A program made the position numbers and the translations under genes. A DNA stretch of 64,000 nucleotides from Tetracentron sinense (lineage: Eukaryota > Streptophyta > Magnoliopsida > Trochodendrales > Trochodendraceae): assembly GCA_015143295.1 (NCBI GenBank), contig CM026554.1:51210627-51274626 (forward strand), in the 5' to 3' direction. This document shows, piece by piece, positions 1 to 64,000 of the stretch. The first letter of the stretch is position 1. Each line of letters starts with the position of its first letter. The notes under the pieces were generated by a model. It made no database searches and was not told the origin of the DNA. It saw only the letters and a program-made list of their open reading frames with translations.

Positions 1-196
1 ATCGCGAATTTTAGGTGTGCCAAATTATTCAAGAATTATCGAATTATTCTTGAATTATTGGCAAATTTATCGGGAAAGCAAACTGCTTATTTTGTATATT
101 ATCTAATCAAACCGTTGGATATATTTTTATAATTATTTATTTTTCTTGAACTTGACCCTTGCCGAATTATTCCTGAACCCCGAATTTGTCACTATG
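1..196. mobile_element. hAT-type MITE, right part (cut by window edge)
   Basis: The right end reads TTTGTCACTATG and the body is built from iterated GAATTATT/AATTATTC motifs. The same end and motifs recur in the element at 45262-45579, which has 8-bp target duplications. It lies in the intron before the phosphatase exon. The left end is outside the window, so its own target duplication cannot be checked. Confidence 0.55.
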
Positions 197-318
197 TATA
201 CAGCAGAGTCAGGGAGAACTTAAGTAGTATGGCTGTGTATGAACTCACAGGCTCTGCTACTCACTTATTATCTAACATCTAAATAAAAAATTTCACTGTT
301 TAATGTTTTTCATACCAG

Positions 319-1548
319 GTTGGAAACGATGCAGGAGGATGGAGTATGACTCACAGCTTTATCTCACGGGATAAGGATGCAGATGAGACATTTGCATTCT
401 TATTCGGAGACATGGGGACTGCAACCCCATACTCAACCTTTCAGCGTACACAAAAGGAAAGCAAATTGACCATGAAATGGGTCCTTCGTGACATCGAGCA
501 GCTCGGTGATAAGCCCACCTTCATTTCTCACCTCGGTGATATCAGCTATGCAAGAGGTTACTCATGGTTGTGGGACACATTTTTCACTCAAATCGAACCT
601 GTTGCCGCCAAGGTCCCATATCATGTCTGCATTGGCAATCACGAGTATGACTGGCCATTACAGCCTTGGAAACCCGACTGGGCCAAGACAATTTATAAGA
701 AGGATGGGGGTGGTGAATGTGGGGTGCCATACAGCTTCAAGTTCCACATGCCTGGGAATGCTTCAGTACCAACTGGGATGCGTGCCCCTTCTACCTGGAA
801 CCTTTACTACTCTTTTGACGCCGGGGTTGTGCATTTCTTGTATATGTCAACTGAGACTGATTTCCTCCCTGGGAGCAAGCAGTACAACTATATCAAGCGC
901 GACTTGGAAACCGTTGATCGAAAAAAGACCCCTTTTGTTGTTTTTCAAGGCCATCGTCCTATGTACACAACGAGCAGCAATTTCAAAGACGCCCCACTGA
1001 GAGAGAGAATGCTTGTCCATTTAGAACCTCTGTTTGTAAAGTGCAAGGTGACCGTTGCACTATGGGGTCATGTTCACAGGTATGAGAGGTTCTGTCCAAT
1101 GAAGAACTTCACCTGTGGGGGCATTGGCCTCGATGGAGAAGATGGGGAGGATTTACCAATCCACATAGTGATTGGAATGGGAGGACAAGACTGGCAACCC
1201 ATTTGGACACCAAGGCCCGACCACCCTACAGACCCAGTCTTTCCTCAACCTGGTCAATCTTTGTACCGTTCAGGCGAGTTTGGCTACACCAGACTTGTTG
1301 CAACAAAGGAGAAGCTAACAATTACTTATGTAGGAAACCATGACGGGGAACCGCACGACATGGTGGAGATCCCAGCACCAGTTCGAGATCTCAATGTTTT
1401 TGATGAGGAGAAGCTAATCCTTACTTCTGTAGAAAACCACATTGGGGAGCTGAATGACTTGGTGGAGGTCCCGACGTTTAGCCAAGTTCCCCATAGTGAT
1501 GACCATGATGATGTTGGTGGTGATGCTTTAGTGGTGGAATCTGCATGA
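319..1548 (+). CDS. PAP2: purple acid phosphatase, PAP2/PAP9-like, 3' exon (partial, prematurely ended)
   Basis: This is the terminal exon of a metallophosphoesterase of the purple acid phosphatase family. It begins after a splice acceptor (ACCAG, ending at 318) and reads VGNDAGGWS before the Met codon at 346; the first exon lies upstream of the window. Counting from that Met, all five metal-binding blocks are present: GDMG (21-24), GDISYARGY (64-72), GNHE (97-100), GHRPMY (202-207) and GHVHRYER (241-248). The family member PAP2 in Arabidopsis is held on the outer membranes of chloroplasts and mitochondria by a C-terminal hydrophobic tail. Here the frame ends at 1548, because a 25-bp tandem duplication (1522-1571) shifts it just before that tail, which lies out of frame at 1571-1708. 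A 99-nt in-frame duplication also repeats the EKL..T.V.NH.GE..D.VE segment (about 1306-1404 and 1405-1503). Family assignment is firm; whether the truncated protein is functional is unknown. Confidence 0.9.
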
Positions 1549-1571
1549 TGCTTTAGTGGTGGAATCTGCAT
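1522..1571. repeat. 25-bp perfect tandem duplication ending the PAP2 frame
   Basis: Two identical 25-nt units lie head to tail at 1522-1546 and 1547-1571. As 25 is not a multiple of three, the second copy is shifted and a TGA forms at their junction (1546-1548). Reading from a single copy would continue into the hydrophobic tail. Confidence 0.95.
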
Positions 1572-1708
1572 GGTCTTGGTATGTGAAAGCGGGGTGTATC
1601 TTGGGGCTTGGGGCTTTTGTTGGGTATTCTCTTGGCTTCATCTCTCATTCCAGAAGAAGGACTTCCTCCAGAACTAGCTTGATTCCTATGAAAGGCGAGG
1701 AAGTATGA
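1571..1708 (+). pseudogene. out-of-frame PAP2 membrane-anchor tail
   Basis: In the frame set by the second 25-bp copy, 1571-1705 encodes 45 residues followed by TGA (1706-1708). It starts WSWYVKAG, continues with a hydrophobic Gly-rich run (CILGLGAFVGYSLGFI), then has a basic SRRRTSSR patch and ends MKGEEV. That layout matches the C-terminal tail I recall for Arabidopsis PAP2, ending near KNEET. In this sequence it is 3'UTR unless the duplication is absent from the mRNA. Confidence 0.85.
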
Positions 1709-1950
1709 GCGCTAATCTGCAGAAAATGACTCATCCAAGGATACTGGTTAGAAATTACTGCTTTCCCTTGATTTTCACCATGCATATTTTGAATTCCGAA
1801 TCTCATTTGAGGTGCTTGGGATTTAGATGTCACAAAATAATTCTATCCCACTGTCTAAGTAAGCTGAGAGTGAACCTGTGATTTTAATGTGCAATCTTGC
1901 ATCTTGTAACCCTTCAGCAGCTTGTAAATACAGCTTTATTTCTTTATTGG

Positions 1951-1956
1951 AATAAA
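1951..1956 (+). terminator. probable poly(A) signal of the phosphatase gene
   Basis: AATAAA lies about 400 nt after the stop, in T-rich 3'UTR-like sequence. The cleavage site is not determinable. Confidence 0.45.
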
Positions 1957-2257
1957 TAGGCATTGTCTCAATGTGATTTTGGGTTCATGTTAAATGAAAC
2001 TTCAGGCATTAATATTTGTTTCTCCTTACTAATTGTTATCAAGCCGTTGGAATCATTATCCTAGTACAGTTTGGGAAGGTTATTCACATGTATATACATG
2101 TTCCTGATCTCTATAATGTCGGGTTTTCTGAATTCAACTCATCCTTCTTCCTCTGTTCTTTTGAACTAATTTGGAACTATTACATCAAATGAGATATGAA
2201 CTGCCGTATCAAATGTGGAGCTCTTTCGTACTTGAAAATGTCTTCCAAACAAATGAG

Positions 2258-2260
<3 letters not shown>

Positions 2261-2300
<40 letters not shown>
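2261..2300. repeat. (AT)20 microsatellite
   Basis: Twenty uninterrupted AT dinucleotides. Confidence 0.95.
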
Positions 2301-2304
<4 letters not shown>

Positions 2305-2984
2305 TGACTGAAATTTTTAATTTTGAGCTATCTGATAATATCAGATGAAATCCTATTATTTTCTTTTAATTTATTATATATGCATTACTCCAATAATTCA
2401 AACCATTTGGCAATAACGATATTTACATAATCAAAATTTTGTTATTTCTTTATTATGTCGTGGTTGTTTTTATCACAAGTTGACTTGGTCTGGAAGTGCT
2501 CAATAGCTCTATGTGCTGAGTTCTTTCACTCTTTTCATTTGTACTGTGGGGATTTTGATATTAAATAAGAGAACCTTTTTTTCGTTTTATTTTCTGAGTT
2601 ATTCTTTATAGGTTGTATCTTCATCTGGAGTGATATCCATCAAAGTATACTAACAAGTCTTGCCGGTGGTTAATGTCTTTTCTTATTGCACCTTGAGTTG
2701 ACTTTATTACATTGAGAAATCAATTTGTTGTGGATTCATTTTATATATCTTGAGTTTCATTTTCATACAATTTCTTCTTGTACTAGATGATTTAAGCTTT
2801 TGATGGTTACTTTCCAAGTATGGGGCACGATTTCGATTGGTGCAAGTCTTTCCTGATGTCTTTTTCATAAGGCCTTTTCGATTAGTACCTTTTTTTTGGG
2901 GTTGGAAAGTGATAGCACCTTTAGGTATGTTAATCTTTTGAATTGAGGAAAATTCAAGTGCATTCATATCAATATGGGAGTAAC

Positions 2985-3165
2985 CCTGTTAAAGCCGCAG
3001 TGGCACATGTAGTGGGGTGAGGAACCTGTCTTTGACAGTATATAAGAGACAGAAGAAAGAGAAGAATGTGAATGCCCCACTAGGGGTAGTTCTGAGGTTC
3101 AAATCCCCTCTTGGTAAGGTTGGGAAAGCCTGAAGCTTCTTCTGTACCAATAAAAGAAACCCAAG
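2985..3165 (+). mobile_element. possible tRNA-derived SINE
   Basis: It contains a B-box-like GGTTCAAATCCCC (about 3097) preceded by CCACTAGGGGTAG, and ends in an A-rich tail (AATAAAAGAAACCC). No target duplication or second copy was found, so this is tentative. Confidence 0.3.
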
Positions 3166-4188
3166 AATGCTCTTACTAAAGTATAAAACTAAATAAGTTT
3201 CTTATGTTTATATTGCTGATCAGATATGAATTCTCAACCATTAAACCGATTAGAGAACCACAGGGCTAGGTTAGAAGGCAGTATCATTCTTTTCTATCAT
3301 CCACACAACTGGTGGTAGGACTAGTATTATTCATGAACCTCATGTGTATCCCAAGGCTTGTACACCGTTAATACTGCTTGCAATGAGAGCTGTAACCCAC
3401 AGATTATTGAGACCTGCCTAGTAGTTCTTGTTATACTGTGGCGACAAATTGACCCAATGGTTGATTCTTGTCATCCAGTCTTCTGCATTGTTTTCTGTAG
3501 TTGAAGAACATCTGCACGATCTCGAGAAAAATAAGAGTCCACAAATTTTGCCTAGATATGTTATGAAACCTCTCATATTTCTCACCACTTGTAGATGTCC
3601 TTGGTCCTCTATGGCTTTACTCTCTTCCTGGGATTCCTCTTATTCTAATTGACTATAACATGTATTGTGCGGCTTAACAGATAAATTGGTATGAGTATGG
3701 ATATTTCTATTCTTTTGTCGTGGTGGTTGTTCGAGAAAATTAATTTCTTACACGGATTATTGATGAAGAGACAGAAATTGGGAAAGGATAATGAAGCTGC
3801 TGCAATGTTTCTTGAGGTTCTTCCTGGTGAAATTTTTTTCTGAGGTTCCGGGTATTATCATGTACATGTTTCCTGCTTTGATTTTTGATAATCCACTAGT
3901 AAATTTAGTCCTAGGAATTTTTTTAAGTGGTTGCTATGCTCAAAGTTCCTCCAATCCTCCCTTGGGAGGGTGGGCTATCCACATTACATTCCTATGGATG
4001 TTAATTTAATGCTTATATATCTTTTTATTTCAAAATCACACTTCAAAACCTCTTGTTTAAATTTTCTGATGATCTCTGCCTATAATCCGATTGTATTTGC
4101 TGAGACAACTGCCTTTTTTTCTTTTTTTCTAAAACACTACTGAGGAACCCATGAGAAAGGTTTTTTTTTTGTTTCAAACACTACTGGA

Positions 4189-4872
4189 TGTTAGGGTTTT
4201 TCTTATTAAATAAAAACCCATGTGGTCTGGCGCAATCCTTAGTTTTCAAAACTCGGATTGTATTGCTGTCAATAGAGAATGTTAAGGTTAATGGGTCCCA
4301 CTAAAGAGATGTGATCAAACAGAGACTCTTTAAGTGTTATTAAAGCTAACAACATGGTCAGGGTTGACGACCGTTAGATCTTTGGTGTGATCCCTCTTAG
4401 CCCTTGGATCTTATGATGGGTAGGGTTCCAAGGGTATATAAAGCAAAGAGGGGGCCCCTCTTTTCTCTTACGTCATTGAGAAGCCCCATTGAATCAGACC
4501 TAAGGAGAAAAGAGAAGACTCTTCTCATCCCTCTCAAGCGCCGAAAAACCCAGCGTCACATCGTGAAGGGAATAAGGAAATTCCAGCGAAATGTATGAGA
4601 TTATCAATTTCAATCCATCTCTGTTTTGATTATGAATTCTAGAAAAATTTATCGCATGGTCTAGATCTAGGATTTGAATAATCTTGTTTAGGTTTAACAT
4701 GATATTATTTTGAATCCCAGCACTGGAAACCCATGAGAAAGGTTTATTTTCCTCTTCTTCTTTTTTGGTGGGGGAAGGTCATTGGACTCTCCCTCTGGCC
4801 TCTAATTTTGTAGCTTTTCAATGGGGTGTTTTCAATTCGCTTCTAACAGATAGAAATTATCTTCAATCCACA
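4189..4872 (+). mobile_element. LTR-retrotransposon remnant: probable 5' LTR with primer-binding site
   Basis: The block starts TGTTAGGG, has a TATA-like GGTATATAAAGC near 4434, and ends CCACA. It is followed at 4875 by TGGTATCAGAG, the initiator-Met tRNA primer site typical of plant LTR elements. No gag or pol homology follows. The element is a broken fossil; family undetermined. Confidence 0.45.
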
Positions 4873-5185
4873 AATGGTATCAGAGGAAGCACATAAAATG
4901 TCATTGTTATGAATAATAGGGATGGGAGCTGCACATGGGCCTGGCCTGCCTGATGGGTTTCGATCTTGGGCCTAACTTTTAGCCCATTAAAATAATTTAC
5001 CAAAGTTTTAACTAGTAATAACTAATATGCATAAGCCTGGGCAAAACCGCAAAACACCTGAGTTTGACTCAAGCTGCCATTGGGCCCCTACTGTCCTGGG
5101 CCAAGTCAATCTAGGTCTGGCCCATGTTTTTTCCCTTAAAAAAAGGGTCCAATCCCAGCATAACTCACCTTACAAATAACGCATC
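4789..5185 (+). repeat. dispersed repeat block, copy 1
   Basis: This block spans the last part of the LTR-like sequence and the DNA after it. It is clearly homologous to 6590-7241: both share CTTCAATCCACA, ACATAAAATG, CACATGGGCCTGGCCTGCC, GCCTGGGCAAAA, GGCCAAGTCAATCTAGG and CAGCATAACTCACCTTAC in the same order. Confidence 0.75.
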
Positions 5186-5319
5186 ATGTTTTGGTATGAA
5201 AGTTGGCCCTCAACATTTTTTTTTTTTTGGTATACTTGGCCCTCCCAATTTTTTTTGTTTTATACAGTATATATAGTGGCCCCTCAATTTTTTGTCATTT
5301 ATATAGTGGGCTCTCCAAT

Positions 5320-5595
5320 GGAGTCCAGTTATGCCTTTAAGTCGCCACATGTCCCTATTGACATTCCTTACACACTTTAACTATGGTTAAAATTCACCGA
5401 CTCTTAGGGTTCACCTACTTATTCTTGGTTCTTAGAAAAAAATTTAATTTTTTTTTAACCTTTAGGAGTTAGTGAATTTTAACTAGGGTTGAATGTTTTT
5501 TTTTTAAAATCAAGGATGGGTGGGGTGAATCTTAACCACAGTTAAGGGTATCAATAGGGACACATGGGCGTGGCGACCTCAATGACATTACCGGG
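5320..5595. mobile_element. foldback MITE of the TCGCCACRTGTCCC family
   Basis: The two arms are imperfect inverted repeats. The left arm has GGAGTCCAGTTATGCC then GTCGCCACATGTCCC. The right arm ends in GGGACACATGG and GGCGACCTC followed by TTACCGGG. The loop is T/A-rich. Related arms recur at 17198-17555, 44.1-44.4 kb, 62.36-63.4 kb and elsewhere. Shared inner motifs are TTAAGATTCACCCACC and CCTTGGTTTTT. Confidence 0.6.
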
Positions 5596-6589
5596 AAAAA
5601 AAAATCTCAAAAAAAATAAATTACCCCAAATTTTTTTTCTCGGGGGGCTAAGCCCCCAAGTTCCATACCCTCAAATCCATTAATTTTTTTATACTTGTAT
5701 TTCGGCCCCCAATGAAAAATTTCTGGCTCTGCCCTGCACACAAACACTCTCATGGTCGTATGCCCAGTACAGTGCTCCATCATGTAATTTTGTGAACGTA
5801 CAGTCTGTGTGGGTTTATGATTATCATTTAACTCACACTCCAAACACACACACCTAATCAAACCTACGGTAATAGCTAAGGTGCCATAAGGGTAGATCCA
5901 CACACACTCCAAACACATGTTGAACTCTCATGGTCGTATGCCCAGCACAGCGCTCCATTATATAATTTTTCGAACATACAGTGCGTCTCTAATCTAAATA
6001 AGTAATGGACATGTTAATCATATGTAGCATACTACCAGATCAGTATTTTTCGCCGTGGAAAACAATCTCTACAATTCCTCAATTCATTTCCCCCACAGCC
6101 TAATTTCACCTGTTAATCACTTATTGGAAAAAAAATCTAAGATCTCTAACTATCCATATCTTTGGTTATGTAAGATTTTTCTACGTAAGCACATGTAAGC
6201 CTGTGAACAAGATATTCCATACAACTGTTTCAGGCATCAGGGATTCAGGATACGATGGATCCGAAGTGGGGTTTCTTGAAAAAACAAGATCCGTCTCTCC
6301 TTCACTTTCCTTTCTTACTTTTTTCTGGAATTATTAAATTATGGGGTTTTTGCATATGAGTTGCTGCATTCTTTCTACTTTGCAAATACACTAAACAGTT
6401 TTGTAAATTAACTCATTGTTTTCTAATAGTTTGACAAAGAGCCTCAACCCAGTTCCGTTAGACTTTTGTCTATATTTGTTAATCAAATGACTATTATATC
6501 CTTAAGAGACTTCATAACCTTACAAAGTCCCTTTAACTTCTCTTGAACTATGGTTAATAAATTTTAGTCATTTTCATTTTATTTTGTCG

Positions 6590-7241
6590 CTTTTCAAAGG
6601 GTTGTTTTCAGTTCTCTTCTAATAGATATAAACTATCTTCAATCCACAATTCCCGAGGAACGATTTCTCGTTCCGTTTCTAGGATGCATTTGGTATGGTG
6701 CGTTTCTTTCGCTATTGGAATCGTTTTTAAGGAACAAAAAAAAGTTGATCCTCCTTTCGGAACTGAATGATTTCTCTCGGGCCTGATAAATAAAAAAATC
6801 GAGCATTAAAAAAGACTCCTATTAGTGAGTTCTCCATTTTTAGAATCAGTTTCTAATTTGGAACGATGTCAAACACCACATAAAATGCCATCATTATAAA
6901 AATTTGGGAGGGGGTTGCACATGGGCCTGGCCTGCCTGATGAGTTTCGATCTTGGGCCCAACTTTTAGCTCATTAAAATAATTTTACGAAAGTTCTAACT
7001 AGGGTCCAATAGTATGCATTAGCCTGGGCAAAAGCCAAAAAACACTTGAGTTTGAAGCTTGCCTTCCAAAAAAAAAAGCTTGCCTTCCAAAAAAACAAAA
7101 ACAGTTGAGTTTGACTCAATCTGCGATTGGGTCCTTACTGTCTTGGGCCAAGTCAATCTAGGTCTGGCCCATGTTTGCCCCAAACAAAAACCATTTGGTG
7201 GTGGGGGGGAGGCAACCCCAGCATAACTCACCTTACAAATG
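6590..7241 (+). repeat. dispersed repeat block, copy 2 (with insertions)
   Basis: This is homologous to 4789-5185 but longer. About 230 bp unrelated to copy 1 follows CTTCAATCCACA and ends just before CACATAAAATG (about 6647-6877), and an AAGCTTGCCTTCCAAAAAA unit is doubled near 7062-7096. The inserted stretch has hAT-like character (ATGCATTTGGTATGG near one end) but I could not prove inverted ends. Confidence 0.7.
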
Positions 7242-7609
7242 GGCCCTAAGGACTACATGCCCCAAATTGAGAAGCTTTTGTTCTTGCAATTGTGCATATA
7301 CAAATTATAATTGCAAGTAATCAGGTGGAGACCGGAGATCTCTTGGTCAGAACCGAATGGTGGGACTCGTCAGTTGTACTCCGTATATAAACATGCAGTT
7401 TTGTTATAATGAGTTTTATTTGTTATAATGAGTTTTATTTGACAGGAGTGAGTTAGTGCAAACTGAAGTGTAAAAGGTGAGAGAAAGGCACTAATTAATT
7501 ATAGAAAAATTATGCCTTCCAATTCTAACATAAGTAGATGCGGGGCGGCCTTAGGCACTTCTTTCTTGGCAAAGGACAATTAAGTACTAGTAAAATCCTT
7601 CTAGATTAT
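7242..7609. other. intergenic, nothing recognised
   Basis: No coding frame or transposon end is visible. A TTATAATGAGTTTTATTTG unit is tandemly doubled at about 7404-7441. Confidence 0.5.
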
Positions 7610-7826
7610 GAATTAGTCTAGGGATACTCTCAAGGTGTACTCCCAAATATATTCCCAAATCCTAACCATTTATCTCAGTTGTTAAACGGTTAAGATTAGA
7701 GCTGAGGTGACATTAGAAAAGACAAAATAAGTCAACTCAAATCCTGGCCTTTAGTGGTTGGTTATAAACGGTTAAGATTAGGGAATAAATTTGGGAGTAT
7801 ATTTGGGAGTACCCATAGACTGATTC
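7610..7826. mobile_element. Mutator-type MITE with 9-bp target duplication
   Basis: The inverted ends start GAATTAGTCTAGGG and (reverse complement of the right end) GAATCAGTCTATGGG, and extend for about 50 bp. Perfect 9-bp direct repeats CTAGATTAT flank it at 7601-7609 and 7827-7835. A 9-bp duplication is the Mutator hallmark. Relatives lie at about 32848-33053 and 60078-60216. Confidence 0.85.
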
Positions 7827-7835
7827 CTAGATTAT

Positions 7836-8542
7836 ACCTTAGTGAGAATCGGATGGATGTAGAAGCGAGGACAGTATGCCAAATCAGTCATTAGGATGCC
7901 ACATCAGCCATTAGGGTTAGAGTTGGTATATCTAACCTAACCTTAATAGGGAAACAACAGTCAACCAATTTAACCCTAACAATAATTGTTGGTTCTAGTT
8001 CCTAATGTGACTATGATTCTCTTCAGTTGATCTAGATTCCCTCGAGATTCTAGCTTGTAACAATTCAAGTAGGGCTGTCAAAGGATGTAAGGCCAGGGTT
8101 TGCCCAGCCCTGCCCTTATTTATAAGAGTAGAGCCCTAGCTTAGCCCTGCCTCAAGGACTAGGGCCAAACCAAGCCAGAAAGGAAAGTGGATAGTTGTTT
8201 TTATTATATGATTTAACGAATTTTTTTTTCTACATTGACAATCAACCTATCGTGAAAGTTGAAACCCTCATCATTATTTGGGCTTGGGACGGGCAATGCA
8301 ACAAAACCAGCACATCAGGGAGTTAGAGAGAGATGGGATTTAAGACTCTTGAGGGAGACCAGAGAGTTGGGAGAGAGACAATTGAGTGGTAGAGAATAGA
8401 GATATTCAATTAGGGTTATATGAGAGATGGTGTTAGTAAATCACTATCTTAACCCCAAAATCAAAATGTGTATATAGGATAATTTTAATATTAATATGTT
8501 ATATACATTAATAATTATATATATTATATCTTATTTATCTTT
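7836..8542. other. intergenic; left end of a hAT-like repeat near 8073
   Basis: TAGGGCTGTCAAAGG near 8073 opens sequence full of GCCC/AGGGC motifs (GCCCAGCCCTGCCC, AGCCCTGCC). ATTGACAGCCC at about 12954 could be the matching right end, with the Helitron and solo LTR nested between them. I could not find a target duplication. Confidence 0.35.
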
Positions 8543-8961
8543 TCTTTACTAATATAATGCGAGAGGCATGCGTAGATGATTTTTCTGAAATTCCCAAACT
8601 ACCCTTATATACCAACAAAACATTGATTTAATATTTTACTTTAATTCCCAAACTACCCCTCGCATTTGATTTAATGTTTTACTTTAATTCCCAAATTACC
8701 CCTTGCCATCTATTTATTTAGAATTACAGCCAATCGTGATTGAACTCGGGGAGAGTTCAATCGGACCCGCGGATTAACATGTGTCCCTTTTAACTCCTAT
8801 TAATTGTGGTTAACTCCTTCCCCTTGCTCTCACGTGCATTGCACGTGCCACTAGCGAGTTCAATCGCACCCACGAGTTAACACTTGTCTCTTTTAAATCC
8901 TATTAACTGATGTTAACTCCTTCCCCTCGCTCTCACGTGCATCGCATGTGCCACCCGCTAG
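8543..8961 (+). mobile_element. non-autonomous Helitron-like element
   Basis: The 5' end resembles other copies here (TCTTTACTAATATAATG). The 3' end has the palindrome CACGTGCATCGCATGTG followed by CTAG and host T. Inside, a unit of about 100 bp carrying TCACGTGCATTGCACGTGCC is duplicated, giving two successive hairpin plus CTAG ends (about 8855 and 8961). The 5' host base is not the expected A, so the start is uncertain. Confidence 0.45.
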
Positions 8962-9019
8962 TTATGTATAATAGGTATTGGAGGGCTGGCCAGGGAGGCA
9001 TAGTAGGGCCCTGGCCCTG

Positions 9020-11118
9020 TGTAGAAATCCGAATTTATTATTCTTAATGTTTGTGAACTTTATTAAATGCTATGAAAACATGTGTTTAATTGTTTAATGT
9101 ATTTAAGCCTATAAATTTAATGCGAAATGTAGTGATTTTAAAACCCAAATAAAATGCTAAATTCAAGTCGTTTTGAGGTTAAATTGCATGAAAAGAAAGA
9201 AAATCAAAAAATAGCAAAAGAGTTAAAAAAAAAAAAATCGCCAGCAATCGATCGCCCAAAACACCGTTTGGCGGTGGATGTACGCAATCTCTCTTATTGT
9301 GGAGTCCCTAGGGCTCCCAACACTATATATACCCCTTTTAGTCGTGGATTGGGGGTTTTGAAAGATCCCTAAAGCTTTTTAGACCCAAAAGAGAGTGAGA
9401 GAAGAGATTTTTTAGAGATCCAAGAGGGGAGATTAAAGACTTTTCAAGGAGAAATGGCGAAAAAGTGTAGATCAACCTCATTCGCAAGTGTATGATCGTA
9501 GGGAAACGATCGTGAGAGGTAAATATAACTTCATTCCTTTCAATATAGTGATGATGATATAAAATTATGAAAGTGATAGATCTAAAGTAAGAACAAGCAA
9601 GATTAAGCATATATGTGATGTTTTTAAATTATGATTTCGTATAAAAAAATATATATGACGTTAGAAAGAGTGTTTTAATCATGATCTTCTTATGAAAAAA
9701 ATATATATGATGATTTTGAGAATGCTTTAAACCACGATTTCCTCATAGAAATTATATATGATGTTTAGAGAGTTTAAATTTATGATTTCCTAAAGATGTT
9801 CTTGTGATTTAATTATTATATCAACAAGGGGAAAGAGAATGATCTTGTGGTTTATTGTGTGATGAAGAATGGAGGAAGTGATGATGGTTAAATTTGATGG
9901 AGTGATTCTATGTTGTTTTGAAATTATAGTATGTTATAAACTAGGATTTTGAGAGATTAATTTAATTAAAATTATGTATTGGAAATTGAGACATGATGAA
10001 TTAAATTGTCCCTATCTTTGTTGTCGAAAACTTGATAAACCCATATTTTATGTTGATCAATTATAAGAAATTCTACATGCTTAAATTGTGAATGATTTAT
10101 AATTATCGTTATTTCACTCGCACTTATTCACGAAATTGGACATAAACAAGTATGATAATAAGAAACAAGATGACAAGTATTATGCAAGTATACAAGGACA
10201 CAAGCATTATGCATGATTGAGTTTTGCACTGATCAAGTACCCACAGGCCTATGATCAAGGCAAGACTAGCCGTATACACCGGATAATGTGTAGACAAGCC
10301 GTATACACCAGATAATGTGTAGACAAACCGTATGCACCGGATAATGTGTATATTGTGTGGTACCTCAGAAAGTAGGGTATATGTTAGTCTCTACCCAATA
10401 TATGGGGTAGAGTTATATTAAGTTATTGCATTCGTATGTTGTTGGATAAATTCACGAACAAGAAAATAAGTAAGATAAACAAGAGAAATAAGCACAAGTG
10501 ATCATATGTAAGAATCGAAATTTAATTATGCTTCCGTACTCTGAATTGTTATATGTTTACATGTTATGTTGAAATCTTAAACCATGTTCATATTAAATAT
10601 CGTTATATTGTTAGATAGGATTTTGTATATACGCTGGATAACTTGTTACTCAGCCGATGACTATTGTTGTCGGCAGGTTATAGTTTTGATACCAGTGCTC
10701 CAGGACATTGAGAGGAGGAAGAGTACGAGGAGGAGCAAGAAGAGCCAGCAGGTGATTACCCTGATGGAGAATGAAATTTGGATTGCTGGCCATACTCCGA
10801 ACATTAGTTCCATTAGATCACTAGTATTTTGGATTTTGAATTTTGAATTTTAGACCTTGTAATAGATTAATTTTGGATTTATAGTTAGTTTGAATTTATG
10901 ATTGAGGATTCATAGACGATGATTTTAAATTGATTATGATGTCTTAATATTTATTTCAAATATTGGACTTGATTAACATTTAATTGAAGAGAAAAAAATT
11001 TTAGGTCCATGTTTTTAGAATTGCCTTAAATGCTGTATGACAGGAAGTTATGAAATTAATGTTTTAAGTCACGTGCCAAAGTCTCACATTAAGTTAGGTG
11101 GGATTTTGGGGCGCGACA
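9020..11118 (+). mobile_element. solo LTR, probably Ty3/Gypsy (2.1 kb)
   Basis: A 2099-bp block begins TGTAGAAATCC and ends GGGGCGCGACA. Exact 5-bp target duplications CCCTG flank it at 9015-9019 and 11119-11123. No internal region or second LTR is present, so this is a recombination-derived solo LTR. The length and the GGGGCGCGACA end suggest a chromovirus (Del/Tekay-like) LTR; that family call is inference. Three 29-bp tandem units lie inside (10263-10349). Confidence 0.85.
10263..10349. repeat. 3 x 29-bp tandem repeat inside the solo LTR
   Basis: The units start at 10263, 10292 and 10321. Each runs AGACAAGCCGTATACACC then GGATAATGTGT, with one to three differences. Confidence 0.9.
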
Positions 11119-11529
11119 CCCTGTCCTTTGTAGCGGCCGACACCCTCATTTGAGGTAGGGCTTTAAACTGAAAGGGCTGGGCCAAGCTAGACACCCACAT
11201 TTGAGTAGGGCTATAAACAAATAGGATTTAGGTCTGATCTAATTTGATATGAAATGCGATCCAATTAAAAAAACCTAACAAATTCTATAAATATCTTTAA
11301 AACTATATTTTAATTTAAAAAATATTGGTAATCTATACTATAATGGGAAGTGATTGAAAACTCTAGATAGTATCTAATATCGAGAGCTCAGCTGCTAGAT
11401 TGACAATCTCATGGTGTTAAGCATCATGTGGGGCCCACCATTTCATGCACATGCGCCTTTGAGCCGCTGGATTTTAAACGGATAGCCAAGCTCTTGATAG
11501 TAGGTATTATCGAGAGATTTCAATCGCTT

Positions 11530-12145
11530 TCTTACTATAATATAAAGAAATAAGTGTCACCAAACCTCCTTTCTTTGTTCTCTGATCTTCATTTCCAAGA
11601 ATCCTATGAGATCTATTTTAATGATGTCATATGCACCATTCTTTAATCTCAACCGTTAACTCTCTTTCTCGTACGTTTCTCTCTCAATTCAAAAACCATT
11701 TGAGAGATTTTAGAGGATTGCGATAGAATTTAATCCCGACCGTTCAAGTTTGGAACCCACTACCTCATCCCAGAGCCCTCTCTAACTCCACTATTGTAGA
11801 GTCCTTTCTTAATTTCAAACTCTTATAAATTTGGGACTCACTATTTCATCCTAGTGCCCTCTCTATCTCCACTATTATAGAGTCATCTCTTATCTCCAAC
11901 TCTTAGGTGTATTAATTTAAATTTAATATTAAGAAACTTATGATTTTTCACTAAATATTATTAAAATAATAATAAATTGTTATTATAAAATCTAACAATA
12001 TTTATCAAATATAGCATAAAAAACTTATATTATTAAAAGTAAAATTTATTAAGCATTTAAAAATATATTAATTAATAATTAAATAAATAAAATATATTAT
12101 TTACTCATATATATTTTTAAACTATTACCCGCTCGGGGTCTCTAG
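11530..12145 (+). mobile_element. non-autonomous Helitron-like element
   Basis: The 5' end TCTTACTATAATATAAAG matches the Helitron at 56891-57361 (TCTATACTATAATATAAAAG on the minus strand). The 3' end has a short ACCC/GGGT hairpin, then CTAG followed by T at 12146. The base before the 5' end is T rather than the expected A. Confidence 0.5.
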
Positions 12146-12162
12146 TATTATAATATATTTAT

Positions 12163-12332
12163 ACAGTAGGCCCTCTTATAATTAATATTTTATAACTTAA
12201 TAATCTCTATTAATTAATTAATTTATAAGGAACCAACTTTGTTCCATAGTTTATAATTAATAATCTCCTATACTTGCTATTTAATAATTTTTTAAGAAAG
12301 TTCTACTATATTATTAATTATAAGAGAGGTTT
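12163..12332. repeat. AT-rich foldback repeat (MITE-like)
   Basis: The left arm CCTCTTATAATTAATA and the right arm TTAATTATAAGAGAGG are inverted copies. A related CTCTTATAATTAATA and an inverted ATTAATTACAAGAGAG pair lies near 12811-12851. Confidence 0.5.
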
Positions 12333-13040
12333 TTATACTATCTTAATACATAGTTGTATGAATCTTATAAACACTTTATGATGGTTTAGGTATTAGGAAG
12401 AGAAATGGATAAAATTATTTTAGATATTCTGCCTATGTATAATAAATTATCATATATATAATATAAAGTTCTAGATATTTTAGAAAGAAAAACCTAAAAA
12501 AAAATCATTTCATGAGGACTCAAAATAATTAACAAAAATTAAAGGGTAATCCCACGACATAATTCAAATGAATTTTTCTCTTACCAAAATAAATGATATT
12601 TTTTCTTCTCTTTGAAAAGTGGGTAAAATTTAATTGAGAAAAAAAATTGGTAATAAACTTTACTAAACTTAAATTACGATATATTGGCCTTGTACATTTG
12701 TATTTACATGAAGCTTATATGAAAAATACAATACATTCAAAAGAAATTATGAAATTTTTTTGTTTGATGGGCCAATATAGTGGTTCTTATATATAATATT
12801 CTCTTATAATTAATATAATTTCTTTCCACCAAGTTATTAATTACAAGAGAGTCTACTATCAAGTTATATAGAAATTATTATTATATAATGTAAACGAAAT
12901 TGATTTAATCAAATCTATATCCGATTAAGATCCTACCAATCGAATCAGGATCCATTGACAGCCCGAATTATTTGAGGGCTGTTTAGACTCTTTTGACAGC
13001 CTGAATACACGTGAGAACTGAGAAGTGGATAAGTGATCTT

Positions 13041-13280
13041 ATTTCCCTGGACCAGCTTAGATGACTAAATTACCCTTAGATTCCTTTGTTTCTCCATCCA
13101 CGCATACGCATGTCCTCAATAAGCACGTGTGGCTTTTTTCTCAGCAAAATAAGAGAGATTTTGAGCATTTTTACCCACTTCTTCAACAGGGGTCTGTGTC
13201 GCTGAGATTCACAACATTTCTCTGCAAATTCCCCCAAATCGGCTTCCATTTTTAACATTTCTGAGCTCGATCGGTCCCGG
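13041..13280 (+). other. predicted 5'UTR exon of the NYN/LOTUS gene
   Basis: C/T-rich leader-like sequence ends at a strong donor, CCCGG|GTAAGCTC (exon end 13280). A G/T-rich stretch resembling a plant 5'UTR intron follows. The transcription start is not determined and there is no transcript evidence. Confidence 0.4.
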
Positions 13281-14445
13281 GTAAGCTCTACTTTACCCTC
13301 TTTTTTTGTGAGAAGTGATCGAGTTTTTTCATACTTTGTATAATTCAGTTGTTTCTGAGTGGATTGATGGCTGAAAGATGTGATTTTAACTGGCTTGTTT
13401 ATTGAGTAATTCTGTATGATTTTTTCAGATTATATGGATTTTGAGGATCTGGGTTTATTGGTGATTGGTGTATCTCTGTTGGGCTGGATTTAATTTGACT
13501 CAATTTTGGTCATGGGAGCTGTATATAGTATCATTTACATTGGTTTATTCAGAGAATGGTGGGATTTTTATTATGGGGTTAGTTTCATTTTCAGGAGATT
13601 TTGATCCCTTGAGTGCTTTTAGTAGTTCAGGGAATTGGATTCTGGTGATGAGTGTTTTCTGGATTGGGTTATGCTTATTAAAGAAGATATTGCTCCTAGT
13701 TTTTTTTTTAAGTGTGGACTGATTACAGTGTCCTAAGTTGGTGCTCATGTGTACTTTTGATGTTTGTTTAATGGGATAGGGCGGGAGATCAGGATGATTA
13801 TTTTTTTTGTGGCCAATTTTGGTTTTAGGTTAATTTTTCGTTTTGTTTTGTTTGTTTTGAGGGAGTAACATGAATGCATTTGACCAAAAAAGAAAAAAGG
13901 TGATGGAAATGATTGTGCTGATCTCTTTTTAACTTAAGGTGATTTTGTTAATGCCGTTTGTTATTAGTTTCCTCTTCAAGAACTATTTTTGTTATGATTT
14001 TGAGGGAAATAAGGGTATTTTTTAATCCAATGCTATGTTGTTTCTGGTTGTTCAGTGACATCAGTCTATACCCGTCTCATCCAGAGGATATCTTTCGAAT
14101 TTTTATAAACTTCTTAATAAGCAGGCAACTTTCTTATGGAAGACAAGAATGGTGAATAGCAGGTTAATTGATAAGTCATGAGGATGGGTTTTGAACTCAG
14201 GTTGTGGATTTGACACTATAAGCCGTCATATTCATAAAGTTTTGCTACGGGTTCTTTCCAATTTTTGGTGAATTTTTTTCAGGGAATTCATTTTTTCTTT
14301 TATCATTTTGTGTATGTTTCTATTCAAGATACAGAGGAAGTGGATGTTTGGTGTTGGTGTGTTGTTGTAAGCTTTTGATCCAGTCTTTTTGATTGCAAGA
14401 AGAGTTTTTTCCCCCTATAATTGAATGATATATTGGGTTCTTCCT

Positions 14446-14498
<53 letters not shown>
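14446..14498. repeat. (TA)n(GA)n microsatellite
   Basis: About nine TA units are followed directly by about seventeen GA units. Confidence 0.95.
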
Positions 14499-14500
<2 letters not shown>

Positions 14501-14599
14501 TATTGGATTTAGGAGGGGTACCATATTTGGATCCAGATAAATGATGGAGCACATTTTATTGGAAATTGGTTTTCCTCCACCCAAGACTTTCTATTAGCT

Positions 14600-15186
14600 T
14601 TCAAGGGAGAGTAGAGGCTGGAGGATTGATAACCACTGTTTTATGTGTCATCACGAGGAAGAATAAGTGAATCCTTTGACCGCCCACTCACATCGACTGG
14701 CTGTGTGGGGTCATGTCCTTTCCAAGGTGGGGGTGTTAGATCTTTCTCTCTTCCTTTCTGAACTTCTTATCTTGTTGGTTCATGATGAGGCTGGAGTCTT
14801 CTTGAGTGAACTTATCTTGTTAATTCATGATGAGGCTGTAGTCTTCTCGAGTGGTTCTATGGTCATTTCTTCCTTTCATGGATCCTTCGGGAAAAAAAGG
14901 AATTTGAAGGTGTTCAAGAACATTTCCTCCCCATTAGCCCTCTTGCTTCTAAAGGTTAAAAGGATTATGCTATTTTGGGGGTCCACTCAAGGGGATGTCT
15001 TTGTTTAATGTAGTTACAAAGGATGGACGGTCTTATACTGCTTTTCTTATATATTGTATAGGAAAGAGAGGGCTGTTGTATTTTGTGGCGTACATCCTGA
15101 GTTTACTCTCTTGTAAACTCCCATTGTACATTCTTTACCTTCTTGTTTTTATAATATACTTTTTGATTACTGATATAAAAAAAAAA
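14600..15186 (+). mobile_element. LINE (L1-type) 3' remnant
   Basis: The first part resembles the zinc-binding end of plant LINE reverse transcriptases (NHCFMCHHEEE, then HRLAVWGHVL). The segment ends TTTTTGATTACTGATATA plus a poly(A) run, a typical plant L1 tail. Frames are interrupted and the start is approximate. Confidence 0.4.
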
Positions 15187-16814
15187 TGGGAGTCTAAAGT
15201 GGAAACCATCTTCACGAAATTTTCATTTAACTGACAAGTGACAACAACCAAAGGTTACTTGAGGTTGGTTTGAGATGCTGTCCTCCAATTTGATGACATT
15301 AGAAACTAAATAGAGAAGTTATGTTTGCTCTATTGAACCTGATTTGGTATTTCAACTTGTCAGGAAATTAAAATGATTATATAATTTGTTTTAGTGTAAT
15401 GGAAAAGACGTTTGGATGCAGGGATAACAGAGATTTCTCATACCCTTTTCTTTGATGACTTTAAGGTGCATTTGTCTTTGTTACCGAGATTGGAGCTTGA
15501 ACCATCTAACAGCCATTGCACAAATGGAGCTCGAAGAAGTCCCATCTTACAAATTGTGTAGCTTGAAGTTACTTGGTCATGTGCTATGTCAGTATGTTGC
15601 ACATACACGGACATGGGGTGTCAGTGTCGGAGTTGGATACTGGGTGTCAAACACGGCGAACCCCCCAAAAATAATATTCAGGGACACGGAAGGATATTTA
15701 AAATTTAAAGATTATTATACTTTAAATATTATTAAATATATTATTTAAATAAAATTAAACACAAAAATAAAATTATTGCAAATAACACTAAGTAATGTAT
15801 TACAAATTATAGTGCATCAAACAATATAAATAAGTCATGCTTTAAAACAAATGAAATAATGAAGTAATGAACATATATTAATTCTAATTGTTAATGCTAA
15901 TCACAAAGATGATTAATTTGAATAATCTTGATAATTAGTATTTGCCTTTTGAAGTGTTTGTAGAGAATAATGTTCGAAGCTTATCTCGAATTCAGTCTGT
16001 TGCCACCTTTATTCCTCTGTCTCTCCCCCCCTTCCCCCCCATCCTTTTTTGTGACAAGGATCGATAATTCCTCTTATTCTTTCTCTGTATTTTTCTGTTG
16101 AAAAAAATGAATCGTGGTTCTTCCCCTCTTTCCCTACCGACTTCTCTTTTCTAATAATGAAAGTTAGAAAAAAAAATTGCTGAAATATATGCTAATTATG
16201 TGTAATTATATGTCTTTCTTATATAATAAATACTATAAGTTTATGGGTATCAGGCATAACCGAGTCTGAGTTTGTGTCTATATGAGTCCAAAATGCATGG
16301 ATTTTTGTTTATATGACTCTCATTAGGCGTGTCCGTGTCTGAATCCTTGCATTTTGTGATGGTATATATGTGATTGCTAGGTGAGTGTAGAATTGCGAGA
16401 TATTGATCTGGATTCAACATTTTGTAACTTCTTTTTAGGCTCATTGATTTTGATTGATGTGCTTAAAGAACAGTCACCACTTCTGTGGTGGAGCACCCAT
16501 CCCATTATTTGTTGGTTTGCATATGCTCGCATCCATTTTTTTGTTTGTTTTTGATTTGGTTAGTCAACAGAATCAGATCTGAATCAAAACAATCCAAAGT
16601 TTTCCTTGGATTACTACTGTGCATTAAATTTACCCTAAATTCTCCGTTCTTGATTGACCATATTAAACATAATAAGGCATCCTAGAAGAGGGAGCTGAAT
16701 ATATATTTTAGATCTTACAAGGCCATTTACCTTGCCTTTGGTATCTTGGGGCTTTACTAATATGTTACTCATCCCACAAAAGCTTCTGTAGAAAAGTGAT
16801 TATGAGCTCTGTTG

Positions 16815-16857
16815 GAGAGGGAGGGAGGGAGGGAGGGACGGAGAGAGAGAGAGAGAG
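16815..16857. repeat. (GGGA)n(GA)n microsatellite
   Basis: Repeated GGGA units run into GA units. Confidence 0.85.
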
Positions 16858-17197
16858 TTTAAGCAGATTTCGCATAAATGTGTTGCTCTTCTGGCTTGAC
16901 TCTTTGGTAACAACCAAATCTAAGTCAACTGCGATATGATTTGAGTGGCCAATTGAGTTGATTGTATTTAAGAAAGAAGTCATTTTCTAACTTATTTTAT
17001 GTATTAATTTGATTGTATTTAAAAAAGAAGTCATTTGCTAACTTATTTTATGTATTAATTTGTGTTCTTGTGTATTCGTTGGATTGGGTGCAGTGGAGCA
17101 AAGTGGGGAATAGGGAACTCAAGTACTCTTCATATTTGAGTTAACCTTTTTTGGCTAAACAATGGGTATTTTACCTGATGTTGCTCCTATATTAAAA

Positions 17198-17555
17198 GCA
17201 CAGGATTCTCTCAAGTTCAACTTGAGAGAATCTCTCAAGTTTGAACCCCTAGAGGTCGCCACGTGTCTCCTTTGACACCCCTTAATCATGGGTAAGGTTC
17301 ACCCACCCCTTGGGTTCACTCACCCATCCTTGGTTTTTTTTTTTTATATTAATTATTATTCTTTAAATTAAAAAACTGTTTAATTTAAAAAATAATAATT
17401 AATATAAAAAAAAAAAAACCAAGGATGGGTGAGTGAACCCTAGGGGTGGGTGAACCTTACCCATGGTTAAGGGGTGTCAAAGGAGACACGTGGCGACCTA
17501 TAGGGGTTCAAACTTGAGAGATTCTCTCGAGTTGAACTTGAGAGAATCCTGACCC
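17198..17555. mobile_element. foldback MITE, near-perfect 350-bp hairpin, 9-bp target duplication
   Basis: Both arms (about 170 bp each) are close to perfect inverted repeats around an AT-rich centre near 17376. From the outside in they contain AGGATTCTCTCAAGTTCAAC, GGTCGCCACGTGTCTCC, TTCACTCACCCATCCTTGG and poly(T). Direct repeats ATATTAAAA lie at 17189-17197 and 17556-17564. The 9-bp duplication points to the Mutator superfamily. It sits about 340 bp before the start codon of the NYN gene, in the predicted 5'UTR intron. Confidence 0.9.
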
Positions 17556-17897
17556 ATATTAAAATGCCATTTGGTAACACAATGCTGCATGGATATCATG
17601 ATTAATATCCCATCTGCTGTCCACTTGGTGCACATGCAAGTGCAGTGCTGGCCATGTCTATAAGCTGCAACTCAAGCCTCATTAAGTGATACTAACCATC
17701 AATATTGAACTTTTTTTAGTGCTCTAGGAAACAGAATCCATTTATGGGATGACTAGGGTCATCTTTAATTTTGACATATTTTGGAGTTTTCCTCTCTTTT
17801 TCCATATTTATTTTTTTTGAACATCCTACTCTTGTTATATACACACTTACGTATATCTCTCTACCATATGTAGGACTCTGAATTTTTGGTGACTCGG

Positions 17898-19511
17898 ATG
17901 GCTAATCAAAATACGTCCACAATGATATTGTCTTCGGGATCCTCAGATCTCAGTGGAACAAAAACCATAAACTCAAGCATGGACCCGCTTCTTCCACCCC
18001 CTGACCAGCAAAGCAAGACCTCACACGGGCCTGTGGCTATTCTCTGGGACATTGAGAACTGCCCTGTCCCGAGTGATGTCCGCCCCGAAGATGTAGCAGG
18101 CAACATCCGCATGGCATTACGGGTCCACCCTGTGATCAAAGGAGCCGTTACAATGTTCTCCGCTTATGGGGATTTCAATGCCTTTCCCAGGCGACTTAGA
18201 GAGGGCTGCCAGAGAACTGGTGTAAAACTCATAGATGTCCCAAATGGAAGAAAGGATGCTGCTGACAAGGCTATCTTGGTTGACATGTTTCTGTTTGCTC
18301 TTGACAACCGCCCACCATCTTCAATTTTGCTGATATCGGGGGATGTAGATTTTTCTCCAGCATTGCACATACTTGGTCAACGTGGTTACATTGTCATCCT
18401 TGCTATTCCTTCTGGAGTGGGTGTTTCGTCTGCCCTGAGTAACGCTGGGAGATTTGTATGGGACTGGCCTAGTGTGGCTCGGGGAGAAGGCTTTCTGCCC
18501 CCTAAAGCTTTGATGCCCCGTGGATCGGCTGACGTTTCTGGGTATCTCATGGGGTGCCATATCAATGACAACCCTGATTGCCAAAATGAGGAAGAAGCAA
18601 TCGTGTATAGGGGAATCTCTCAAAGCGAGTATGCAGCTCGGGCTAACGTCAACCAGGTATACCGTTACAACACCTGGGATTTCTCAAGATCGCAGTCATT
18701 ATCTGAATACAGCAGTAGTTCAATTACCATGCCTTCTTTCCCTACTTCAAGATCCCAAAGTTTGCCTTATGGTTTGAGTGATGTTTCAGCGGGACCAGTT
18801 TCCAGCGACACGAACGAATCGCAAGACCCAACATTGTGGGTCCAGCCTGGAGACCTCAATGGTTTGAAGGGCCAGCTGGTGAAGCTGCTTGAGCTGTCAG
18901 GGGGATCCCTACCTCTTGTTCGTGTTCCTGCAGAGTACCAGAAGATTTTTGGGCGGCCCCTGTATGTAGCCGAATACGGAGCGTTTAAGCTGGTGAACCT
19001 TTTCAAGAAGATGGCGGACACAATGAGTGTGGAGGGGAAGGGCCATAGGAAGTCTGTCTACCTCCACAACTTTGGCAGACCCAACAAAATTGCCCCCAGT
19101 GCTCCATCAGGTCCTGCAAGGAAGGATACGAAAAGGAAGGAGCCTCAAGAAAGCACAGATATTAGCTTGTCTGCTATAACATGTTGTTCTTCAGATGAGT
19201 TTTCAGACGATGAAAGGGTGGTTGAGCATGATGTGAAGAGTGCAGAGACCACTTTGGGGGCAGTCAATAAGATTGACGACCGTCTCGAATGGTTCAAGCA
19301 TGAACTACAAGAAATTCTTGTGAGCTACTCGTGTCGGATTTTTCTTGGTTGCTTTGAGGCGATATACCAGCAGCGGTACAAGAAAGCACTAGACTATCGA
19401 AGTTTTGGTGTGGATAAGCTGGAGGAGCTGTTTGATAAGGTCAGAGATGTTGTGATCTTGCATGAGGAACAGGGAAGCAAGAGGAAGTTCCTGGCTGCTG
19501 TAAGTGGTTAG
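17898..19511 (+). CDS. NYN-domain (PIN-like) RNase with two LOTUS/OST-HTH domains, MARF1-like
   Basis: One coding exon of 537 residues. I chose the ATG at 17898 as the first in-frame ATG after the acceptor ending at 17873. Residues about 44-190 form a NYN domain, a PIN-like ribonuclease fold. Conserved acidic motifs are WDIENC (D51, E53), RKDAADKAILVDM (D120, D123, D129) and SGDVDF (D149, D151). A Ser-rich linker follows. Residues about 313-391 (LKGQLVKLLELSGGSLPLVRVP...VYLHN) are a first LOTUS/OST-HTH domain, and about 461-535 (WFKHELQEILVSYSCRI...) a second. Animal MARF1 uses this combination to cut RNA; plant homologues are annotated as putative endonucleases and are poorly studied. A catalytic role is inferred from the intact acidic residues. 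The 3'UTR holds a 77-bp tandem duplication. Confidence 0.9.
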   Translation: MANQNTSTMILSSGSSDLSGTKTINSSMDPLLPPPDQQSKTSHGPVAILWDIENCPVPSDVRPEDVAGNIRMALRVHPVIKGAVTMFSAYGDFNAFPRRLREGCQRTGVKLIDVPNGRKDAADKAILVDMFLFALDNRPPSSILLISGDVDFSPALHILGQRGYIVILAIPSGVGVSSALSNAGRFVWDWPSVARGEGFLPPKALMPRGSADVSGYLMGCHINDNPDCQNEEEAIVYRGISQSEYAARANVNQVYRYNTWDFSRSQSLSEYSSSSITMPSFPTSRSQSLPYGLSDVSAGPVSSDTNESQDPTLWVQPGDLNGLKGQLVKLLELSGGSLPLVRVPAEYQKIFGRPLYVAEYGAFKLVNLFKKMADTMSVEGKGHRKSVYLHNFGRPNKIAPSAPSGPARKDTKRKEPQESTDISLSAITCCSSDEFSDDERVVEHDVKSAETTLGAVNKIDDRLEWFKHELQEILVSYSCRIFLGCFEAIYQQRYKKALDYRSFGVDKLEELFDKVRDVVILHEEQGSKRKFLAAVSG

Positions 19512-20952
19512 AAATGGGTGTCATCTCTTGAGATTTTCATACCTTATAAAGGAGCTGACAATTGAGGTATGCTTATGGCTACCCGTCTTTTTGCTTCTTT
19601 TTATAAAGACAAGTAGGGAAAGTGATTAAATCAATAAAAAATGAAAAAAAAAATGAAAAAGGAATAGGAAAAGCTTAGGAAATGTGTGTTTATCTAAATG
19701 TATCCAACATGGATTGATGGATTGGAAGCTTATTTTCAATGCCTCCATGAAAGACTGAGTGTGTGTTTATCTACATGTATCCAACATGGATTGATGGATT
19801 GAAGCTTATTTTCATAGTGTCATTGTAAGACTCTTGTGGAGACTCCTCTGCGATGCATGGAGAATCACTGTAACTGATCGACTGCTAATGGGAGATCGTT
19901 TGTATATTAACTTACATTTTAGTTATTGTATGTGATTACAATCCAGTTTTTCATAGTTTTTTGTGTCAGATAGTTGTTTTCAGCAGTGGAATCTGAAGTA
20001 GTGAATTAATAATAGTTAGCAGATGTTGTAATTAAAGCTTGTAAAAGGTTAATGGGGGTAAGACCCTTCCTCCATGGATCCCACCTTGGAGATCTGCTGG
20101 TGCAAACTCAACCCTACAACAGAAAAAAAAACCGTTGGATATAAATATTCATGATCAGATGAATATTATTGATCGCTCCGTCTTTTTGCATCATTTTGTT
20201 GGAGAAAAAGTGCTGCAGCAAAAGGTCAGTCCTATGTTGTTTGGTGAGGAATTGATGGTGTTAAATGACAGGTGGAGATCACCCATATTGATTGCCTCCC
20301 TACCCCTTCCTCTAGAAAGCAGGTAGACCTTTGTGCAAATGGGGCATGTACATGAGCACAGAAAATTCAACAGTTAGATGGTTTGGTACATCCTATCAAT
20401 GAAATCAGAATTTTGTGTCTTTGATGCTTCTAACAGTGATCAGTTAGGGGGCCAAGTCCTCATAATCTACTATGGTGCCTAAACCGAAATTTTCCCTTTT
20501 CTCAACAGGCCAGTGGTACTAGAATAGCTATCCCTTTTTTCTTCATATTGGACGCAGCCATGTTTTCTTTATAATCGGCACAGTAAGCTAATAAAGATCC
20601 CCTTGAAAACAAATAAACTAATGTCATTTCCTCTTTATAAGTTGACAACATATTACCACGTAAACGGAAGCCATTGGATGCGGCGACAGAGATAGCACTT
20701 GCTCGGTTATTGCCCCGAAATGTGAAAAGTTGAGATTGGTGGTTAAAATCCACAGTTCAACAGAGGCAGAATACACATTCATTTCATATGTTAAGCCCAA
20801 AGAAGAGGATTAGAGTCTGAACTAGCTGTATGAAGAGCCTTACGAACTTGGTTCATCTAAATCTTAGCAGAACATGTTAATGAAGCAACATAACTTGAAG
20901 CATGGAAGGAAATGTTATAGCTTTGTATCAATGCGGTTCGGAAGAAGCTGTG
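19512..20952. other. 3'UTR of the NYN gene and intergenic DNA
   Basis: A 77-bp duplication lies at 19683-19836. No other gene or clear transposon is seen. Confidence 0.5.
19683..19836. repeat. 77-bp tandem duplication in the 3'UTR
   Basis: Units start at 19683 and 19760. Both contain TGTGTGTTTATCTA then TGTATCCAACATGGATTGAT, with a few differences. Confidence 0.85.
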
Positions 20953-21124
20953 TGACACCCCTACCTCTTGCGTGAGTGGTAGGGGGTGTGGCTTTCAATG
21001 GAGGAGGTCTGGGGATCTAATCTCACTCAGGTATGAGTTGCAAGAGCTCCAATGCCCAAGCTAACTTCTGACCGTCTGACTCTACTAAGCAGGTAAATGC
21101 TATCCATCACCCAAAAAAAAAAAA
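20953..21124 (+). mobile_element. tRNA-derived SINE, family A
   Basis: An A-box-like TTGCGTGAGTGGTAGGGG and a B-box-like GGGGATCTAATCTC are followed by GAGTTGCAAGAGCTCCAATG and a poly(A) tail. Three more copies are in this window (21234-21521, 31569-31735, 33160-33319). Confidence 0.75.
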
Positions 21125-21233
21125 TAAGTCACTTCCATTAGGGCCTTAAAAGAACTTGTCTGAAATTATATTTGAAACAGAATGCATCTCTGTGACAAAC
21201 CATCCCATTAGGTTTCAAATGCTAATTTTGATC

Positions 21234-21521
21234 TTTTTTTTCCTTTTTTTGTAGGCATCATTTATCTACGTTAGTACAGTCAGTAAGTCAGATGTTAGCT
21301 TCGGCATTGGAGCTCTTGCAAACCCTTGGGGGGATTGGATCCCCCGACTTCCCTCCATTGAAGGCCACACCCCTTTTTTTTGGTTAAGGTAACAACACCA
21401 CAAGGCAAAGAAGCTACATTCATGAGAAAGAAGACCACACACACGCACTCACACAAACACACACCACACAACCCTCACCAAATAAGCTTCACCCTACCAC
21501 TCACGCAAGAGGCCCCTGTAT
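21234..21521 (-). mobile_element. tRNA-derived SINE, family A, interrupted by another retroposon
   Basis: On the minus strand the copy starts CCTCTTGCGTGAGTGGTAGGG, breaks off, resumes GGGGTGTGGCCTTCAATGG after about 118 bp, and ends in poly(A). The intervening DNA is itself a poly(A)-tailed repeat. Confidence 0.75.
21374..21491 (-). mobile_element. nested poly(A)-tailed retroposon, same family as 34.5-34.96 kb
   Basis: Minus-strand order: TGAAGCTTA, a GTGTGGTGTGTG-rich middle, CTTTGCCTTGTGGT, TTAACC, poly(A). The same order occurs at 34525-34688 and 34789-34960. It sits inside the GGTAGGGGGTG of the SINE, with only a 2-3 G duplication visible. Confidence 0.65.
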
Positions 21522-21603
21522 CATGTATTTTTTGTTACTCATGACATTTCTTTGGTATGTGAAACCTCTTGCATGACATCTCTTGAAAGAACATAGAGCC
21601 CAC

Positions 21604-22099
21604 TAGGGGTGTCAATGAGCCGAGCCAGCTCGGCTCAACTCAAAATTAACCGAGCTTGAGCTTTTACTTTAGGCTCATTGAGCCGAGCCGAGCCGAGCCT
21701 TAAAAGTGAGCTTGAAAAATAAGCAAGCCGAGCCTGAACAATATGTGGCTCAGCTCAGCTCGATTAATTTTATAATAATACCCTTTAAAAGTTAAATTTA
21801 TATTATATATTTAGTATACCCCTTGTTTAGTAAAATATATTTATTATACATTAACATAATTATTTCCTTTTAAGTTTTAACTCACGTGAGTCACATGACA
21901 TCCCAAAAAAAAAATATCATTTTAATTTTTTTTAAAATTGAATTTAGTGCTTATCAATGTATTTTAAAAAAAAAAATTATCGAGCCGAGCTCGACGATTT
22001 GTGAATGAGCCAAGCCGAGCCTGAGCCTGAGCCTCTGTAAAATTCCAACGAGCTGAGCTTGAGCAGTGCCCAGCTCAGCTCGGCTCGTTGACACCCCTA
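21604..22099. mobile_element. hAT-type MITE with 8-bp target duplication, GAGCC/GGCTC-rich ends
   Basis: The ends are TAGGGGTGTCAATGAGCC and its inverted copy GGCTCGTTGACACCCCTA. Perfect 8-bp direct repeats GAGCCCAC flank it at 21596-21603 and 22100-22107. The subterminal DNA is made of iterated GAGCCGAGC/CAGCTCGGCTC motifs and the centre is AT-rich. Confidence 0.9.
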
Positions 22100-22107
22100 G
22101 AGCCCAC

Positions 22108-22595
22108 TCCCTCCTTTTCTGATAATCTTTCCTAAACCCTTACTAGAGCATGTAAGTAGCCATAGGCAGCCTCCTCTTCTAAAGGATCAGTAACTGAAAA
22201 ACAGAAGTCCAAAAATAGCAGTTATATATATAACAATGTAGAGAAGTCTTTGATAGTAATGAGTATCTTCAAAGGCAGGTCATAGTTGCAACAAGCTCTC
22301 TAACAGTGCACACAAGAGACACTAGATAGTAGTAGAAACCTTCAAAGGCAAAATAGAGTTAGAACAAGCTCTCTAACTGTCTAGCAGTGGAGTACAATAA
22401 ACCCATCAAGTTGAATAAACAATGAAAGCTAGGCCATCTTGCTCACCACTTTCCTAATGGGCTTAACCATCAATCCAAAACAACAGCGAATTTTTTTTAA
22501 AAAAATGTGAGAGCAATCCTAATTTTCACTCAACAACCACAAGATGGGGGAATCAAAACTACAAAACTAACAAGCCCTAACCTACATCACAGCCC
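22108..22595. other. 3' flank of BAG8
   Basis: No gene is seen. A pair of diverged repeats sits near 22252-22375 (AAAGGCA, CAAGCTCTCTAAC in both). The BAG8 3'UTR probably lies within this stretch. Confidence 0.4.
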
Positions 22596-24044
22596 TCATC
22601 TTGGCACTCTTACAGTCTTTTTCTTCACCATATCGGTTCTTCTAGGCTCCATCTGCACAGGTAATGGGGCAGAGAATACAAAATTCCCATTTTGACCCTG
22701 GTAATGCCTGCTTATTCCATAATTGACCTCATCTTTCACATTCTTCCCAGGAATTCTTTCACCATCACTGCTCTGGGGAGATCCTTCATCCTCCATGTGT
22801 TCTTCCTCATCATCCTCAGAAGCCCTAGAAAAGCCCCCAATCTCTCCAACTTCTCTGCATATCTTCTCTACAAGTTCTCTTTGATCATCCTCACTTGGAA
22901 ATGGCTCATTGGTGCTGATAAAAACCCTAGATATATTCCTATTATCTGCAAAGCTCACACTTTTCTTTGGTTTGGATGAAATCTCATGCCTTTTCAGCAA
23001 AACCCCATTTTTACCTTGGGAAAGCACATTCATTCTATTAGTGAGAATTTTAGGGTTTTCTTCACTGTCACTGAGATGGTGGAATCCTTCAAATTCCACA
23101 CGTGCTTCCTCATCACTCTCAGAAACCCTAGAAAAACCTCGAATCTCTTGAACTTGGCCGCTCAAATTCTCCATAAAAGCTCTCTGATCACCACCAAGAT
23201 CTCGAGAGCGGGTTCCCCTACCACATTGAACGATTTCACTTCTAGGAAATCGATCATGGGTTTCAGCATATCTCATGTTCTTCATTGCTTTGATAGAAAG
23301 TTCCCGCCTTTTCACGGAAACCCCATCAACAAACTCCAAGAAACGAACAAGTTCTCTGCTAATTGACCTCTTCCCATCCCTAATCATCGGATCTCCGCCC
23401 TGAAAACAAACTCACAGATTAAAAAAAAAAAAAAAAAAAAAGCCCAACCAAAATCAGATCTCCAACAATGAGATCCATTTATGCCGAAAAAACAAAAGTA
23501 CCTGAATAGAGTCGAGCTTGAGAAGCAAGTCCATGGCTTTCTGAGAGAGAGCTTCGGGATTGAAGTGGGTTTCATCGGAAACAGAGGATTTAAGGCAGTT
23601 GAGACAGGATTTGAGAAAAGCGAGGTGTTTGAGCTGTCTAAGAGAACGCGATCTGCGAACGAGGAAGGCCCGAAAGTGGGTTTGGATAGTTCGAGCGGCT
23701 GTGTCTCGGAGCGAGTAGGGAGGAGGAGAGAGGTGGTGGAAAGAGGATTCAAGGGCTTCAATGCGATGGAGAAGAGAAGAGATGAGGGATTGGGTTTGCT
23801 GCTGCTGCTGCTGCTGCTGCTGTTGCTGTTTCTGGTGTTGGTGCTGGTGGGGTTTGAGGAAGCGAGTAGAGAGATGAGTTTGTGAGGATTGGAGGATTTG
23901 GGAAGCAATGGCTTGAAGAAGAGGATCCGTGGTTGGGGTTGGTGAGTGAGAGGGTGGAGATGGACGGCATGGCTTGCTGCTACAACAGCAGCAACACCCT
24001 GTGGGATTATGGTTGTTCTGTTGGTGGTCGTAATGACAGGCCAT
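22596..24044 (-). CDS. BAG8: BAG family co-chaperone with IQ motif, BAG8-like
   Basis: Two exons, complement(join(22596..23399, 23502..24044)), with a 102-nt phase-0 intron (donor CAG|GTACTT, acceptor TTTTCAG|GGC), give 448 residues. The N-terminus is Cys-rich (CCCCC, 17-21) with a Pro/Ser stretch, then a poly-Gln run (about 73-83) encoded by CAG/CAA. Residues about 115-137 are a calmodulin-binding IQ motif (RTIQTHFRAFLVRRSRSLRQ). The BAG domain follows and spans the exon junction (NPEALSQKAMDLLLKLDSIQ, then GGDPMIRDGKRSISRELVRF). BAG domains bind the HSP70 nucleotide-binding domain; the plant IQ-BAG subgroup also binds calmodulin. Exon 2 holds two related acidic modules (QEIRGFSRVSESDEE and GEIGGFSRASEDDEE). 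Arabidopsis BAG8 has the same layout and is listed as chloroplastic; localisation here is not evident from sequence alone. Confidence 0.85.
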
Positions 24045-24133
24045 TTTGTCAAAAGGGTAAGACAGAGAGAAGAGAGGAGGGTTTTTGACTTGGGAGACTT
24101 AACTGAGAAGAAAGAAATTGGATCACGGGTTGA

Positions 24134-24137
<4 letters not shown>

Positions 24138-24195
<58 letters not shown>
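24138..24195. repeat. (CT)n(AT)n microsatellite upstream of BAG8
   Basis: About nineteen CT units and nine AT units lie 94-151 nt upstream of the BAG8 start, where they read as a (GA)n leader on the gene strand. GA-rich leaders are common in plant genes. Confidence 0.9.
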
Positions 24196-24196
<1 letters not shown>

Positions 24197-24766
24197 TTTG
24201 GCCCTTTTTTTTTATCTGATTGTGTTTTTTTTTTTTTTTTTTTTTGGATCTTGGGTAATCTCAACTTTGGGGTCTGGCTGTGGATTTTAGTTACATGATA
24301 TCGTTTCAATCAAAATAAAATAAAAATTGGGGTCAAGTGGCTTAGCATCTGTTTAATGCCCAGCTCTGATGTGATGATACCAAAGAATTGTGACTTTAAT
24401 TTGGATCCGGCTCCTCTTCTCGAAAAGCATTGCTCGGAACTCACGTCATATTAAAGGGATCCAACGATCCATTATTTCGCTTGTGTTTTAACCCAAAAAA
24501 AATAGCGCCAAAACGAATCCGATTCTTTCTCTCTTCTCACTCTCTTTCAAATCTCAAGTCTTGAACCAGAGAGGAAAAATTTGAGGGTCCAAAAATTGAG
24601 CACCAAATCCTTAATTTACTCCCTCTCAGCCTATGACCCCAACCAGGAGCTGGAGCGATTTTATTGTAGGCCACACAATGCACTTTTTCCTTGTATGGAT
24701 AAGAAAAAAAAAAGCGGGGGCGGGGGGGCGGTCTGGCCCCCACAAGAAGCTATCATTTTCTTTTCC

Positions 24767-25043
24767 CTATAAAAGAAAAAAAGGTAGATGAGAAAGAAAG
24801 TGAACCCTATTATTGCTCTTGTTGATGAATTTATCGAGACTAATTGGGCAGTATTTTTGCCTATAAAAGAAAAAAGGTAGATGAGAAATAAAGTGAACCC
24901 TATTATTGTCTTGTTGATGAATTTATGGAGAATAATTGGGCAGTATTTTTGCCTATAAAAGAAAAAAGGTAGATGAGAAATAAAGTGAACCCTATTATTG
25001 CTCTTGTTGATGATGAATTTATGGAGAATAATTGGACAGTATA
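24767..25043. repeat. three tandem units of about 93 bp
   Basis: Units begin near 24767, 24861 and 24953. Each has CTATAAAAGAAAAAAGGTAG, AGTGAACCCTATTATTG, TTGTTGATGAATTTAT and AATTGGGCAGTATTTTTG. They lie about 0.7 kb upstream of BAG8; no function can be inferred. Confidence 0.9.
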
Positions 25044-26049
25044 TAATATTTTTTTGAGGAGATGGAAGGTTTGGGGACCCAATTTTTTTTAATGACTAAG
25101 TTTGTAGGTTATTTCGTTCAAATTATATATCATACATCATTCGGGGATTATTTCTCCTTGTTTTACAAGTGCAACTGTCCCTTGCACAAAAGTTATGTAG
25201 TATAAAAAATATATTCTGTTTTTAAAAATTTAAGGCCTCTTGATTATGTCATATTAAATACTATAATATATTTTTTAAGAAATTAATGAGGGCAACTGTT
25301 CCCTTATCCCATGACTATTCCTTGTTAAATAATTAAAAATTGGCACACTTTCTTTTTTTTTTTTTTTTAAGTTCAACTGCCTCCTATGCCCCATGTCTGT
25401 CATACTAAACTATAATTTTGTTGACATTTCCCTCCATGCACCATGGCTATGTCTTATTAAACTATAATTTTGTTTGTTTCAAAAGTTAGGGACACTGCCC
25501 CCATGTATGCTATGCCCTATAAAAAAAAATGTTTCTAAAATTGAGGGGGCACGTGCTCTGCTGCTGACCCCAAGGGCAGTTTAGCATCCTGATCACATGA
25601 TTGTGGAACCCACCATCAGGATCTCCAACCACCCCTCCAGATGAATACATGATCCAAGCTATCACATTCTTCTGGACAGTAGGAAAATTTTGTGCATTGC
25701 TTTACCTGCATCATCTATAAGACCAGTTTGTCATGATCATGTAGCTGACATATCCAATGGAGGATGGTACCAATGATCTCCCCAGTCCCACCAAGAATAG
25801 TGCAGAAAATGAATCAAGCATGGTGAGGGAGATGTAACAGTGTCTCAATAAGGGAAACAATCTCATACTTTGCTTACTCTATACAAAAGAGGGTACAAAA
25901 AAAAAATTATCTTTAACAAATCTAAATCCAAAAAATATCCAAATACAAAAGGGAAACCAGAGAGGGAGAGAGAAAGAGGGGCAGATAAAGCGCGAAGACG
26001 AGCTCACTAAGACAGCAAGCAGGCCATACAGACAAAACTCCACAGGAAA
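25044..26049. other. intergenic DNA and SNAP33 3' flank
   Basis: Decayed repeats lie at about 25080-25560 (several TGCCCC/ATGCCC segments, related to DNA near 36240-36480). From about 25870 to 26049 the sequence is compatible with the SNAP33 3'UTR. No gene is visible. Confidence 0.4.
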
Positions 26050-29000
26050 CTACTTCCCAAGCAAACGACGGCCGCGTTGATTGGCACCTTTCACTCGGAA
26101 GGTTAGCTCCTCCACGTCATCTTCTAGAGGATTCAGAGCTTTATTATGCCTGTAATTTATCACAATAACACTCTTTAAAACAATGTTTCAACAAAGAATT
26201 GTGAAACAGATAGATCAAATAAGCCTGGTTGGGTATAGAAAGAAAAACGAAAACAGAGAGATCAAGTAAGTTGGGATGGGTATAGACAGAAAGATGATGT
26301 AATATAATACATTGACAGCTCAAGTTCATGTTTTGAAACTTATTTGTTGCTCCAACAAAACAGTTCCAATATTCTACAGGGCTTCAAAAAGAAAAAAGGA
26401 AATAAAAAAGGGGAAAAAAAATTACCTGAATGATCATTTTCAATAGGACTAAGAGAATCTCAACATTTTATGTGATTTTGAGAAGGAGAAAAGCAAAGGT
26501 ATCCACAATAGCTAAAACATTTCATGCGATTTTGGATGTCCATAATATTGTTCTGATTTATCAAATAGATCACCCAGTCGACCAGATTAAGTTATCGCAA
26601 GTCCACGAAAGTAATGGTCAGAAAATATAACATGTCCTACTCTTGCCACATTACGAACATACTGTACCCCAAAAAAGAAAAATAGGAAAGAACATTATGG
26701 AATAGTGTGAAGCGAAATGAAATGGAGGTCAAATCATAATACCCGTAAAGCTTGATTTTATACTGTTTTACTCAAAGAAACAAGAAATAGGTCATTGCCA
26801 TAAGCCTCTCTTGGAAAAAGTGCAGGTTACTTTTGAGATACAAACTCATCAAGGTACTATTTTTTTTAAAAAATCTTCATAGAGCAATCAAAAAAATAAA
26901 AAGGATCAATGATTGAGAGATACATGCAAAGGTATTGAGAGTTCATGGGATAGAAACAACAAAACTGACCTTTCAATTTCAGATCCCATGTCAACAGCCA
27001 TTAACTTCAGCTCACCCAATATATTACTTAAATCTGAAAGTGCATCATCTTGCTTTGCCTTCTCTACCTGTTTTAGAAAAAACCCAGATAAATTAGGATG
27101 ATGAGATCAAAAGATAAATATGTGTTGCTATAATTTTATTTTCCAATAAATCACAAAAACGAACCTCAACTTTCTGTAGTGCATTGGAGGGTTCAAGAGG
27201 AGGCGCTTGTGTGTTTGACCGTCCCCTGGGTACAGGAGCCAATCCCAACTTCTCCCTCTGCTCCAAGTGGTTGCCCCTTCTTTTGAATGAATCATCTGTG
27301 AAACCGCCCGAGTAAATCAAATGCCACCAGTGGGTTAAAAGAACATTAAATAGACGATATTTGAGAACAATATAAAATGAACAAATGGGACAGGGTGAGT
27401 ATAGAAAGGAAACTACCTCTGGTGATTAAAGGCCCTGTAATTGCGCGGGTCTTCTTTGGCTTCCAAGTCTTAGAGAAAATTCCCCCAAGACTTCCCAGAA
27501 GCTTCTCACCCTGAAATCGACATTGAACAATCACATAAATGTTTCTAAATGAAAGCCCACTTAAGAAACCAAGCAAATAACAACAGCATTAGTAGTTATA
27601 GTTGCAACAGGATGAGAGTATTGAGATAAGCAATCCCCCCACATGTACTGTACATATGGCAAACATGAACAGGATATTGACACACTATTGGATAGTCATT
27701 CAATTTTTGAAGGCAAGAACTTGACTGATAAGATAGTGGGCAATATTTTTTTGTGACCATTAGAAAAGAAAACTGTAGATTGGCAGTTCAAGGTCATCTG
27801 AGTGTATTTGATTAGACAATACTTGATCTAGGAGTTTCGACATGATTTATCAACTGGGTGGGTCTCAACCATAGTAACAAAGTTCTCGAATAATTCCCGA
27901 ATTGTACCCGAACTATTCATTTTTTAAGGGGTGCCATTTAAAAAGGCTTCTTTTTCCGAACTAATGAATAATTCCTGAACTGATGAATTATTCGCGAATA
28001 ATTCCCGAACGAACGAATTATTCCGAACTTATGCCGATCTCATTCCGAATGAAGATTTCTCACAAATTATTCGTTCATGCTTATTCAGAATTCTAAAATA
28101 AAAATGAGGGTAAAATGAATTTTCTATTAGCAATAGAATTATTACTAATAACTCGAGACTTATTTCACACTGAGAAATCTTCATTTGATTGAAATCGCCA
28201 ACTAATAGAAGAATGAGAAAACTCTATACGAGTAAGCTATTTTAGGATTTTGATTACATTTGATTGAATTGAGAGAAAAAAGATAATTTTGCAAGCTGGT
28301 TAGTCTGTTGAATTTCCATTGAACTAAAAGAAAATAAGATTTGTGTTATTTATTCTGAGCTATTTCAATATTTTGCTAAATAACTATGTTATGCCAAATA
28401 AGTCTCAACCCATCTGATTGTACACTATAAACCCATATGCCACATGTGTCAAAGATGATTGAGCTGCCAAAGTGCAAGAACTTTTTCATAAGGTCAAAAA
28501 TCAGTAAATGGGTAGTTAAATGGGTTTGGTCAAGTCAAGTGAAAGATGGAAAAACAAGATTTTGAATGAGATATTTTTGTTATACGGCAATGCATGGTTG
28601 GAGGCATGCGAACCTCATAGATCAGTTTCTTTGAAGTGCTCTACTGCCGGTTGTCCACAAAAAAAGGGATCTAATAAGTAATAAGACAATATTGATGTTT
28701 CATAAAGTTTAACAGATATGGTATTTCCTACATCCAACCCATCAATTTGTGAATTCTAACCTTCTCCAAATGTGCCATGTGTCGTGAAATTTTTTATAGA
28801 CACTAATATTAAAGTTAGTACTAAGACCCTAGATTTACTCTTCCCGAAGAATTAGATTCCAAGGCATTAAGGGAAAAGGCACTCCACAAGAAAGGCTGCA
28901 TTAAAGAGAGGGGAGGGAGGAGAGATGTCCCAGGTAAAAAAAGAGAACCGTCCAATTTGTTTCAATTTTCCAAGAAGTGGTTGAATGATACAGACTGAGG

Positions 29001-30050
29001 TGAAGCTAACTCCTTCAATTTTTCTATAAACCAAAAAATAAAACCTAAAACAATTGATAACATGAAAACTGAGGTAATGTCAGTTTAGTCTTTATGTTAG
29101 CTCAAAAGTCAAACCCAAGGACCATCATAGTAGATATTCTCAGGAAGTTCTCTTTAAAACTCAAACTCTCTCGATGATATTGTGATATGTATCATCCAAT
29201 GCTTAAGTCCAGCATGTACCCTGGCCTGGACCACATTCTAGGCTGTTAATTCTTCAATAGAACTTATTCATATATATAGAGAAAATAGTAACGGATTCTG
29301 TTGAAGGGCAGTGATATCAAGAGTATAATGGTCCTCCAACTATTGTTTACACTCTCTTATAAAAAACAGTCTTAACCCAGGTGAACAGAAGATCAAGATA
29401 AGAAAATTGGTGTGGATTGGTTCAGAAAGTTCTTATTATGAAGCATCATCTTTCATTTCTCCCTTTCGATAAATTCCTTTATTATCCTATTCTTACCCAT
29501 TACTCATCCCTTAAAAGATAAAAATAGGACTGAAAAATGAAGAAGGGCATACCCGACTGAGATCCTGATCAATATCTGTAGCAATCATGTGGGTCCTGGT
29601 AATTTGCTCACCCTGCTGATGCAGTGTGACCAGAGTCTGAGTAGCATCCTCTCTAATGTCCTCGGCAATCTTCAGGCAAGTGTTGACAGACTTCGTAGTA
29701 TCCTCAGCCTTGTACACAGCATAGTTCTCCAGTTCTTGCACTGTCTGGTTCTCTAATCCTCCCGAGTCACGGAAGTCATTCTTGAAATTGTTTTTTGCTG
29801 TCGAAGTTACCGAGTATGAAGATGAAGAATAAGAAGCCCCTCTTTCATCATCATCAAATGGGTTGCCGTTAAAATTTGGCGTAATTAGTGCAGGTTCAGA
29901 AGAAGCTCTTCTTGAGGGCTTAAGGGTTTGCTTGGTATCAGATTCAATGCCCGAATCAAAAGGGTTAGAACCAGAAGATCCGTGAAATCCAGGGTCAACT
30001 GAGTGTTGTTTAAGAACCTTGCTCTTTAGTGTTTTCTTCAATCCAAACAT
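26050..30050 (-). CDS. SNAP33: SNAP25-type SNARE (Qb+Qc), SNAP33-like
   Basis: Five coding exons, complement(join(26050..26149, 26970..27067, 27165..27295, 27417..27510, 29553..30050)), all with GT-AG introns and matching phases, give 306 residues. This is a plant SNAP25 homologue, which supplies two SNARE helices to plasma-membrane and cell-plate fusion complexes (partners such as syntaxins KNOLLE/SYP121 and VAMP72). The N-terminus has an NPFD motif (29-32). The Qb helix is about 105-166, with its zero-layer Gln in LHQQGEQITR (146). The linker GEKLLGSLGG..SKTWKPKKTR is near-identical to Arabidopsis SNAP33. The Qc helix is about 242-306. Its zero-layer position, Gln in Arabidopsis SNAP33 (EIEKQNK), is His275 here (EIERHNK), encoded by CAT just after the exon 4/5 junction. 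The C-terminus NQRGRRLLGK matches the family. Intron 1 (2042 nt) carries a hAT-like MITE. Confidence 0.93.
27870..28401. mobile_element. hAT-like MITE of the GAATTATTC family in SNAP33 intron 1
   Basis: The left end CATAGTAACAAAG resembles the family end CATAGTGACAAA at 45262. The left half is full of GAATTATTC/GAATAATTC repeats. GTCTCAAC occurs directly before the left end (27862-27869) and again at 28402-28409, consistent with an 8-bp target duplication. The right end is eroded. Confidence 0.6.
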
Positions 30051-31404
30051 TTTCGTACGTTGGGAAATTGCAGATTCCAACTCAGTTGAAGGGATAAAAA
30101 CCTGGGGGGGGGGAGGAAAGGAAAAGACAAATCCGTGTAGAGATTCAACAGCAATACCTGGAAATAAAAACACTAGCAATATGTGAGATGGTGATAGTAA
30201 TGAGAATCACAGAAGTACAAGTGCATGTTCATATTTTCATAGTGAGTGCGTGTGATCTTCAAAACCTTAGCAAAAAGAGCCAAAATCCAAGTGGGTATTC
30301 AGAAATGGGCCCATGAGATCTTCAAAACAACATAAACATATTGGTAGTATGACTCACAAACTAATTAACAAAAGATTGTCTCAAAATTCTATAATGGAAG
30401 AAGGGTTATAGAGAGCAAAAACACAACAGAAACCAGCACAAATGAAAATCTGCTGAAACCAATATGAATGGTGAAAAAAATAGAAGGATGAAAATCAAGA
30501 CCCAGAAACAAATAAAAAGCAGAAATGGGGAAAGATATTCGGAAAAGGTCTCTGAATATCCCAAACAAAAAAGGGAAGGATTACTAGCACAAGAACGAAA
30601 AGATAATCAAACACAGCCTATATCCTCAAAACGAAAAAGAAAAAAACATGGGGAAATTCAATAAAAGAACTTATGAAAAAATTGAAGTAAAAACAATCAA
30701 ATAACCATATGATTAAGTAGCAATCATATCCAACAATAATAAATAAAATATTTTGCAGCACTAATATAAAAGATAATTTGATTTCAAAAGCCCTTATATG
30801 TGAAAGAAAAAGCAGAAATCGAAGAGTAGATCATGATGCATACCTGAAACTCACAAAATATATAAATTCTTTAACAAGAACAAAGGCATAGAAAAAAATA
30901 TGAAGAACAAGGGAGGATCGTTTTTGCATCCAATAATCTAAAAGGAACTCTATGCAGTTTCAACCCAAACAAAAATATTTTTAAAAAAAATCAGATGTAT
31001 ATGATGATGATAACAAACAAGAACAATATACCAAATTTGCAGTAACCAACATCAAAAGGGGTGGAAATTAAGAAGCGGAAATAGAATCAATTAGAAAGGA
31101 GAAAGATCAGAAATGGGTACCTGAGATAACCAAGAACAGGCGCAGGGATTATTGAAGATGGTAAGGGCGGTAAGAGAAACATATATAGTTTCTCTAGAAG
31201 ACTTGGAAAACGAAGAGCAGACGCGTGAAACACTTCGTCAACAAAGTTGGGATTGTGGTAAAATTTTAGAGAGAGAAGATAATGGGTTTTCTTTTCTTCC
31301 CCTCTCTCTCTCTCTCTCCTAAGTCCGAAGACTGAACAAATCAAACATAGGGGAAGCCGCAGAGAAGAGTCAGAAGACTTTTTTTTTTGAACTCCTTTTG
31401 ACAA
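30051..31404 (-). other. SNAP33 5'UTR exons and leader intron (predicted)
   Basis: Upstream of the ATG at 30050 a minus-strand acceptor with an extreme C run (CCCCCCCCCCAG|GTTTTT, exon from about 30100) and a donor CTCAG|GTACCCAT (exon end 31122) suggest a leader intron of about 1 kb. The first exon lies between 31122 and about 31400 and contains a GA/CT microsatellite near 31302-31319. There is no transcript evidence. Confidence 0.45.
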
Positions 31405-31568
31405 ATCAAAATGAGACTGTTTGGCTCCTTGTCATATGATACTCCACTCCTCCCTTTTTCTCTGGGTAATGCTAGGCCGAGCAGGCATCCCCCCTACTCT
31501 CAACCAAAAATTAGCACATATCCTTGTTTTTAACCAAAATCAAACATTTATCTTTACTTTAAAATGTG

Positions 31569-31735
31569 TTGATTTTTTTTTTTGGGTGATAGAAATTCTT
31601 AGTAGAGTCAGAGTGTCAGTAGGGGTTAGCTTGGGCAGTGGAACTCTTGCTTACTCTTACCCGGGTGGCATTAGATCCCTAGACCTCCAACATAGGAAGG
31701 CCACACCCCTACCACTCACGCACGAGGTGGGGGTG
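31569..31735 (-). mobile_element. tRNA-derived SINE, family A
   Basis: On the minus strand it reads CACGCACGAGG... reversed to CCTCGTGCGTGAGTGGTAGG, then GGTGTGGCCTTCC, GGGATCTAATGCCACCC, and ends in poly(A) (poly(T) at 31569-31580 on the plus strand). Confidence 0.65.
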
Positions 31736-31759
31736 TATGTTGATTTTTTTGTTGAGAAT

Positions 31760-32800
31760 AAGAATTGCCTAAGAGTAAAGTTGACTCCTCCTCTATGGAA
31801 GCTTCTCCTCCCGGCCAAGATTCAGTTATTTTATGGGGTCTTTGCCATGACGCTATTGCGGTCACAGCGAACCTATGTAGGAGACACATCATAGTTCTAG
31901 ACTTATGTTCTCTCTGTCAGTCAGACTCAGAAATCATTGCTCACCTCTTCATTAGTTGCCCATGTGCTTGAGCTATCTGGTTTGGGTCACAGCTATCCCT
32001 CTGTATGTCCGATAGCTGTCCTAGATCTTTCTCTAGTTGGTGGAAGGAGTGGACTAGTCACCTTGAGTTCAATTCAAGTTAGAAGGAGTTGGGTATTTGA
32101 TTTAGTTCAATCCTATGGAGAATTTGGAACCTCCGTAACAGAGTAGTATTTAAAGGAACTCCTCATCCACGGTCAGCTATTGTAAAAACAGACTCCCTAG
32201 CCTTCGAAATCTTGGATCTGCCTGCTTGTCGAAGATCTCAAAACCAAAACTATCCTTACTTACACAATGGTCGGGTGTCTATTGAAGTGTGGACCTCTCC
32301 AAATCCCCCCTGGATCAAAGTGAATGTGGATTGTGCTAGCGCTACTCTTCCATCAGGCAGGGCTACGAGGGCAGGAATAGTGGCTCAAAACCACGAGGGC
32401 AGCTGTCTAGGCGCCTCGAGAAAACCCCTATACGGAGGATCCCCTCTCTTGGCTGAGATTGAAGCTATCAGATTGGGTATGAATGAGGCACTAGCTCAGA
32501 GATGGAACAAGATTATCGTCAAATCTGACTCTAAAGTTGCGGTGGATCTCATCAACCATGACAACAATCAAGTCCCGTAGGAAATCCAAGCTCTGTTGCG
32601 TGATATTTTTAGCCTAAGATCACGTTTTACAAATATCTCTTTCGACTTCGTTAGGCATGAGGCGAACACAGAGGCTCACTGGCAAGCTCAACTAGCTTTG
32701 AATTGGAGTATTAACTCTCATTCCATAGAGGAGGAGGAGTTGAGAGTTTCTTCCTCATCCTCTCTTGGTCTTGTAATTATCCCTCAAATCCAATGATATG
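31760..32800 (+). mobile_element. LINE remnant: reverse-transcriptase zinc domain and RNase H
   Basis: The first part matches the zf-RVT end of plant L1-type elements (WKLLLPAKIQLF, then CSLCQSDSEIIAHLFISCPCA), split between frames. RNase H follows at about 32300-32690 (WIKVNVDCA, AEIEAIRLGMNEAL, IIVKSDSKVAVDLI, VRHEANTEAHWQAQLAL). The acidic residues D, E and D are kept, but the last catalytic region has His where AD is usual (EAHWQAQ). A TAG at 32578-32580 interrupts it. The 5' part of the LINE is missing and there is no clear poly(A) tail. Confidence 0.7.
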
Positions 32801-32847
32801 TTTCTTAACCCAAAAACAGAACTGTCATATTTTCTACTTTATACCGG

Positions 32848-33053
32848 GGAGTCAACCTATGGGTACCCTCTAAAATACTCTTGAACTCTAATCGCCTATG
32901 CCTAACCACCAATGGTCAAAATTTAACTTAGCTTATTTTCATCTTTTCTTATGTCACATCAGGTCTAATCTTAATCTTTTAATAATTAAATTAAAAGATT
33001 TAAGATTTGAGAGTATATTTGAAAACACACTTTAAGAGTACTAACAGACTTTC
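32848..33053. mobile_element. diverged Mutator-type MITE
   Basis: It resembles the element at 7610-7826: GAGTCAACCTATGGGTAC at the left end, inner ACCACCAATGGTCAA and TTTTCTTATGTCACATC, and GAGAGTATATTTG then AGACTTTC at the right. No flanking duplication was found. Confidence 0.45.
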
Positions 33054-33159
33054 ACTATTTGGAGGCCTCAACAACTTCCAAATAGTTAGAGCAGTCTATT
33101 TTATATGTCATAGATATAAAAGAATTCAAAAGTTTGTCATTTTATATGTAGCATACAAC

Positions 33160-33319
33160 ACCCCCGCCTCTTGCGTGAGTGGTAGGGGTGTGCTTTTAAT
33201 GTGGAAGGTTTGGGATCCAATCCCCCTAAGTACGAGTTGCAAGAGCTCCACTGCCCAACTAACATCTAACCATACTAACGGACTAACGTAGTTAAATAAT
33301 AACTGCACCAAAAAAAAAA
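33160..33319 (+). mobile_element. tRNA-derived SINE, family A, with target duplication
   Basis: The body CCTCTTGCGTGAGTGGTAGG ... GGGATCCAATCCCC ... GAGTTGCAAGAGCTCCACTG ends in poly(A). TATGTAGCATACAA precedes it and TATATAGCATACAA follows the tail, a 14-bp target duplication with one mismatch. Confidence 0.8.
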
Positions 33320-33428
33320 TATATAGCATACAAAATTATGTGTTGCAATGAATTTTAAAATCCTAATTTTATATTTTGCCTACTTATTGTGTTCTAAGGC
33401 GAGGTCTAGATAACCTTAAGATAACCAA

Positions 33429-33623
33429 TGAGGGTTGGTGCTGTTGGTCAAGACCACGCATTAGGAAGCGGAGGTCCTGATTTCGATTCTCTTCCCTTTA
33501 CTGACCATTCTTAGGGATTTATTCCTTATTTTCTAGTGTGTATGGATTGGGGAGTTTTGCACGTGCTCAGGAGATTTAGTGGGCTGCTTCAAGAGGCCTG
33601 AATTACCCGTTACCTAAAAAAAA
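33429..33623 (+). mobile_element. tRNA-derived SINE, Au-like
   Basis: The tRNA-like head (GGTTGGTGCTGTTGGTCAAG, GCGGAGGTCCTGATTTCGAT) carries recognisable A and B boxes; the body ends CCCGTTACCT plus poly(A). It resembles the widespread Au SINE head as I recall it. No target duplication was seen. Confidence 0.55.
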
Positions 33624-34524
33624 CTAGTTAACCCTTACAGCTTATGGTTTCATAAGATTTATCAGATACCCCTACCTTGAAAAAAAAATAAAATAATAAA
33701 TAAATAAATAAGATTTATCAGATGGAAATCTCTAACTTTCACTTTGTGGGCGATGTGTCATTAATGTGTGGCATTGGTTTGAATGACTAAACTACCCTTG
33801 TTATTTATTTATGTGTTTTGGATAGATCAGAGCCCGCAAAAAGTTCATGATCGGTCGATGATAGTCATTCGATCAATTTAACCGTTCAAATGCAAGTGAC
33901 TGATCATACAACTATGATCACCTAGTTTTCGAATCTTTGTTGGTAGCAATTTAAGGAGTCAGTTTCGTCAATCAAACTTCTCATACCCTAGTTAGTATAA
34001 AGTTACAAACCCTTTAAATGAGTTGGAAAGGGTACACCTTTTACCTTTTTGGGTAATTTTGTTGCTCTCATCTTGAGTACTTCAGTTGGGGCCAACCCAT
34101 CAGTCAAAAAGTGTACAATGCCCAACCAACACCATGCTTTTTTTTTTCTTTTGTTTTTTAATGTATCATTAATTTTATATTAATCATTTTTTTTTTTTTG
34201 GTAGGATATAGTAATCAGTTAAACGATATATTTTTCAACCATCACAGAAATTATGAGCAGCGATCCCAATTTATCTATTTAAGTAGGAATGGTAACTTTT
34301 TCAACTCTCACACTAACTCATGAGAATCTATCCAGATCTATCTAAGCAGGGAGAGGGAGAGACACAGTAGACTAATGGGTAGGTGTATGCTACTTGGTAT
34401 TTTGTTTATAAAAATACGTTATCTTTCTTTTTTTTGGATGGCCCACCTCGACAGATTAATATCATTTATTTCCGTTAGTTAGTAATTGTTACTGTTAAAG
34501 GTGAGTAAGTGGACGCGTCACATG
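33624..34524. other. intergenic, nothing recognised
   Basis: AT-rich DNA with T-runs near 34140 and 34186. No coding frame or element end is visible. Confidence 0.5.
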
Positions 34525-34688
34525 GGAGCTCTAGGGTGAAGCTTACATGGGCTGCATGTGTGTGGTGTGTGTGTGTGTGAGAGTTTGCATGTGGTGTGTG
34601 TGTGTTTGCTTGGGTGGTGTGAGTATTCCCTTGTCTTTGCCTTCAGTTATTGCCTTGTGGTATGATTGAGTTTACCAAAAAAAACAGA
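34525..34688 (+). mobile_element. poly(A)-tailed repeat, copy 1
   Basis: GAGCTCTAGGGTGAAGCTTA, a GTGTGTGG-rich middle, TGTCTTTGCC, TTGCCTTGTGGTATGATTG, AGTTTACC and an A run. It is about 90% identical by eye to 34789-34960 and related to the minus-strand insertion at 21374-21491. Confidence 0.65.
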
Positions 34689-34710
34689 ACACCTTTAGGG
34701 TGAGTGTTTA

Positions 34711-34754
34711 GTCCCACATCGGGTACCTACCCCGAACATGTTGTCCCATATAAG
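34711..34754 (+). promoter_or_regulatory. snRNA-type promoter motif (USE plus TATA) before repeat copy 2
   Basis: GTCCCACATCG (34711-34721) is a perfect match to the plant snRNA upstream element RTCCCACATCG. ATATAAG (34748-34754) follows with a 26-nt gap. The gap lies between the spacings I recall for Pol III-type and Pol II-type snRNA genes. No U1, U2, U4, U5 or U6 body follows; the tailed repeat does. Confidence 0.5.
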
Positions 34755-34788
34755 TTCCTTGGCGCCTCAAACGGTTGGTACCCGTTTT

Positions 34789-34960
34789 GAGGAGCTCTAG
34801 GGTGAAGCTTACATGGGCTGCATGTGTGTGGTGTGTGTGTGAGAGAGAGTTTGCATGTGGTGTGTGTGTGTGTCTGCTTGGGTGGTGTGAGTATTCCTTT
34901 GTCTTTGCCTCCCGTCATTGCCTTGTGGTATGATTGAGTTTACCAAAAAAAAAAAAGTGA
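34789..34960 (+). mobile_element. poly(A)-tailed repeat, copy 2
   Basis: Second copy of the unit at 34525-34688, again ending AGTTTACC plus poly(A). It lies 100 bp after the first copy, directly downstream of the snRNA-type motif. Confidence 0.65.
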
Positions 34961-37486
34961 GAATTTCCTTTTATGAAATTGGCCCCCTATTGCAAATTAA
35001 ACTAGTTATTGCGAAAATATAGATTGTGTGTATTGGCAGTCAAATTGAGGCGATGCGTGGCCTACCTTGTTAGACTTTTCTCATGGGAACTAGTCTAATA
35101 TTAAGATAATCTCCAACCAAACCCTTCTCTTTCTTTCCAACGAAGCGGATGTTAGAAAAAGGGGTGTGATGTATTGATATGCCTCAAAAAGCTTAATTTG
35201 GGAGTCGTTCAGCAAGTGGTGTAGGTAGGGCCCCATTATTGCGTTTGTTCCAATGTTTTAAAAAGAGCAGTGCTCAGCGGACCCATGAGTCCGTTTCATA
35301 TCTTACCCCATGTCCTCATCTCCCTTTTAACACCCCTTTAACCCTAGTTAAGCTTAACTAAATTAAAATTAAGATTTTAGTGTTTTTTTGAAAACTATGG
35401 TTGGATTGCTTAATCCTAGGGGTGAGTGAAAACTAACAACAGTAGGTAAGTATTTAAAATTGGGGTGTGGACCAATGAGGACCTGCCCTTCGGTTATAAA
35501 ATGGTAACCCCGGGTACGTTTAGTGTTTTCCTTTTAAAAATCAGATTGGACACTGATCCGATCAAGGGGACGGGTTAGTCTAAACCGGTCAAAGTGTCGT
35601 GTTTGTTGGGTTGAGTAAGTATGTCGGGTTGGTTGGGTTGACGTAGTTACTTGGACAAATATATAGTTAATATTATTATAATAAAAGTATCGGCCGCATA
35701 TGCGATACACGGGAGAGAGGAAAGGGGAAGAGAGTAAGAAAAGAGACCCTAGTGAGACTAACGTATTATACATCTGTTAAACATTTGTTAGAAAAGAGAT
35801 GTGAGAGAGAAAATGTGTTAGAAACGATAAATTGTGAAACAAATGTTCTAGAAACGATAAGTTGTATAGCAGTTGAAAACATATGGAAAAAGAGAGGGTG
35901 TGAGAAAATAAGAGTAAATAATTGAGAGATTTATTGTACGATAATATATTATTTGAGTTTTTTTTTGTCCTAGTAACAAAAGTCAATCAATGTCACTACT
36001 CATTCTTCTCTCATTATAATGGTAGAGATAATTTAAAAATTAAAATATAAATAAATTTTTTAAAATAATCACGTGATTAAAAATTCCCCCTTCTTCACTT
36101 TCTTCCTTTGCACATAGATATTGTGTCATCTTTCTCATTGTAAGATTTAATTATAAAAATTATATAGGTGAGGTATGAAATATTATGGGTCTAGGGCTTT
36201 GGGGGCGTTTTTTTTTTGTTTTTTTTTTTATTTTTTTTATTTTTTATGACTGAGTTCTTGGTCATTTCATCCATACATTTCGTACATATCTTACGGGTAT
36301 TTTTTTTTCTCATTGTTTACGAGACAGTTGACCCCTTACTCTATAGTTATGCCCTATTAAATACTTAAAAACATGATAATAAAATATATATTTTGTTTTC
36401 AAAAATTCAGCCTCATGGTATGTGTCATATTAAATAATAATATAATTTTAGGGGACAAGTGACCCTTGTCCATGATTATGTCCAATCAAATAATTAAACA
36501 ATTTAGTATAAAAGATTAAAAATTTTAAAGTTCAGGAGTTGTGCCAATTGCAATTAAACTCAAGAGAGTTCAATCGCACCAGAGGTCAACATGTCTCTTT
36601 TAACATCGGTTAATTGTTGTTAAGGTTCACAAATCCCACAGGCCCTCACCTGGCTCCGCACCTGGTCACACAGGCCATGCCCAATCAAGTGGTCCAAACT
36701 GGTTCATCTCGGGTTAGATGTTTGGCCAATAGAAGGTTCAAACCAGCCTAGTTAACGGCCAGTTGGCGGAGTCCTACCAATCAAGTTTAGGTTTTAAAAC
36801 ACTGGTTTGCTCAATTAATATTAGTCACCATATACTAACTAATACAATGTCCATTATTGGTGATATTTATTCAATTTGAGTTTATACATTATTAAAATAG
36901 CAAGTCTATCTTAACTCCACATGGAATTAATTAATTACTACCCTTTGTCTATTATCTATCTTGATGGACGATCTTTGATTTCCTCCAAATGAACATAATT
37001 AAATGAATTAAGTTGGATCAAGAACCTGTCAACAACTCAGGCAAACGTCGCAAACTCAAATTAAGTTGAAAATGCCTCATGAATATGAAGAAACAAGGAA
37101 TATCAAAGGAAGTAGATAGACAGAAAAATCTGAATTAATATAGGAAAACTATTTTTAAAAAACAAAACTAAAAATAAATTCAAATATGAATTAGTTGCCG
37201 AGAAATCAGATACCTTTTCAGACCATAGGCCACTGGCTGAACGGCTGATCAAGGAGCCAGTGGAGATTTCAAGAACAATTTTTTTGAAAAAAAAAACTTC
37301 CTATTTCTCAAATTATCAGCATATTTGTATTTAAAAGGTTTTCAAGAACAATTTGGAGAGACTGGTTAACTTTTCATTCATCAAAAGAGCAAATAGACAA
37401 TCCAACGCACCCAATCAACCCCAGAAAAAGAAAATGATGATCCTAAGAACTTTTTTTCCAAATTTCCTCCTCTAAGCCATCCATTT
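34961..37486. other. intergenic transposon debris
   Basis: No gene is seen. Fragments of the TCGCCACRTGTCCC foldback family lie near 35270-35500 (CATGTCCTCAT ... ATGAGGACC) and 36540-36620. A palindrome CGCATATGCG sits near 35696. T-rich low-complexity DNA fills 36210-36310. The 3'UTR of the zinc-finger gene probably lies at about 37200-37486. Confidence 0.4.
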
Positions 37487-40400
37487 TTAGGCAGCAGTCC
37501 CTGTTCCAGCTGCATGTTTCTTCACCATGGCAGCATGCTTTTGCCCTGCAAGATGATAATTGAAGACTACGTCGCTATTGCACACCACATTGCATATCGC
37601 ACATGCCCTGACAGCCTCTGCTGCTGCTCCACCTTCCAAGAGCTTCCGTCTCTTTGTTTCCAGATCTTCTTCAGGAACCGGTGGGGCCACCTTCCTTTTC
37701 ATCTGTTGCACAGCCGGGTTTTCTACAGGCCCAATTGTCAAAGCCACGGGTGTAGCAGTGGAGACGGTAGCATTTGCACCTTTTTTCGATTCTTCTATTT
37801 TCTCCAGGTTCTTATTGTGCTTCTTTCCTAGTTTGTGTTGGTCAAGGACGTCCTTGCTGTTACAGTCAATCTTGCAGATCTCACACCATGCAGATTGCAC
37901 AATCTTGGTTTTCTTTGGGCCCCTCCTCCAGGTTCCATTTCCATGAGACCGAAATGGCGGGTTGGTATAGAAAATGGGATTTGGATTTGCAGCGACCAAC
38001 GACACTGTCCCATTTGGAGGTCTTGTGCCGGCCTGCACAGTAACCGGAAGAGAGATGACAAATATTCATGTATGGATGCATATATGTATAGTTATGGACC
38101 ATTAGACATCATAAGTCACCCCACAAAGCCCCAATCCCGCTTCAAAACCAATAAGCATCTGCAAAACATGCTGGCATGCACCTAATAGATGCATAAACTC
38201 GCAAATAGAAGTATGGTCCAATGAAATTCATAAAAACACATCAAACGCATTTACAGGGTGACATACATGCAAACATGTGTATAGATGAAAGGAGGGATCA
38301 CAAAGAAGCAAACTCATTTGTGAAAAGATGCAGCCCTTTCATGATGATATTCTGAAAAGTAATAAAGGAAAAAAGAAATAAACTGGAAACGTGTATGAAC
38401 AAGAAATAAACTAACACTTCACATCATCACAGTGAAGAGAGTATTCTATCCAAAAGAAAAAAGAAATTTAAGTTCTTTAAATTTCGAGTGGGGCGATGCG
38501 AAAACCCGAAGGGACTAGCCTTGGCTCGAAGGCTTTGGGACACCCACCATTACCCAAAATAAATTCAATTTGATTCTGGGAGATGCAGTAAGGGACAGTA
38601 ATTAAAATTCACAATTGTAAATTTCAATAACACCCCAAAACAAAGTGAACAAAGCTTTGGTTCATACTTCATAAATACGTACAGCTCAAAGGTTCAGTAT
38701 GACTCACAGAGTAATGGCAAATGGGAAATTTAGAACACACTAACAACAAGGAAGCCAAAAATCTTAGGCCCCACCTGCATGAGGCCAACAAGGGTTAAGT
38801 AGGATCAAGAACACAAGAATTCCTTATCACCGTAGATCCCACAAGATAGAGATATAAAAACATGAATAGTACTCTTATCCTCGAAAAGACCTATATAGGA
38901 AGAACTTGTTGGAATTTGGCTCGAATAAGAAAAACCCCAAGGGGCGATCGATCGCCCAATGCACCGTTTTGGTGTGGAATTTTCGGAAAATTTGTATTTT
39001 AGCCTCTTTATGTTTTGGGAAACCGCTATTCCGATTGAGGGACTTTCTATTAATTTAGGGCTCTTGCTTAGGCCTATAAATAGGTGATTATGGGTCTAGG
39101 GTTTGTATCTTTGTATCTAAGGATCAAGGGAATACTTTTGCATTGAGAGTGGGAGGTAATAGAAAGGGTTAAAGCATACTAGGGCTTGGGAAAGGTTTAA
39201 GGGAGGATAGATAAGGATTCTTCTTTGGGTTTTCATAGAAAATGTGAGTTGAGTGCTTTTGTAATGGTTCCTCAAGGTTTTTGTGAATAAAGAAGTGATC
39301 GGATTTTGACCCGTGGACGTAGGCAGGTTGTTGCCGAACCACGTAAATCTCTTGTGTTCCCTTGTGGTGTGTGTTTGGGTTTATTCTTTTCCGTCGGGTT
39401 ATTTTTTATTGGTTGTTTTTCCCACAACAAATTGGTATCAGAGCTTCGGGTTGGGTTAATTATTTTTCAATGGCTTTAAAAAATTCTAAGCAATTTTCCT
39501 TAGAGAAGAATTTCAATCTGTGGCAAAGGAGGGTAAAGGATGTCCTAGTTCAACAGGGTCTCGCAAGAGTGTTGAAGGGGGATTCCAGTAGACCGGAAAA
39601 GATGTCTGATGCAGATTGGGAAGACATTGAGGCGAGGGCAGTCAGCACAATACGCCTCTGTCTTGCAGATAACGTGATGCATAGGGTTATGGATAAAGAA
39701 TCAGCACCAGATCTTTGGAAGAAGTTGGAAATGCTCTACATCGAAAAGAGTCTTACCAACAGGTTATACTTGAAAAAGGAGTTCAATACCTTAAAGATGT
39801 CGGAGGGTGCATATCTCATGGAGCACATTAATGTGTCAACCAGATCTTTAATCAACTATTGAAAGTTGGTGTCAAGGTGGATGAAGAAGACCAGGCCGTG
39901 GGGCTTCTTACAACACTTCCAGACTCATATGATCACTTGGTGACAACTCTCATGTATGGCAAGGAGACATTACTGATGGAAGAGGTCACGGCAGAGCTAC
40001 TCTCTTATGAGATTGGGCGAAAGTCATCGCATGATGGAAATAATCATATCATGGTTGCTCGGGGAAGAGGAAGAGACTTGGAGAGAGCATCTGGAAAAGG
40101 CAGTGGTAGATCCAAATCCAAGGGAAAAGGCGGGATCCAGTGCTATCATTGCAAAGAATTAGGGCATTTCAAAAGGGAGTGTCTGAGGCGTGCTAATGGG
40201 ACGAGGAATTCTTCCGGAGGAGATTCTTCGGCGGCAATAGCAACGGATAATGAGGAATACATTAGAGATGTTTTCACAGTCTCCAAGGTATGAACAATTC
40301 TTCTAGTGAGTAGATTTTAGATTCGGGGGCTTCATGTCATATTTGCTCAAATATGAAATTTTTTGATACATTTCAAAATTGGACAGGAAAAGTGTTCCTG

Positions 40401-43400
40401 GGTGATAGATCTGAATGTGAAATCACGGGATTTGGTAATGTAAAGATAAAAATGTTTAATAGAGTTATTCGGACTTTGGGAGGGGTAGCTTATGTCCCTA
40501 AGTTGCAAAGAAATTTAATATCCCTCGGGCAATTAGACTCCAAGGGCTGTTGCTACACAGTTGCAGGTGGAATTATCAAAATAAAGCGAGAAAAGCAGGG
40601 TTGCTTAGTTTTGATGAAGAGGAAGAAGTATGAAGGATTATATCTCCTGGAGGGGAATACGGTGGTAGGTGGAGCTACTACAATGTCTGCAGGAAAATGA
40701 AAACCTGATGTTGTGCAGAGGGTAGAAAGCTCACCTAAAGTCTCTTTCGCAGTCGGTGTAGAGATAGGTATTCCGGTAGGTTTTTGTAAGGGTGGAGATG
40801 GTGATGATGTGCCTTTGACGGAGAGGACTGGTCTATGTCCTCGTCCGGGATTCTTTTAGATTGGAGAATGAGTTTTCAGGCTACACATGGGTTTTGGTCA
40901 TGTTTTATCGAATCCGGTGGAATACTTTCAAGGGTTGGATTTGAGGGTCTGTGTAGCTGGTGGGTCTCTTTCGCAGATGGTGCAGAGGCGATCAAGGTCA
41001 AAGCGGGAGCTTGCGGTATTTGCAAACGGGTTTGCGGTAATTGCAAACAGGTCTTCAAAATTTTGGGAGAGATTTTGGTTCAAGGTGGAGGTGCTTCCCG
41101 GATGTGGGCGATGCGGTGTTCTATGTTGAAGGTTTGCTTGGTGATTAGCAAATCGATTCTCTTGATTGCGGGTGGGGTCGCGGAATTCTCGCCAAGGTGA
41201 AGATTGTTGGAATTTGGCTCGAATAAGAAAAACCCCAGGGGGCGATCGATCGCCCAATGCGCCATTGTGGCGTGGAATTTTCGGGAAATTTGTATTTTCG
41301 CCTCTTTATGTTTTGGGAAACCCCTATTCCGATTGGAGAACTTTCTATTAGTCTAGGGCTCTTGTTTAGGCCTATAAATAGGTGATTATGGGTCTAGGGT
41401 TTGTATCTTTGCATCTAAGGATCAAGGGAATGTTTTTGCATTGAAAGTGGGAGGTAATAGAAAGGGTTAAAGCATACTAGGGCTTGGGAAAGGTTTAAAG
41501 GAGGATAGATAGGGATTCTTCTTTGGGTTTTCATAGAGAAGGTGAGTTGAGTGCTTTTGTACTGGTTCCTCAAGGTTTCTGTGAATAAAGAAGTGATCGG
41601 ATCTTGACCCGTAGACGTAGGCAGGTTGTTGATGAACCCCGTATATCTCTTGTGTTCCCTTGTGGTGTGTGTTTGGGTTTATTCTTTTCCGTCGGGTTAT
41701 TTTCTATTGGTTGTTTTTCCCACAACAAAACTATCATGTATAGTACTCTTATACTTACTCAAATGTTGTGTTCCATATCCCCTATAAGGATGTAGAATAA
41801 TTTCCAATCCACCTGTTGCATTGCTTTCCATTAAGACTCGTAACCATATTGGCGTCCAGGTAATACCCCACAACTTCTATCAAGGCGATTAGTCATTAAT
41901 TCTTCCCTGTTCCAATTCCCCTAAAAATAAAGTTTGTCCTGAAATCAACAAACACAAATTTGGTAGCTTCGCCAGCAACCCAGTCAGAGGAAGTTGCAAT
42001 TTCCACCATGCACCCTTAAGGGCCTAAGGCAAATCTTTATAAAAGAGTAGCCAAATAGTCCACTCCTGAACCAGTCCTAAGCTAGATATTCCAACATATA
42101 TAAGGTAACAGCATGAACCCCACCGAAGAAGTTAAATCCTAAACATTCCAATATGTTGACTCAAATCCATCCTGTCCACTAGAGGACCCCAGACTTGTGC
42201 ACTAAACCACTTACTGTAAGAAGTGCTGTAACCCCACTCAGCCTTCTAGCCAACTGAGTTTTCCATCTCTCTTACCAACCCACATTCAAATTGAAATATT
42301 GCATAGACACCCTCTTAATAATGCCTAATCAGAGTTGATTGTGCTGTTCAAGAAGGCAAGCATCTTATCCACACCTCTCAACCAAATCTAATGAAGAAGA
42401 CACATCACATATTTATCTTACACATCTACAGATGCTTTTTGCACAAGGCAAAGCATATTTCCGGTTGACATAGAGTGATCCCTGAAACATTTACAATGTT
42501 AATACAGGAATATTTGTTCTGCCATAATCTTAAGATTGTCAAGGAGAAAGAATATTAGTTAAGATTGCTGATGCAGGAAAATTTTCTGCTCAACAATATT
42601 TAAAAGCTCTGGTTAGAGGTCAGACCTCTCAAACTACCAGAATCTCAAGAAACCTTCGTTCTACTTCCTCATCTAAAATTTATTAAGCATATAGAGTTAT
42701 TGACCCGGGACAGAAATGATATTCCTAAGTTTTCTTGAAAATTAGAAATTATCTGTAGTGTTAACTAAAGAGGGTAGTAGGGTTTCAACTTTCAATAAAC
42801 AAGTTTTCAAGCTACAGATTTAGGACTTCAAGGGTCTGAAACAAAAGGTGGACAAGTTTATAAAGTGAGTACAGATGTTGCTATGGACCTAAACTAGGAG
42901 CAGAAATTGAAAACAAGAAGAAGTCAGCAATCCAAAAACTTGAGTCCTTAATGTCCGACCTTGGACCTCTAATTTGAGATTTGACTCACCAATCAACCAG
43001 AGTTGCTACACCTCTGAAACCAGCACCAATGCAGCTAAAACGAAAGTTTATTCAACTTCAACAGTAAAAATAAAAGTACTCCATGCAAATGTACTGGACA
43101 GCATCCCTCAGCAACTCCCATTTAGACTCAAACAATGACTTGCTAAAGAATAACTTAGAACTTGGAATAAAAGACTTTCCTAAACCTATCATGATCATGG
43201 TTCAAAATATCGGTATCGGTCGCCGTATCGGTTAGCCCAAAATAGGATACGTATCGGCGTATCGGTACCGTATCGGTTGGATACGGCGTAAAAATTCAGG
43301 ATACGCTAAAAAAAGCTTGGATACGCAAGGAAAAACTTGGATACCTTACATAAAACCTCTTTTAATGCAGATATAATCTAAAAACAAACTAAATGAAGAC

Positions 43401-46400
43401 CTTCAACTACATTTATAATCATACATATGAGAATTAAAAAAGTTATAAGTTAAAAAAGGCGTGCGCGTTGATAAATATGCATGAAAATACAAACAATAGT
43501 TAGTTAACCAAGTATAAGAAATACAATCTAGAATTAATGATCATTAGTATATATCAACTTAGAGTTGAAAATTTAAGTTATCTACACTTAATATTTCAAT
43601 GATTATCCATTTTAATTGTTTTAGATATCTAAAGAATTTATGAATACACATTTCACTAATTGAAATTTAGCATTTTAGTTTCCAAACCTATTTCTATCTG
43701 CAATTGACGAGCTCGATGTTTTTTTTGAGGACTTAAACAATATGGGAAGATGAGGAAATTGTTGAATAATCGAAGACCCAGCATCAAGATCAAACGAAAT
43801 CAAGATCAAACGAAGATGATTATAATTTTATTTGACTATGAAGTGGATGTAAATATAATTTTTTATTTTTTTATGTAATCAAGCAGGACCATTGTTCAAT
43901 TTTTTTTATTTTTTATTTTTGATGTAAACAAGCAGATGACTGTAATTTTATTTGGTAGTTGTTAGTCTATGCTCTGTTTGTTTGGGCTCTTTATGATTCA
44001 CTATTTGTGAATCCTCATTTTTTAATGAAATTACTTCTTACCGACAAAAAAAATATAAACAAGTAGGACTTCCAAATCTATTGAGTGGTGTTTAGCCGTT
44101 TAGGTGATTACAAGTTAACAGGGTTAATTTTTTTTATAAAAAAAACCAAGGTTAGATTGTTGAACCCCAAGGGTTAGTGAATCTTAAGCACAGTTAATAA
44201 GAGTTAAAAGAGACACGTTGGCATGTGGGTGTGATTTTTTTAATAGGGTTAATTTTATTTATTTTTATAACCTTGGGAGATTTCAATCGCACTTATTGAC
44301 TGTCCCTTTTAACTCCTACTAACTGTAGTTAAGATTCACTAACCCTTAGGATTCAATAATCTAAGCTTGATTTAAAAAAAAAAAAAAACTTTAGAGTGAA
44401 AAATTCTTATCCTTTTAATCTGTATCAGTCATTTTTTAATAGCTCTCCTCTTTTTTTTTTTTAAATCTCTCCCTTGAACACCATCGGTCGATGCTTTAAA
44501 TTTTTTTTTTTGTAAAACAGCTGCGTATCACAGCGTATCGGTGCGTATCGGTGCGTATCGGTGAGTATCGGTGAGTATCGGTGAGTATCGGTGCGTATCG
44601 GTACCGATACGCACCGATACGCAGTATTTTTTTCCTTCCTGCGTATCTCTGTATCGGTAGGCTGCAAATCCGGTACGTATCGGCCCGTATCGGCCGATAC
44701 GTATCGATATTTTGAACTATGATCATGATTGTTAAGACAATTATGAAACTTGCAGAAAAGAAACTTGAGCCCAAAATGGTAATCCTGCCATGGATGTACA
44801 CCTATCCATAATTTGGTAATAAACTCAAATCATATCCAAAATGGTGCAATCTTTCGATCGTTAGATAGCAAATCAAATAAGACCTCTAATGAATCCAAAT
44901 CAGAGCATAGAACCTATCTACAAGTGAACTGACGGGATTGGAATTTTTTTAAATCGGTTAAAAAATATATATCGATAGATTAAAAAGAGAGTAGTAAAAA
45001 GGGTTCACTTAGGAGTGAACCAGGAAAAAAATACAGTAAATAGGAAACCATCTGCACATGACTCACAGCCTAAGCATCTAAAATACAAGTGGCACTTTAA
45101 GCCTTATTTGTACTTGATTATCATATCCATAAAAAGAAACAACAGCTATAAATATACACATCATTTAAGGTAAAGCTGTCCTCATGAAAGCTAGGATGCA
45201 GTGGTTGGTGGTCGGAGCAATAGAATCTTAATAAGCTGGCGTGAGATTGAGATACCCAAGGCATAGTGACAAAGTCGGGGTTCGGGAATAATTTGGCAAG
45301 GGCCAAGTTCGGAAAAAATTGGGAAATATTCAAGAACAATTCGGGAAAAAAATTATAATTATAAAAAGATCTCCAACAATTTGATTATAAAATATACAAA
45401 AATAAGCAATTTACTTTGTCAAACTAAACGAATTATTGCGAAATTCAAGAATAATTCGTGAAATTCGGGAATAATTCGCAAAATCCGCGAATAATTTGAC
45501 AAACCTAAAATTCAGAGTATGTGTCGGCACACCTAAAATTCGCAAATATTTCAAAAATTCAGAGAATTTTGTCACTATGACCCAAGGTAATTAATCCAAG
45601 GCTATGTGGTTCCCGTCAGGTCCTTGTAAGGTATCATATTTTATGTTGACTGCAGTTTTAGACAAAATCTTAACAAGCGATAATCTAATGAATAGAAGGT
45701 GGTGTCTGGCTAACAGATACTTTATGTGCCTTTTAGCGGAGAATTCAGTAGATCACACAGTGAGCCAACTAAATAAGAAGCTCCGAAAGGAGCAGGGAAA
45801 GACCTAAGGGATGCAGAGATGAGGAAGGAAATAAGACCAAACCTCTTGAGCCACCGGGACAGTTTGGCCTTTCCTACCAGGGGCAATAGCATGGGCCCTG
45901 TGGAAGAAAAGGAACAAGAGGGTCTTTGAGGGTGTATCCGTGCCCATCCCTAGGATCTAGGCACGGGCTTGTTCGCTAGTTTCAACCTGGTCTTCAGTGA
46001 AGGGCGGTGTTGACGACCCTTGGGGGGGGGGGGGGTTACTTTCTAGCATGGGTGGGAGTTTCTGGATGTTGCTTTTTGTGATTTTTTGGCTCCATATCTA
46101 CTTGTCTTTGCTTTCCTTCTTGGTTCAATAAATCTTGATATGTATCTCCCTTTCCCCTATTTATATCATCTTCTTTTACTGATCAAAAAAAAAAAATTAA
46201 TCCAACAATCAAGTCTATTCATAGTTACCAGAGCGAGAAGCGAAAATGAGAAACAAAGTGAAAAGCGAGAAACAAGGCTCAAATAAACTTTAGGAAAGGG
46301 GAAGTGAGAAATGAAATATAGGCTCCTCATTCTCATTATGTTATTATCGGTAGTTATTCTTTTATTTTATCTTACATGAGATTTTTGTGGACAAGTAGGT

Positions 46401-47583
46401 ACCTTACGTTCCAATCGACGATACTTGTTTAGAGCCAACACCGTAGACTATAGATTGTGGTCTACTTCATCACTTCACACATATAACTCCCTTTGACTAC
46501 TAAATGGGACATAACGGAATCAAGCTTCTTAGGAAGCGAGTCTGTCTGAGGAAGCGAGGCTAGGAAATAAGCTTCTTGGGAAGCAAGCTTCTCACCGTAT
46601 TAGGCCTAGATTACGTCGAAAACGATATTTTTAGTGAAAAAAACGATTTAGAATTTTATTACTACTTCATTACATGTTTTTATATTTGTATTTATTTATT
46701 GGGAAATTTTGGATTTTTTTTAAGCAAAAAAAAAAAAAAAAAAATTTATAGGGTCGCCCGCCTAGAGGGGCGCCTAGGCGACGCAGGCCCAAAGTCGCCT
46801 AGGCGACGCCTTGACTACACTGCCTAAAACTCGAACATATATAATATTTTTCTAATACTATATATATGATATAAATTCAAAATTAATGATAAAACATGCC
46901 TAAAATGAGATATATAATTTAATATATACTAAACACCCCTCTTTTGTTTTGTATTTATACTTAAGAGTGGGTGAGGTGTGTTAAAAAATAAGAAAAAAAC
47001 ATAATTTAATCAATCGGGTAGGCAGTTTACTCAATTTTTTGTTTTTTAAAAAAAGTGCAACAACTCGAGCGAGTCGGGGCAAGTTACTCGGTTTTTAGTG
47101 TCAAAATCAAGTTTTGCCCCAAACTCGAATCGAAACTTGGCCGAGTCGAGTTGACTCGACCGAGTTTCGAGTCGACTCGCCAAGTTTTAATACTAGACTC
47201 TTTTTGTTTCTGAAAATTATTATTTATTTCTTTCCTAATTTATGTCGGTCAAAGGCATATGATGCTACAAGCCTACAATCAAATTTGCAAAGTTCACACC
47301 TCATAGATTGGATGAACTCGGTTTTCTTAAGAATTCTCCTTGTGAATGACCTTGGCTTTATCCTTATGGTATCATTTGCTAAAGGTTGATTCATCCACTG
47401 TCGTTCCTATGTCAACATGCTAAAGGTTGAGGTAAGGTTGGTTGAAGTGTTTAATACTCCACTATGTCAACATGTCTTTGGTCATGTGATGAATGATTGT
47501 AATACACTTTTTATTTTATGTTTTTGTGGAATGTTGGTGTGGAGTTTTGGTCTTTTGGATGTTATACATAATAATATATATAA

Positions 47584-47626
<43 letters not shown>

Positions 47627-50600
47627 TTTATCGCCTAGGCAACGCCTCGCCTAGCCGGGGCTAATCGCCTAGACGCCTTGACTACACTGGTCAAAAAACC
47701 TACCTCTTCGTCTCCCAGTGAAACACCTTCCCTTCCCATAATTTGTCTTCCCAAAGAAATTGGGGTCCAAAAACGCCTAGGCGTCGGCCTTGACTACATT
47801 GTTTTTGACTTAAATAGAAGTGAAAGTTGGAGTTTATAGAGAGAGAGGCACGAAACCATAGGACAGCTCCTTGGATAGGAAGTTTCGCTGCTCGAAGTCT
47901 TCGGTTTTAAAGGCGTTTTACTTGAAAAATATGCGAGATGACGTGGCATAAAGGAGGAAGAAATAGAGAGCATTGAGGTATGCCACCTCATCACTCTATT
48001 TTCTTTAGTATAGATATAGAGAAGTTATAACCTTATAAGTAAAACCTTATAAATTTTAAAACCATCGAAGCAAAGGTAAATGAGCAAGAGGAGAGAATAC
48101 CTAGAGTTAGGGTGACAACGACGGCAACGGAGGTCCTCCGGGCTACAGGTATGGTTCTTCTTCCTTTCTCCTCTCTTCTTCCTTCTTTCTCCTCTTTTCT
48201 TTTTCTTTTTCTATTTCAGACCAAGTGAACACTAACAGGGTTTCATGAAAAAAAAAATTCAACAGTAAAAAAACCCAAAAAAATGGGTTTTCTTTTTCTC
48301 AATACGGATGTTTCGAAGATTTCGTCCGAAATATCGTGTGATATTTCAGATATTTCGATCGACATTTTCGAAAAATTGTAAAAATCAAAATACTTGGTCT
48401 AGATGTGTCAGGACCCTCCGAAATCGATAAATATCGTCGATATTTATGATATTTCGTCGAAATTTAGAACCTTGCATATACTTGTGGATATATATACAAC
48501 TACACATGTGAGTTCATGTCAAGAGTTGATGGATTCAATTACACGTAAATAGTTATATTAACAAGTCACACACATGTATAATAGGCTTCTAAGCATATGC
48601 ATATATGTATGACTGTATGAGTTGTGGAGTGGTATTTGTTTACATGCATTGACGTCGGCACACATGTCTATATAGAAATATGCATGCACAAGTACATAAT
48701 GCATGCATACACCAACCGGCCAACAATGCAAACGCACACATATGCATTCACGAAGATGGTAGATAAGATGTTAATATTAGCAGACTAGGTAAAAGGCCAT
48801 CTAACAAGGGTCTAATGGATTATTATGTATATTGAACCAAAGAACCATTGAATGATAGATTTATAATTCATTATGTGGATATAACCTTTTCACTATCAAA
48901 TTAAGGATATCATAGATGATGGATGAAACTTATGACAAATTTGGTCCAAGCAATTAGCCTCTCTCATATTATAAATTGCATTCTCAAGGACAAGAGCCTG
49001 AAGAGGACGTAGTTGTTTGGATTCCTTGTGTCACCCAATAATTAGTATATAGGAAGGTCCAATTCCACACAAAATATCTTGAAGTAGGTAAGTATTAAAA
49101 AAATCACATACTCCTTATGTTAATGAGGAAGTGATGTGATGACAAGGACCTATCGCTTTTGCAGACGCCAAATTTGGTATACACCTTTATGACCCCTAAA
49201 TACCTAATATCCAGCAAGAACATTCTTCATATCAAAGGTTTGGACCGCAACAAGAATGTCAGGAAGCATGAAGGCAGGTCCTATAAGAGTTGTGGTTTAG
49301 TTTTAGGTGCCCTTTACAAAGAGGAATAGCCTATTTGTTTAAGGCTCAATTCTGTTAACAACAACGAGAAACAAACCAAGGGTAGCATTTATAATGCGAT
49401 ATTCAATGGTGTGAGAAATATTGGAACTTCCCTATATTAAAACTTAGGAGAGTACATGTGATCCGTTAGCTGGGAATTTCTCAAATGGCGAAATTGGATG
49501 AGGTCATGTCATGAGTCTGCTTCCTTATCAATCCTTGTTTTTTTTTTTTTTTTTTCGGTAAATCTCAAATCATATCATAGATAAATTTGATTCAAAAGAT
49601 CAAAGAACGTACGATGAGTTTACAAGCACATACATTCAACAAAGAAAAGAAACAAGAACCAAGCGGGGAAAGAAAACAGAACCGCTCACTGGAATGGATG
49701 TAGTAACCCAAGGCCTCCTTTACATAAAGGGTCTCACCCCAACAAGCTACCCAAATCCACACCACCTTTACTAATTGCATTCCTTCTCAATCCTTGTTAA
49801 CAGATCCCCGTTGAATTATTTTAGGAGATCCCATTGGTTGAGACAAGGTAACTCACTTTCTCCTTTCATTTTCATTCTTTTTTCAGAGGACCCCAATAGG
49901 CTTTTTTCTAGAATTTAGGATTGAGTCTTAGAGTGCGTTTCAGTGGGGAGAGAGGATTGACAGTGTCTCGTCTCTAGTTCGCTAACGACACCTAGGTTTT
50001 GTGCAACGCATCTTGTCAAGCCTAGACAAATGCTACCAAAAGAGGTGGAAACTGAAACAAAGGAGATCATGAGAAAAGGAAGATGAGTCCAATTTAGATG
50101 AAATGGAAGCAAAATACATACGAATTTGGGAAAGAATATAAAAACAACAATTGCAAAAAGGCACTCCTCCATTCAAGTGAAAAATACTAGAAAACATCAC
50201 AACACTTCGGGATTTTTAGTTGAATTACTTCATTCCACAAGAAACTGGCTTATTTTAAGAGAGCATCCAAGTATCTATAAAATAAAACTCACTATGTATC
50301 AATTAAATTATCAATATATTTTGTAGTTAGCAAAATAAAATGAAGGACGCCGAAGGAAAGACATTCCTTTTTTTTGGGCCCAGTAAAGCAAGATCAATTT
50401 ATTGATAAGAAAAACGAACAACATAGAAGTGAACGAGTTAAAGGGATCACAAAAGGGTGAATCCAAAAGAACAAGGAAATAAGGAAAAGGAAACAACAAT
50501 TCTTCTCAAGAAGAAGAGAGCTCAAACCAACCCTAGAGTAGACACCTGGGTTGTAAGCTCCTCTTTCACCTACGAGGCTACGACAATCTAGACCCAAATC

Positions 50601-51917
50601 CTCAAAACATCCTTAATAGAGCACCAATGAAAAAGAATCTAAAAAATCCTCAAGCAAACATGCTCCTTAGACAAAACGATACCATCAAACACTCTACGAT
50701 TCCGTTCCTTCGATTGCAACCAAGCAAATGCCCCTAGACAACAAATTTTTGAATCTTCGTACATGTGGTGCTTCGAAGCTCACGCATCCGTAACAACACC
50801 ATCCAACAAATGGCTGTTTGTATCATAATCAACGTGATCAAATATCCAAAATCTAAAGGTTTTTCACAAAACATAAAAAGCAAGTGATAATTCCTAGGAT
50901 TTTGTTCAAAAGGGAGATACAAAGCTAGGTTCATAAGGGAGTGAACCAACAAAAGAGATGAAAGCCTAAAACCACCACAATATAAAGATTCATCAAAAGA
51001 AGCAATTGGAAACACTGATATCTTTACAGTATAATTGAAATTTAGTCTCAATGTACTTCATACCTTGTTTGTGTCAAGTTGATGGCCCATGAAATTAAAA
51101 GAATGCAAAATGACATGTACATAGGGATCCATACCATGAGACATACCACAAAAATATAAAAACTCCTACCTAAGCTAGTTGATCACTGGGAAATCAAGGT
51201 AACACAATTACTCCAACCTTAAGCCAAAAAAAAATCATATTCATCATCAAATAAAAACTGGATAGTAAGGATCTCCAAAAAAAAAGGGACAGCAACCGAG
51301 TAACTACATCAAATTATCAAAGCACCAGTGAAGCAACAAATTTGTCGTAAAGTACTGATTACAAAACACGACAAGAACCATCTAGCCCACTCAAATCTAT
51401 ACAGAAATAAGCCCAAAATTTCATGTCTAACCGATAACTCTAGCATTGTAAAACCCCAAATCCCAACAGAAATCAAAGAAATTCGTAACGAAACAAGAAC
51501 ACTTACAATTGCATATCCAACAGGATCCACCCCAAACTGCCGAATTGCCTCCTTCACGTCCCAATTCTGTGCAGCGGCACTTGAGTCCTGATAATATGCT
51601 GCTGCCGCCAATGCACCCGCCTGCACCGGTTGGTGGCCATACGCTACAGCCGCCTGCCCATCATAGCCCACATGGTTAGGAGGGTAGGAGCTCAAGGTGG
51701 CATAGGCGTCGATGCCCGGCGGCCGAAGGGCTGCTTCGAGACCCGCAACGTAGTGAACAGAAGGGAATCCATGGCTAGGGTTAGGGTTAGGGTTTTGGGG
51801 TTGGTGAGGGTAGTAAGGATTGGACGGTTGTGCTTCGTATAGTTGGGCGTATGGGTCTGTAGAAGGGTTAGGGTTTGGTGGGTATTGTTGCATTTCAGCC
51901 CATTTGCTGTAATCCAT
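37487..51917 (-). CDS. two-finger (U1-type C2H2) zinc-finger protein
   Basis: Two exons, complement(join(37487..38032, 51507..51917)), give 318 residues if joined directly. Exon 1 ends ATT|GTAAGT and exon 2 follows GTGCAG|GCC; both borders are phase 0. Exon 1 starts MDYSKWAEMQQYPPNPNP and is rich in Pro, Asn, Tyr and Gln. Exon 2 holds two fingers of the U1/matrin (zf-met) type: C187, C190, H203, H209 (WCEICKIDCN...HKLGKKH) and C281, C284, H297, H303 (ACAICNVVCN...HLAGQKH). Such fingers usually bind double-stranded or structured RNA; a nuclear RNA-binding role is inferred. Basic KKTKIVQ and KRRKLLEG patches could be nuclear signals. The pairing of exons rests on phase, strand and the family's Pro-rich N-terminus plus fingers. 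A further small exon inside the 13.5-kb intron cannot be excluded. I do not recognise a gene symbol. Confidence 0.75.
38907..41727 (+). mobile_element. Ty1/Copia-type LTR retrotransposon, non-autonomous, broken
   Basis: Two 523-bp LTRs (38907-39429 and 41205-41727) begin TGTTGGAATTTGG and end CCCACAACA. A TGGTATCAGAGC primer site (initiator-Met tRNA) follows the left LTR. The flanks read GAACT and AAACT, a near-match 5-bp target duplication. The interior (1.8 kb) carries Copia gag with a CCHC zinc knuckle (CYHCKELGHFKREC) and a protease/pre-integrase-like region (DSGASCHI). No integrase, reverse transcriptase or RNase H is recognisable, so it could only have moved with help. The gene region also has a few breaks. 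I count about 31 differences between the LTRs (about 6%), suggesting an age of roughly 2-6 million years depending on the rate. It lies in the intron antisense to the zinc-finger gene. Confidence 0.9.
43199..44718. mobile_element. composite hAT-type element with 8-bp target duplication and CGTATCGGT arrays
   Basis: The inverted ends GGTTCAAAATATCGGTATCG and (reverse complement of the right end) AGTTCAAAATATCGATACG are flanked by perfect ATGATCAT at 43191-43198 and 44719-44726. Both subterminal regions are made of GTATCGG motifs. The right one has seven tandem decamers plus two inverted ones. A diverged foldback MITE (about 44090-44400: GTGAATCTTAAGCACAGTTA and inverted AACTGTAGTTAAGATTCACT) is nested inside. 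No transposase frame is present. Confidence 0.88.
44533..44622. repeat. decamer array GCGTATCGGT, seven direct plus two inverted
   Basis: Seven head-to-tail decamers (GCGTATCGGT or GAGTATCGGT) at 44533-44602 are followed by two inverted copies ACCGATACGC at 44603-44622. Confidence 0.95.
45262..45579. mobile_element. hAT-type MITE with 8-bp target duplication, AATTCGGGAATAATTC motifs
   Basis: The inverted ends are CATAGTGACAAA and TTTGTCACTATG. Perfect ACCCAAGG repeats flank it at 45254-45261 and 45580-45587. The inner DNA iterates GAATAATTCG/GAAATTC motifs. Copies of the family also occur at 1-196 and 27870-28401. Confidence 0.9.
45840..46196 (+). mobile_element. LINE (L1-type) 3' remnant
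   Basis: The frame FLPGAIAWALWKKRNKRVFEG is the typical end of plant L1 reverse transcriptases. It is followed by a T-rich 3' part ending CTTTTACTGATC plus poly(A). A run of 14 G lies near 46022-46035. Confidence 0.6.
46740..47802. mobile_element. fragments of a CGCCTAGGCG-rich hAT-like family and a GAGTCGACTC-rich family
   Basis: Three right-end-like sequences, GCCTTGACTACACTG (about 46807 and 47675) and GCCTTGACTACATTG (about 47788), each follow CGCCTAGGCG-type palindromes. Between them, 47060-47195 is built of CGAGTCGACTCG/CTCGACCGAG motifs ending CCAAGTTTTAATACTAG. An (AT)n run lies at about 47588-47622. Left ends and target duplications were not found. Confidence 0.5.
48270..48475. repeat. 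ATATTTCG/CGAAATAT-rich repeat
   Basis: Iterated TTTCG, GATATTTCG and CGTCGATATTT motifs in both orientations end TCGTCGAAATTTAGAACC. The pattern resembles the other motif-iterated element ends here. Termini not established. Confidence 0.4.
50372..50760 (-). mobile_element. LINE (L1-type) 3' remnant
   Basis: On the minus strand the frame LGAFAWLQSKERNRRVFDGI resembles the end of plant L1 reverse transcriptases. The DNA then runs to TTGATCTTGCTTTACTGGG and a short A run (poly(T) at 50368-50375 on the plus strand). Confidence 0.5.
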
Positions 51918-51950
51918 TGAAAATATGTTTCATTCAGAGTGAAATGGAGT

Positions 51951-52044
51951 TAGAGAGAGAGAGAGAGAGAGAGAGAAGTCCCTCTGAATTCAAGATTCTC
52001 TGTTCTTTATTTCCTGTAGAGAGAGAGAGAGAGAGAGAGAGAGG
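51951..52044. repeat. two GA microsatellites in the zinc-finger gene leader
   Basis: (GA)n blocks at about 51951-51976 and 52017-52044 lie just upstream of the ATG (51917, minus strand), where they read as CT-rich leader. Confidence 0.9.
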
Positions 52045-54368
52045 GCATATGGGGTTTGTTATGGAGAGCCAGAAATGAAGGTGAGGATTCAATTGGCTAT
52101 TCTAAGTTAAACTGGGGAGTGATATTAGCTTGTCCTACGCCTACCCTACGTAAGGACTAAGATGCCCCTTTCAGCCAGAAATCTTTGCCGGAGCTCTTGT
52201 GTAGGTTTGTGACCATGTCTACGTAGCAGGGGTGTCAATGGGCTGGCGGGCGATTAAATAGTTGGGGCGGGCTTGGCATAGAATCTTAGGCCCAGGCCCG
52301 TTATGCTATACTTCTAGCCTGCTTGCCTCAACCTGTAAAGGTCCCTTGATTAAAAAATCCCAAAAGGCGAAAACAGAAACAGCTAGGATATTTTTCCACA
52401 GGCGCAAATTGGGGCTAGCACGTGGATAAGTTTCATATTTTGAACAATTAAAATAAAATAATTTCTCATAATGTTTGACATTTGTTTGCCCCAGTTTGCG
52501 ATTGGGGCTAGCATCCGGCACAAACTTGAACCATTGACACCCCTATGTCTAAGTCGTTTGACACAAATAGGGGTGTCAAAAGGCTGAGGCCAGAGCAGTG
52601 CCTACTTCTTACCAGGCCCGGTCCTCACCAACAAAGGTCAAACTTAGCCCGGTCCTACCCTCAAGGCCTAATAGAAAAGTAATTTCTTTTTTTAAAAGCA
52701 GCGGTGTCACCAGCTACCAACCTTACATCAACCAGCCTTTCATTTGCTTACTTCTAATAAATTGGTTTTTATGATTGAAAATCTCATTATCTCAAAGTTA
52801 AAGAAGGTCGTTATCAAGAATGCTAACCCATAAGGCAGATTTTTTTCAGACCTATAAAACTTTGGGATTTAATTAATTTTCATTTCGGCGTTAATTACAT
52901 TCTTCTTTTTTTCCAAAATATGTATCTGGATTTTTTTTCCAAAAATTGCATTTCTAAGTTTGTAATGACAAAGCGATGCCTTTGACCTTGATAGGGTGCA
53001 AATTAAATGCCATACTTAGTTTTTTCCACTTTATGACAAAGCAGCTGCAAGTGCCATCCACTAGACAACCAAATTTAACAAATCAAGAGAAGGGCTTGTT
53101 TTGCTGTAACAATAATTAATCTAAGAAAATAAGATTTACATACTACATGAAATTGAAATTGTTACTCACCACTGCTCTCAAAATGGCCATGGGCTTGACC
53201 CTGTTGAGACCCACATGGACCTCCCTATACTGTTGACTGGAACCCATATGAACTAATAAAATTGGTCCTTTATCACACACGCGCGCGCAGAGAGAGAGAG
53301 AGAGAGAGAGACTTGTGGAGCATAGTCACCAGAATAAAGATATATGAGTACTTCTAGTCTACTAAGTTAAAGAAAGAAAAAGACATCAGCACATAGAAGA
53401 GATGGGTTGTCATTTCCTATGGTAGATGACTAAACAACCACCTGTGCTCACATGCCACTTCAAAAACCAATCATTTCCGTCCAATCTTCAAAACTCAAAG
53501 TTCCCCAAATACCTATTAAGTTCTCTTTAATTACATAAGCAGAATACTTGATAATCTGTATTCCTTCTTCATCTTCTTTTCCCTTAATTTAAAGTTCTCA
53601 AAAGATTAATGATAGATTAGTATATCTCCTCATTCATTTCAGAACAAACAAAACCATCCATCTTTCATTTTAGAAATAGAACTCAAAACCCATCAATTTT
53701 ATTTACTTAAGTAGTAGGTGACAGAATTCAGTATCTTGAAGAGGCTACAATCTGAAAAGAAAATCCCAAAGCAAGGTTCAATCAAAATCAACCAAGAGAC
53801 TCCAGTTTATGTTACTCCAGGCAGTAATGGTACACAAACAGGGAGCCCCGTCTATGAGCTAGCTCAATAGCCACTCACTCAACTACCACAAGAACTGTTA
53901 TGGACTACTTCCATCTTAACTGGTCTTTCGTAAAAATCCAGAGAGAAATAAGCAGAGAAGAGTGCGATGTGAGTTCAAGAAATCTAAGATATGAGGCTCA
54001 ATCCCACTATAGAAAGAACAAAAATTAAGTAATATAAGTTCATATCAATATTTCTGATGGGAGATACAGTACAAGAAGAGCACAAGATTCAATTATAGTA
54101 TCGAAGTTCCTAAATGAAACATATCAATGAACTTGAAATATGCAACAATGTAGATTTATTCTCAGACCAATAGAGAAAACAAAAGAAAAGGGCAAAAGTT
54201 AAAATCATGAATGACAAAAACTGCTACTTAAAGACCATAAGCAGCAAATGGAACTGTTACCGCAGTACGGCATATCCTTCAGTCTGTAAAGAATGAATGA
54301 AAGAATATCCAACAACTTGTCTATACACTCTTGCATCTTCATGGGAACCATGACTAGAATCAAAATTT
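52045..54368. other. intergenic DNA between the two zinc-finger genes
   Basis: It holds the hAT-like element at 52227-52544 and a further AGGGGTGTCAAAAGGCTGAG end near 52570 with GCCCGGTCCT motifs (to about 52690). A CACGCGCGCG(AG)n microsatellite lies at about 53273-53312. From about 53700 the sequence is compatible with the ZAT 3'UTR. No gene is visible. Confidence 0.45.
52227..52544. mobile_element. hAT-like MITE with GGGGTGTCAA ends
   Basis: CAGGGGTGTCAATGGG at the left and CCATTGACACCCCT at the right are inverted. The interior has GGGCGGGC/GGCCCAGGCCCG and GCGCAAATTGGGGC motifs. Flanking 8-mers do not match. Confidence 0.55.
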
Positions 54369-56090
54369 TCAGCTAGAGATCAGACCCACCAGTGGCTCAT
54401 GGTTGCAGTTACTTCCAACCCAACATGGCTTGAACCCAACATGGACATTGGTCTCTTCCTCCATAGGAGCAGGGAGATTAAGATCGAGTAGATCACGAAT
54501 CACAGGAAGCTGCTTTTGAATTACAATTGTCTGATTGCCTCTGGCATCAGAACCCCCAACCAAATGGGACCTCTTGTGACCACCCAAAGCTTGGCCTGAT
54601 GCAAAAACCTTACGGCAGAAAGGGCATTCGTGCCCTTTACTATTCTTAGACCCTTTACATTTCTCAGCATTTCCACCTACATCCTGATCAATTGGGTTCT
54701 TAATTATGCAAGATTTGATATACTTACTGTCAGCTGTAGGCTCAGGAGAAATGTTGGTCTCAATGCTGTTTTCACTGCTCTCAATTTTCGATGCAAAGCA
54801 GCCACCGATCTTTTTATGGCTCGCTCTGTGTCCTCCAAGAGCCTGGTAAGAGTGGAAGATTTTGTTGCAGGTCGTGCACTCGAATTTGCTTTTCTTATGA
54901 GCATCCTTGCAGATTTCGGAGTCGGAAGCATCATATTTTATAAGCTTGAAGGTATTTCCTCCCAATTCAGGATAGTAAGCATCACTCCTGGTTCTCTTGC
55001 TTGAATTATACTTCCTGGATCCCAAATCATCATGATTGAATCCAATTTCCTTGATCAAATCCTTCCCCAATTCAGCTTCAGTACACTTGACTTTGTTTTC
55101 ATTACATAAATCCTTCTCCAATTCAGCATTAGACGCCTCAAATCCGGATTCATGATCCAGTTTAGGATTCTTAAGTTCATCATCCCTGAGAAAACCATCA
55201 ACAGAAACTTCCAATTCGACCTTCTTAACATCATCCCTCAAAAACTCAGAACCAGAAACAGCAAAGTCAGATCTTTCCATCTCGAATCGAACATTATCAG
55301 AATCCGAAAGGCGATATTCTAATTTCTTATCTATTGGTTTCTTTATCTTCACAGTCTCACCACCATTAAGGACAAAAATTTTACCTTCTTTTTTAGTAAT
55401 TTGCTTATCTAGACATGATGATCTAGCTTCTAAAACCAAAGAATTATTATCAGAAGACTCTCTAGAAGAATTCAACCCACCCCAATGACCCACATCCTTA
55501 GACAACATCATCAAACACATAGCTACCTCTTCTTGTTCTTGCTCAATCTTAGAGACAGATGTAGAAGCAATTGCAAAAGAAAAAGAAGTTTTATTAGTCT
55601 TGTACCTCGTTCTTCTCGATCTTTGCCTCCGTCTCGGAGCGGCGGCTTCATTGACAGATTGGCTGTCCATGACTAGCTTCTGGTTGGAACTAGTCCCTGA
55701 ATCATCCTCAATTGTGTTGGAAATTCTATCTCTCTCTGAGTGACACCTCATGTGACCAAAAAGAGCTTTCCATGACTGAAACCCTTTACCACACTCTTTA
55801 CAAACCTTCTCTTGCCATAAATTTCCATTGCTTGAATCTGATAGTCTCCAAGTTTTCTTGGGGTTCTCTCTAAGGCCATAACTAGAATGGCCGCCAGATT
55901 CAAAACCCATGTAGCTGTTACTGCTGCTTCCACCACTAGCAGACGAGACCTTCCTCTTACTGAGCTTCTCCTCTGTTTCAGCCGAGTTCATGGTCATATG
56001 AGACCTCATGTGACCTCCTAAGGATCTCCCACAGAGGAAACTCTTCTTGCAGAACTTGCATACATGATTCTGTTCTTGGTGTTCTTTCAT
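54369..56090 (-). CDS. C2H2 zinc-finger transcriptional repressor, ZAT-like, four fingers with EAR motif
   Basis: One exon, 573 residues; the ATG at 56090 opens MKEHQEQNHVCKFC. Four plant C2H2 fingers are visible: C11, C14, H27, H31 (GRSLGGHMRSH); C97, C100, H113, H117 (WKALFGHMRCH); a third near 410-432 (FECTTCNKIF..YQALGGHRASH); and a fourth near 487-509 (HECPFCRKVF..GQALGGHKRSH). The last two have the plant-specific QALGGH DNA-contact helix. Fingers one and two have variants (SLGGH, ALFGH). A basic RRRQRSRR patch may be a nuclear signal. Near the C-terminus LLDLNLPAP (about 534-542) is an EAR repression motif of the DLNLP type. Family members are intronless nuclear repressors, often stress- or development-related; the target is unknown. 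The 5' flank has CT-rich leader sequence near 56525-56550. Confidence 0.9.
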   Translation of the reverse strand: MKEHQEQNHVCKFCKKSFLCGRSLGGHMRSHMTMNSAETEEKLSKRKVSSASGGSSSNSYMGFESGGHSSYGLRENPKKTWRLSDSSNGNLWQEKVCKECGKGFQSWKALFGHMRCHSERDRISNTIEDDSGTSSNQKLVMDSQSVNEAAAPRRRQRSRRTRYKTNKTSFSFAIASTSVSKIEQEQEEVAMCLMMLSKDVGHWGGLNSSRESSDNNSLVLEARSSCLDKQITKKEGKIFVLNGGETVKIKKPIDKKLEYRLSDSDNVRFEMERSDFAVSGSEFLRDDVKKVELEVSVDGFLRDDELKNPKLDHESGFEASNAELEKDLCNENKVKCTEAELGKDLIKEIGFNHDDLGSRKYNSSKRTRSDAYYPELGGNTFKLIKYDASDSEICKDAHKKSKFECTTCNKIFHSYQALGGHRASHKKIGGCFASKIESSENSIETNISPEPTADSKYIKSCIIKNPIDQDVGGNAEKCKGSKNSKGHECPFCRKVFASGQALGGHKRSHLVGGSDARGNQTIVIQKQLPVIRDLLDLNLPAPMEEETNVHVGFKPCWVGSNCNHEPLVGLISS

Positions 56091-56890
56091 CGATTACTCA
56101 GAAATCAACGAAACCCAGATCAAAAGACCAAATGAACACTCAAATCTGATGGCCAAATTTGCAAGAATGCTGAAATTCTATTACGCTGTCCATCAAGACG
56201 ACCTAAATGCTTAAGAAACAGGGGAACCCAGAAAACCCCAGATCAGAAAACCAAAGTAGAGCTCAAATCTAACAAGAAAATTTGATCAGATCATGGGTTT
56301 TTTTCTTGCTTTTCTCCAACTGATCAAAGAAGAAACCATACTCAAATTTCGTAGTGTTCATGAGCAAGAACAAGATCTGAAGCACAAGCCCACTGAATTT
56401 GATCTCCCTTCTCTCACTCTTATTCTCTTGGTAGTTTAAACTCAAATTTGAAGAAATGGATCTGAGAGCTTTGTTGGCTAATGATGACGATGAACAGGCC
56501 ACACACACAAAAATTAAAGTGCTCTGTCTCTCTCTCTATCTTCTCTCTCTTGTGGTATGCTATATTTGGAGGAGAAATCCATGCATGGAAGCAAGGCAGC
56601 AACTAGCAAGGATAAAAAAGGAAAAAAACAGAAAGGAAAGATAGCATCACGTGCTCAGGTGAGAATCATACGCCGGCCCATCCAACGGCCATGATTTCTC
56701 CATTTTAGCATCCTGGTGAGAGCCCTACTTAGACTAACTGCCCCCAAACTATCCCTTCATTTGTCTTCCTCTTTTCCACACACAGCTAACAGGTTCCAAT
56801 CCCCAACTGTTGCTCTTTGGGACCTTCTCAGTTTCCTCATATTCTATATTTATATTAATATGCATACATCACAGATTTTCATAATACATA
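56091..56890. other. upstream region of the ZAT-like gene
   Basis: Probable leader with CT-rich tract (about 56520-56552), then AT-rich DNA. No gene or element recognised. Confidence 0.4.
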
Positions 56891-57361
56891 CTAGCAAAAA
56901 CCCCGTGCCATACACGGGATAAAAAGAAACCATTAAATTTTATAGGAAGGTAAGTATTTAAACCATGCGATGTTTGTAATTCCAAGTGACTGGACCGTAT
57001 CTACCCGACCTTATCAAAACACAAACGGCATTTTAGGGATCAGAAAGTTAGGAGACGTGATAAGTGTTGATGAGAGAAAAGTGGAGTGAAGGTTGCAACT
57101 ATTGGGACCAACATGTCTCACACACACCCTCTTTCCCCTAAAATCTCTCCAATAATTTTTTAATTTCACTTATCAGAATCCCTTAAAATCTCTCCAATAA
57201 ATTTTGAATTGATAGGGAGACATGAGAGAAAAAAAGAGAGAGTTAACAGTTGAGATTAAAAAGGTGCCACATGGCATCCTAGGATTGAACGTCTAGGATT
57301 CGAGAGATTGGAGTTTGGAGAGTAGGGAGAAAGTCTTATTTCTTTTATATTATAGTATAGA
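56891..57361 (-). mobile_element. non-autonomous Helitron, complete ends
   Basis: On the minus strand it starts A|TCTATACTATAATATAAAAG (57361) and ends with the hairpin CCCGTGTATGGCACGGGG, then GTTTTTGCTAG|T (56891). TC start, hairpin, CTAG end and insertion between host A and T are all present. At 471 bp it is too short to code for RepHel. Confidence 0.8.
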
Positions 57362-57664
57362 TATGGGAAGAGATCCGTAGACATATGAAAAAAAAAAACA
57401 TATAAATTCACATATACTTACAATCGATGGATCTCCCGATCTAATGGTTATAATCGTGCATCATTTTATATCTACAAGGAAATTTAAGAAAATTTAATAT
57501 TTTTTAAAAAATCGTCTCTATCTTCGGTTTCTTAAAGAGAAAATACGTTCTCCTCTCTCTCCACTCTGACATTCTCTCTGTAGCACCCTTTCATATTTTG
57601 GCCGATTTCAGCTTCTTCTCCGGCGAATTTCGGCCAACATAGGTATTTTTAATTCTTTTTTGTC

Positions 57665-59467
57665 TTTCCAGTGATTTTGGGTTTTCACCTAGTCCGTATG
57701 GCTTCAATAATTCCATTTGCATTGACAATCCTATTGATTGACCAACTTTATTGCGAAAACAAGGGCTCAAGAGGAAAAGTAGAAGTTATCATATTGATTG
57801 GTTGCCTTGAGTTGTTGGCCGTCACCACTACTCGACCACCTTTATATTGTACATATTGAGTAGTTTATCCTTATACTAGTCATGTGGCTGGAGCATCCTA
57901 AGTCAACAATCTAGTCTTCGTTGTAGTCAATTGCTCTGGATTTTGTATTGTAGCAAGAGTCATGTCTTCTGTTTTTGTCACAATAGAACTTGTTGCTATT
58001 TCAGTTGTGACCGTACCAGATTGATCATCTATCTTCCTATCCTCGAAGACAATCTCATCTTCGGAGTAAATTTCTTCGGCTTGCTCAGTCACAACAAAGG
58101 ATACTTTAGCATCTTACTCTTCTTCGCTAGTGAGTGATTACTAGATGTTACCAAGTTGTCTTCTGCTAACTTTATTTGACCAACAATTTTGAGTGAAGTG
58201 ACCTCTCTTCCCACAATTGTAGCATTCATCATTACGCCATTTGGACTGTCATGCATCTCTATCTCGACCATGCTGAGCTCCCCCTGTCTGAGAGCTCCTC
58301 TCCTGCAGCCTCCTCGATCTACCTTCTTCTTCCTTCTAGGGTCTTGGCTGCCCTCCTGACCTACCTCTTCTTCTACAACTATAGAGGGCCTCCTCCTTAT
58401 TCTTTAGTGAAACATGAGTCATTTGTTTTCTAAAGTTTCTTGATCAACCAATAAATTTTATAAGTCTAAGATGGTTGGCTGAGTTGCCCAACCACGATTT
58501 TTTGTGATGAACTAACTATATTCGGGTCTCAGGCCATGGATGATGATTCTTCTCATCATATCTTCATTAATATTATCTTTCGAATCTAATTATGAAATTT
58601 CACGGTAAATAGATTTTACCTTCATAAAATATTGGTTGATCATCATTTCTCCTTATGAGGTTGACATGAGTTTATTCTCAAGTTGTTGAAGTCTTGTATC
58701 ATTTTTCCTTGAGAAGAGGGCTGTGAAGGCATCCCATGTTGCTTTTGTTGTGTCTGCATCCCTAATGTGTTCAAACAACTCATCTTCGATAGTTGTTTTA
58801 AGTACAAACATAGCCTTCTCGACCTTAATTTTTCAGCTCCTTAGTGCATCAACATTCTCTTGAGGAGGTGAATTAGTATCGTTACTACTAACGACCTCCC
58901 ACAGATCATATCCTGCAAGTACGATTCTATACAGAATTTCTAATTATTGTAATTATGATTGTTAAGCTTCTTGATACTACCGATTGTGCTAGCTAGATCC
59001 GTCATCGTGACTTGATATGTCTTCACGTACTTCACCAAGTAAGTTTGATTCCGGACTGTGCATGAACAAGATTCTCTTTTGTATCGCTCGAACACCGACC
59101 CCCGACAAATTGGCTGTAATACCAAATTGTTGAATATAGTAACAGCGGAACCCGAATAAAGAAGCTCTTATTGATGCACTAATTTTTTAAAAAATGCACA
59201 ACACTCAAATGCCTCAAGGGACCCACGGGACACTCACACTTGCACTCACACTAGAGCTTTTTCACACACTTTAAGAGCTTGTATGCTTCTTCTATGCTGT
59301 CAAGTAGACCTTAACCCTCTATTTATGGTAGGGGTTAATTAGTGGAGGAAGTGGGTGCATTAAATGGAGAGAAAATTAGAGAAACGAAGAGGTACCGCAG
59401 AGAATTCTAGAGAGAAAGAGAATAGAGAAGTTTCTAGAGGGAACTAAGTCGGTGGTGACTCCCAACA
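57665..59467 (-). mobile_element. Ty1/Copia fragment with one LTR, broken
   Basis: The LTR (59128-59467, 340 bp) begins TGTTGGGAGTC and ends ATTCAACA on the minus strand. A diverged TGGTATTACAGCC primer site and Copia gag follow (LNNHNYNNWKF, LQGYDLWEVV, TTKATWDAFTALF, LRPEYS). The element runs into a protease-like end (C.SHMTSIRINYS) and stops; no second LTR was found. It has many breaks in the coding part and looks older than the element at 38.9 kb. Confidence 0.75.
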
Positions 59468-59698
59468 TTTATGGGGTTGAAACGCCCTCCAGCAGGAGGT
59501 AAGTAATAGCATGTCTTATTGGCGTTAGCATACCCAGTTTCTCTCCCCGACTTCAATTTTGTTTACTTTTTACAACAAATTTTGTATGTATTCACTTTCT
59601 TTTAATTTCCCTTCCAAATTAGAATACATGTGTATATGCTTACTATATGGCTTGCATAGAACTTCAAATTTGGTGGGAGTTCGCTAAGGAATCCAGGT

Positions 59699-59818
59699 CT
59701 AGCAGACAATGATGGCATTGAATTCAAGATTCTATTTTGATGTAACCATTGCTGCAGTCTAGCTGACAATGATGCCATTGAATTCAAGATTGTATTTTGG
59801 TGTAACCATTGTTGCAGT
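59699..59818. repeat. 2 x 60-bp tandem repeat
   Basis: Units at 59699-59758 and 59759-59818 differ at about five positions. Each runs GACAATGATG.CATTGAATTC ... TGTAACCATTG.TGCAGT. Confidence 0.95.
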
Positions 59819-60077
59819 GGAAATTCATGTTATTAGTCAAATTATAAATATTATTTTTGACCACCTACTGAGGGATGCTTAGGGTCTACTCAGACTTGAA
59901 CAGCCTATGCCGATGAATAGCGACCAAGGAATTGACACAATCCAACAAGCTAGATAGATAATAAACTTAGAACTTTGTTGAGGAATTGAATAAAACTAAA
60001 TGCACAAGATGCTAATCGGGATTTCTGTCATATAATGCGATATTGTAGCGGCTGTCACTAAGCAGGAATATTTGTAC

Positions 60078-60216
60078 GGTTAGGATTCTAGTTGATGTGG
60101 CAATAGAAAAGATAAAATAAGCCAACCGAAATCGTGACCCTTAATGGTTGGTTTTAAACGGTTAGGAATATGGAGTATATTTAGGAGTATAGTTGGGAGT
60201 ACCCATAGACTGACTC
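60078..60216. mobile_element. one-ended Mutator-type MITE with intact 9-bp duplication
   Basis: The right end GTACCCATAGACTGACTC and the inner TAGAAAAGATAAAATAAGCC match the element at 7610-7826, but the left inverted end is absent. Even so, perfect TATTTGTAC repeats flank the shortened element at 60069-60077 and 60217-60225. Confidence 0.7.
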
Positions 60217-60225
60217 TATTTGTAC

Positions 60226-62356
60226 CACCATTTAATATCTACATTCTATAATTTCGCTAGATTAAGCTTTTCTCTTTAGTGATAACACGATCTATGCCAC
60301 CTAATATTGGGTTTACGTTGCTTAGCCATTCTATTTTTTTCTTTTTTTTTATCAAGTTCATACACATCACTTCGGATACAGTACCTAATTCCAGCACAAG
60401 TCATTCCAAGAGATTCTTGCAAGAACAATTTTAGAACATCAAGTTCCAAATGGCAATTTGTGGGAAAAGAAGATCTTCATCCGATCCCCGGTAAAATGAC
60501 ATAAATTATAAGATTGTAATAGAATTTTAAGTTTATTATATGTCATATCGTCAATTTAATAAATCTCGTAATAGTTACAATTCCGTAGAATAACGACTAG
60601 TATGTGGTGTCGAACCACATAAGATTGTGCTGGTTTCGTTACTATTTTCTCAAGATTATTTCTAAGACAATGGATAACAAAGTTGATTTGATTTGATGGT
60701 TTTAAACTAATAACAGCATTTGAACTAATTATTTTTACTTTAATTAACTAAAACTAAGAGTTTTGTGATATCAATGGGAGAAGATTTAGGGCGTTTGAAT
60801 CCACCACTAGCCTCCTAATTGAACCTACATGTATTCATTCAGACCTCGCAAGTGTAAACAATAGGGCTGAGAGTGACTACAAGTCTCAATTCATCGAAAC
60901 AAAAATGATTCAAGGGATCAAACTCTAGGCATGCCCTATCTTCAATTAGTGAGAGTGATACACACTAAATTAAGGTTGTGAAATTACTTGTCTTCCCTAG
61001 GTATAAGACATCCTATAATTCAATTCCTCGATAGCAATACTATTGCATAAAATTCATGTCAACAATCACAGAATGATGATACGAATGACCTCAATCTAAA
61101 TACAATAAAACCTAAGACAATAATAAAATCATATTGAAACTGAATATTGAATCTATTAAACTTTGTTAAGGAACAACTCTCTCTTTATACAATCATTCTT
61201 TACAAAACTGAGAAAACCAAAATAAAATACATGAGATATAATTACTTGACTAGGGTTTCATCTAAACTCTAGAAAAAGAGATTAGTTCATGACAAGGGCA
61301 AAGAACACCGTTTTCGATTTTTAAAAAAAGCACGAAAAGGGCGAAGAACCCATCTTCCAACCTTCACAGATCTACAGAGTCTTCTTTCTTCAAAATCTCA
61401 AAATTCAAAACTCTTTTTAGAGTCGATAGTTTTCCTAGTTATAGAATTCTTGTTAATTTCGAAATCCTAATTGGATTCAAATTCTTCTTTTTCTTTCTCT
61501 CTACTAAATATGGCTTTAGAAACATCCAAAACGGACTCAAAAGAGGAGTTTCCGCGCAATTAAAGAGTAGCAAAATGGCGTCTTCCTATCGATCGGACAA
61601 GGGAGTGCCGATCGATTACTGGAAGGCGATTTTCCTCATTTCTTTTGCTCTTTTGCTCCTTTTCTTCTCCTTTTTCGATCTTTGCTTTGATTGAAGTTTA
61701 TCCAAGTCTTTAAAGTTAGTAAATCATCAATTTAATCTTCTTTTTCTCGCATGAACCTGAAATCAAAACATCTAAGTGAAGTAACATAATAGATAAAGGG
61801 ACTTAACAGAATTAACAAATATAGTTTAAGGTGCATAAATGTGTAACAATTAGCACCGGTCAATGTCCTAGCGGCAAAATCCGAGGAAATTGAAAAGATG
61901 CCCAAGTATTTTAACATAAATAGACAATTACAAAACAACTTTTCAGTTAAAGGGGCTAGTGGGCAGCACTTGCGATGCACGTGAGAGAGAGTAAGGGGAG
62001 AGAGACTGAGAAAAGGGACCCTAGAGAGGGCATTTTGATAAAAAAAAATTTGGGTAAATTACACTTACCTCCCCTGAGTTTGGTGAAATTTTAGAAACCT
62101 CCTCTTTAGTTTTTGAAATTACACTACCCTCCCCTCAACTTTAGTTGTTTGTAACACATACCCCCTTCCGTTAGTTTGTCGTTACTTACATGGATGGATT
62201 TTGACGATGTCATCATTTAAAAATTTTAAAATGTCTAAATTACCCTTCTTAAAGACAAAGTCAGTTAATACACAAAAATAAATGATAATTGGGTTGGTAA
62301 GTATATAATTAAGGTTAATATATATTTCCAAAACAAAGGTCAATAGTATCAACGTA
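60226..62356. other. intergenic; possible non-coding LTR-retrotransposon DNA
   Basis: Segments such as GTGTCGAACCACATAAGATT (about 60608) and GCACCGGTCAATGTCCTAG (about 61852, with ACATTTATGCACC on the other strand) recall the non-coding parts of some plant Gypsy elements, but no LTR or coding region could be defined. A Helitron-like hairpin plus CTAG end (minus strand) lies near 61949. No gene is visible. Confidence 0.3.
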
Positions 62357-63139
62357 AAGTAAATATATTTTTTTTGTAAAAAACCAAGGTTAGATAGATG
62401 AACTCTAAGGGGTGAGTGAATCTTAACCATAGTTAGTGGGTATGAAAAGGGACACGTGGCGGCTTATAGAAACCCTTTAATGTGGTTAAGCATATATAAT
62501 TAACCTAAAGATAATATTTTTTCCATAAAACCAAGGTTAGATGGATAAATCCTAGGGGTGAGTGAACTTAACCACATTTAGTAGGTGTTAAAAGGGACAT
62601 GTGGCGATTTGTAGAGCCCCCTTTAATTGTGGTTAATCATAATCAACCTCATTTTTTTAAAAAAACCAAAGGTTAGATGGAATGATAGAATGCATTGCAC
62701 GTTATGTTGGGTGATACATGTCATCTTTGACATTCATTAAATGTGGTTAAGATTCACTCATCCATAAGGTTAAATAATCTAACCTCAATTTTTAGAAAAA
62801 AAAAAAAAATTTAAATTAACCTTTTTTTTTTGGAAGGTTAAAAAAAAACTAAGGTTAGACCTTGGCGAGATGTTCTTCTTTCGGAGCATTTTGCCAAAAG
62901 AGCGAGGAGTCCGGTTATGCTACTAAGGTCGTCATGTGTCCCTTTTAACATTACTTAACTGTGATTAAGATTCACCCACCCTATGGTTCACCCACTTATC
63001 TGTGGTTTTTAGAAAAAGTATGAAAACAAATTAATCCTTGGAGTTGGTGAATTTTAATCAAGGTTTAAAATAATTTATTTTTTTTCTAAAACCAAGAAAA
63101 GTGTTGAACCCTAGGGGTCGGTGAATCTTAACCACGGTT
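62357..63139. mobile_element. cluster of foldback MITE fragments (TCGCCACRTGTCCC family)
   Basis: At least four arm copies occur in both orientations: AAACCAAGGTTAGAT with GGTGAGTGAATCTTAACC and GGGACACGTGGCGG (62380-62462), a second at 62528-62610, a decayed inverted one at 62700-62800, and a left arm GGAGTCCGGTTATGCTACTA with GTCGTCATGTGTCCC from 62904. The last is cut at 63139, where the next element begins. Confidence 0.6.
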
Positions 63140-63403
63140 GGAGTCCCATTACGCCCTTAAGGTTGCCATGTGTCTCTTTTGACACTCCTTAACTGTGGTT
63201 AAGATTCATCTACCCCTAGAGTTCGCCCCCCCTATCCTTGGTTTTTAGAAAAAAAATATTAATTTTTCTAAACCCTAGTTAATATTCACTAATTCCTAGG
63301 GTTTAATTTTTTTCTAAAATCACTTAGGAGTGGGTGAATCTTAACCTCAGTTAAATAGTGTTAAAAGGGACACAAGGCGACCCCAGTGGTGTAACCGGAC
63401 TCC
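63140..63403. mobile_element. foldback MITE, GGAGTCC ends
   Basis: The left arm GGAGTCCCATTACGCCCTTA, then GTTGCCATGTGTCTC, is mirrored by a right arm ending GGGACACAAGGCGACC ... GTAACCGGACTCC. Inner arms share TTAAGATTC and the loop is T/A-rich. No clear target duplication, perhaps because it abuts the previous copy. Confidence 0.7.
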
Positions 63404-63651
63404 AAGAAGTCTGGTTATAACCGTAGAGCAATTTAAGCCTAATAGATAGATGAGTGAGGGGTAATATGAGAACCAAGCAAACATTTAATTAAGTATTTGG
63501 CTTATATAATGATTATGATTATGATAAGGGTAATTTGGAAATTTTACAAAATTTCATCACATTTTCAAGGGCTCATTATGCAAAGGGTAGTTTTGGAATT
63601 ACAAAAGATTTAATCAATGTTTTGAACATGAGGAATCCTCTTTATATATAA

Positions 63652-64000
63652 CTAGTGGGGTGCACATGGGATGCACGTGAGAGAGGGGTAGGGGAGAAAG
63701 ACTAGGATGAACCCTAGAGGTGGGTGAATTTTAACCACAGTTAAGGAGTGTCAAAGGTGTAGATGAGAAAGGGGTAGTTTGGGAATTAAGTAAAACATTA
63801 AATCAAGGTTTTGTCTAAATGGTAGTTTGGGAATTTATAACTTAAAATAGATTGTAGATGAGAAAGGCTTATATAAGGGTAGTTTGGATATTTACAAAAA
63901 AAATTAGGCTACATTATGAAGGGTCTTATATAAGGGTAGTTTGGGTATTTACAAACAATAGGCTACGTGTATTAAGGGTCTTATAAAAGGGTAGTTCAGG
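63652..64000 (-). mobile_element. Helitron-like 3' end, continues beyond the window
   Basis: On the minus strand a CACGTGCATCCCATGTGC hairpin is followed by ACCCCACTAG|T at 63652. The interior repeats GGGTAGTTTGGGAATT units, as does the Helitron-like element at 8543-8961 (inverted: AATTCCCAAACTACCCC). The 5' end is not in the window. Confidence 0.5.

Follow-up and report, generated by a model that had tools for sequence, protein, structure and literature searches.

The window, as we call the 64,000-nucleotide stretch of the Tetracentron sinense genome analysed here, begins in the interior of an intron of a gene for a PAP2-like phosphatase. Exon 1 of this gene lies upstream of the window (C4:51209076-51209789; 238 codons, open, donor AAG/GTAATT), and exon 2 follows an ATACCAG acceptor with its first base at 319; the predicted product comprises 647 residues before the stop. 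The features of the locus are listed below, in positions of the window.

319..1548, plus strand: exon 2 (last) of the PAP2-like gene through its TGA, 409 codons; acceptor AG 317-318, phase 0
409..1077, plus strand: purple-acid-phosphatase metal motifs (DMG 409, GDISY 535, GNHE 634, GHVH 1066, and a fourth block with QGH)
1309..1506, plus strand: older in-frame tandem duplication, units at 1309 and 1408, spacing 99 bp; absent from the C18 paralogue
1521..1545, plus strand: first 25-bp copy
1546..1570, plus strand: second 25-bp copy, opening with an in-frame TGA
1571..1708, plus strand: out-of-frame 45-codon tail with hydrophobic span, basic patch and acidic end; stop 1706-1708
1951..1956, plus strand: AATAAA, candidate poly(A) signal, its role inferred

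The first-pass annotation had claimed two perfect 25-bp copies, and these are confirmed: TGATGCTTTAGTGGTGGAATCTGCA at 1521-1545 is repeated at 1546-1570 with 100% identity. The annotated start at 1522 falls inside a 2-bp ambiguity of register, since the self-match at offset 25 spans 27 positions. The frame that runs through 319-1545 is closed by TGA 1546-1548, and a separate frame, open across 1571-1705 up to the stop at 1706-1708, would encode WSWYVKAGCILGLGAFVGYSLGFISHSRRRTSSRTSLIPMKGEEV. An intact 45-residue tail out of frame had been described, and it is indeed present, matching the in-frame tail of a paralogue on C18. The frame loss had been placed at residue 400, counted from a Met at 346. 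The loss stands but the numbering does not: with exon 1 upstream of the window, this Met is internal, and the last in-frame residue is predicted to be number 647. Re-initiation into the tail was considered and rejected, as the ATGATG at the junction belongs to the third frame, and this stays open for just three codons. The candidate AATAAA lies ~400 nt past the early stop and ~240 nt past the stop of the tail.

Could such a pair arise by chance? We scanned the window for perfect tandem pairs in which the unit is repeated in full at least once, at periods 7-399 and with simple repeats omitted, and the 25-bp pair is the only one with a period of 20 or more. Five simulated sequences with the dinucleotides of the window, scanned at periods 7-59, contained no perfect tandem pair above period 10. 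The pair is therefore not a product of chance.

Phosphatase domain and metal motifs

The identification of a PAP2-like enzyme holds. Metallophos and Metallophos_C (exon 2) and Pur_ac_phosph_N (exon 1) score above their Pfam cut-offs, which marks the product as a plant purple acid phosphatase, and the C4 and C18 copies score alike on Pfam; fn3_PAP stays under its cut-off of 33 bits in both (29.9 for the window copy, 28.7 for the C18 copy). The best solved relative of both is 3ZK4, with 154.5 bits for C4 and 157 bits for C18; the corresponding scores for 4DHL are 65.6 and 61.2 bits. 3ZK4 is Diphosphonucleotide phosphatase 1, the lupin PPD1. Although it is the closest solved sequence of both copies, its match stops short of linker and tail. 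The alignment covers exon-2 residues 26-359 of 409 and Metallophos_C stops at 347, so the folded part ends ahead of the 25-bp duplication, which is positioned in the linker beyond the region matched by 3ZK4.

All metal-site motifs had been reported as present, which requires a qualification. Four of the five blocks (DMG, GDISY, GNHE and GHVH) match strictly, but the fourth block, VVFQGH from residue 445, departs from the listed VXXH: it keeps the His and reads FQGH. Its counterparts read FLAH in 3ZK4 and IQGH in the C18 copy. The N-terminus of the window gene is strongly hydrophobic (hydropathy 2.1). The best 19-residue hydropathy is 1.65 in the window tail and 1.87 in the C18 tail, against 0.56 in the last 120 residues of the shortened product.

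The C18 paralogue and the history of the pair

A search of the same genome with the DNA of the tail region returned two matches, the C4 locus itself and C18:14472327-14472477 (75%). Exon 2, searched as protein, gave at least 19 matches from 28 candidates scored, two of them PAP2-like: the C4 gene (100%) and the C18 gene (80% over residues 1-359). The next match among those listed shows 40% identity over part of the domain. Our count of two genes of PAP2 type is based on exon 2 and the tail-region DNA, and match counts for this large family are lower bounds. The C18 gene, at 14.47 Mb, lacks both the 25-bp duplication and the older in-frame one, and reads into its tail, SWYVKAGSVLMLGAFVGYVVGFISHARRDAASRKNWTPVKSDEV, in frame. 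The C-terminal hydrophobic motif of the tail-anchored PAP2/PAP9 subgroup is thus present in frame in the C18 paralogue and absent from the window copy, where it lies behind TGA 1546.

The units of the older duplication agree at 51 of their first 69 bases and at 13 of the last 30; over 67 bp their identity is 78%. The linker is longer by 33 residues. The linker of the window copy therefore seems to have been hit by tandem duplication twice, without effect on the frame in one case and breaking it in the other; alternatively, the older unit may have been lost from C18 instead of gained in C4.

Where does the pair come from? A single-frame gene of 545 codons with NYN and OST-HTH/LOTUS domains lies at 17874-19508 of the window and has relatives at C18:14375340-14376944 and C23:19840842-19842458. 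The order and relative strand of NYN/LOTUS and PAP genes agree on C4 and C18; the two genes are ~17 kb apart on C4 but ~95 kb apart on C18. The dS values of the NYN/LOTUS genes (0.56 for C4-C18, 0.55 for C4-C23, 0.33 for C18-C23) fit two successive genome duplications. This synteny, of one neighbour gene, suggests that the C4 and C18 PAP genes likewise stem from genome duplication. The PAP pair, however, has a dS of 0.93 in the exon-2 core and 1.32 in exon 1, exceeding the 0.56 of the neighbour pair, so that a shared origin is likely but not proved.

Between C4 and C18, dN/dS comes to 0.13 for exon 1 (231 codons, counted without the start of the C18 frame ahead of a second Met), 0.12 for the exon-2 core (354 codons) and 0.31 for the tail (44 codons). 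With these ratios, and with scores like those of the C18 copy, the core of the C4 gene appears not visibly decayed. Amino-acid changes affect 20 of 101 sites in the tail and 86 of 832 in the exon-2 core (p = 0.007, rounded counts); silent changes do not differ, at 15/31 and 122/230 (p = 0.70, rounded counts). The contrast of amino-acid with silent change is not significant for the tail versus the exon-2 core (p = 0.10) or versus exon 1 and core together (p = 0.16). A plant outgroup for the tail was sought: none of 3 candidate stretches was confirmed among viral contigs, and the 3 of 48 confirmed among genome contigs were all bacterial records. With no outgroup obtained, the amino-acid excess in the tail is assignable to neither copy.

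The duplication had been said to look recent. Its identical copies allow this, but their identity bounds the age only weakly: at the substitution rate of 3.25e-9 per site per year given for Trochodendrales in PMC7709256, 0 differences in 25 sites set a 95% upper bound of 18.4 My, and at 4.3 My the probability of zero differences is still one half.

Authenticity and fate of the C4 allele

Is the duplication a mutation of the plant, or an artefact of its assembly? We surveyed 279,901 bases, made up of 20 stretches of 10 kb at chosen, non-random coordinates (most of them round numbers, some close to earlier matches) together with the window, the 6 kb upstream of it and the stretch L004. This sample holds 14 perfect tandem pairs of period 12-299, eight of which have periods of 15 or more (16, 19, 20, 21, 25, 28, 46 and 57), the window pair alone having period 25. 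It contains no N bases and no cluster of period-25 duplications. The mixed periods and the lack of N led us to reject a fixed-length (k-mer) assembly artefact, although this site may still hold a local error, and the spread of periods points to an ordinary class of mutation. Short tandem duplications in plants reportedly arise when breaks or nicks are repaired (Vaughn and Bennetzen, 2014, and Schiml et al., 2016, both as cited in PMC7971508). The window pair is likewise perfect and head-to-tail, is tens of bases long and has 2 bp of edge homology; we saw no difference from this class, a single-unit ancestor of the C4 locus being inferred from the paralogue and from the frame of the tail. According to earlier rice work cited in PMC7971508, tandem duplication during repair accounts for half or more of the new insertions longer than 10 bp.

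We consider it improbable that an assembly or consensus error, or a rare allele, stands behind the pair and that the usual sequence of the plant has one 25-bp unit. According to PMC7709256, the published T. sinense assembly (24 chromosomes, 1.17 Gb in total) goes back to PacBio long reads and went through quickmerge merging, gap closure and polishing; joins of this kind could leave local duplications. Moreover, our evidence comes from one assembly only, a second one with 19 chromosome-size scaffolds and 908 Mb being described in PMC8810787. Against an error speak the repeated Illumina polishing described in PMC7709256, the survey results above, and the region search, which matched C4 once and C18 once and met no alternative contig.

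Our preferred reading, to which we assign a probability of roughly 0.6, is that a genuine 25-bp duplication in one of two PAP2-type genes leaves this gene with a tail-less phosphatase or a decaying message, tolerated thanks to the intact copy. The duplication in the last exon would belong to the type that break repair, or the repair of adjacent nicks, leaves behind; by shifting the frame it would bring a stop to the junction, and the product would end in the linker, ahead of the C-terminal anchor. The predicted protein would retain a hydrophobic N-terminus and a complete metallophosphatase domain. If made, it would probably be a soluble enzyme; should its N-terminus act as a signal peptide, it would enter the secretory route. 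Loss of the C4 tail would be tolerable because the C18 gene can supply the anchored form. What first looked like a loss of function thus looks like the wear of one duplicate. The higher rate of amino-acid change in the tail counts against this reading.

Part of the same evidence bears on the possibility, which we regard as unlikely though one to be taken seriously, that the C4 gene is a pseudogene in the making. Its early stop and longer 3' UTR would then expose the message to nonsense-mediated decay, or yield a misplaced, useless protein, while C18 does the work. The intact second copy, the older duplication in the C4 linker, the excess of amino-acid change per site in the tail and the dS of the PAP pair, higher than that of the neighbour genes, all fit such a course. 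The core dN/dS of about 0.12-0.13 speaks against it, though such averages hide recent relaxation, and no further stop or splice-site lesion was found among the 647 codons of the C4 gene. More doubtful is a stable division of labour, in which C4 now encodes a soluble secretory phosphatase and its C18 partner the anchored one, a post-duplication pair that has shared out one enzyme over two compartments. With C18 still intact, we favour a tolerated loss or a gradual decay over a new role. Least credible, and hardly to be expected, is a splicing event that takes out the stop and brings the tail back into frame, to give a nearly normal protein. Each 25-bp copy does contain an acceptor-like TTTAG, but ~1100-1560 holds a single donor with at least 6 of 9 consensus positions, at 1252, and the three frame-restoring introns that start there (304, 337 and 442 bp) all cut into Metallophos_C. 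An intron of 25 nt would be too short for plants.

Where the shortened product would reside depends on a dispute over AtPAP2. The tail had been held to be required for docking on chloroplasts and mitochondria. PMC8303434 states as much, placing AtPAP2 and AtPAP9 as tail-anchored proteins on the outer membranes of both organelles, and adds that most plants have a single tail-anchored gene of this type. The point is disputed, as PMC5977197 locates AtPAP2 on the plasma membrane via a signal peptide that is dominant over the tail, reports a tail-less form mainly in the ER, and describes the tail as conserved in all land plants. The shortened C4 product is accordingly predicted to be secretory and soluble on the view of PMC5977197, and cytosolic on that of PMC8303434.

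Compared by description, not by alignment, the T. sinense genes share with AtPAP2 and AtPAP9 a leader, a phosphatase domain and a C-terminal hydrophobic motif (in frame in C18), and the pair possibly goes back to a genome duplication, as proposed for AtPAP2/AtPAP9. The window copy differs in that a stop precedes its out-of-frame tail and that its linker contains an extra duplicated unit. Our literature search found no paper naming both Tetracentron and purple acid phosphatase, and a limited look met no natural loss of a PAP2 tail, which is not to claim its absence from print. If the division of labour suggested above holds, C4 would lack, by natural deletion, a tail that all land plants reportedly conserve. 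If the allele is real and expressed, it would offer a natural counterpart to the tail-deletion constructs that figure in the AtPAP2 location dispute, beside an intact anchored copy; if it is not, the locus is a routine case of a duplicated gene losing its end.

Elsewhere the window holds a Copia-type retrotransposon remnant at 39347-40700, with gag over two open frames, a zinc knuckle and a Pol beta-barrel domain. A ten-base tandem array of about 8 copies, unit TGCGTATCGG, occupies 44522-44602, and short tandem pairs resembling it are found at 43250, 44603 and 44676. On the minus strand, an open frame of 574 codons at 54369-56093 contains four C2H2 zinc-finger stretches.
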